Positions 1-36,162 of a stretch of DNA of 36,162 nucleotides are shown here, in pieces; position 1 is the stretch's first letter; each line of letters begins with the position of its first letter. Origin of the DNA: Melioribacter sp. (GTDB taxonomy: Bacteria; Bacteroidota; Ignavibacteria; Ignavibacteriales; Melioribacteraceae); assembly GCA_003155655.1 (NCBI GenBank), contig PMDS01000137.1:1-36162 (forward strand), written 5' to 3'. The notes under the pieces are model-generated. The model saw only the letters and a program-made list of their open reading frames with translations. It was not told where the DNA came from and did no database searches. Made by a program: the position numbers and the translations under genes.

Positions 1-1583
1 AGAAAATGAAAAAGACTGCTGAAGATTATCTTGGTCAGGAGGTAAGTGAGGCGGTTATTACAGTGCCTGCTTATTTCAATGATGCCCAGCGCCAGGCAAC
101 AAAAGATGCAGGTGAGATAGCAGGTTTGCATGTTAAAAGAATTATTAACGAGCCAACAGCTGCTGCTTTAGCTTATGGATTGGATAAAAAACATAAAGAC
201 CAAATTGTAGCAGTATATGATCTTGGCGGCGGCACATTTGATGTTTCAATTTTACAATTAGGTGAAGGTGTATTTGAGGTTAAATCGACCAACGGTGATA
301 CACACCTTGGCGGTGATGATTTTGATCAAAGAGTTATTGATTTTCTAGCTGATGAATTTCTAAAACTTGAAGGAATTGATTTACGCAAAGACCCTATGGC
401 CCTTCAACGTTTGAAAGAAGCTGCTGAAAAAGCTAAAATTGAACTTTCATCCTCTGTACAGACAGACATCAATCTTCCATTTATAACTGCCACACAGGAT
501 GGTCCAAAACACTTGAACATCAACATGACCCGCGCAAAATTTGAACAGCTGGTTGATGATTTAATTCAGAGAACTGTTGGTCCATGTGAACGCGCAATTA
601 AAGACGCTAACGTTACAACTTCTCAAATTGACGAAGTGATTTTAGTGGGCGGATCTACCAGAGTGCCAAAAGTACAGGAATTGGTTAAGAGTTTATTTAA
701 CAGGGAACCGCATAAAGGAGTTAATCCTGATGAAGTTGTAGCAATTGGTGCGGCAATTCAGGGCGGCGTTCTTGCAGGAGACGTTAAAGACGTACTTTTG
801 CTTGATGTTACTCCTCTTTCACTTGGTATTGAAACATTGGGCGGTGTATTCACTAGGTTAATTGAGGCAAATACTACTATTCCTACGAAGAAGAGCGAAG
901 TGTTCTCAACTGCATCGGATAATCAGCCATCTGTTGAAATACATATTCTTCAGGGTGAAAGACCGATGGCGGCTGATAACAGAACTCTTGGAAAATTCCA
1001 TCTTGACGGACTTCCACCGGCACCCAGAGGTATTCCTCAAATTGAAGTAACCTTTGATATTGATGCAAATGGTATCTTGCATGTTGCGGCTAAAGATAAA
1101 GCAACGTCAAAAGAGCAGAGCATAAGAATTACAGCTTCAAGCGGTCTTTCAAAAGATGAAGTTGAAAAAATGAAAAATGCTGCAAAGGAACATGCGGCAG
1201 AAGATAAAAAGAAAAAAGAAGCTGTCGAAGTTAGGAACCAGGCTGATAACATGATATTCCAGACAAAGAAACAAATTGAAGAGATGAAAGATAAATTGAC
1301 ATCGGAACAGAAGAACCAGCTTGAAAGCGAAATCAAAAAAGTTGAGGATGCAATTGCTACAAATGATTCTGATAAAATTAAATCTGCAACTGAAGGTTTG
1401 ACGAAAGTATGGAATGAAATTGCACAGAAATTGTATCAGCAGCAGGGTCCGCCGCCTCCTGGTGCACAGCCGGGTAAGGAACAACATTCAGGCGGGCAGC
1501 AAGAGCAGCAATCTTCTGAAAAGAAAGATGATCGTGATGTGCAGGATGCATCTTATGAAGTTGTTGATGACGATAAAAAATAA
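1..1583 (+). CDS. dnaK: Molecular chaperone DnaK (Hsp70), 5' end missing
   Basis: ATP-dependent cytosolic Hsp70 chaperone. The frame is open from base 3 and the first visible Met, in [10 protein letters not shown], aligns with about residue 120 of full-length DnaK, so roughly 120 N-terminal residues lie outside the window and this Met is not the start. Visible nucleotide-binding-domain motifs are [25 protein letters not shown] and [11 protein letters not shown]. The linker and substrate-binding domain follow ([20 protein letters not shown]), then a charged helical lid and a Gln/Gly-rich tail ending EVVDDDKK, similar to the usual EEVKDKK terminus. An Hsp20 gene follows after 36 bp, making a small chaperone cluster. 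Any heat-shock operator would be upstream and cannot be seen. Identification is secure from near-identity to the family core. Confidence 0.98.
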
Positions 1584-1619
1584 TTGATTACAAAAAAATA
1601 AAATAAAGTGGAGGTCGAA

Positions 1620-2012
1620 ATGACTGAGAATAAAGAAATGCTTGAAGTAAATACAAAAAAAACCTGGGATGAAGCTTTAGAAAGTGAATCATGGGTTGCA
1701 CCTTTAATAGATATCTATGAAACAACCGACGACTATTTCCTTACCGCACAAATGCCGGGTGTTTCTAAAGATGATGTTAAAATAAAGCTGGAAGATGGTC
1801 ATCTGGTAATAATGGGAAGGATTGATTTCTCAATAGCTTTAAATCGCAAATTTGTTTTAAAAGAAACTGAGACTGGAAATTTCTATCGAAGATTCAAAAT
1901 TTCAGATAGCATTGATGAACAAAAAATTGATGCAAAATTGGAAAATGGACTTTTGAATGTTAAACTTCCAAAACACGATAGAATTAAACCTAAAACAATT
2001 GAAATAAAGTAA
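1620..2012 (+). CDS. Small heat shock protein, Hsp20/alpha-crystallin family
   Basis: ATP-independent holdase that binds unfolding proteins, probably passing them to the DnaK system encoded just upstream. About 130 residues. The alpha-crystallin core is visible: YETTDDYFLTAQMPGVSKDD at its start, a strand around DGHLVIMG, and a C-terminal ENGLLNVKLPK matching the conserved A-x-x-x-n-G-v-L motif. The short tail ends KPKTIEIK, which resembles the I-x-I oligomerisation motif. I place the start at ATG 1620 rather than the in-frame GTG at 1608, because GGAGG at 1610-1614 is an ideally spaced ribosome binding site for ATG 1620 and would lie inside the gene otherwise. A strong terminator follows. 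Confidence 0.93.
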   Translation: MTENKEMLEVNTKKTWDEALESESWVAPLIDIYETTDDYFLTAQMPGVSKDDVKIKLEDGHLVIMGRIDFSIALNRKFVLKETETGNFYRRFKISDSIDEQKIDAKLENGLLNVKLPKHDRIKPKTIEIK

Positions 2013-2037
2013 ATTGTCTTTTTATCTTAAACGATAT

Positions 2038-2091
2038 AAAAGTCCCGCTCCGTCTCCGTTAACTAACGGATGACGTATGCGGGATTTTTAT
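2038..2091 (+). terminator. Rho-independent terminator after hsp20
   Basis: A long two-part hairpin. The outer arms 2038-2048 and 2079-2089 pair around TCCCGC/GCGGGA with flanking A and T runs. The inner arms 2051-2060 and 2065-2075 pair as CGTC/GACG plus TCCGTT/AACGGA with one bulged base. A T-rich tract follows. It sits 25 bp after the hsp20 stop and ends the chaperone unit. Confidence 0.85.
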
Positions 2092-2142
2092 TTTAAAACT
2101 CTTATTGAATTAAGTTTCACTTCTGTTTAATTTGACCCCGCC

Positions 2143-4122
2143 ATGAAAAGACTTACAGCATTAATTCTTCTTATAATTTGTGCCGGGTTACTATATATAT
2201 CCAGCATGGGTGATCCTATTGTTATTCCAGATATTAAAATGGATGCAAGTGCTTATAAAAACGGTATTCTTAAATCTGAATTTGACAAAATTAACCGATG
2301 TGCTAATTATTATATGGATGTTAAATTTGATCCGGATACTAAAAGCATTTATGTTAAAGAAAACATTACGTGGATAAACAAAACAAAATATCCTGCCTCC
2401 GAAATTCAATTCCATTTTTATGCAAATGCTTACAAGAGTAATAAAACATTATTTGCTGAAGCTTACTCTATTAATTCACAGACCAGTACACAAATAGATA
2501 TTAAGTCTTTTCTTGTGGGTGGAAAAAAATCAGATTTAATATTCTTCCAGCCTGAAATTACAAATCCATACGATAGCACGGTTGCAAAAGTATTACTTGA
2601 TAAAATTATTCTGCCCGGCGACAGCGCAAAAATATATTTTGAATATTCCTTAAAGATTCCAATTTCGGTTAAGCGCTTTGGAGCTGCTTCGGGAAGAAAT
2701 TTCTTTTTTGTCTCCCAATGGTTTCCTAAGGTTGGTGTATTCCAAAAAGGGGAATGGGTATGCAGCCAGTATCATCCGCACTTAAATTTTTATTCAGACT
2801 TTGGAGATTATTCGGTTAATATCAATGTGCCAAATAATTATTTGGTTGCGGCAACCGGAATAGTTGAAGAGAAAAAAAACATTCAAAATTCTACAACGTA
2901 CAGTTATATCCAGTCGGGGGTTCATGATTTTGTCTGGATGACATCTGACGAAATACTTCATAGGAATTCAATTTATACACGTAAAGATGGAACAAAAATT
3001 AATATTCTGGTTTATGTGCAACCGGAACGCGAAAAATATTTTGACCGGTATTTTGAATGTGTAAAAAACTGTCTTGAATATTTTGAAAATTATGTCGGAA
3101 TTTATCCTTATCAAAACGTAACCCTTGTTGATGTGCCACGCACATCAGCATCGGGAGGAATGGAATATCCAACTCTTTTCACGGTAAGCGCAGAACTTTT
3201 TTCTCCAAAAGATACTGGCTGGCCTGAATATCTTGTTTCCCATGAATTTTCTCATCAATATTTTCAAGGAATGTTAGCCAATAACGAAGTCTTTGAAGCA
3301 TGGCTGGATGAAGGCTTTGCTTCTTATATGGCTACTAAAATAATGTATACATATCAACCGGAGATTGACGAGTATTTTAAGTTTGCTTATTACATTCCTG
3401 TCTTTGGGTTAAACTTTCTTTCCTATAATGAAATACCAATGATCTACACACTTGTGGATCTTTCAGTGCCTCAGGGTTTAACAAGTGCAGAAACATATTA
3501 TAGAAATCTAAATGTCGGTTCAATTTCGGATACTTCATACAAACTTCCCAACAGGCTTTCTTATGTTGTTAATTCATATAGTAAGCCGGAACTAGTCCTC
3601 TTAACACTTGAACGTTATGTTGGTATAAATACAATGATGAAGATTCTTCATGATTATTATGATGAATTCAAGTACAAACATCCAACATCGGAAGATTTTA
3701 TTGCTGTAGTTCAAAAAAACTGTAAAGAAGATATGAAATGGTTCTTTAATGAATTTTACCGCGCTCCAAAAGCTTTTGATTACAAGATTACATCAATTAC
3801 TAAAACCGCAAACAGCGAATATGATATACTTGTAGAACGTTTAGGAGATGGTGTATTTAAAAATGATGTTGCACTTTATACCGATAAAGATACAATTTAT
3901 CAAAAGTGGAATGGCGTTGAAAGATGGAAGATTTTAAAATTCAAAACCAATAATGAAGTAATTGCTGCAGAAATTGATCCGCAACGTAAGAATCTTTTGG
4001 ATATTAATTTTGCTAATAATTCATTTACGGTTAAACCAAGAGCATGGGCTTCACTTTCATTGGCAATCCGGGTTTTCTTTTGGATTCAAAATGCATTAAT
4101 GATTATGGGAAGTATCGGATGA
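2143..4122 (+). CDS. Secreted M1-family (gluzincin) zinc metallopeptidase
   Basis: Predicted periplasmic or surface aminopeptidase-like enzyme. Residues 1-23 are a hydrophobic signal sequence or anchor. The zinc site is HEFSH at residues 367-371, followed after exactly 18 residues by the glutamate of WLDEGFASY (E390), the HExxH-x18-E layout of M1 enzymes. GGMEY at 338-342 corresponds to the GxMEN substrate-binding motif of the family, with Tyr in place of Asn. The N-terminal half fits the M1 beta-sandwich. The last about 25 residues are hydrophobic (SLAIRVFFWIQNALMIMGSIG) and could form a C-terminal membrane anchor. The stop overlaps the start of the next membrane-protein gene by ATGA, so the two are probably translationally coupled. 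Substrate is unknown. Confidence 0.88.
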   Translation: MKRLTALILLIICAGLLYISSMGDPIVIPDIKMDASAYKNGILKSEFDKINRCANYYMDVKFDPDTKSIYVKENITWINKTKYPASEIQFHFYANAYKSNKTLFAEAYSINSQTSTQIDIKSFLVGGKKSDLIFFQPEITNPYDSTVAKVLLDKIILPGDSAKIYFEYSLKIPISVKRFGAASGRNFFFVSQWFPKVGVFQKGEWVCSQYHPHLNFYSDFGDYSVNINVPNNYLVAATGIVEEKKNIQNSTTYSYIQSGVHDFVWMTSDEILHRNSIYTRKDGTKINILVYVQPEREKYFDRYFECVKNCLEYFENYVGIYPYQNVTLVDVPRTSASGGMEYPTLFTVSAELFSPKDTGWPEYLVSHEFSHQYFQGMLANNEVFEAWLDEGFASYMATKIMYTYQPEIDEYFKFAYYIPVFGLNFLSYNEIPMIYTLVDLSVPQGLTSAETYYRNLNVGSISDTSYKLPNRLSYVVNSYSKPELVLLTLERYVGINTMMKILHDYYDEFKYKHPTSEDFIAVVQKNCKEDMKWFFNEFYRAPKAFDYKITSITKTANSEYDILVERLGDGVFKNDVALYTDKDTIYQKWNGVERWKILKFKTNNEVIAAEIDPQRKNLLDINFANNSFTVKPRAWASLSLAIRVFFWIQNALMIMGSIG

Positions 4123-5012
4123 TTAGAAGCGTCAAGGAAATATTACTCCATGGTGTACGATCGGTTTTTCACAACACAAAATTTGTTGTTCTTCTGTGGG
4201 CAATGAATGCAGTTTCTGCACTTGTGCTTGCTGTTCCAATTTATAATATTCTCTTAGATAATCTTGGCAATTCTCTTATAAGTGACCGAATATCGCAAAA
4301 TTTTGATATGATGTGGTACATTCAATTCAGAAATTTATATTCTATCCAGCTTTCACAGCTTCCTCTTACAATTTATTTTGTTGGAGGCATATACGTGCTT
4401 GTTCAAACTTTTTTTCTTGGAGGGTTGATTGCTATCTTTAACGCGCCTGATAAAAACCACATGGTTGATTTTTTTTACGGCGGTGTAAAATACTTTATTA
4501 GATTTGCAAAAATTGTAATGCTTTCATTGATTCTCTATGCGGTTGCATTTAAAATTAATGATTATAGCGGGTATTTGTTGACCAATCTTTTTAAGAATTC
4601 GGAAAATGTTACCGCTGATTTTATTCTCAAATTCTTACGTTATATTCTTCTTGTATTTTATATCGGGATAGTAACAATGCTTTCTGATTATTCAAAAATA
4701 TCCCTTGCCGTAAGAGATAAAACCAAAATATGGATTGAATGTTTTAATGCTGTACTATTTATAAGAGATAATTTTTATAAAGTATTTGTAGTTTTTTTAA
4801 TTGTTGCAATTATTGGTGCACTTGGTGCAATTGTATATAATATTATTGGAAGATTTATTCCCCGCACACCTTTCTATTTTCTTATTCTATCCTTTATTCT
4901 TCAGCAAATGTTAATTATCTTTCGGCTGTTAGTAAGAATGTTATTCTGCTCAACAGAAGTTACCTTATTTAATGATTTAAGCGCACGTGTAGTCAGGTTA
5001 GAAGCGCAATAA
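4119..5012 (+). CDS. Multi-pass membrane protein of unknown function
   Basis: About 297 residues with five or six hydrophobic segments: WAMNAVSALVLAVPIYNILL, LTIYFVGGIYVLVQTFFLGG, a segment near IVMLSLILYAVAF, one near YILLVFYIGIVTML, VFVVFLIVAIIGALGAIVY and a long one near FYFLILSFILQQMLIIF. I do not recognise the family. I take ATG 4119, not an in-frame upstream Met at 4044, because 4119 overlaps the peptidase stop as ATGA and has GGGA at 4107-4110 as a plausible ribosome binding site; the extra 25 residues would be out-of-frame peptidase coding sequence. Coupling with the M1-type gene suggests they act together at the envelope, but this is inference. Confidence 0.8.
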   Translation: MIRSVKEILLHGVRSVFHNTKFVVLLWAMNAVSALVLAVPIYNILLDNLGNSLISDRISQNFDMMWYIQFRNLYSIQLSQLPLTIYFVGGIYVLVQTFFLGGLIAIFNAPDKNHMVDFFYGGVKYFIRFAKIVMLSLILYAVAFKINDYSGYLLTNLFKNSENVTADFILKFLRYILLVFYIGIVTMLSDYSKISLAVRDKTKIWIECFNAVLFIRDNFYKVFVVFLIVAIIGALGAIVYNIIGRFIPRTPFYFLILSFILQQMLIIFRLLVRMLFCSTEVTLFNDLSARVVRLEAQ

Positions 5013-5024
5013 ATATACATCCAG

Positions 5025-5570
5025 ATGGCAATAATACCAATTACTATTTATGGCGATAAGATATTAAAGCAAAAAGCGCAGCCTGTACCTGCTGTTTCCG
5101 ATGACATAATTGAAAAAATAAGAAATATGTTTGAAACAATGAGGAACGCAAATGGTCTTGGTCTTGCAGCTAACCAAGTAGGTTTTAGAGAATCAATTTT
5201 TGTATTGGACCTTGAAGGTGTTGAAGGCTATGAAAAGTTCAAACCTATTGCGATGATTAATCCAAAAATAGTTTTGCATTCTGATGAGAAAGTTGTTATG
5301 AATGAAGGTTGTTTGAGCCTGCCTACTCTGCATGCCGATGTTGAAAGATCAAAAATGATAAAAGTTAAATATCTTGATGCTGATGAGAAAGAAAACGAGA
5401 TTGAAGCTTCTGAACTTTTTGCCCGGGTTATTCTTCATGAGTATGATCACCTAATAGGGAAAATGATTCCGGACAGGGTTACTGAGAAAATTAAAAAAAA
5501 TATCCAAAAAGAATTGGAGAATATTGCCAACAGGGAAGTTGAAATTGATTATCCAATCACAGAAAAATAA
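5025..5570 (+). CDS. def: Peptide deformylase
   Basis: Removes the formyl group from the N-terminal Met of nascent proteins using a divalent metal, usually Fe2+. 181 residues, normal length. All three family motifs are present: GLGLAANQ at 44-51, EGCLSLP at 94-100 with the metal-binding Cys96, and HEYDH at 138-142 with the two metal-binding His and catalytic Glu. It lies 44 bp before fmt, the enzyme that adds the same formyl group, a common bacterial arrangement. The start is the first ATG, 12 bp after the preceding stop. Confidence 0.97.
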   Translation: MAIIPITIYGDKILKQKAQPVPAVSDDIIEKIRNMFETMRNANGLGLAANQVGFRESIFVLDLEGVEGYEKFKPIAMINPKIVLHSDEKVVMNEGCLSLPTLHADVERSKMIKVKYLDADEKENEIEASELFARVILHEYDHLIGKMIPDRVTEKIKKNIQKELENIANREVEIDYPITEK

Positions 5571-5614
5571 CACACACCAAAAAAACCTTTTTAATATTTC
5601 TGCGCTGAGTTAGC

Positions 5615-6592
5615 ATGAAAATTGTTTTTATGGGAACACCGGAATTTGCTATCCCTTCTCTTGAAAAACTTCTTGAAAGCGGATATACTATTTCTGCTGT
5701 TGTTACTGCTCCGGATAAAGAAAGAGGAAGGGGAAAGCAAGTTTCTCCCTCAGCAGTTAAGGAATTTGCATTGAAAAGTAATTTGGAAGTTCTTACACCC
5801 TCTAATTTGAAAGACGAAACTTTTATAAACCAGTTGAAAAAAATGCAGCCTGATTTATTTATAATAGTAGCCTTCAGAATATTGCCAAAGGAAGTTTACT
5901 CCATAGCTAAAAGCTGTGCGTTTAATTTACATGGCTCACTTCTTCCAAAATATAGAGGGGCAGCTCCTATCCAGTGGTCAATAATAAATGGCGAAAAGGA
6001 AACTGGAGTTACTACATTTTATTTAGAAGACAAAGTGGATACAGGCAATATTATCCTGCAAGAAAAAATTGAAATTCATGAGGATGATGATTTCGGTACC
6101 CTTCACGATAAAATGATGATACTCGGCGCTGACGTTGTTTTAAAAACCGTTAAATTGATTGAATCAGGAAATGTTCCAATAACTTTGCAGGATAACACGT
6201 TAGCTTCACCTGCGCCTAAAATAACAAAAGAAATTTGCCAGATCGATTGGAATAAACCGGCAATTGAAATACACAACTTAGTACGAGGTTTATCGCCTTA
6301 TCCGGCAGCGTACTTTAGTTATGATGGTAAAAGTTATAAAGTCTTTAAAACAAAAATAATTGAGAATTTAGAATTTAGAACCTTGCCTACCGACAGGCAG
6401 AATGAGAATAGTATAGATGAAAATTCTCCATTCTCCATTCTCCATTCTCCATTATCAGGTAGTATTCTTCAGACCACGAAAGAGATATTTGTTAATACCG
6501 GCAACGGCTTTCTTCAAATTTTAGAACTGCAGTTAGAAGGAAGGAAGAGAATGACCACAGAAGAATTTTTAAGAGGATATAAATTACCGTAA
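5615..6592 (+). CDS. fmt: Methionyl-tRNA formyltransferase with repeat-derived insertion
   Basis: Transfers a formyl group from 10-formyltetrahydrofolate to Met-tRNAfMet for translation initiation. The N-terminal catalytic domain begins MKIVFMGTPEFA and contains HGSLLPKYRGAAPIQWSI with the SLLP folate-site motif. The C-terminal domain resumes at GSILQTTKEIFV and ends GRKRMTTEEFLRGY. Compared from memory with E. coli Fmt, about 27 residues are inserted between the beta-strand KSYKVFKTKII and GSILQ. At the DNA level this segment consists of tandem heptamers and a palindrome (see the repeat entry), so it looks like repetitive DNA that entered in frame. The rest of the protein appears intact and the enzyme is probably functional. 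It follows def. Confidence 0.95.
   Translation: MKIVFMGTPEFAIPSLEKLLESGYTISAVVTAPDKERGRGKQVSPSAVKEFALKSNLEVLTPSNLKDETFINQLKKMQPDLFIIVAFRILPKEVYSIAKSCAFNLHGSLLPKYRGAAPIQWSIINGEKETGVTTFYLEDKVDTGNIILQEKIEIHEDDDFGTLHDKMMILGADVVLKTVKLIESGNVPITLQDNTLASPAPKITKEICQIDWNKPAIEIHNLVRGLSPYPAAYFSYDGKSYKVFKTKIIENLEFRTLPTDRQNENSIDENSPFSILHSPLSGSILQTTKEIFVNTGNGFLQILELQLEGRKRMTTEEFLRGYKLP
6361..6457 (+). repeat. Composite repeat element inside fmt
   Basis: Within the fmt frame there are two copies of GAATTTA (6364-6377) plus GAA, then the palindrome-bearing segment CTTGCCTACCGACAGGCAG (6382-6400; TGCCT/AGGCA arms 6384-6388 and 6395-6399), and four perfect tandem copies of ATTCTCC (6423-6450). The arms are loosely self-complementary through GAGAAT/ATTCTC. 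The encoded stretch is low-complexity, Asn/Ser/Pro-rich and absent from the E. coli homologue as I recall it. The first 12 bases of the palindromic part match 11 of 12 bases of an intergenic palindrome at 31531. Confidence 0.75.
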
Positions 6593-6624
6593 CTTTTTCT
6601 GAGAAATAATAAATTAGGGATTAC

Positions 6625-7602
6625 ATGAGAAATAACCGTTATGAAAATATTATTGATGCAATAGGCAGAACACCAATTGTAAAGCTCGGCAACATTTCAA
6701 AAGGTTTAAAAGCTACAATCTGGGCTAAGATGGAATATATGAATCCAGGCGGAAGCATAAAGGATAGAATAGCAAAATATATGGTTGAGAAAGCTGAACG
6801 TGAAGGAAAGATAAAGCCAGGTGATACAATAATAGAAAATTCTTCGGGCAATACTGCTTTAGGTCTGGCAATTATATGCCGGCAGAAAGGTTATAAATTA
6901 AAAATTGTAATTAGAAACACAACCAGTAAAGAAAAAATTAAAATGCTTGAAATTCTTGGCGTTGATGTAATTAAAGTTGATGCTTCATTGCCGCCTGAAC
7001 ACCCGGAATCATACAATTTGTATGCAGAAAATCTAGTGAAGAAAGACTCCTCAATATTTTACATTGATCAGCATAACAATTTAGATAACAACGAGACACA
7101 TTATATGACAACCGGACCTGAAATTTGGGAACAGATGGAAGGTAAAATTGATTATCTGGTTGGTGCAATTGGTACCGGGGGAACAATTACCGGTGCCGGA
7201 AAATTTTTAAAAGAGAAAAATCCTGACTTAAAAGTTATTGGTTTGGATCCTTATGGTTCCGTTTTTTACGATTGGTTCAAGAATAAAGTTCTTGTTAAAC
7301 CCTACCATTATCTTATTGAGGGAATGGGTGATGAATTCCTGATTCCGACAGCACAGCTGGATTTATTAGATGATATGATGAAAATTGAAGATAAAAAAGC
7401 TATTGGCTGGACTAAAAAATTGGCTTATGAAGAAGGGATTATTGCAGGCGGCTCCAGCGGAGCTAACATTTACGGGGCAGTTAACATTGCAAAGGAAATT
7501 GACCGCGAAGCTAACATTGTTACTATTATTTGTGATACCGGATACAAATATTTTTCAACTATATATAATGACGAATGGCTGGGAAAGAATAATCTTTTAT
7601 AG
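6625..7602 (+). CDS. PLP-dependent cysteine synthase / cystathionine beta-synthase-like enzyme
   Basis: Fold-type II PLP enzyme, 325 residues. The PLP lysine is K46 in NPGGSIKDR, the substrate loop is SSGNTALGLA at 73-82, and the phosphate-binding glycine loop is GTGGTITGAG. The second half (VIGLDPYGSVFYD, then EGMGDEFLIPT) resembles cystathionine beta-synthases more than O-acetylserine sulfhydrylases, and there is no C-terminal CBS regulatory pair. A Cys/Met-metabolism PLP enzyme lies 0.5 kb downstream, so a homocysteine-to-cysteine transsulfuration route is a reasonable inference. Cysteine synthase cannot be excluded from sequence alone. The start is ATG 6625 with weak upstream GGGA. Confidence 0.88.
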   Translation: MRNNRYENIIDAIGRTPIVKLGNISKGLKATIWAKMEYMNPGGSIKDRIAKYMVEKAEREGKIKPGDTIIENSSGNTALGLAIICRQKGYKLKIVIRNTTSKEKIKMLEILGVDVIKVDASLPPEHPESYNLYAENLVKKDSSIFYIDQHNNLDNNETHYMTTGPEIWEQMEGKIDYLVGAIGTGGTITGAGKFLKEKNPDLKVIGLDPYGSVFYDWFKNKVLVKPYHYLIEGMGDEFLIPTAQLDLLDDMMKIEDKKAIGWTKKLAYEEGIIAGGSSGANIYGAVNIAKEIDREANIVTIICDTGYKYFSTIYNDEWLGKNNLL

Positions 7603-7624
7603 AATTTTATTCCTGAGTTAATAA

Positions 7625-7693
7625 TACATATTTGAATATTTTGATCATATTGAGAAAGAATGGAATAAATTTAAGAAAAGCGGACCCAAATGA
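7625..7693 (+). pseudogene. Possible 3' remnant of a gene coupled to the DUF2442 gene
   Basis: A stop-free stretch of 22 codons directly after a TAA encodes a hydrophilic peptide ending in FDHIEKEWNKFKKSGPK. Its TGA stop overlaps the ATG of the next gene as ATGA, the layout of a translationally coupled pair. It has no start codon of its own, so it may be the surviving end of a deleted partner gene. The evidence is codon-level only and I could not assign a family. Confidence 0.3.
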
Positions 7694-7947
7694 AAAAATA
7701 TCATGAGATAAAAAATGTTAATATAAGTAAAGATAAATTGAAATTATTGATCGATGGAAAAGAGTACGAATTTCCGTTAGCCTCCGTTTCTAAAAAACTT
7801 GTCTCTGCAAATGAAATTCAAAAAAATAATTTTAAAGTTTCAAATTCTGGTTATGGAATCCACTGGCCAATGATTGATGAAGATATTTCTATAGATGGAT
7901 TACTTAAACATAAAATAGTTATGGGTAAAAGAAAGCTTATATCCTAG
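7690..7947 (+). CDS. DUF2442 family small protein
   Basis: 85 residues, matching DUF2442 by the pattern LLIDGKEYEFPL followed by GYGIHWPMIDEDISIDGLL, where the W-x2-I/L-D-x-D-I-S-I/V-x2-LL ending is typical. Members of this family are often encoded beside DUF4160 or other short genes in pairs that resemble toxin-antitoxin modules; the function is not established. No intact partner is present here, only the 22-codon remnant upstream. The start ATG 7690 lies inside the overlapping TGA of that remnant. It sits between two sulfur-amino-acid genes, but nothing in the sequence links it to them. Confidence 0.7.
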   Translation: MKKYHEIKNVNISKDKLKLLIDGKEYEFPLASVSKKLVSANEIQKNNFKVSNSGYGIHWPMIDEDISIDGLLKHKIVMGKRKLIS

Positions 7948-8091
7948 TTCCTCTTTTCACTGAAATCGCAAATCATCTTTTATATCCGCAATTTTTCTCC
8001 ACTTGAGCAATTATCTTTTATAAAAATTCTTTTTCAACTTAAAAATGTCATTTTGACCTCAAATAGCGTCAATTCTAAAGATAGACTCACA

Positions 8092-8129
8092 CTCTAAATT
8101 TCAGTAATTTTAATTACTAAAATTTGAGG
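8092..8129 (+). promoter_or_regulatory. Dyad covering the ribosome binding site of the Cys/Met PLP gene
   Basis: Inverted repeat 8096-8125: AAATTT-C-AGTAATT, a 2-nt centre, then AATTACT-A-AAATTT, with a single mismatch. CTC at 8092-8094 can further pair with GAG at 8126-8128, part of the Shine-Dalgarno GAGG (8126-8129) before ATG 8136. In RNA this could mask the ribosome binding site; in DNA it could be an operator. No SAM-riboswitch-like structure is visible. Confidence 0.45.
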
Positions 8130-8135
8130 TTTATT

Positions 8136-9458
8136 ATGGCAAACGATATAATTACTAAGAAAAAAAATATAGTTGACGACACAAAATATTCGATGGATAC
8201 ACATCTTATTTATGGAAAATCTGTGTCAGATAGCTGGGATTATTCCCACCATGTAACGGCTCCAATTTCATCCTCCACCACATTTAGATTAGATTCTGTT
8301 GAGCGCGGGGCACAGGGTTTTATGCAGTTTGCAAACACTGAACAGCTTGGAGATAATGCCCCGATCTTTATTTATGACCGTTTAGGTGAGCCAAATAAAG
8401 ATATGCTGGAAGAAAATTTAGCTTATGTCGAAAAAGGAGAAACCGCTGTAAGTTTTGCAACTGGAATGGGTGCAATTTCTGCAATTCTTGGCGTGTTGAC
8501 TAAATCGGGTGACCAAATTATAACCCATACCACACTTTATGGCTGTACAATTTCTCTCTTCAACAATTGGTATCCTAAATACAATATCAAAGTCACACCA
8601 ATTGATTTGACGCAGCCTAAAAATATTATAAATGCTCTTACAGATAAAACAAAGGTAGTTTATTTTGAAACACCTGCTAATCCTAATTTAGGCATTGTTG
8701 ATATTAGGGAAGTTGCAAAAATTCTTAGAGAAATTAATGAAACGCGAAATGAAGAATACCAAATTAAGATTGTTGTAGATAATACTTTTGCTACTCCATT
8801 CTGCCAGAGACCAATTGAGTTTGGCGCCGATTTTGTGGTTCATTCACTTACAAAAGGAATTGGCGGATTTGGAACAGACATGGGCGGTGTTGTTATTGGA
8901 AAGAAAAAATTCCGCGACCTGATCTTGCTATACAGAAAAGACTTTGGGGCTGTATTAAATACAAAAAGCGCCTGGGCTATACTTACTTATGGCTTACCAA
9001 CTCTTGCGCTGCGTCAGAGACATCAAATTAAATCTGCATTGCGCATTGCTGAATTTTTAAATGCTCATCCCAAAATAGAATTTGTGAATTATCCCGGTCT
9101 GCCTAGTTTTAGAGATTATGAAACAGCAAAGAAACAGATGGTTGATTTCAACGGTAACTTTGCACCCGGTAGTATGCTTTATTTTGTATTAAAGGGTAAC
9201 ACCCCGGCAAAGAGCAAAGAGATTGGCGGCAGATTTATGGATTATGTCGCTAACAATGCATATACAATGACTCTTGCCGTTTCTCTTGGTCACACACGTA
9301 CCTTGATTGAACATCCGGCATCTATGACACATTCTGTTGTTCCGCCTGAAAAATTGGCGGAACGCGGCATCGAACCGGGCGGTATTCGTCTTGCAATTGG
9401 TCTTGAGAATACTGATGATATTTTGTTTGATCTGGATGATTCGTTAAAAAATATATAA
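8136..9458 (+). CDS. Cys/Met metabolism PLP-dependent enzyme (gamma-lyase / sulfhydrylase family)
   Basis: Fold-type I PLP enzyme of the transsulfuration family, about 440 residues. The PLP lysine is K240 in VVHSLTKGIGG; the cofactor aspartate is in VVDNTFATPF; SFATGMGAISAIL and the YDRLGEPN segment (cf. YSRxxNPT) are family landmarks. Cystathionine gamma-lyase, methionine gamma-lyase and O-acetylhomoserine sulfhydrylase cannot be separated by eye; the neighbouring cystathionine beta-synthase-like gene favours cystathionine cleavage. I use ATG 8136, with GAGG at 8126-8129, rather than the in-frame TTG at 8124, which would put the ribosome binding site inside the gene. A dyad overlaps that site. 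Confidence 0.88.
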   Translation: MANDIITKKKNIVDDTKYSMDTHLIYGKSVSDSWDYSHHVTAPISSSTTFRLDSVERGAQGFMQFANTEQLGDNAPIFIYDRLGEPNKDMLEENLAYVEKGETAVSFATGMGAISAILGVLTKSGDQIITHTTLYGCTISLFNNWYPKYNIKVTPIDLTQPKNIINALTDKTKVVYFETPANPNLGIVDIREVAKILREINETRNEEYQIKIVVDNTFATPFCQRPIEFGADFVVHSLTKGIGGFGTDMGGVVIGKKKFRDLILLYRKDFGAVLNTKSAWAILTYGLPTLALRQRHQIKSALRIAEFLNAHPKIEFVNYPGLPSFRDYETAKKQMVDFNGNFAPGSMLYFVLKGNTPAKSKEIGGRFMDYVANNAYTMTLAVSLGHTRTLIEHPASMTHSVVPPEKLAERGIEPGGIRLAIGLENTDDILFDLDDSLKNI

Positions 9459-9467
9459 GCCTTCATA

Positions 9468-9497
9468 TTTTCCCTCCCTTAAAAGAGGGGAAGGGAA
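9468..9497 (+). other. G/C-rich hairpin between the PLP gene and pgeF
   Basis: TTTCCCTCCC faces AGGGGAAGGGAAA across a short A-rich loop, with one bulge. It could end the upstream gene, but the following bases (TTATACTT) are a poor U-tract, so it may be a dispersed hairpin repeat or a weak terminator. Confidence 0.45.
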
Positions 9498-9511
9498 ATT
9501 ATACTTATAAA

Positions 9512-10249
9512 ATGCAGATTATTAAAAGCACTCTTCTTGAAAAATTTCCAAATTTAATTTTTGGATTCAGTACAAAAATTGGCCTGAACAGACAGAGCCC
9601 ATTCTGGTTTAACATGTCATTAACTGTCGGTGATGATAAAGAAAAAGTACATGAAAACCGGGAAGCATTTTTTAATGTAATAGGACTAACAACATCCCAA
9701 ATCGCATTTCAAAAACAGGTGCATTCTGATATTATATCAATTGTTGAAAAACCCGGAATGATTGGGGAAAGTGATGCAATGATAACTACAAAACCAAATA
9801 TTGGCCTTGCTGTATCATCGGCAGACTGTGTACCTATTTTTATTTATGACAGTGGAAACCGGTTGATTGCTGCAGTGTATGCCGGTTGGCGCGGAACTCA
9901 AAAACAAATTTTGTGTAAAACGATTGAGACCTTGATAAAAAACTTCAATTCAGAAAAGAATAATCTTGTTTTTTATATTGGTCCTTCGATAACACAGGAT
10001 AACTATGAAGTTGGTGAAGAAGTATCAATCCAATTTGATCCCAAGTATTCAGTAAGAAAATATGGTAAAATATATTTAAATGTTTTGCTGGCAAATGTGG
10101 ATATGATTTATAAATTTGGGATTAGTAAAAATCAAATTGAAATATCTAATTTATGTTCCTACAAAGAAAAGGATCTTTTGCATTCATTTAGAAGAGACGC
10201 GGAAAAATCCGGAAGGGCATTGGGAATTATTGCTATGAGGGAAGAATAA
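9512..10249 (+). CDS. pgeF: Peptidoglycan editing factor PgeF / YfiH-YlmD family (multicopper-like laccase domain)
   Basis: 245 residues. Known members hydrolyse misincorporated residues in peptidoglycan precursors, and some act on purine nucleosides. H71 (KQVHSD) and C106 (SADCVPIF) match two of the three metal ligands of E. coli YfiH (H71, C107, H124). The third position is Tyr123: the sequence reads AAVYAGWRGT where the family usually has HAGWRGT. The codon is TAT, one base from CAT. The rest (FYIGPSITQDNYEVGEEV) is typical. First gene of a tightly packed run; the next gene starts on the base after its stop. Confidence 0.9.
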   Translation: MQIIKSTLLEKFPNLIFGFSTKIGLNRQSPFWFNMSLTVGDDKEKVHENREAFFNVIGLTTSQIAFQKQVHSDIISIVEKPGMIGESDAMITTKPNIGLAVSSADCVPIFIYDSGNRLIAAVYAGWRGTQKQILCKTIETLIKNFNSEKNNLVFYIGPSITQDNYEVGEEVSIQFDPKYSVRKYGKIYLNVLLANVDMIYKFGISKNQIEISNLCSYKEKDLLHSFRRDAEKSGRALGIIAMREE

Positions 10250-11167
10250 TTGAGTAAAGAAAAAATTAAAATAGCATCCGGTTATGTTTTAATTTGCGCA
10301 ATTTGGGGTTCAACATGGCTGGTTATAAGACTGGGTTTGGACTCATTAATACCTTTTATTTCAGCAGGCATAAGATTTATACTTGCATCAATTTTTATTT
10401 ATGTTTTAATGAGGTTCAGGAATATAAAATTGCAGAAAGATATACTTTCGATAAAGCTTTATATAATGCTTACTTTCTTTTCATATGTTTTTCCTTATGG
10501 ATTGGTTTATTGGTCTGAACAATTTATACCTTCTGGGCTTACTGCAATTGTTTTTGCAACAATGCCGTTTTTTGTTTTGATATTTTCATTGCTGGCATTT
10601 TCAAAAAGTTCGGTTACACGATTCCAAACAATGGGTATCATTCTTGCCTTTGCCGGTATATTAATAATCTTTATGGAAAATCTTTCCATTGATTTATCTT
10701 TACATATGAAAGGTATAATAGCATTATTAATGGGTTCTGCAATGCAAGCAGGAATTGCCGTTGCTATTAAAAAATACGGAAAGCAGCTAAACCCATTATC
10801 AATGAGTTTTATACCGCTTCTTATAGCAGGTATTATTTTAGTAATAACAGCATTTATATTTGAAGATAAGACCGCATGGAATTTTAATCAAAATGCTATA
10901 TCATCTATTATATATCTTGCCTTTTTTGGCACTGTACTGGCTTTTACAACATATTATTGGCTGCTGCAAAGAATTAGTGTGGTGTTACTATCACTTTCTT
11001 CTTTTATAACTCCTATAATTGCTGTTATATTAGGCTGGGTAATACTTGATGAAAAACTCTCTTTTCAAACTTTAATTGGCAGCGGGTTGGTGCTTATAGG
11101 GATTTTATTTGCTAATTTCACTACAATAAAAAATAATTACTTTTCCAGACGGGTATCGATTCGATGA
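10250..11167 (+). CDS. EamA/DMT-family transporter
   Basis: 305 residues with ten hydrophobic segments arranged as two EamA repeats. The first repeat begins ILICAIWGSTW-like (VLICAIWGSTWLVIRLGL) and the second spans roughly residues 150-295 (GTVLAFTTYYWLLQ, ITPIIAVILGWVILDE). Drug/metabolite exporter superfamily of the inner membrane; the substrate cannot be predicted. The start is TTG 10250, supported by AGGGAAG at 10238-10244 inside pgeF. The stop overlaps folB by ATGA, so translation is likely coupled at both ends. Confidence 0.88.
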   Translation: MSKEKIKIASGYVLICAIWGSTWLVIRLGLDSLIPFISAGIRFILASIFIYVLMRFRNIKLQKDILSIKLYIMLTFFSYVFPYGLVYWSEQFIPSGLTAIVFATMPFFVLIFSLLAFSKSSVTRFQTMGIILAFAGILIIFMENLSIDLSLHMKGIIALLMGSAMQAGIAVAIKKYGKQLNPLSMSFIPLLIAGIILVITAFIFEDKTAWNFNQNAISSIIYLAFFGTVLAFTTYYWLLQRISVVLLSLSSFITPIIAVILGWVILDEKLSFQTLIGSGLVLIGILFANFTTIKNNYFSRRVSIR

Positions 11168-11529
11168 CGAATATTATCAGAATTAAAAATGCTTCTTTTT
11201 ATGCTTATCATGGTGCATTGCAGGAAGAACAGAATATGGGAGGGAAGTTTGAAGCTGATGTAGATATTTATACTGATTTTACAGAAGCAGCTAAAAATGA
11301 TGATCTTAAAAAAACAATTAATTATGAAGAAATTTATAAATTTATTAATAGAATAGTACATGGTAAGAAATATTACTTAATCGAAACTTTAGCAACCGTA
11401 ATTGCCGATGAACTTTTGCAAAAAAATAAGAATATTAAAAAAATTGCAGTTAGAGTACGTAAACACAGCGTTCCCGTCGGCGGTGTTCTTGACTGTGTAG
11501 AAGCTGAGGTAATAAAAGAAAATGATTGA
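11164..11529 (+). CDS. folB: Dihydroneopterin aldolase
   Basis: Cleaves 7,8-dihydroneopterin to 6-hydroxymethyl-7,8-dihydropterin and glycolaldehyde in folate synthesis. 121 residues, standard length. Family landmarks are FYAYHGALQEEQNMGGKF near the N-terminus, with the substrate-binding Glu, TINYEEIYKFI with the active-site Tyr, YLIETLA in the middle and RKHSVPVGG with the catalytic Lys. It overlaps the next gene, folK, by 8 bp; FolK acts on its product, so the two steps are coupled genetically and chemically. Confidence 0.95.
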   Translation: MTNIIRIKNASFYAYHGALQEEQNMGGKFEADVDIYTDFTEAAKNDDLKKTINYEEIYKFINRIVHGKKYYLIETLATVIADELLQKNKNIKKIAVRVRKHSVPVGGVLDCVEAEVIKEND

Positions 11530-12025
11530 TAAAATATTTCTAGGTCTTGGATCGAATAAGGGGGACAGATTAAAATATTTGCAGAGAGCTGTTATGGAAA
11601 TTTCACTAACAGAAAAATGCAGGGTATTAAAGTGTTCTTCAATCTATGAAACACGTCCATTTGGAAATCCTAACCAGGAGAATTTTTATAATGCAGTGAT
11701 TGAAATTGATACTGTTCTTGGCGCTTATGATCTTTTCTTTTTTCTAAAGTCAATTGAAGCTAAACTTGGCAGGGAAGCTATTTTTGAGAAATGGGGACCG
11801 AGAGAAATTGATATTGACCTTCTATTTTATAGTAATTTAATTTATGATAACGATCAGTTAACGCTTCCTCATCCTGAAATATTAAACAGGGATTTTGTAA
11901 TTATTCCAATGGTGGAAATTGCCCCGGATTTTGTTCATCCTCTATTGAAGAAGCAATTTGAAGATATTGATCTGGCATTTAATGAAACACATATAATCCA
12001 AAAATTAGATTATACTTTGGTGTAA
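11522..12025 (+). CDS. folK: HPPK (6-hydroxymethyl-7,8-dihydropterin pyrophosphokinase)
   Basis: Transfers pyrophosphate from ATP to the FolB product, activating it for dihydropteroate synthase. 167 residues. Signature features are LGLGSNKGDR at the N-terminus, ETRPFGNPNQENFYNAVIEI, GPREIDIDLLFY with the Mg-binding Asp pair, and LPHPEILNRDFVI. It starts inside folB (8-bp overlap) and ends 1 bp before the kinase gene. No folP is present in the window. Confidence 0.96.
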   Translation: MIDKIFLGLGSNKGDRLKYLQRAVMEISLTEKCRVLKCSSIYETRPFGNPNQENFYNAVIEIDTVLGAYDLFFFLKSIEAKLGREAIFEKWGPREIDIDLLFYSNLIYDNDQLTLPHPEILNRDFVIIPMVEIAPDFVHPLLKKQFEDIDLAFNETHIIQKLDYTLV

Positions 12026-12026
12026 C

Positions 12027-12671
12027 TTGGCAGATTTAAAGTACATAGCAATTGAAGGAGTAATTGGTGCGGGAAAATCTTCACTGGCTCAAAAACTTTC
12101 TGAGAAATTGGGTTCCAGTTTGATAAAGGAAGAATTTGAGGAGAACCCTTTCCTGGAAAAGTTTTACGATGACAGGAAGCGGTATGCATTTCAAACGCAG
12201 ATGTTTTTTTTGATTAACAGGTATAAGCAGCAGCAGCAGCTAAACCAGCAGGAATTATTTTCCAGGGTTACAGTTTCCGATTACATTTTCCAGAAAGACA
12301 AAATTTTCGCTTATTTAAATCTTTCCGGCGAGGAATTAAAACTTTATGAATCTATTTTTCCTTTGCTGGAAAGGGATATCCCCCAGCCTGACCTGGTAAT
12401 ATTTCTACAATCGAGCCTGGACCGCCTTATGGCAAATATAAGATTACGCGGCAGGAAATTTGAAAGAAATCTTACACGTGCGTATTTAGCCGAACTTTCT
12501 GAAGCATATAACAATTTCTTTTTTAAATACAGCAACACACCTCTCCTGATTGTTAATACGTCTGAAATTGATTTTGTTAACCGTGAGCATGATTTTGAAG
12601 AACTTTATCAACAAATATTTAGAGTTGACAGGGGTTTTATAGAATATTTTAATCCCGAGGTGAAAGGTTAA
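12027..12671 (+). CDS. Deoxynucleoside kinase (dNK/dGK-dAK family)
   Basis: Salvages deoxynucleosides by 5'-phosphorylation. 214 residues. P-loop GVIGAGKSS lies at residues 11-19; the substrate-site region contains EEFEENPFLEKFY and FQTQMFFLINRY; VSDYIFQKD matches the D-R/Y catalytic region; RLRGRKFE is the Arg-rich LID. Sub-specificity (dA/dG versus dC) cannot be read directly. TTG start 1 bp after folK. The adjacency folK-kinase is one I associate with Bacteroidota-type genomes. Confidence 0.88.
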   Translation: MADLKYIAIEGVIGAGKSSLAQKLSEKLGSSLIKEEFEENPFLEKFYDDRKRYAFQTQMFFLINRYKQQQQLNQQELFSRVTVSDYIFQKDKIFAYLNLSGEELKLYESIFPLLERDIPQPDLVIFLQSSLDRLMANIRLRGRKFERNLTRAYLAELSEAYNNFFFKYSNTPLLIVNTSEIDFVNREHDFEELYQQIFRVDRGFIEYFNPEVKG

Positions 12672-12673
12672 AA

Positions 12674-12895
12674 ATGAGTCTTTTGCGTTTAATCTTATGG
12701 TTGTTGGTTTTTTATGTTGTTATTAAAACAATTGGTAATGTGTTTAAGTTCTTTGCTGCCGGTACAAGTAATTCTGCCAATCAAAATGTTGGGCAAAAAC
12801 CTTCAAAATATAAAATTGAAAAAGATGATGTAATTGATGCTCATTTTGAAGATATTGATTCAAACAAATCAGAAAAGCCAAAAGATAATTCTTAA
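12674..12895 (+). CDS. Small membrane-anchored protein, DUF4834-like
   Basis: 73 residues: an N-terminal hydrophobic helix (LLRLILWLLVFYVVIKTIG) followed by a polar tail ending in acidic and Lys-rich sequence (KIEKDDVIDAHFEDI). The IEKDDVIDAxFEDI motif is the hallmark I associate with DUF4834 proteins of Bacteroidota. Function unknown. It is embedded between the kinase (2-bp gap) and the glycosyltransferase (1-bp overlap), so it is surely expressed with them. Confidence 0.75.
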   Translation: MSLLRLILWLLVFYVVIKTIGNVFKFFAAGTSNSANQNVGQKPSKYKIEKDDVIDAHFEDIDSNKSEKPKDNS

Positions 12896-13989
12896 TGTCT
12901 TTCAAAGATCTATTTAAAAAAAGCGTTTCGTCCTTTCTAAAAAAAATTTTAGCCGTAAATGAATTTAATGATTTTTACATCGGCTATCCCAAAAGGATTT
13001 TGGTTATTCGGCAGCATAATCAGTTCGGAGATCAATTAGCCGGTATTTCTGTTTTAAGGGCAATAAAGGAAAGATTTCCCCATTCAAATTTGACATTGAT
13101 TGCTAGTCCTGAAAATTATTATGCAGTTCTAAAAAATGAATTTATTGATAACCTATTTGTTTTTGATAAGAAAAAAATTTGGGAGCCAAAATATTTTTTA
13201 AAACTACGCAGAATAATTAAACAAAATTATGATCTTGCAATTGTTCCTGCCACTGTAGCTGTTTCTTCAACCAGTTGTATCCTTGCAGGTTTTTCAAATG
13301 CAAAAATTAAAATAGGCCCTAGAATTCTAAATGGGGTGGACAATCCTTACAAGTATATTTTTCATTATCAAATTGCTTTAGACTGGCGGAAACATCCCGA
13401 TACACATGTTTCGGATTTTATACAGGAGATTATAAGACCATTCGGTATCTCAACTAAAAAATTTAATGCAAGCATAATATTTGATAAGGACGATCTTGCA
13501 TATGCTGAGAGATTTATCGAGTTTTTAGGCGCCGCAAAAAATAAATTAATCATAGGTTTTCACATGGGGGCAGGTAAACCGGGTAACAGGTGGCCCATTG
13601 AAAAATTTATTGAACTAATTAGAGCTATCAAAAATAATTTTGAATTATTATTTTATATTACGGGAAGCAAAGCGGATAAATATGAAATAGAATATATACA
13701 AAATTATTTCGGAAATAGCTGCGGCTATTTTATCGATAAAAGAATTCCGCAGCTAACTGCATTAATTTCTATAAGTAGTTTTTTTATAACAAATGATACT
13801 GGTGTAATGCATGTTGCAGGTGCAACTTCAACACCTCAGATTTCAATTTTTGGCCCTACTAATCCTTTTAACTGGGCGCCAATTGGTGAAACAAAATATT
13901 TCATTAAAAAATCTGATTTAATCGATGACATTTCAGTTGAGGATGTGTACGATTTATTTAAATACGTGATGAGAAAAAAGAAAAATTAG
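12895..13989 (+). CDS. Glycosyltransferase family 9 (heptosyltransferase-like)
   Basis: 364 residues, GT-B fold of the ADP-heptose:LPS heptosyltransferase family. The N-terminal domain has ILVIRQHNQFGDQLAGISVL, matching the R-x-x-x-x-G-D motif. The C-terminal donor site has FHMGAGKPGNRWPIEKF and FITNDTGVMHVAGATSTP followed by IFGPTNPFNWAPIG. It likely adds a sugar to surface glycolipid in the cytoplasm, but the donor is unknown. It overlaps the previous stop (TAATG), and the next gene begins on the very next base. Confidence 0.9.
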   Translation: MSFKDLFKKSVSSFLKKILAVNEFNDFYIGYPKRILVIRQHNQFGDQLAGISVLRAIKERFPHSNLTLIASPENYYAVLKNEFIDNLFVFDKKKIWEPKYFLKLRRIIKQNYDLAIVPATVAVSSTSCILAGFSNAKIKIGPRILNGVDNPYKYIFHYQIALDWRKHPDTHVSDFIQEIIRPFGISTKKFNASIIFDKDDLAYAERFIEFLGAAKNKLIIGFHMGAGKPGNRWPIEKFIELIRAIKNNFELLFYITGSKADKYEIEYIQNYFGNSCGYFIDKRIPQLTALISISSFFITNDTGVMHVAGATSTPQISIFGPTNPFNWAPIGETKYFIKKSDLIDDISVEDVYDLFKYVMRKKKN

Positions 13990-15549
13990 ATGGAAACTAA
14001 TAATCAAAATCTTGCGGCAATTGATGTCGGATCAAATTCTTTTCACTTGATAGTAGTGAAGCTCAAGAATGACGGGAATTTTGAAATAATTGACAGTGAA
14101 AGAGAAGTAATCCGTCTTGCTGAAGGCAGCAGCGGCAATATAAAGCATATAAAACCAGATGCCATAGAAAGAGCTTTGGCAACACTACGTAATTTTAAAT
14201 CTATTGCAGATTCCCATAATGCAAAAATCAGGGCTGTTGCTACAAGCGCTGTACGTGAATCGTATAATAAGAATGAATTTATTGAAGAAGTATTTAATAA
14301 AACCGGAATTGAGGTTGAAGTAATTAGTGGTTATGAAGAAGCGCGTTTAATTTATCTGGGAGCAATGAAGGCTGTCCCTATATTTAATAAAAAAACTCTT
14401 ATAGTTGATATAGGCGGCGGAAGTACAGAGTTTTTAGTCGGATATAAAGGAAAATCAAACTTTGTTATCAGCTTAAAACTCGGAGCTGTGCGTCTGACTG
14501 AAAAATTTTTCCCGGATTTTGAATTAACAAAAACCAGCATAAACGAATGCAGGAAATGGGTAGAAATAGAAGTCTTCCAAGTTGCAAATACAATTAAGAA
14601 AATGGGGTTCAGTGCTTGTGTTGGTTCATCGGGTACAATTATGGCTGCAGGAATGATGATCAATGCAATTAGGAAGGGGACTATGGCAACGAATCATCTA
14701 CTTAATAATTTTGAATTTACAAACATAGAATTGTCTAAAATATGTGAGATAATTCTTGATAAAAAGCATTTTGAGAAAAGGAAAAAAATATTTGGACTTG
14801 AAGCAAAACGTGCTGATATTATTCCAGCCGGCATAATAATACTTTCAACAATTTTTGATCTGCTAGGATTGGAAAAAATGGTCATCTCCGGGTATGCGCT
14901 GCGGGAAGGAATTATCATAGATACCTTGCAGAAACAACATACGGGTTCAATCAAACCGGATCTATCCGATATAAGAACTGAAAGCGTAAAACAATTAGCA
15001 GAATCCTGCCGTTATGATAAAATACACTGCAACCACATCGCAAAACTTTCTTTGGAATTATTTGACAAGATGAAGGAGTATTATCCTTTAGGTGAGGAAC
15101 TGAGGGAATACCTTTACGCGGCGGCAATTCTACATGATATTGGTTATCATATCTCTCATACAAATCATCATCATCATAGCTATTATATAATCAAAAATAG
15201 TGAATTGCTTGGATTCAATGAGAATGAAATTGGAATTATTGCCCATGTTGCGCGGTATCATAGAAAGAGTCACCCAAAATCACGGCATGCGGATTTTAAT
15301 GAACTCCCGGAGAGAACGCAGGCTGTCATTAAACAATTAGCTGCTATTCTAAGGGTGGCTGATTCATTTGACAGAACTCATAAACAAATTGTCCAATCAT
15401 TGCAGGTTAAGGCAAATCAAAATATTATTGAATTAAATCTTGAATGTGCAAAAGGAACTGTGCCGGAAATTGAATTATGGAATTTGGAAAGACGCAAAGG
15501 ATTGTTTGAGGAAGTATTCAACAGAAAATTAAAAGTGTTTTATTCCTAA
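13990..15549 (+). CDS. Ppx/GppA phosphatase with C-terminal HD domain
   Basis: Exopolyphosphatase or pppGpp phosphohydrolase family. The ASKHA ATPase-like core starts LAAIDVGSNSFHLIVV, has DIGGGSTEFLVG near the middle of the first half and CVGSSGTIMAAG in the second subdomain. Residues about 330-519 form an HD-type domain, with ILHDIGYHI and a run of five His nearby (NHHHHS). 519 residues matches the long, HD-bearing class. Substrate (polyphosphate versus pppGpp) cannot be resolved by eye. Last gene of the packed run that starts with pgeF; a 215-bp gap follows. Confidence 0.92.
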   Translation: METNNQNLAAIDVGSNSFHLIVVKLKNDGNFEIIDSEREVIRLAEGSSGNIKHIKPDAIERALATLRNFKSIADSHNAKIRAVATSAVRESYNKNEFIEEVFNKTGIEVEVISGYEEARLIYLGAMKAVPIFNKKTLIVDIGGGSTEFLVGYKGKSNFVISLKLGAVRLTEKFFPDFELTKTSINECRKWVEIEVFQVANTIKKMGFSACVGSSGTIMAAGMMINAIRKGTMATNHLLNNFEFTNIELSKICEIILDKKHFEKRKKIFGLEAKRADIIPAGIIILSTIFDLLGLEKMVISGYALREGIIIDTLQKQHTGSIKPDLSDIRTESVKQLAESCRYDKIHCNHIAKLSLELFDKMKEYYPLGEELREYLYAAAILHDIGYHISHTNHHHHSYYIIKNSELLGFNENEIGIIAHVARYHRKSHPKSRHADFNELPERTQAVIKQLAAILRVADSFDRTHKQIVQSLQVKANQNIIELNLECAKGTVPEIELWNLERRKGLFEEVFNRKLKVFYS

Positions 15550-15627
15550 ATTGAAGGTAAAGTCCTACTTAGATGGAGTTAATTGTCTTATTTATATTTT
15601 TTAGTGAAACTAAGATTAAAGGACGAC

Positions 15628-15663
15628 ATGAAATTCAATAAATATTTACTTAATAAATTGTAA
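15628..15663 (+). CDS. Possible 11-codon leader ORF upstream of asnS
   Basis: ATG-AAA-TTC-AAT... encodes MKFNKYLLNKL, preceded by AAAGGA at 15618-15623. Two of the eleven codons are Asn. Its 3' end lies in a perfect dyad (15651-15670). It may be chance, since a better promoter for asnS lies downstream of it. Confidence 0.2.
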   Translation: MKFNKYLLNKL

Positions 15664-15670
15664 TTTATTA
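15651..15670. repeat. Perfect 9-bp inverted repeat between ppx and asnS
   Basis: TAATAAATT at 15651-15659 and AATTTATTA at 15662-15670 with a 2-nt centre. AT-only, so weak as RNA; possibly a protein-binding site or part of a ppx 3' signal. Confidence 0.4.
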
Positions 15671-15700
15671 TGTACTAATTATCAAGGCCTAATTGCTGCC

Positions 15701-15733
15701 TTTGCATTTATAAGAGCCTCTTAACTATATTTA
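15701..15733 (+). promoter_or_regulatory. Candidate Bacteroidota-type promoter for asnS
   Basis: TTTG at 15701-15704, a 21-nt spacer, then TATATTTA at 15726-15733, seven of eight positions of TAnnTTTG. Transcription would begin near 15740, about 25 bp before ATG 15765. Confidence 0.4.
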
Positions 15734-15764
15734 CTAATAATTTTTCAACAAAAAAAATCTAAAA

Positions 15765-17063
15765 ATGAAACCTTCTACTTATGTCCAAGACCTAAAAAAC
15801 AATGTCGGAAATGAAGTTACATTAAAAGGATGGCTTTACAATAAAAGATCCAGCGGCAAGATAAAATTCCTGATTTTGCGTGATGGTTCCGGTTACGTTC
15901 AATGTGTTGTCTTTAAAGGCAATGTTAGTGAAGAAGTTTTTGCAGATGCCGATAAGCTTACACAAGAATCATCTTTTGAAATAACAGGAAAAGTAAAAGC
16001 CGAGCCTCGTTCAGTTGGCGGATATGAGCTTGATGCCACTGGTTTAAAAATAATTTCAATTGCCGGTGAATACCCGATTACCCCCAAAGAGCATGGAATA
16101 GAATTTTTAATAGATAACCGCCACCTATGGGTTCGCTCAAAAAGGCAGGTGGCAATTCTTAAAATTCGCGCACGCGTAGTTAAAGCAATACGCGATTTTT
16201 TTGATTCACGCGGATTTGTGCTCTTTGATCCGCCGATTATTACACCGAATGCATGCGAAGGTACATCGACACTTTTTGAAATGGAATATTTTGATTTAGG
16301 TAAAGCTTATTTAACGCAATCAGGTCAGCTTTACGAAGAAAGCGGTGCCATGGCGCTTGGAAAGGTATATTCATTTGGCCCAACATTCAGGGCGGAAAAA
16401 TCTAAAACGCGCAGGCATTTAACCGAATTCTGGATGGTTGAACCGGAAATGGCTTTTTATGATTTGAATGATGATATGGATTTAGCAGAAGAATTTATTG
16501 AATATATATTTGGCTGTGTTCTCGAAGATAAAAAGGAAGAATTAAAGGAGTTAGAGCGCGATTTAACCAAACTTGAGTCTATTAAAAGACCTTTCCCAAG
16601 AATTTCTTATACAGAGGCAGTAGAGATATTGAAAAGAAAAGGTGTTGATTTTCAGTGGGGTAATGATCTTGGAGGAGCAGATGAAACTGTAATTGGCGAG
16701 GAGTTTGACAGACCGGTAATGATTCACCGTTATCCTTCTGAGGTAAAAGCATTTTATATGAAGCGCGATCCTGAAAATCCAAAAGTTGCCCTGGCAGTTG
16801 ACGTTATTGCCCCGGAAGGTTACGGAGAAATTATTGGCGGCAGCCAGCGTGAAGATAATCTTGACCTTTTGCTTGAAAGAATAAAAGAACATAATTTGCC
16901 GCAATCATTCTTTGAATGGTACCTGGATTTAAGAAGATTCGGCTCAGTTCCTCATTCAGGGTTTGGGCTTGGTCTTGAAAGAACAGTAAGCTGGATTTGC
17001 GGGATGGAGCATTTAAGAGAGGCTATTCCTTTCCCGCGTATGATTTATAGGAATACACCGTAA
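15765..17063 (+). CDS. asnS: Asparaginyl-tRNA synthetase
   Basis: Class IIb synthetase that charges tRNA-Asn. 432 residues. An N-terminal OB-fold anticodon-binding domain spans about residues 15-110 ([20 protein letters not shown]). Class II motif 2 is [25 protein letters not shown] and motif 3 is [20 protein letters not shown] and PFPRM near the end fit AsnRS. The length and C-terminus resemble the compact Bacillus-type AsnRS, not the roughly 466-residue E. coli type. A nondiscriminating AspRS is a less likely alternative. nuoJ begins 2 bp after the stop, so asnS probably shares a transcript with the complex I genes. Confidence 0.93.
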
Positions 17064-17065
17064 TA

Positions 17066-17581
17066 ATGAATATACAATTAATTCTTTTTATAATACTCGC
17101 ACTGGTAGCGGCAGTTTCATCTGTAGTAATGATTACAAGGCCAAGCCCGGTAATTTCAGCAGTGTTTCTAGTTCTTAATTTTTTTGCACTTGCGGGCTTA
17201 TACCTTCTTCTAAACGCGCAATTTATAGCAGTTGTAGAAGTAATTGTATATGCAGGGGCAATAATGGTTTTATTTCTTTTTGTTCTGATGCTGCTGAATA
17301 CTGAAGTTGAAGATAAACTATTTGTAAATAAACGTACAATTAAATTTTTTGCGATACTTGTCAGTGTTTTTGTATTTGTTCAGCTTGCATATTTAATTCT
17401 ATTTGGAAAACCGTCGCGCACATTAACACCTGATGAAGCAGCCAGTATTAAAGCAGGAACCATTCAAGCTATTGGATACCAGCTTTATACAAATTATTTT
17501 ATTCCTTTTGAGGTAGCGGGATTTTTACTTCTTGCGGCCACAATTGGCGCTCTTGTATTAGCCATGAAAAAATTCGAGTAG
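17066..17581 (+). CDS. nuoJ: NADH-quinone oxidoreductase subunit J
   Basis: Membrane subunit of respiratory complex I next to NuoK and NuoA. 171 residues with five hydrophobic helices. FIAVVEVIVYAGAIMVLFLFVLMLLN contains the conserved pi-bulge helix with the YAGAIMVL signature. The C-terminal helix is VAGFLLLAATIGALVLA. It starts 2 bp after asnS and ends 3 bp before nuoK. Confidence 0.95.
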   Translation: MNIQLILFIILALVAAVSSVVMITRPSPVISAVFLVLNFFALAGLYLLLNAQFIAVVEVIVYAGAIMVLFLFVLMLLNTEVEDKLFVNKRTIKFFAILVSVFVFVQLAYLILFGKPSRTLTPDEAASIKAGTIQAIGYQLYTNYFIPFEVAGFLLLAATIGALVLAMKKFE

Positions 17582-17584
17582 AAT

Positions 17585-17893
17585 ATGTCAACAGTTCCAA
17601 TGGAATACTATTTAATATTAAGCGCATTCATGTTTTGTGTGGGTGTTGCCGGTGTTTTGATTAGAAGAAATGCAATAGTTGTATTCATGTGCATTGAGCT
17701 TATGTTGAACTCTGCAAACCTAACCCTCGTTACATTTTCATCATACCTTGGCAATTCAATTGGTCAGGTTTTTGCATTTTTTGTAATGACTGTTGCCGCG
17801 GCTGAGGCAGCTGTTGGATTAGCAATAATCATTGCAATTTTCAGAAATAAAAAATCAGTTAACATTGACGAGATAAATATTTTTAAGTGGTAA
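17585..17893 (+). CDS. nuoK: NADH-quinone oxidoreductase subunit K
   Basis: Small antiporter-like (MrpC-type) subunit of complex I. 102 residues, three helices. Conserved glutamates of the proton path are visible in [13 protein letters not shown] (helix 2) and in [12 protein letters not shown] (helix 3). It overlaps nuoL by 7 bp. Confidence 0.96.
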
Positions 17894-19833
17894 TCATTAA
17901 CCTAATATATTTTGCAGTCCTGCTGCCGTTAGTCGGTTTCTTGATTAATGGCTTATTGGGAAGAAAAATCAATAACGAAAAAGTTATTGGCTGGATTGGC
18001 AGTTCTGCAATTGGAATTTCTTTCCTTATAGTTCTAGGTGCGTTTATTCAAACCCTGGGATTGCCAGTAGAAGAAAGATCGAACACAGTACAATTATTTC
18101 AATGGTTCAAACTTGGCAGTCTTGATATAAAATATGCGTTTCTGGTAGACCAGCTTTCACTTACCATGTCTTTGATTGTAACAGGGGTTGGTTTTCTTAT
18201 TCATGTTTATTCAATTGGCTACATGCACGGTGATAAAGGATTCTGGAGATTTTTTTCATACATGAATCTTTTCATTTTTGCTATGATGAACCTTGTACTT
18301 GGTGATAATTTCCTTGTGCTTTTTCTAGGATGGGAAGGCGTTGGGCTTTGTTCTTATTTATTAATTGGATTTTGGTATGATAGAAAATTTGAGAAAGGAA
18401 CAACAGCACAAGCTGCAAAGAAAGCATTTGTCGTAAATAGAATTGGTGACTTTGGTTTTTTGCTAGGAATGTTTTTAATTTACATAACGTTTGATTCTCT
18501 CAACTTCAAGGAAGTATTTTTTAAGGCTGCTGCATTTCCGGTTTCAAGTGCAACTTTTAGTTTGATAGCTATTTTTTTATTTATTGGTGCAACCGGCAAG
18601 TCTGCCCAAATACCGTTGTTCATCTGGCTGCCCGACGCAATGGCTGGCCCAACCCCGGTTTCCGCATTAATACATGCAGCAACAATGGTAACTGCGGGTG
18701 TCTATATGGTATCCCGTGCTTCTATACTTTTTGCCTTAGCGCCTAATGTAATGCTGATTGTTGCAGTAATTGGGCTTTTGACAGCTTTTATGGCAGCAAC
18801 TATTGGTCTTGTTCAAAATGACATCAAAAAAGTATTAGCATACTCAACTGTAAGTCAGCTTGGTTATATGTTTTTAGCTGCAGGTGTCGGCGCTTTTTCA
18901 GCTTCAATTTTTCACGTTATGACCCATGCGTTCTTCAAAGCATTATTATTTCTTGGAGCAGGTTCAATTATTCATGGAATGCAAGATGAGCAAAACATTC
19001 AACATTATGGCGGATTGAAAAAGTATATGCCAAAAACTTATGCAACTTTTTTAATTGCTGCACTTGCAATTTCCGGAGTCCCGGGTCTATCCGGCTTTTT
19101 TAGCAAAGATGAAATTTTATGGAATGCTTATGCAAACGGAGGATTTATTTTTTGGCTTATTGGTATTCTTACTGCAATGATGACGGCATTTTATATGTTC
19201 AGACTGGTATCATTAACATTTTACGGGAAAGAAAAATTTGATCAGCACCATGTTCATCCGCATGAATCTCCTGCTATTATGATAGTACCATTGGCTATAC
19301 TTGCTTTCTTATCGGTAATTGGCGGATATATTGGCTTGCCTAAATTTATTTCCGGTGAACAAGGAAATTTATTTGAGAGATGGCTGGAACCAATTTATGC
19401 TCCAGCCCAGGCAAAGCTGGCATTATATAATTCGCATTCTCAGTTTGAAGAAATTTTATTGATGGTTATCTCTATAGTTGCTGCGTTGAGCGCCATTTAT
19501 TTTGCTCTTTATATTTATACAAGAAAAATAAGTGTTGCTGACAAGTTCTCTTCAATATTCAAAAACTTGTATAATCTTTTGCTTAATAAATATTATGTTG
19601 ATGAAATTTACGAAGCTGCAATAGTTAAACCAATTCAAAAGGGTTCTGAAAAAATTCTATGGAAATTTTTTGATGTTTCCATTATCGACGGTACTGTAAA
19701 CGGTATAGCAAAATTAATTGATAAATTTTCCGGCACGGCAAGAAAAATACAAACCGGAATTGTCCAGTCATACGCAATTGTTATGCTTGTTGGTATAGCC
19801 ATAGTTCTTTTTTGGATTATAATGAATCTTTAA
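17887..19833 (+). CDS. nuoL: NADH-quinone oxidoreductase subunit L
   Basis: Distal antiporter-like proton-pumping subunit of complex I. 648 residues. The key glutamate is in [16 protein letters not shown] and the key lysine in [21 protein letters not shown] further lysine is in [19 protein letters not shown], and SFSAS-type His residues follow in [14 protein letters not shown]. The C-terminal region from about 540 corresponds to the lateral helix and anchor. The start is GTG 17887 inside nuoK, which gives a normal N-terminus for the family. All functional residues I can check are intact. Confidence 0.96.
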
Positions 19834-19878
19834 TGTTGTGCTAACTAGTTTCAAAAAAATGAGACGTAAAAAGGAAGA

Positions 19879-21405
19879 ATGGAACAAAATTTATTGTTAA
19901 CATATCTACTTGTTACACCAATCATCGGTAGTATACTGACGCTTTTTTTCAGAAAAGAGAAGAAGAATCTGATTCGCTGGTTTGGACTGTTTGTCTCAAT
20001 TATCGCTTTTATAATTTCACTCTTTGTTTATGCAGGGTTTGATTCATCTACTTCAAAGTTCCAGTTCGTTCAACAGGTTATCTGGATAAAGAGTCTAAAC
20101 ATAAGCTATCATGTCGGTATTGATGGAATTTCATTAATGCTCGTTTTACTGACAACTTTTTTAACTCCGCTAACCTTACTTTCGACATGGAAAGCAATTG
20201 AGAAAAATGTAAAGATGTTTACTTTCTCGATGCTTTTTCTTGAAGTTGGAATGCTTGGTGTGTTTATATCTATTGATATTTTCCTCTTCTATATATTTTG
20301 GGAAGTAATGTTAATTCCAATGTATTTCATTATTGGAATTTGGGGTGGAGAGAGAAGAATTTATGCGTCAATAAAATTTTTCATTTTTACAATGTTTGGC
20401 AGCTTATTAATGCTTGTTGCTATTATCTGGCTAACAGTATATTCATCAAATATACTAGGTATATTTTCAACAAGTTTAACAGATCTTTATAAAGTCGGAC
20501 CAACAATACCGCTTCAGATTCAAACATGGATGTTCCTTGCGTTCTTAATAAGTTTTGCAATTAAAGTGCCCATATTCCCGCTTCATACATGGCTGCCGGA
20601 CGCACACGTAGAGGCCCCGACTGCAGGTTCTGTTATTCTAGCCGGAGTTTTGCTGAAGATGGGCACTTATGGTCTCATACGGTTTTGTCTGCCTCTGTTT
20701 CCTCAGTCTGCAGTACAGTTTGCTCCGTTTGTATCAGTTCTAGCTGTAATAGGAATAATTTACGGTGCGCTTGTCTCAATGGTTCAAACGGACATGAAGA
20801 AGTTGGTAGCTTATTCGTCCGTATCGCATCTTGGATTTGTTGTACTAGGTATTTTTGCAATGACTATTGAGTCCATCCAGGGAGCAGTCATCCAGATGAT
20901 CAATCATGGATTATCAACAGGAGCGCTCTTCCTTCTAGTCGGAATACTTTATGAAAGAACACATAAGCGTGAAATAAATTATTACGGCGGCATCGCAAAA
21001 ATTGTTCCGGTGTTTTCAACTTTTTTAATGATTGCAACTCTGTCTTCCATTGGTTTACCGGGATTAAATGGTTTTATAGGTGAGTTTTTAATATTGATAG
21101 GCGCATTTAAATCTTCCGTATTAAACAGCTGGACCTATACAATTTTTGCAGCAACTGGCGTTATTTTTGCGGCTGTATATTTGTTATGGATGTATCAGCG
21201 TGTTGTGTTTGGTGAAGTGAAAAATGAAAAGTTGAAACTAGAGCTGACTGATATGAATTTACGCGAATTAATTGTGCTAATCCCAATATTTATTTTCATT
21301 ATTTGGATAGGAATTTACCCGGGTACATTTTTAAAATTAACTGAAGCGTCAACACAATCAATACTTCAACAGGTTGGATCGTTTACAGGAAATTTAATTA
21401 AATAA
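19879..21405 (+). CDS. nuoM: NADH-quinone oxidoreductase subunit M
   Basis: Second antiporter-like subunit of complex I, 508 residues, about 14 helices. The glutamate of helix 5 is in IFWEVMLIPMYFIIG, the pump lysine in ISFAIKVPIFPLHTWLPDAH, and the second lysine in TDMKKLVAYSSVSHLGF. The conserved terminal Glu of family helix 12 is in GFIGEFLILIGAF. 45 bp follow nuoL, with GGAAG as ribosome binding site just before ATG 19879. Confidence 0.96.
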   Translation: MEQNLLLTYLLVTPIIGSILTLFFRKEKKNLIRWFGLFVSIIAFIISLFVYAGFDSSTSKFQFVQQVIWIKSLNISYHVGIDGISLMLVLLTTFLTPLTLLSTWKAIEKNVKMFTFSMLFLEVGMLGVFISIDIFLFYIFWEVMLIPMYFIIGIWGGERRIYASIKFFIFTMFGSLLMLVAIIWLTVYSSNILGIFSTSLTDLYKVGPTIPLQIQTWMFLAFLISFAIKVPIFPLHTWLPDAHVEAPTAGSVILAGVLLKMGTYGLIRFCLPLFPQSAVQFAPFVSVLAVIGIIYGALVSMVQTDMKKLVAYSSVSHLGFVVLGIFAMTIESIQGAVIQMINHGLSTGALFLLVGILYERTHKREINYYGGIAKIVPVFSTFLMIATLSSIGLPGLNGFIGEFLILIGAFKSSVLNSWTYTIFAATGVIFAAVYLLWMYQRVVFGEVKNEKLKLELTDMNLRELIVLIPIFIFIIWIGIYPGTFLKLTEASTQSILQQVGSFTGNLIK

Positions 21406-21447
21406 TTTCTATTACTTAACTAAAGGTTAAGGGAAAGGATGTAATAA

Positions 21448-21882
21448 GTGGCAAATAGTTCAGATTTCATTGCAAAAGCAGAAGTAAAAATAAATGCCAA
21501 GACAGATAAAGTTTGGGAAGCATTAACCACTCCCTCAATTATAAAACAATATTTATTTGGCACGGAGACTATTTCCGATTGGAAAGAGGGAAGCAGGATT
21601 ACCTTTAAGGGTGTTTGGGAAGGGAAAGAATATATCGATGGCGGAACCATATTGAAAATTGAACCTGAGAAAATATTACAGTACACCTATTGGAGTTCAA
21701 TGTCCGGCACTGAAGACATTCCGGAAAATTATGCAACAATTACATTTGAAATATCCATAGATGGAAATGCAACTCTTCTTACTCTGACAAATGATAATTG
21801 CAAAACTGAAAAAATGAGAGATCATCTTGCAGAAAATTGGAAAGCTGTGTTAAATGGCTTAAAAGAGATAGTTGAAAAATAA
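21448..21882 (+). CDS. SRPBCC / AHSA1-type protein inside the nuo cluster
   Basis: 144 residues of the START/Bet v1-like superfamily, AHSA1 branch. It shows KINAKTDKVWEALTTPSIIKQYLFG, then W-K-E-G-S and KGVWEGKEYIDGGTILKIEPEKILQYTYWS, and ends with a long amphipathic helix (HLAENWKAVLNGLKEIVEK). These proteins have a hydrophobic ligand cavity; the ligand here is unknown. GTG start with GGAAAGGA at 21432-21439. It separates nuoM from nuoN, which are normally adjacent, and is 42 bp from the former and 29 bp from the latter, so it is almost certainly cotranscribed. Confidence 0.88.
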   Translation: MANSSDFIAKAEVKINAKTDKVWEALTTPSIIKQYLFGTETISDWKEGSRITFKGVWEGKEYIDGGTILKIEPEKILQYTYWSSMSGTEDIPENYATITFEISIDGNATLLTLTNDNCKTEKMRDHLAENWKAVLNGLKEIVEK

Positions 21883-21911
21883 TTATCACGAATAATAATT
21901 TCGAAAAAACT

Positions 21912-23342
21912 ATGCCGCAAAATAATTATGAATATTTCTTGCTGATGCCTTTTCTAATCATTGGGACGGGAATTGTTTTATCTGTACTGATAGAAATCTT
22001 TACAAAAAAGGGGAAAGAAATTCTCCCATGGTTCTCAATTCTTATGTTTTCAGGTGCGGCGTTTTTCTCGATACAAACGATAGATCAAAATTTTGTTTTA
22101 TTCGGCGGAATGATTGAAGTTGGAGCAAAACCGGCAATATTCAATTTCATATTTAATCTAGGCGCTGCACTTGTTGTTCTTGCATCAATAGATTATATAA
22201 AAAAATTCGGATCATTCTACGGTGAGTATTACATACTAGTTCAATCTTCTCTGCTTGGAATGATGGTAATGGCCGGCTCGAGGGATATTCTAATGATCTT
22301 TATGGGTTTGGAATTAATGTCCATTTGCTTTTATGTGCTGGCAGGAATAAATAGAAAAAAATCGTCTGCAAATGAAGCCTCGATGAAATATTTTTTATTA
22401 GGCTCATTTGCGACCGGATTTATTGTTTACGGTATAGCATTGATCTATGGAGCAACAGGGTCAACAAGCATTCAGAATCTTACAGAAAATTTTCCGGCAT
22501 ATTCTACAAATATTATTTTTATTCTTGGGCTGGCTCTGTTTCTAATTGGGTTTAGCTTTAAGATAGCTGCAGTTCCGTTTCATATGTGGGTACCTGATGT
22601 TTACCAGGGTTCTGCAACAACTATAACCGGATTAATGTCAACTTCAGGCAAGGCAGCTGCGTTCAGTGTATTGCTGATCATTTTTTCAACAGCTATCGGG
22701 TTCAACTCGCAAAATATTTTTAGCCCCTATTTTGCAGTAATTGCTTTACTTTCGATGTTTTTAGGAAGCATTGTCGCGATAGCTCAAACTAATATGAAGA
22801 GGATGCTTGCATATTCATCAATTGCACATGCAGGTTACATGGCAATAGGGCTTGCCGCCGGAAATCTTTATAGTATTGCCGGAATAATATTTTATCTGGC
22901 AGCTTATACATTTATGAACATCGGCGCATTTACAATTATTTCAATTGTTGAAGGAGAAAATGATTCAAGAACTGATCTGAATTCCTTCTCAGGATTAAAT
23001 AGTAAAAATCCAATTCTTGCAGCAGCAATGGCTCTTTTCATGTTTGCCCTTGCCGGAATACCTCCCCTTGCGGGCTTCTTTGGCAAGTATTATGTTTTTG
23101 TAGCAGCAATTAAAAGCGGGCTGACCTGGCTTGCGATTGCCGGAGTTCTCGCAAGCGTAATCAGCATTTATTTCTATATTCGCGTGGTAGTATTAATGTA
23201 TTTCAAAGAGCCGGAAGAAAATTTTTCAATACAAGTTCCGTCATTTAGCTTAACTGCTGTCGTAATCTGCGCCTTATTTATTATTGTTTTTGGCATTCTG
23301 CCGGATACGTTAATGAACTTAATTGTTTTGGCTCTTCATTAA
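21912..23342 (+). CDS. nuoN: NADH-quinone oxidoreductase subunit N
   Basis: Third antiporter-like subunit of complex I, 476 residues. The helix 5 glutamate is in IFMGLELMSICFYVLAG, the pump lysine in GFSFKIAAVPFHMWVPDVYQG, and the second lysine in QTNMKRMLAYSSIAHAGYM. The distal Lys position of NuoN is in GIPPLAGFFGKYYVF. It ends the nuo run, 4 bp before the stop of the convergent GIY-YIG gene, with no room for a separate terminator. Confidence 0.96.
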   Translation: MPQNNYEYFLLMPFLIIGTGIVLSVLIEIFTKKGKEILPWFSILMFSGAAFFSIQTIDQNFVLFGGMIEVGAKPAIFNFIFNLGAALVVLASIDYIKKFGSFYGEYYILVQSSLLGMMVMAGSRDILMIFMGLELMSICFYVLAGINRKKSSANEASMKYFLLGSFATGFIVYGIALIYGATGSTSIQNLTENFPAYSTNIIFILGLALFLIGFSFKIAAVPFHMWVPDVYQGSATTITGLMSTSGKAAAFSVLLIIFSTAIGFNSQNIFSPYFAVIALLSMFLGSIVAIAQTNMKRMLAYSSIAHAGYMAIGLAAGNLYSIAGIIFYLAAYTFMNIGAFTIISIVEGENDSRTDLNSFSGLNSKNPILAAAMALFMFALAGIPPLAGFFGKYYVFVAAIKSGLTWLAIAGVLASVISIYFYIRVVVLMYFKEPEENFSIQVPSFSLTAVVICALFIIVFGILPDTLMNLIVLALH

Positions 23343-23346
23343 ATAA

Positions 23347-23712
23347 TTATTTCTTCATTACCTTCTGACTATTATAGCCCTTCTCACCATAAGGCTGAAG
23401 TTTTTCTAGCCACAAATCTTCTAGTACTATAAGATCATTTGTGTAGTCATACGCGGGATCATCCTTAGGTTCAAGATAATCCAAAATCTCAAAAGTAAAA
23501 TTATCCAATCCGTACTTTGTGAAATCCTCTTGAATCAGTTTATTGATATAAGACCCGTTACCAAGCTGAAATTGAATGCTATTAAACTTAGCTTTGAAAT
23601 TTTTACTGAAGCCAATAAATATTTTGCCATTAACTTTATTTTTAATCTGATAAATTCCCATTGGCTGTATAGTTTGTTTATAAGTTTTCTTTATTTCTTT
23701 CTTATCGATCAT
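23347..23712 (-). CDS. GIY-YIG domain protein, degenerate second motif
   Basis: 121 residues. GIY is at residues 19-21 (MGIYQIKNKVNGK) and the second motif is IFIG at 31-34 instead of YIG. The C-terminal part, YGLDNFTFEILDYL then LEDLWLEKLQPYGEKGYN, matches a family of small GIY-YIG proteins I associate with Bacteroidota and relatives. The Tyr of the second motif being Phe, and no clear catalytic Arg after it (GFSKNFK), make nuclease activity uncertain. It lies 21 bp downstream of the ArsR-type regulator on the same strand, so the two probably form an operon. Confidence 0.75.
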   Translation of the reverse strand: MIDKKEIKKTYKQTIQPMGIYQIKNKVNGKIFIGFSKNFKAKFNSIQFQLGNGSYINKLIQEDFTKYGLDNFTFEILDYLEPKDDPAYDYTNDLIVLEDLWLEKLQPYGEKGYNSQKVMKK

Positions 23713-23733
23713 TTTTTAAATTCCTAAACTAAA

Positions 23734-24282
23734 TTATATTAACCAGTAAATTTGTTTTTCTCTTTTCATTAAATTTTCTTCAATCAGTAGTCTGCGTATT
23801 GTACAATAGTCGTCAAACGACTGCTTGATAATTTCATTCACATTCTCTTCGGAATATTTTTTACCTTTTTTAAACATGCCTGCATATCCATCAAGAATAA
23901 TCATTCTTTTTTTTCTTTGAACAGGCAGTTTAACCAATCTCTTATTTTTGAAAAAGGTTTTTAATACTTTTATTCTATAATTCCGGATCCGTTCTTCTTG
24001 TGCATATTTTTCAATATTTTCAAAACTTGTCAGTTCTTTTAAGGAAAGGTTTAACAGGTCGTCATTTACACTATAAATTATATAATATTGCTCCTTATGC
24101 TGGTTTACAAGACCTGCAGCCTCTAATTTTTTTAAATGAAAAGATACGGTTGAAGGCGCTAAATCCAGCCGGTTAGCAAGTTCTTCGACGTAATGTGGTT
24201 TTTCCATAAGTGAATTAAGTACCCGCAGACGGGATGTATCCGCAAGTGATTTCATTATTTCAATGCTTGTTGAAATGTCCAT
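23734..24282 (-). CDS. ArsR-type regulator fused to a DUF2087 domain
   Basis: 182 residues. Residues about 1-75 are an ArsR winged helix: IMKSLADTSRLRVLNSLMEK, then the recognition helix in LAPSTVSFHLKKLEAAGLV and the wing QHKEQYYIIYSV. There is no ELCVCD metal motif, so a classical metal sensor is unlikely. Residues about 105-182 match DUF2087: LKTFFKNKRLVKLPVQRKKR, YSEENVNEIIKQSFDDYCTIRRLL, and the ending KREKQIYWLI. Ligand unknown. Twin direct repeats in the upstream gap suggest autorepression. Confidence 0.85.
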   Translation of the reverse strand: MDISTSIEIMKSLADTSRLRVLNSLMEKPHYVEELANRLDLAPSTVSFHLKKLEAAGLVNQHKEQYYIIYSVNDDLLNLSLKELTSFENIEKYAQEERIRNYRIKVLKTFFKNKRLVKLPVQRKKRMIILDGYAGMFKKGKKYSEENVNEIIKQSFDDYCTIRRLLIEENLMKREKQIYWLI

Positions 24283-24300
24283 TCTTTAACCATATTATGT

Positions 24301-24354
24301 TTTTATAAATATCGAAACAAAAATAATAATAATTTTATAAATATCGAAATAAAA
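24301..24354 (-). promoter_or_regulatory. Twin operator-like repeats and promoter of the arsR-type gene
   Basis: Two 22-bp direct repeats, 24301-24322 and 24333-24354, differ at one base and share the core ATAAATATCGAAA. They are spaced 32 bp, about three helical turns. On the minus strand TATTTTTG at 24325-24318 is a perfect TAnnTTTG element lying between and overlapping them. The implied start site (near 24311) falls in the proximal repeat, about 28 bp before the ATG. Confidence 0.55.
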
Positions 24355-24470
24355 TATTAATGTTGTTGGATGATACGTCAAAATGAAATTGCATAATAGA
24401 AAATCAATTGAAATGAATATTTATCTAAATTCTTTAGTATTTTGCCTATGAAAAACTGTGAAGGATAGAT

Positions 24471-26036
24471 ATGATACCATTATATACATCTCAGCAGGTG
24501 CGAGAAGCGGATAACTATGCAATAAATACACTTGGTATCCCAAGTATTGTGCTTATGGAAAACGCTGCAAGAAGTATTTATGAAGAAATAACTAATTACT
24601 TTGAATGCAAAGAAAAAGTTGAAATTATAGGTATTGTGTGCGGTAAAGGTAATAATGGCGGTGATGGATTTGCTCTTGCCCGGCATTTTATTATAAATGG
24701 ATATGTTGTTAAAATTATATCGCTTGGTGCGGAAGAAGAATTAAAAGGAGATGCACTTATAAATTTCAGGATTACTAAAAATTTAATTGCTGAGCATTCT
24801 TCTTCAAAGATTGAAGTTTATGAAAACCTAAAAGATTTAGCATTGTTTGATGACTGTGAACTAATGATTGATGCGATGCTTGGAACCGGAAGCAGGGGAG
24901 ATTTAACGGAACCATATAAAGAGATTGTTGAAAAATTAAATTCTATTGACGCGTTAAAGGTCTCAGTTGATCTTCCAACAGGATTAGACCTTGAAAATGC
25001 TTTTGGAGAGATGATCTTTAACCCGGATCTTACAATTACTCTTTCGGAATTCAAAACAGGGTTATTTTATGGAAAAGGCTATCTGAATAGTGGAAATATA
25101 GTCAAAGGCTCAATTGGAATGGATAATGAGTATTATGATAAACTATCTGTCAATGACTATCTAATTGAGCCGGAAGATGCATATTATGGCTTGCCAAGAA
25201 AAAGTTTGGACCAGCATAAATATTCTGCAGGAAAGGTACTTGTAATTGCCGGCTCGGGAAAATATCCCGGCGCTTCATTTATGACTACAAATGCAGTTTT
25301 ACGCAGCGGGGCTGGTTCGTCTATTTTGGCTTTCCCAAAATCTCTAAAAAATGTAGCACATCAAAAATTAGAAAGTGCAATAGTGGTCGCCTATGAGGAT
25401 GAGGGTAAAGAGTTTTTAAGCAGTTCCAATCTTAAAGAACTGGATGAAAAAATAAATTGGGCTGATGTAATTGCTATTGGTCCGGGTATTGGCCGAGAAG
25501 ATGAAACAAAAAATGCAGTTATTGAAATTCTAAAAACTCATAAATCAAAAAAATTTGTAATAGATGCGGATGCTATAATTGCTCTTAAAGATGATGAATA
25601 TAAAAAGCTCAATTTAAAAACTAAAGTATTGACACCACATCATAAAGAATTTGCGGATTTACTGGGCATAAACGTTGAAGATCTTGAAAAACAATTGCTT
25701 CGGTACGGTAAGGAATTTGCCGTAGAAAATAGTTGTTGCCTTGTTTTAAAAGGCGCGCCTACAATAATTTTTAATTCTTCAGGTGAAATATTTATTAACT
25801 CTGCAGGCAACCCGGGAATGGCAAAATTTGGCAGCGGTGATGTGTTGACAGGCGTTATAGCAGGATTTCTAGCACAAGCGGATGATATTGAGGATGCTCT
25901 TATTAGTGCAGTTTATATACATAGCCTGGCTGCCGACCTTTTACTTGAGGACAAAACAGAATACGGATTTACCTCTGAGGATTTAATTCAAGGAATACCT
26001 AATGCAATCAAGTTCATTCTTAAATCGTTTGTATAA
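24471..26036 (+). CDS. nnr: Bifunctional NAD(P)HX epimerase/dehydratase
   Basis: Repairs hydrated NAD(P)H. The N-terminal YjeF_N/NnrE epimerase domain (about 1-210) has VLMENAARSIYEE and GKGNNGGDGFALARHF, then DAMLGTGSRGDL and VDLPTGLD. The C-terminal NnrD ADP/ATP-dependent dehydratase domain (about 230-515) is of the ribokinase type: HKYSAGKVLVIAGSGKYPGA, AIGPGIGR, DADAI, LTPHHKEFA and AKFGSGDVLTGVIAGFLAQ with the catalytic Asp. 521 residues is the normal fused length. ATG 24471 follows AAGGA at 24460-24464. The VanZ-like gene starts inside its 3' end. Confidence 0.95.
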   Translation: MIPLYTSQQVREADNYAINTLGIPSIVLMENAARSIYEEITNYFECKEKVEIIGIVCGKGNNGGDGFALARHFIINGYVVKIISLGAEEELKGDALINFRITKNLIAEHSSSKIEVYENLKDLALFDDCELMIDAMLGTGSRGDLTEPYKEIVEKLNSIDALKVSVDLPTGLDLENAFGEMIFNPDLTITLSEFKTGLFYGKGYLNSGNIVKGSIGMDNEYYDKLSVNDYLIEPEDAYYGLPRKSLDQHKYSAGKVLVIAGSGKYPGASFMTTNAVLRSGAGSSILAFPKSLKNVAHQKLESAIVVAYEDEGKEFLSSSNLKELDEKINWADVIAIGPGIGREDETKNAVIEILKTHKSKKFVIDADAIIALKDDEYKKLNLKTKVLTPHHKEFADLLGINVEDLEKQLLRYGKEFAVENSCCLVLKGAPTIIFNSSGEIFINSAGNPGMAKFGSGDVLTGVIAGFLAQADDIEDALISAVYIHSLAADLLLEDKTEYGFTSEDLIQGIPNAIKFILKSFV

Positions 26037-26436
26037 ATTTCTTCAAGCTCATGTTGTTGCTGCAGTTTATTTGCCATTGGCAATATATTGGATTGTTCTT
26101 TTTATCGGGACAACATTACCAGCAGATGAAATTCCGCATTTTTTCAATTCTCAAGATAAGTTAGAGCATTTCCTTGCTTATCTTGGGCTGGCAGCATTAA
26201 TAAATCTTACACTTTTTCTACAAAATAAGATAGTGTTAGATTCCTCAAAAGCATTTTTACTTTCAATACTTTTTGTAATGATTTATGGCGCTATAGACGA
26301 AATTCACCAGATTTGGATACCAAGCAGAGTATGCGATTTTTTTGATTGGTGTGCCGACTCTTTAGGAGGATTTACTGGGGCTGCAATAATTTATTTATAT
26401 TTGAAAAGTGAATTTGTAAAAAAAATGAAGCGTTAA
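26002..26436 (+). CDS. VanZ-like membrane protein
   Basis: 144 residues with three to four hydrophobic helices and the VanZ-like signature: DKLEHFLAYLGLAALI, YGAIDEIHQIWIPSR and DFFDWCADSLGG. Family members are inner-membrane proteins of largely unknown role; the name comes from a teicoplanin-resistance accessory and does not imply resistance here. ATG 26002 overlaps nnr by 35 bp in another frame; a later start would remove part of the first helix. Confidence 0.85.
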   Translation: MQSSSFLNRLYKFLQAHVVAAVYLPLAIYWIVLFIGTTLPADEIPHFFNSQDKLEHFLAYLGLAALINLTLFLQNKIVLDSSKAFLLSILFVMIYGAIDEIHQIWIPSRVCDFFDWCADSLGGFTGAAIIYLYLKSEFVKKMKR

Positions 26437-26568
26437 TTTCCTGGAATTAAATATTCAATTCTTATTTGCATTGCAATTAAATAATTAAGGATTCTTTATA
26501 ATTCACATCTCAATTATTTTTAGTGATTAATAATAAAAATAATCTTACTAAAATTTGATTTTTAAGGA

Positions 26569-27384
26569 ATGGTACATGAAGTTGTTAATAATATGATTGA
26601 AATCAAGGATATAAAATTTAGTTATGAAAAGAAAATAGTCAACTCAGGATTTGAGCTTGATATTCCATACTGGATTGTGAATGACGGCGACTTTGTAAGC
26701 TTGTTGGGTCCAAACGGTTGTGGAAAATCGACACTTCTAAAACTACTATGCAATTTATATGCTTCTAAAACAGGAACTATTGAGATTAATCATAAAAATA
26801 TTTGCAATATTGACAGAAAAGAAATTGCAAAAAAAATTTCTTATGTACCGCAGTCATCACAATCTATTTTCCCTTTTTCAGTTTATGAAATAGTTCTTAT
26901 GGGTCGGACACCATATTTAAACATGATGGGATTTGAAAATTCATCAGATAAAGAAATAGTAAATGAAGCATTAGCATTAATGGAAATTGAGCATTTAAAG
27001 AAGAAAGGAATAAATGAACTTTCAGGCGGCGAGGCACAGCGCGTTTTTATAGCTCGTGCACTTGCCCAAAAAGCCGATGTGATATTACTGGATGAACCAA
27101 ATGCCCACCTTGATATTGAGCATCAAATAAAAATATTCGACATTCTTAAAAAAATAAATTTTGAAGATGGAATAACAATAATTTCGGTTTCGCACGATCT
27201 TAATCTTGTGGGGATCTATTCAAAAAAGGTTACCTTAATGGTAAATGGAAAAATCGTGCTTCACGGGGATAAATCAGGAATTCTTAATGAATCAAATATT
27301 CAGGAAATATTCGGTATCAAATCAAAAATATTTTCCTCTGCTAATTCAGAATATGTAAATGTCTTAATCAACCCTGTCAATTAA
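26569..27384 (+). CDS. ABC transporter ATP-binding protein (FecCD/BtuD-associated type)
   Basis: 271 residues. Walker A is GPNGCGKST, the Q-loop region is YVPQSSQSIFPFSVYEIVLMG, the signature is LSGGEAQRV, Walker B is VILLDEPNAHLD and the switch His is in SVSHDLNL. The VYEIVLMGRTPYL stretch is typical of ATPases of iron-siderophore, haem and cobalamin importers. No permease or binding protein is nearby, so its partners must be elsewhere or it is orphaned. The family N-terminus is better matched by Met at 26593 (MIEIKDIKFSYE); the outer ATG 26569 directly abuts AAGGA, which is too close to serve as its ribosome binding site. Confidence 0.88.
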   Translation: MVHEVVNNMIEIKDIKFSYEKKIVNSGFELDIPYWIVNDGDFVSLLGPNGCGKSTLLKLLCNLYASKTGTIEINHKNICNIDRKEIAKKISYVPQSSQSIFPFSVYEIVLMGRTPYLNMMGFENSSDKEIVNEALALMEIEHLKKKGINELSGGEAQRVFIARALAQKADVILLDEPNAHLDIEHQIKIFDILKKINFEDGITIISVSHDLNLVGIYSKKVTLMVNGKIVLHGDKSGILNESNIQEIFGIKSKIFSSANSEYVNVLINPVN

Positions 27385-27401
27385 ATAATTTTGGGAATAC
27401 A

Positions 27402-28430
27402 TTGAAACGCAACACAGCAAATATAAAGCCATTGTTAATAGTAGCATTAATTTCGTTGGTTTATCTTATTGGTTTATATTATGCAAAATATCATTTCAAT
27501 AAATTGTCAATTAAGGAATTTAGATTTGATTATTTAGGTAATCTTTTAAACCTGCTATTATCCATTTCTATATTGCTTGGATGTATAATATTAATGTTCA
27601 GCAAAAAAAATAATCTTGATGTAAAGAGGTTAAATCTTATGCTTGCATTTCAGATGATTTCCATTATGTGCCTTATAATTACTTATATGATAATGTATCT
27701 AAACATTATTGACATGAATACTTATATATTTCACCATCCGGCAAAAAAAGTTTATATGGGCTTTTTCTTTGTCATTGGTACTTTGTGTCAATTGTATACG
27801 ATGATATATATCTGGGGACTGGTAGTTGGACCAGAAAATCTTCTAGAGTTAAGGACGTTAATACGAACTATGGCGGTAGTAATACTTCTGTTAATATTTT
27901 CAATGTTATATGTCTGGAACGTGAGAGAATATGATGAAAGTAAAATCCAGAACCAGTCTTACAATTATGGGTTTGTTCCCGGTGCGGCAGTATACGGTAA
28001 GGGGAAGCCAAGCCCGATTTTTGAGGCAAGGATCCGAAAAGCTTATGATTTATATTCAAAAAAGATTATAAAAAAAATATTTTTAACCGGCGGCAATGCC
28101 CCCGGTGAGATAAGTGAAGCAGAATCTGCATCATTATACTTAAGCAAGCTAGGTGTTTCTTCAAAAGATATTATTATTGAGCAGCATTCAACAACTACAA
28201 CGGAACAAATTAAATATTTACGTATTGAAGAAACTGTAATAAAAGAAAATGCACCTATAGTTGTCATTTCAGATGGATTCCACTTGACACGTATTATGCA
28301 GATCTCGAAATTTTTTAAATTAAACACTGTTGGTGTAGCATCCTATTATACAATGTCGTTTGAGAAAGCTTTTTTTTACCGCGCAAGAGAAAGTGTAGCA
28401 TTATTATTGTTTTGGTTTTATGCTGTTTAA
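27402..28430 (+). CDS. YdcF/SanA-like (DUF218) membrane protein
   Basis: 342 residues. The N-terminal 180 residues hold about five hydrophobic helices. The C-terminal DUF218 domain begins around YNYGFVPGAAVYGKGKPSP and shows KKIFLTGGNAPGEISEAES, YLSKLGVSSKDIIIEQHSTTTTEQI and VVISDGFHLTRIMQI, which match the SG-x-SEA and S-x-N/T-T motifs of the family. E. coli relatives (SanA, ElyC) are linked to envelope integrity; the activity is not settled. TTG start with GGGAA at 27393-27397. It is 17 bp after the ABC ATPase, so probably cotranscribed. Confidence 0.82.
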   Translation: MKRNTANIKPLLIVALISLVYLIGLYYAKYHFNKLSIKEFRFDYLGNLLNLLLSISILLGCIILMFSKKNNLDVKRLNLMLAFQMISIMCLIITYMIMYLNIIDMNTYIFHHPAKKVYMGFFFVIGTLCQLYTMIYIWGLVVGPENLLELRTLIRTMAVVILLLIFSMLYVWNVREYDESKIQNQSYNYGFVPGAAVYGKGKPSPIFEARIRKAYDLYSKKIIKKIFLTGGNAPGEISEAESASLYLSKLGVSSKDIIIEQHSTTTTEQIKYLRIEETVIKENAPIVVISDGFHLTRIMQISKFFKLNTVGVASYYTMSFEKAFFYRARESVALLLFWFYAV

Positions 28431-28463
28431 TCTTCAACTTTAAATGGAAATGAAATATCTTTT

Positions 28464-28494
28464 TTTGTTTTTTGAAATTAACGGCTTAGATTTA
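28464..28494 (+). promoter_or_regulatory. Candidate Bacteroidota-type promoter for nusB
   Basis: TTTG at 28464-28467, a 19-nt spacer, then TAGATTTA at 28487-28494, seven of eight matches to TAnnTTTG. The start site would be near 28501, about 22 bp before ATG 28523. Confidence 0.4.
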
Positions 28495-28522
28495 GCCTAG
28501 AGATTTTAATAAAGAATAAAAT

Positions 28523-29008
28523 ATGAAAGTAAGAAAATCTAATAGAAGAGAACTTCGTGAAAAGGTATTACAGGTTCTTTATGCATATGAATTTAACGGC
28601 GAGGGATTAACTTCTTTAACCGAAGGGATATTGACCGATGTTTCTTTAGAAGTTGATAGAAATTTTGCAAAGCAGCTTATTAATCATGTAGTTGCCAATC
28701 AAAAAATGCTTAATGAAATAATAAGAGAACGCCTGGCAAACTGGGAAATGGACCGTGTAGCTTTAATAGACAGAATACTGCTTAAAATTGGAATTGCAGA
28801 AATATTTTTTTTCCAGGAGATTCCACCCAAGGTTTCTATTAATGAAGTAATTGAAATTGCTAAAGATTATTCAACTTCAAACAGCGGCAAATTTATAAAT
28901 GGAATTCTGGACGCAATATTATCTGATCTTAAAAAATCCGGCAAATTGAAAAAAACCGGCAGAGGGCTTATTGAAGAATCCTTCCCAAAAACTGCCGACG
29001 AAAATTAA
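28523..29008 (+). CDS. nusB: Transcription antitermination factor NusB
   Basis: RNA-binding helical protein that joins NusE/S10 at boxA in rRNA antitermination. 161 residues. It opens with RRELREKVLQVLYAYEFNG and ends with the conserved VSINEVIEIAKDYSTSNSGKFINGILDAIL, the family's strongest motif, with DRILLKIGIAEI between. A short Lys-rich tail follows. The following MFS gene starts within its last 38 bp. Confidence 0.96.
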   Translation: MKVRKSNRRELREKVLQVLYAYEFNGEGLTSLTEGILTDVSLEVDRNFAKQLINHVVANQKMLNEIIRERLANWEMDRVALIDRILLKIGIAEIFFFQEIPPKVSINEVIEIAKDYSTSNSGKFINGILDAILSDLKKSGKLKKTGRGLIEESFPKTADEN

Positions 29009-30299
29009 AGAAAACGAAAAATTCCGGGTTTTTGTCTGGGCTCTGTTTGATTTAGCACACACATCTTATTCCATTGTTGTAATAACATTCTTGTACGCTG
29101 TTTATTTTAAACAGGTTGTTGCCGGCGGTGAAGCAATAGGGGATTTCTACTGGAGTATTGGCACAAGCATATCTATGCTTATAACAGCTCTTATATCACC
29201 GGTTCTGGGTGCAATTGCTGATTACTCAACAGGTAAAAAAAGATTTTTGCTTTTCTTTTCTCTTGTCTGCATAATTGCAACTTGTTTGCTTTATTTTATC
29301 GGCAGGGGTGATATTTTTTTCGGTCTTGTAATTTTCATTATAGCAAATATCGGGTACCAGGCGGGAGTGGTTTTTTACGATGCCTTTCTGCCCGAAATTA
29401 CAACCCCTAAAAATTACGGAAGGGTTAGCGGCTATGGTTTCGCGATGGGATATCTTGGTTCACTGATTACACTTGCTTTAATTTATCCATTCATAAAAGC
29501 TCAAATGATAAGAGAAGCATTTCCTTTTTCAGCTGGAATATTTCTTGTATTTGCCGTACCGTTGTTTTTGTTTCTAAAAGACAGCAGGAAAAAAGTTGAG
29601 AGAACAAAATCGTTTATTAATATTGGATTGACCAGGGTTTTTAATACAATTACCCACTTGAAGAATTATAAGAATCTTTCAATATTTCTTTTAGCGTTTT
29701 TCTTTTATGTTGAAGGTGTCAACACTGTTATATTTTTCGCGGGCAATTACGCAAGCAGTACTCTTCATTTTACTATGGGACAATTGATAGTTTTTTTCTT
29801 AATAGTACAGACTACCGCAATATTAGGCGCTCTTATCTTTGGTGTTATCGCCGATTCAATCGGGCCAAAGAAAACAATTGTTATAACTTTATTAATCTGG
29901 ATGTTCACAATCTTTTTTGCATATGCAACAAGTTTTAAAGAAGGTGCTTTTGTTCAATACCTGGCTCATTTATTTCAAATGGATAATTCAGACATTCTAA
30001 TTAAGTGCTTCTATTTTGTTGGTCTGCTGGCAGGCAGTGTAATGGGAGCAACACAGTCTACAAGCAGAAGTTTAATGTCACGTCTGACACCGTTAGACCG
30101 GAAAACTGAATTCTTTGGTTTTTATTCCATGTTCGGCAAAAGTTCTGCAATAGTTGGTCCGCTTATATTCGGTTATGTTAGTTTTATATCAGGCGATCAA
30201 AGATTCGCAATTCTCACAATCCTGTTTTTCTTTATTATCGGACTTGGTATTTTAAGTTTTGTTAAAGATGAAGGTGTCGCTAAAGTTCATGCGGAATAA
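28971..30299 (+). CDS. MFS transporter, UMF1/Atg22-like
   Basis: 442 residues with about twelve hydrophobic helices. The N-terminal motif VWALFDLAHTSYSIVVITFL and the loop SPVLGAIADYSTGKKRFLLF fit the UMF1 (Atg22-like) family of major facilitator transporters. A second basic loop is GVIADSIGPKKTIV. The substrate is unknown; the yeast namesake exports amino acids from vacuoles. TTG 28971 lies inside nusB and is supported by GAGGG at 28962-28966. It ends 1 bp before the convergent M50B-like gene. Confidence 0.86.
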   Translation: MKNPSQKLPTKIKENEKFRVFVWALFDLAHTSYSIVVITFLYAVYFKQVVAGGEAIGDFYWSIGTSISMLITALISPVLGAIADYSTGKKRFLLFFSLVCIIATCLLYFIGRGDIFFGLVIFIIANIGYQAGVVFYDAFLPEITTPKNYGRVSGYGFAMGYLGSLITLALIYPFIKAQMIREAFPFSAGIFLVFAVPLFLFLKDSRKKVERTKSFINIGLTRVFNTITHLKNYKNLSIFLLAFFFYVEGVNTVIFFAGNYASSTLHFTMGQLIVFFLIVQTTAILGALIFGVIADSIGPKKTIVITLLIWMFTIFFAYATSFKEGAFVQYLAHLFQMDNSDILIKCFYFVGLLAGSVMGATQSTSRSLMSRLTPLDRKTEFFGFYSMFGKSSAIVGPLIFGYVSFISGDQRFAILTILFFFIIGLGILSFVKDEGVAKVHAE

Positions 30300-30300
30300 A

Positions 30301-30960
30301 CTACTTTTTATAACTTACCTTAATAGCAAATATAATTCCCAGTAAAGAAACTACAATCCAGATGATACCGACCAGGTAAGTTGGAATGTTTAATATATTT
30401 GCAAGCACAGAAGCATCTGAAACTGAATCCGTTCTTTGCAGAATATCTTCCTTAATATCAAATAGAACATAAATACAACTTAAAAGACCAAGCGCACGCA
30501 TTATTATTGCTACTATTGGAATCCTTGAATAAAATGCACAAGTAATCAATATAACCGATGAAATGAGCGCTAATAGGATGAAAAGGATATTAGTAGCAGT
30601 CATGAATGAGGTAATAATAATTAATGTACAAACGGTAATTACAATCCACTTACCATGTTTAGAATTATTAGGAGAAATAAAGAATATTAATCCAAATAAA
30701 AGGCTTCCCAGGTAACCTGCTGATGAGATAATAAATACATTTCCGCCTTCTGCTTCGCATTTTCCGCCAAGATTAAAACCAATATTCATTGAAATGATTT
30801 TGCCGCCGGTTAATATTGCAGCCATTGCATGGCTTAATTCATGCAGCATTACTACAAATAATTTTATAGGATAAATAAGATATGTATCCCAGAGGAAAAA
30901 GCTGACAATTATAAGAATCAGGAGAATTGTCAATTCAACGGTTTTGTTCTTTTTAGCCAT
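30301..30960 (-). CDS. M50B-like intramembrane metalloprotease-family protein
   Basis: 219 residues, five or six hydrophobic helices. HELSHA (about residues 40-45) is the HExxH zinc motif within the membrane, as in site-2-protease relatives of the M50B-like group. SSAGYLGSLLFGLIFF carries the conserved Gly-rich helix. The C-terminal SDASVLANILNIPTYLVGIIW matches the typical ending of the same group. The usual second metal motif (NxxPxxxLDG) of classical S2P is not visible, as is normal for this subgroup. Substrate unknown. Single gene, convergent with the MFS gene. Confidence 0.82.
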   Translation of the reverse strand: MAKKNKTVELTILLILIIVSFFLWDTYLIYPIKLFVVMLHELSHAMAAILTGGKIISMNIGFNLGGKCEAEGGNVFIISSAGYLGSLLFGLIFFISPNNSKHGKWIVITVCTLIIITSFMTATNILFILLALISSVILITCAFYSRIPIVAIIMRALGLLSCIYVLFDIKEDILQRTDSVSDASVLANILNIPTYLVGIIWIVVSLLGIIFAIKVSYKK

Positions 30961-31081
30961 TAATAAGGTAAAAATTTGGACCTCAAAATAAATAATTCTT
31001 GATTAAGTGTTCTACTGGTTTTAATTTTACCATTGTTAAGTTGCATGGTAATTTTTGTGCTGCTTAAAATGTTTTTTTGAT

Positions 31082-31154
31082 GCGGGTGTAACTCAGTTGG
31101 TAGAGTGGTAGCTTCCCAAGCTGCAAGTCGCGGGTTCGAGTCCCGTCACCCGCT
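31082..31154 (+). tRNA. tRNA-Gly (anticodon CCC)
   Basis: Full cloverleaf of 73 nt. Acceptor arms GCGGGTG and CACCCGC, anticodon stem GTAGC/GCTGC with loop TTCCCAA giving anticodon CCC, and T arm CGGGTTCGAGTCCCG. The discriminator is T and CCA is not encoded. It reads GGG codons. Confidence 0.95.
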
Positions 31155-31234
31155 CAAAAATATTTTTTGGATGTTGATACTTTAAACCAAAAAGTATATA
31201 ATTGATGCTCAAATTTTGAAGTTCTTTTATTACT

Positions 31235-31309
31235 GGGGGCTTAGCTCAGTTGGTTCAGAGCATCTGCCTTACAAGCAGAGGGTCGTAGGTTCGAATCCTT
31301 CAGCCCCCA
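31235..31309 (+). tRNA. tRNA-Val (anticodon TAC)
   Basis: Full cloverleaf of 75 nt. Acceptor arms GGGGGCT and AGCCCCC, anticodon stem TCTGC/GCAGA with loop CTTACAA giving anticodon TAC, and a canonical GGTTCGAATCC T loop. Discriminator A, CCA not encoded. It lies 80 bp after tRNA-Gly, probably on the same transcript. Confidence 0.96.
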
Positions 31310-31319
31310 CAAGAACAAA

Positions 31320-31353
31320 CCCTTGTAACCCGATAAGTTACAGGGGTTTTTTT
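31320..31353 (+). terminator. Rho-independent terminator after the tRNA pair
   Basis: A 10-bp stem CCCTTGTAAC / GTTACAGGGG (one G-U pair) with a 7-nt loop, followed by seven T residues. It ends the tRNA-Gly/tRNA-Val transcript. Confidence 0.9.
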
Positions 31354-31534
31354 ATTTTAAAAATATTACAAGCAGGGTGGTAGGCCAATCTTCAACTTTT
31401 CGTCCATTATCGTCTTTTTTTTGCACCGTTTTGACCCGTTTTTTCACAATTTTTATCTATTCTTTTATGAATTTTTTGAATAGCCAATATGCCAAAGAAC
31501 TTTTTTAGGGTAAAATATTTTTACATCTTACTTG

Positions 31535-31564
31535 CCCACCGAAGCAATTTATTGCGCAGGCGGG
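31535..31564. repeat. Imperfect palindrome related to the fmt insertion
   Basis: Arms 31535-31548 and 31551-31564 match at 10 of 14 positions, with perfect inner GCAAT/ATTGC and outer CCC/GGG. The 12 bases from 31531, CTTGCCCACCGA, match 11 of 12 bases of the palindrome inside fmt (6382-6393), and both have CAGGC on the right arm. Confidence 0.55.
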
Positions 31565-31617
31565 ATTACCCTTTGCGAATATGCAAAACTCCTTTAATAA
31601 ATAATTTTGAACTGTTC

Positions 31618-31656
31618 AAAAAAACAAGCCCTGAGTTTACAGAAGGAAAGGGCTTG
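31618..31656 (-). terminator. Rho-independent terminator for the minus-strand exported protein
   Basis: On the minus strand a perfect 8-bp stem CAAGCCCT (31656-31649) and AGGGCTTG (31632-31625) is followed by seven T residues (31624-31618). It lies about 155 bp past the stop of the 31812-32432 gene. Confidence 0.75.
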
Positions 31657-31811
31657 CCCTGAACGTAGTCGAAGTGTCAGCACAACTTTTTTTGTTCACC
31701 TGGTTATTAATAATATTTAACCCCTGTGTTACCTAATTACTGAAGAATTACACTTTGGCTGGTAAATTCTCCTGAAGGGAACCGAAAGCTAACGGAGAAT
31801 CCTTACATAAT

Positions 31812-32432
31812 TCATTTTTTAGGAAGCATTTCTGAAATATTCAGATTAAGTTTTAGTATCCCGCTGATGTTTTGGTAACCAATTGTTGAAGGACCGTTAG
31901 GATTAAAATAATGGCTGCTATAAATCCTCTTATCATTTATAAAATCGAAGGAAAGAAAAACTGCTTTAAATCCAATGCCAATACTTGGATTGATAAAAAG
32001 ACCATCTTCAGTAGAATACCCTGAAGAATTTCCTTCCTCGAAGTGTACATTATAATGAAAATTAACCCCAACTGTTCCAACTATACTTTTATAAATGGGT
32101 GTATTAAAAAACACTCCTAGTTCCGGTCCAATATAATAAGAACTAAAAAATAATCCCGGCCTGAATTCAAACTCACCAATTTCGGATATGATGTTCCCGC
32201 TGTAATGAATTCCTACTCCGTATGAATTGAATGACTTGCTATTATTGATCTGTTTTGGTGTTGTATAAATGATGGTGTGACCGTCGTCTGTTTCATAAGT
32301 CATGTGAGTGACAATAGAATTCGATATTGAAATTATCAAACCGCCCCTGTAGCCGGCTTCTTGAGTCACTTGTGAAAAAGTAATAATAGAAAATGTTAAA
32401 AAGACTACAAGTGATAGAATAGTATTTCTCAT
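31812..32432 (-). CDS. Exported protein, probable outer-membrane beta-barrel
   Basis: 206 residues. Residues 1-20 are a clear signal peptide (MRNTILSLVVFLTFSIITFS, then QVTQ). The rest is rich in alternating aromatic/hydrophobic strands and Gly/Tyr/Asn, such as YGVGIHYSGNIISEIGEFEF and GTVGVNFHYNVHF, and NPSIGIGFKAVFLSFDFIND resembles a C-terminal barrel strand pair. This fits the small outer-membrane beta-barrel proteins common in the group, but I cannot assign a family or function. It is divergent from the sigma factor gene with a 470-bp gap. A dyad TTGGGG/CCCCAA lies directly before its start codon. Confidence 0.7.
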   Translation of the reverse strand: MRNTILSLVVFLTFSIITFSQVTQEAGYRGGLIISISNSIVTHMTYETDDGHTIIYTTPKQINNSKSFNSYGVGIHYSGNIISEIGEFEFRPGLFFSSYYIGPELGVFFNTPIYKSIVGTVGVNFHYNVHFEEGNSSGYSTEDGLFINPSIGIGFKAVFLSFDFINDKRIYSSHYFNPNGPSTIGYQNISGILKLNLNISEMLPKK

Positions 32433-32433
32433 G

Positions 32434-32446
32434 TTGGGGACCCCAA
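32434..32446 (-). promoter_or_regulatory. Dyad abutting the start codon of the exported protein
   Basis: TTGGGG-A-CCCCAA, one base from the ATG (32432-32430, minus strand). It is G/C-rich in an AT-rich context. The one-base centre favours a protein-binding site over a stable RNA hairpin. Confidence 0.4.
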
Positions 32447-32491
32447 TTTATGGATAATTAGAACTATTAATTATAATAAAAACTTCTTATA

Positions 32492-32508
32492 CAGTAAAGG
32501 CTTTACTG
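32492..32508 (-). promoter_or_regulatory. Perfect 17-bp operator-like palindrome
   Basis: CAGTAAAG-G-CTTTACTG, 8-bp perfect arms with a single central base, 60 bp upstream of the exported-protein gene. The size and symmetry fit a dimeric repressor site. Confidence 0.45.
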
Positions 32509-32648
32509 GAACAACAGATATTTGTAAATATTATTTTCTTATGAATTACCCGATAAATCTTCTGCGATGCGCACCGGGAAGTATCTCAAATCATTGAAAA
32601 ATTATTCGAAAGCCATAGATTACCTAAAAGGAAAAATTGTTCAGAGCA

Positions 32649-32717
32649 CTCCGACACAGTCGGAGGAGCCTGCCCCGATGAATCTTTAGATGAATCGGGG
32701 GTCGTAGGCCAGCCTAC
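32649..32717. repeat. Cluster of three adjacent hairpins
   Basis: CTCCGAC/GTCGGAG (32649-32665, 3-nt loop), CCCCGAT/ATCGGGG (32673-32700, with GATGAATC directly repeated inside) and GTAGGC/GCCTAC (32704-32717, 2-nt centre). Much richer in G/C than its surroundings, like REP- or MITE-type repeats. Confidence 0.6.
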
Positions 32718-32892
32718 CAGATGTAAAGAATATATTTTTATATTGGAGAGATTTGGTTTGGAATGAAAATTGGAACTGAGCGGGAAGTTTATTGTTGAAA
32801 AGGAAATAGTATACAATACAATTGATGTCTGTAATCATTCTTCGGGTTAGTCAGATGTTAGCTATATTTTAAAAAATATATTATTTTGAACT

Positions 32893-32910
32893 AACCAAAT
32901 ATTTGGGGTT
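32893..32910 (+). promoter_or_regulatory. Palindrome at the start of the sigma factor gene
   Basis: CCAAATATTTGG (32895-32906) is a perfect 12-bp palindrome, extended by AA and GGTT to 32893-32910. It covers the first possible start codon, TTG 32903, of the ECF gene, so the in-frame TTG 32921 could be the real start. Confidence 0.4.
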
Positions 32911-33514
32911 ACGTAATAAATTGCCTAGTATAAAACCTGAGAGTAGAATTATTAATTTATACGAGAATGGATTACTCCAGTCTATTAAACTTGATGATAA
33001 ATCTTCATTTGAAAAAATATATAAACGATATTGGTCCGAACTTTATATTTATGCCTTCAATGTTTTACATGAAAGAGAAATATGTGAGGATATTGTCCAG
33101 GAGATCTTTATTGATCTATGGACAAGAAGACATGACATTCAGATATCTGATCTCAATTCATACCTATACCAGTCTGTAAAATTCCAGATTTTCAATCATT
33201 TTCGAAAAAGTAAATACAAAAAACAACTTTTGCTGAAATTTGATTTGATAGACAACCAATATGAAATTGATGGATTATATGAAAAGGAAGAATTGAAAAC
33301 TCATATAAATAAGGCAATATCTAATTTACCTGAACAGCGCCGGATAATATTTAAGATGAGCAGGTATGAAGGATTATCAAACAAAGAAATTTCCGAGAAA
33401 CTCAATATTTCAAAGCAAACTGTAAAGAATCAAATTAGTGAATCATTAAAATTTATCCGCAAATCTTTGAAAAACCTTTCTATTTTGTTATTCTTGACTA
33501 TCATGTCCTTCTGA
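32903..33514 (+). CDS. ECF-family RNA polymerase sigma factor (FecI-like)
   Basis: Up to 203 residues. Sigma region 2 covers about 35-105, with FEKIYKRYWSELYIYAFNVL, EDIVQEIFIDLWTRR and YLYQSVKFQIFNHFRKSK. Region 4 covers about 133-190, with LPEQRRIIFKMSRYEGLSNKE and the helix-turn-helix ISEKLNISKQTVKNQISESL. The C-terminus is hydrophobic (LSILLFLTIMSF), as in many Bacteroidota ECF factors. The start is uncertain: TTG 32903 or TTG 32921, and no ATG is suitable. A FecR anti-sigma and TonB-dependent receptor follow, so it probably transcribes the receptor gene in response to a surface signal. Confidence 0.9.
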   Translation: MGLRNKLPSIKPESRIINLYENGLLQSIKLDDKSSFEKIYKRYWSELYIYAFNVLHEREICEDIVQEIFIDLWTRRHDIQISDLNSYLYQSVKFQIFNHFRKSKYKKQLLLKFDLIDNQYEIDGLYEKEELKTHINKAISNLPEQRRIIFKMSRYEGLSNKEISEKLNISKQTVKNQISESLKFIRKSLKNLSILLFLTIMSF

Positions 33515-33608
33515 GAATAAGATTCCAGATCCCCAAAACCTTATATTATATTAAAATTAAATCAAAAAAAATATTTACATGGATAGTACTTTTCTTTAAT
33601 CCAGGTTA

Positions 33609-33636
33609 CTTAATAATATAAATAAATATTATTAAG
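33609..33636 (+). promoter_or_regulatory. Perfect 11-bp inverted repeat before fecR
   Basis: CTTAATAATAT (33609-33619), a 6-nt spacer and ATATTATTAAG (33626-33636). It ends 9 bp before GTG 33646 and touches the AAGAGAA ribosome binding region. AT-only except the outermost pair, so an operator or weak RNA hairpin. Confidence 0.45.
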
Positions 33637-33645
33637 AGAAAAGTC

Positions 33646-34653
33646 GTGGGAATGCAAAAATTATTAGATTTAATTGAAAAATATAAAAGGGGTGAATGTT
33701 CGCCTCAAGAAAAAGATTTACTGGAAAGTTATCTCGAATCATTTCAGAATAATCACAACGAATGGATTCAAACCGAAATGGGAGATCAAGGCAAAGTAGA
33801 TGAAAAAATATATTCCGAGATAATGAAGAACATCAATAAAGGAAAAAATGATTATTTCACTAAAGCATTCTTATCGCCTTCATTACTTAAAATTGCCGCC
33901 TCCATTATTTTTTTCATGATCATGGCTACAGGAATTTTATATAAATCAGGAATATTTGAGCATAAAGCAGGCTCTCCTGTTTGGTATGAAAAAGTTACCT
34001 CGTCTGGTGAAAAATCCATAATTACCTTTTCAGATGGTTCTATTATTACCCTGAATGCCGGTAGCAAATTAAAATATCCAGCTCAGTTTGATGACGTTAA
34101 TAGAGAAGTCTACCTGGAGGGTGAAGCTTTTTTTGAAGTGCATCATGATACTAGTCATCCATTCATTGTGCATTCTGAAAACCTCTTGACTACAGTATTG
34201 GGAACTATTTTTGACGTATCTGCATACCACGAGAATAAAACTATCGTGGTTTCTTTGTTGGGGGGCAAGGTAAAAGTCTTAAAAGACGAAAAAGAAAAAG
34301 CAGATGAAATCGCTATTCTTAAACCCAAAGAACAACTGTTATATAATAAAGAAAAGAATTTAAGTTCGTTCGAACAATTTGATTCTTTAAAAGTTGTTGG
34401 TTGGAAAGACAACATTTATAAATTTGAGAATGATCCTTTGGGCAAGGTGTTATCCCAACTTGAAAGAGCGTTCGGTGTAAAATTTAGTTTATACGACAAT
34501 TCGGTCTTAGCACAAAAAATTACAACAAAATTCGAAAAAAAATCGCTTAAGACAGTTGCTGAAGTTATTAAAAGTTTAACCGGGTTAGATTATAAAATAG
34601 ATAAAGAAAATGATGGCATAACAGAGGTTTTATTTTTTAAAGATATAAAATAA
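33646..34653 (+). CDS. FecR-family anti-sigma factor
   Basis: 335 residues. A short cytoplasmic N-terminal segment (1-79) that would contact the sigma factor, one transmembrane helix at about 80-99 (LLKIAASIIFFMIMATGILY), a periplasmic FecR domain at about 115-215 (SDGSIITLNAGSKLKYP, REVYLEGEAFFEVHHD, FIVHSENLLTTVLGTIFDV) and a C-terminal DUF4974-like STN-type domain at about 262-330 (NDPLGKVLSQLERAFGVKF). The start could be GTG 33646 or ATG 33652; AAGAGAA is better spaced for GTG. It lies 131 bp after the sigma gene and 97 bp before the receptor. Confidence 0.92.
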   Translation: MGMQKLLDLIEKYKRGECSPQEKDLLESYLESFQNNHNEWIQTEMGDQGKVDEKIYSEIMKNINKGKNDYFTKAFLSPSLLKIAASIIFFMIMATGILYKSGIFEHKAGSPVWYEKVTSSGEKSIITFSDGSIITLNAGSKLKYPAQFDDVNREVYLEGEAFFEVHHDTSHPFIVHSENLLTTVLGTIFDVSAYHENKTIVVSLLGGKVKVLKDEKEKADEIAILKPKEQLLYNKEKNLSSFEQFDSLKVVGWKDNIYKFENDPLGKVLSQLERAFGVKFSLYDNSVLAQKITTKFEKKSLKTVAEVIKSLTGLDYKIDKENDGITEVLFFKDIK

Positions 34654-34750
34654 TCTTTTATTTTATCGAAATATGCATTTAATGTAAAATGAAAAAATTT
34701 TAATAGATAATAAAAATATAAATGGATGTCTTTCTCAAGTTTATTATTAT

Positions 34751-36162
34751 ATGGTAAATAGAATTTTGGGAACAACGAAACCAGCTATATCTTATTCTTT
34801 TCTAAAGACTGTTTTTCTGTCATTTATACTTAGCATTTCATTTGCTTATTATGTCAATGGACAAAATCATCCGGATTCGAAAGTTAGTTTGAAGGTTGCA
34901 AATATTCCGCTTGGCGAAGTTCTAAAGATATTGGAACTAAAAACAAATTTTACATTCAGTTATCTCAATGAAAAATTATCCCTGGATGAAAAAGTTACCT
35001 TAGATATAAAAGATGAAACATTGCTGCATATTCTTGAAATTCTATCAAATAAATATGATTTGGTTTTTAGCAAGATTAATAACATTATAACTGTTAAAAA
35101 GAATGAAGTAAAAAAAGAAAATATTAATGAAAAGAATAATCCGCATTCTTTTGGAACACTTAGAGGTACAGTTCGGGATTCTATAACTTCAGAAAATTTA
35201 CCTTACGCTAGTATTTATATCCGGGAAATAAATTCAGGTGCCAGTACCGATAATCGGGGATATTTTATAATTCCATCTATTCCTGCAAATAAAGAATATT
35301 TAGTAATTGTCTCATACGTAGGTTACTCACCTAAAAGGGTGAAGGTATTTATACATGAAAATGAAATTACCCATATTAATATTTATCTTAAAATGTCTAC
35401 CATTGAGATTGGCAATGTTTTAGTTACAGGCGAAAGAGAAAAAGAAGAAGAGGTAACAGTTCAAAAAATTTCAATAAGAGATATAGAGGATATGACTTTT
35501 GGTGTTGAGACAGATATAATGAGATCAATTCAACTACAACCCGGTGTTCAATCAGCAGGAGACGTTTCAGCCAGATATTATGTAAGAGGGGGTGCAAGTA
35601 ACGAAAATTTAGTACTTCTAAATGAAACTCCGATTTATAATCCTTTTCACGCTCTCGGAATCTTTAGTGTTATTGATCCCGACATGATCAATAGCATTGA
35701 ATTTTTTAAAGGTGGATTTGGTGCAAGGTATGATGGACGGCTTTCTTCTGTAATGGATATTATAACAAAAGACGGTAACAAGAATCACTTTGGGGCAACT
35801 GCTGCCGCAAGTCAGCTAACTGTTAAATCTGTCTTGGAAGGGCCTATACCTGATGGTTCTTTTATAATTACAGGACGGAAAAGTTATTCCAATGAAATAT
35901 TTAAAAAATTTACAGATAACAAAAGTATTCCGGTAGATTTTTATGATGCTTCTTTTAAGGTCAATTATTCCAATCCGGAATTTCTTCCGATTTCAAAATT
36001 CACATTCTTTGGGTTTATTAGTAAAGATAACATTAATTACAAAGATAATTTGCACGCCAGTTTTAATTGGGCAAATTCACATTTAGGTTTCAATTGGTTT
36101 ACAGCAACACAGAACAGTCCATTATTTGCCGAACTCACTTTATATTATTCAAAGTTTTCCGG
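34751..36162 (+). CDS. TonB-dependent receptor with STN domain, 3' end missing
   Basis: The frame is open from ATG 34751 to the window edge, giving 470 visible residues. Residues 1-38 are a signal peptide ending FAYYVNGQ. About 44-117 is an STN (secretin/TonB N-terminal) domain, the part that touches FecR in transducing receptors: SLKVANIPLGEVLKILELKT. About 136-215 is a carboxypeptidase-like regulatory fold (GTLRGTVRDSITSENLPYAS, YFIIPSIP, VSYVGYSPK). The plug spans about 236-340: MRSIQLQPGVQSAG, YYVRGGASNENLVLLNETPI, FFKGGFGARYDGRLSSVMDI. The barrel follows and is cut off. The ligand is unknown. Confidence 0.93.
   Translation, partial: MVNRILGTTKPAISYSFLKTVFLSFILSISFAYYVNGQNHPDSKVSLKVANIPLGEVLKILELKTNFTFSYLNEKLSLDEKVTLDIKDETLLHILEILSNKYDLVFSKINNIITVKKNEVKKENINEKNNPHSFGTLRGTVRDSITSENLPYASIYIREINSGASTDNRGYFIIPSIPANKEYLVIVSYVGYSPKRVKVFIHENEITHINIYLKMSTIEIGNVLVTGEREKEEEVTVQKISIRDIEDMTFGVETDIMRSIQLQPGVQSAGDVSARYYVRGGASNENLVLLNETPIYNPFHALGIFSVIDPDMINSIEFFKGGFGARYDGRLSSVMDIITKDGNKNHFGATAAASQLTVKSVLEGPIPDGSFIITGRKSYSNEIFKKFTDNKSIPVDFYDASFKVNYSNPEFLPISKFTFFGFISKDNINYKDNLHASFNWANSHLGFNWFTATQNSPLFAELTLYYSKFS

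Follow-up and report, generated by a model that had tools for sequence, protein, structure and literature searches.

Repetitive DNA in frame inside fmt: a very probable copy of a dispersed heptamer repeat in a Melioribacter-related genus

Results

The window analyzed here (the whole stretch of DNA, 36,162 nucleotides) contains an fmt gene with an internal segment that very probably represents one copy of a scattered foldback-type repeat belonging to a Melioribacter-related genus (Ignavibacteria), tolerated in frame, for which we also propose a mode of spread. The element would consist of short arrays of ATTCTC[A/C] and its complement, sometimes with a separate palindrome of ca. 21 bases. The host gene (5615..6592, plus strand) is an open frame of 325 aa for methionyl-tRNA formyltransferase, with profile matches to PF00551 (131.6 bits) and PF02911 (93.5 bits) and a TIGR00460 equivalog score of 260.5, against a cut-off of 201.5. 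It is the only full-length fmt match in its own genome, the three further matches being weak and partial.

The segment begins with a left array of GAATT[TG]A units (6358..6380, plus strand, the GA-rich one), which TRF reported as 3.3 copies of AATTTAG with 93% matches. It is followed by a palindromic module (6382..6400), CTTGCCTACCGACAGGCAG, a variant of the dispersed element TGCCTNCCGGCAGGCA that is translated here as TLPTDRQ, and by a link (6401..6422, plus) holding one further GA-oriented unit (AATGAGAAT). The right array (6423..6456, plus) has four perfect ATTCTCC units and a fifth with one mismatch (ATTATC), and encodes NSPFSILHSPLS; the four perfect heptamers described in an earlier note on this DNA were recovered by TRF as 4.4 copies with 100% matches (6423-6453). 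A repeat search also found 6356-6380 and 6431-6455 to be an inverted pair, 80% complementary. The note's principal claim, repetitive DNA in frame inside fmt, holds, with arrays and palindrome occupying 6358-6456 and the reading frame open across them. The GAATTTA repeats, the palindrome and the ATTCTCC units that it listed are all present, but the two repeats are not unrelated: ATTCTCC is the complement of GGAGAAT, and the arms are one heptamer family in opposite orientation around the palindrome.

In the PF02911 match 121 residues span 99 profile positions (ca. +22), and the loop between our chosen anchors is 41 aa long, against 16 aa in four of the six out-of-genus genes listed (ca. +25), close to the ca. 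27 residues beyond E. coli Fmt given in the earlier note. An AlphaFold model of the window Fmt (54 sequences) has a mean pLDDT of 91.8 and, with low-confidence stretches left out, matches 4iqf (Z 36.8, 1.4 Å over 301) and the tRNA complex 2fmt (Z 36.4, 1.8 Å over 301), that is, the Fmt fold over its full length, C-terminal domain included. The pLDDT of residues 251-280 is only 54-57 by tens. Mapping the segment on the structure, as had been suggested, placed the repeat residues in this low-confidence loop of the C-terminal domain (residues ca. 250-280, codons 6362..6455, plus strand), between strand 239-249 and strand 284-286. On a fold otherwise so well matched, such values make it probable that the repeat encodes a disordered surface loop.

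The heptamer is not restricted to fmt. The draft genome (4.62 Mb in 137 contigs) gave at least 73 matches to a 141-base query at E≤10, with overlaps and both strands counted and 40 of 119 first-look candidates scored, so the search for further copies of the 6361-6457 element, proposed in the earlier note, found many. The pattern ATTCTCNATTCTCNATTCTC had 38 matches, corresponding to 26 arrays by grouping, while the same pattern written backwards had none. Matches to it numbered from 0 to 5 in each of the 11 relatives of the genus, which includes Melioribacter sp. isolate MnB_16 (L061), and outside the genus only one of 27 genomes had any (G038, two matches). Opposed arms of one heptamer family could also be recognized by eye in some of the non-genic copies (L009, L019). 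Other period-7 units were detected by TRF in a 400-kb sample of the same genome (CCGTCTC, GCTTGAA, ACTGATA, CCGATAA, TTTCCCT, and CTAAATA), and together with the 26 arrays they show 7-base tandem arrays at many unrelated sites. The alternative foreseen in the earlier note, residues conserved in diverse relatives and a genome with no other copies, does not describe this segment: other copies exist, and the alignment read shows no conservation of the loop residues beyond the genus.

These figures bear on another reading of the segment, an ordinary variable Fmt loop that is repetitive by chance or by codon bias in AT-rich DNA. Loop length does vary outside the genus, the other two genes listed having 23 aa (G022) and 29 aa (G021). 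However, the window loop has a period-7 score of 24.5 against at most 5 for periods 5, 6, and 8-10 (p 0.0005, the floor of 2000 shuffles that preserve base composition only, not codons), and none of the 78 out-of-genus loci reached p<0.01 (78 of 97 read, the anchor missing in 19; their stretch was 100 nt at a fixed offset, that of the genus the anchored loop). Given this periodicity and the 38 matches against none for the backwards control, the repeat is not a product of chance, and we discount the ordinary-loop reading of the window almost entirely.

A strong general excess of period 7 was, on the other hand, rejected by a strict autocorrelation over all periods, and the excess is only modest. 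In the G000 sample period 7 occurred 1.5 times per 100 kb, and the remaining periods between 5 and 14 gave 0-1.25; in G007 the values were 1.5 and 0, and G018 had 0 throughout. A mixed set of Bacteroidota and other loci gave 1.46 (period 7) and 1.25 (period 14) per 100 kb. Since period-7 arrays also turned up elsewhere in the Bacteroidota, the heptamer array as such is not exclusive to the Melioribacter-related genus. In L157 (1591-1663 and 15757-15838) and L158 (7193-7264), arrays of differing heptamer or 14-base units adjoin.

An ORF scan placed 9 of the 26 arrays within coding sequence: in fmt, in alaS (626.6 bits to TIGR00344), in gltX (572.5 bits to TIGR00464), in five type IX secretion tails and in one glycosyltransferase-like ORF (481 aa, a weak match). 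The other 17 were counted as non-coding, a mainly intergenic distribution like that of dispersed heptamer repeats; three of them are in stop-to-stop ORFs (upstream of the probable start codon in L002 and L003, in an ORF with no family tested in L013), and two are close to a contig end, no more than 165 bases from it (L225, L231). Frames are open through the element in fmt, gltX and the secretion tails, an in-frame condition shared with the palindromic elements of Rickettsia. The model for type IX secretion tails has 99 matches in G000, and no fewer than eight of these have ATTCTC units, all at one turn (e.g., AGTYNSQFSILNSKLSSG): 5 of the 29 tails read carry three units or more (29 of 30, L213 being misread), and three further unit-bearing tails (L018, L224, L228) came from the remaining 69. 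Three tails (L195, L224, L228) also contain the palindrome or a variant of it. At L012:1408-2118 an array connects a truncated type IX tail with a DUF7010-like protein unrelated to it (a match below the Pfam cut-off), in what resembles a fusion point.

A simple rule of the genetic code describes how such arrays can be read. Since 7 is not a multiple of 3, tandem ATTCTCA or ATTCTCC translates into a single cyclic heptapeptide whatever the frame, ILNSQFS or ILHSPFS, respectively, free of stops. Read from the opposite strand, TGAGAAT meets a TGA once per 21 bases in each frame, and GGAGAAT has no stop. ATTCTC is on the coding strand in seven of the nine coding arrays, a bias that we attribute to this stop-free direction. 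On the strand that fmt and gltX use, all three frames of the palindrome are free of stops; on the opposite one, its ACC variant contains a single TAG. The 21 bases of the palindrome, a multiple of both 3 and 7, preserve the codon and the heptamer phase alike. We attribute the tolerance of the arrays to the frame-independent, stop-free heptapeptide together with a site in a loop.

The same sites are used in related species. Of the 12 genomes of the genus, 10 yielded a readable fmt (no full-length match was obtained in G009 or G011), and overall 108 of 110 fmt loci were read. Six of the ten loops of the genus have period 7 at p≤0.003, with ATTCTC-type units in G000, G003, G005, and G007 and GGTCAGT-type units in G004 and G008; those of G001, G002, G006, and G010 show no significant period 7. 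The segment is thus not peculiar to this species (the earlier note had asked whether it is strain-specific), as a heptamer-periodic loop of two unit types is found at the same place in these six members. For gltX, 9 of 11 species of the genus were significant at p≤0.001, one stood at 0.032 and G003 at 0.19, and outside the genus none of the 14 genes read (of 19) was significant. For alaS, all 10 members read (of 12; G003 and G006 are partial) had period 7 at p≤0.002, with GAGAATT-type units in seven, GCAGAAT in G010 and G011, and another unit in G004. Arrays were also present in 4 of the 14 out-of-genus alaS genes read (of 15), three at p 0.0005 and one at 0.007, and part of the signal is therefore older than the genus or recurrent. 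The alaS genes of G004 (C43:10856-12964) and G007 (C7:953585-955720) have a second insertion of ca. 50 residues near query residue 164-174 that splits the match.

Over the stretch read, gltX (without the palindrome) and alaS have the same length as their out-of-genus relatives. The arrays there consequently appear to have taken the place of codons without lengthening the protein, an outcome for which simple insertion does not account. Either an insertion was matched by a deletion, or a repeat was copied in short patches over existing codons. The GGTCAGT unit was also considered as a dispersed unit and is not supported as such, its strict pattern GGTCANTGGTCANTGG having a single match in 12 genomes, the fmt of G008 itself. 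The ATTCTGC unit was found in G010 (one match), G011 (five overlapping matches at one place) and G003 (one), and in none of the other nine genomes, a distribution that lends weak support to the notion of heptamer "dialects."

Between species the fmt site has changed in length. Loops within the genus range from 26 to 41 aa, differing by whole residues, and compared with G005 the window has 14 bp more (two heptamers) to the left of the palindrome. As a result of these extra bases the palindrome is read as TLPTDRQ in the window and as NLAYRQA in G005; if both palindromes share one origin, the frame change would have been compensated further to the right, within the loop. The earlier note had left the locus as either frozen or a source of variation, and between species it is not frozen. 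The 14-bp difference and the four perfect in-frame 7-base units, a kind able to slip, are what a phase-variable contingency locus would offer, gain or loss of ATTCTCC toggling the C-terminal domain of Fmt. But the frames of all 10 readable fmt genes (of 12 genomes) are open, with loops that differ by complete codons, four units are short for slippage, and Fmt is a housekeeping enzyme, not the product of a surface gene. We consider a contingency locus highly improbable.

Retention of the site in most members of the genus read could also mean that the repeat has acquired a function, either as a loop under selection for contact with tRNA or as a hairpin in the mRNA that tunes translation. Two of the other host genes, alaS and gltX, encode aminoacyl-tRNA synthetases, and the arms of the element can pair, with RNA z-scores of -2.57 in the window and -4.74 in L061. 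Against this, the hairpin is not evident in G007 (z -0.07, for a folded piece that starts inside the element and extends well past it), sequence and unit type differ between species, the loop is of low confidence in the AlphaFold model, and secretion tails and the glycosyltransferase-like ORF host arrays too, so that the hosts are not translation genes only. A conserved RNA hairpin was rejected on these inconsistent z-scores, and an acquired function in general seems to us distinctly unlikely. Rfam at gathering thresholds returned only two tRNAs for the whole window; the element fits no described RNA family at that threshold.

The palindrome is a module separate from the arrays. TGCCTNCCGGCAGGCA is found in 21 of 39 genomes, including some without a match to the array pattern. 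In the gltX of G008 and G010 the alignment shows exactly 21 added bases, CTTGCCTRCCGGCAGGCAGGT, inside the array, with a clean empty site in the aligned genes of G000, G001, G005, G007, and G009; altogether the palindrome is absent from the gltX of 9 of 11 species, five of these nine aligned. The fmt tree pairs G008 with its sister G007 (97/92) and joins G010 to G005 and G001 (97/94). Since G008 and G010 fall in separate groups, two gains are the simplest history, and losses could also account for the pattern.

Short dispersed palindromes are known as REP sequences, which are associated with RAYT transposases, and a Y1-family tyrosine transposase of this type might move the palindrome, with the arrays carried along. 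The spread over 21 genomes, the exact filled and empty site and the 10 Y1_Tnp matches in the own genome would all suit it. However, none of these 10 Y1_Tnp loci (1937-3354 bases each) contains an array or paired palindrome under the patterns used, no Y1 gene was found beside the palindrome or the arrays in the stretches read, and no target duplication, the mark of a MITE, is evident around the 21 bases added to gltX. We regard a REP/RAYT-type origin as unlikely.

Some other palindrome sites have features of their own. In L270, L277, L279, and L288 a partial tRNA-like 5' half is interrupted in its D-loop by the palindrome, at position 1501 (in L277, for instance, GCCGGGGTGGCGGAA - palindrome - TTGGTAGACGC), and each locus has an intact tRNA-Leu or tRNA-Thr gene of like 5' sequence within ca. 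300 bases. In L271, L273, and L274 it lies near 1500 in the loop of terminator-like inverted repeats (by eye), as if hairpin loops were favored.

Discussion

We very much favor a dispersed repeat tolerated in frame, and we propose the following course of events. Array copies that arrive in surface loops or between strands would be tolerated, and selection would then remove net frame changes only, so that gain, loss and exchange of units would go on as long as the sum remains divisible by three. Fmt would thereby have acquired an extended loop, probably disordered and serving no necessary function itself. The arrays themselves would spread not by a dedicated transposase but by short-patch copying, i.e., template switching or gene conversion between repeats. 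More tentatively, it is possible, if rather doubtful, that coding loops are repeatedly rewritten in place by the current heptamer "dialect," with no change of length in gltX and alaS, and that the arrays act as landing sites for the palindrome. If this were true, repeat-templated patch copying would overwrite coding DNA, and heptamer arrays would receive a separate 21-base palindrome that preserves both the frame and the heptamer phase.

On the dispersed-repeat reading this is a clean natural case in which repetitive DNA has become part of conserved housekeeping enzymes, and related species provide both filled and empty sites. The rule that makes it work is simple: a repeat unit without stops, if three does not divide its length, yields one peptide regardless of frame. 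It thereby becomes possible to test how bacterial heptamer repeats arise and spread.

The heptanucleotide repeats of Calothrix, which we take to be those named STRR, belong among the bacterial heptamers to be compared; they are mentioned in PMC4692102. The same source describes the GGGNATC heptamers of Xanthomonas and Nostoc as G-rich, quadruplex-forming and under-represented in coding regions (Rehm, 2015). As described there, they resemble ours in being dispersed bacterial heptamer arrays with one variable position in the unit, but ATTCTC[A/C] has no such G tract. Also comparable are the TAACTGA direct repeats known in Beggiatoaceae, Cyanobacteria and Bacteroidetes (MacGregor, 2015, PMC4679880), dispersed arrays that are stop-free in one orientation only. 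Where these fall within ORFs, protein ends and short hypothetical proteins are the usual sites, and in the main genome of that study most arrays are intergenic before start codons (PMC4679880). Dispersed 7-base arrays with one stop-free orientation are common to both, and the ACTGATA unit of our genome is TAACTGA in another phase; what differs is our ATTCTC[A/C] unit and its placement within housekeeping enzymes, at positions that members of a genus have in common.

The palindromic elements of Rickettsia are in-frame insertions in unrelated metabolic genes with protein folding apparently tolerated, each of ca. 150 bp and with an ORF for a conserved peptide (Ogata 2000/2002, via PMC10969869). 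The likeness to our case is that repeats are tolerated in frame within genes (PMC10969869). In contrast, we have 7-bp arrays plus a 21-bp palindrome rather than an element of ca. 150 bp, and an array peptide that is independent of frame. A literature search on heptamer arrays in coding genes and on palindromic elements gave, among the matches listed and judging by title or opening of the abstract, none that dealt with heptamer arrays of Ignavibacteria or of the genes fmt, gltX or alaS. By analogy, the element would work like the palindromic elements of Rickettsia, and its size and build suggest that it belongs with the bacterial heptamer repeats, here in a form that occupies conserved enzymes in much of one genus.
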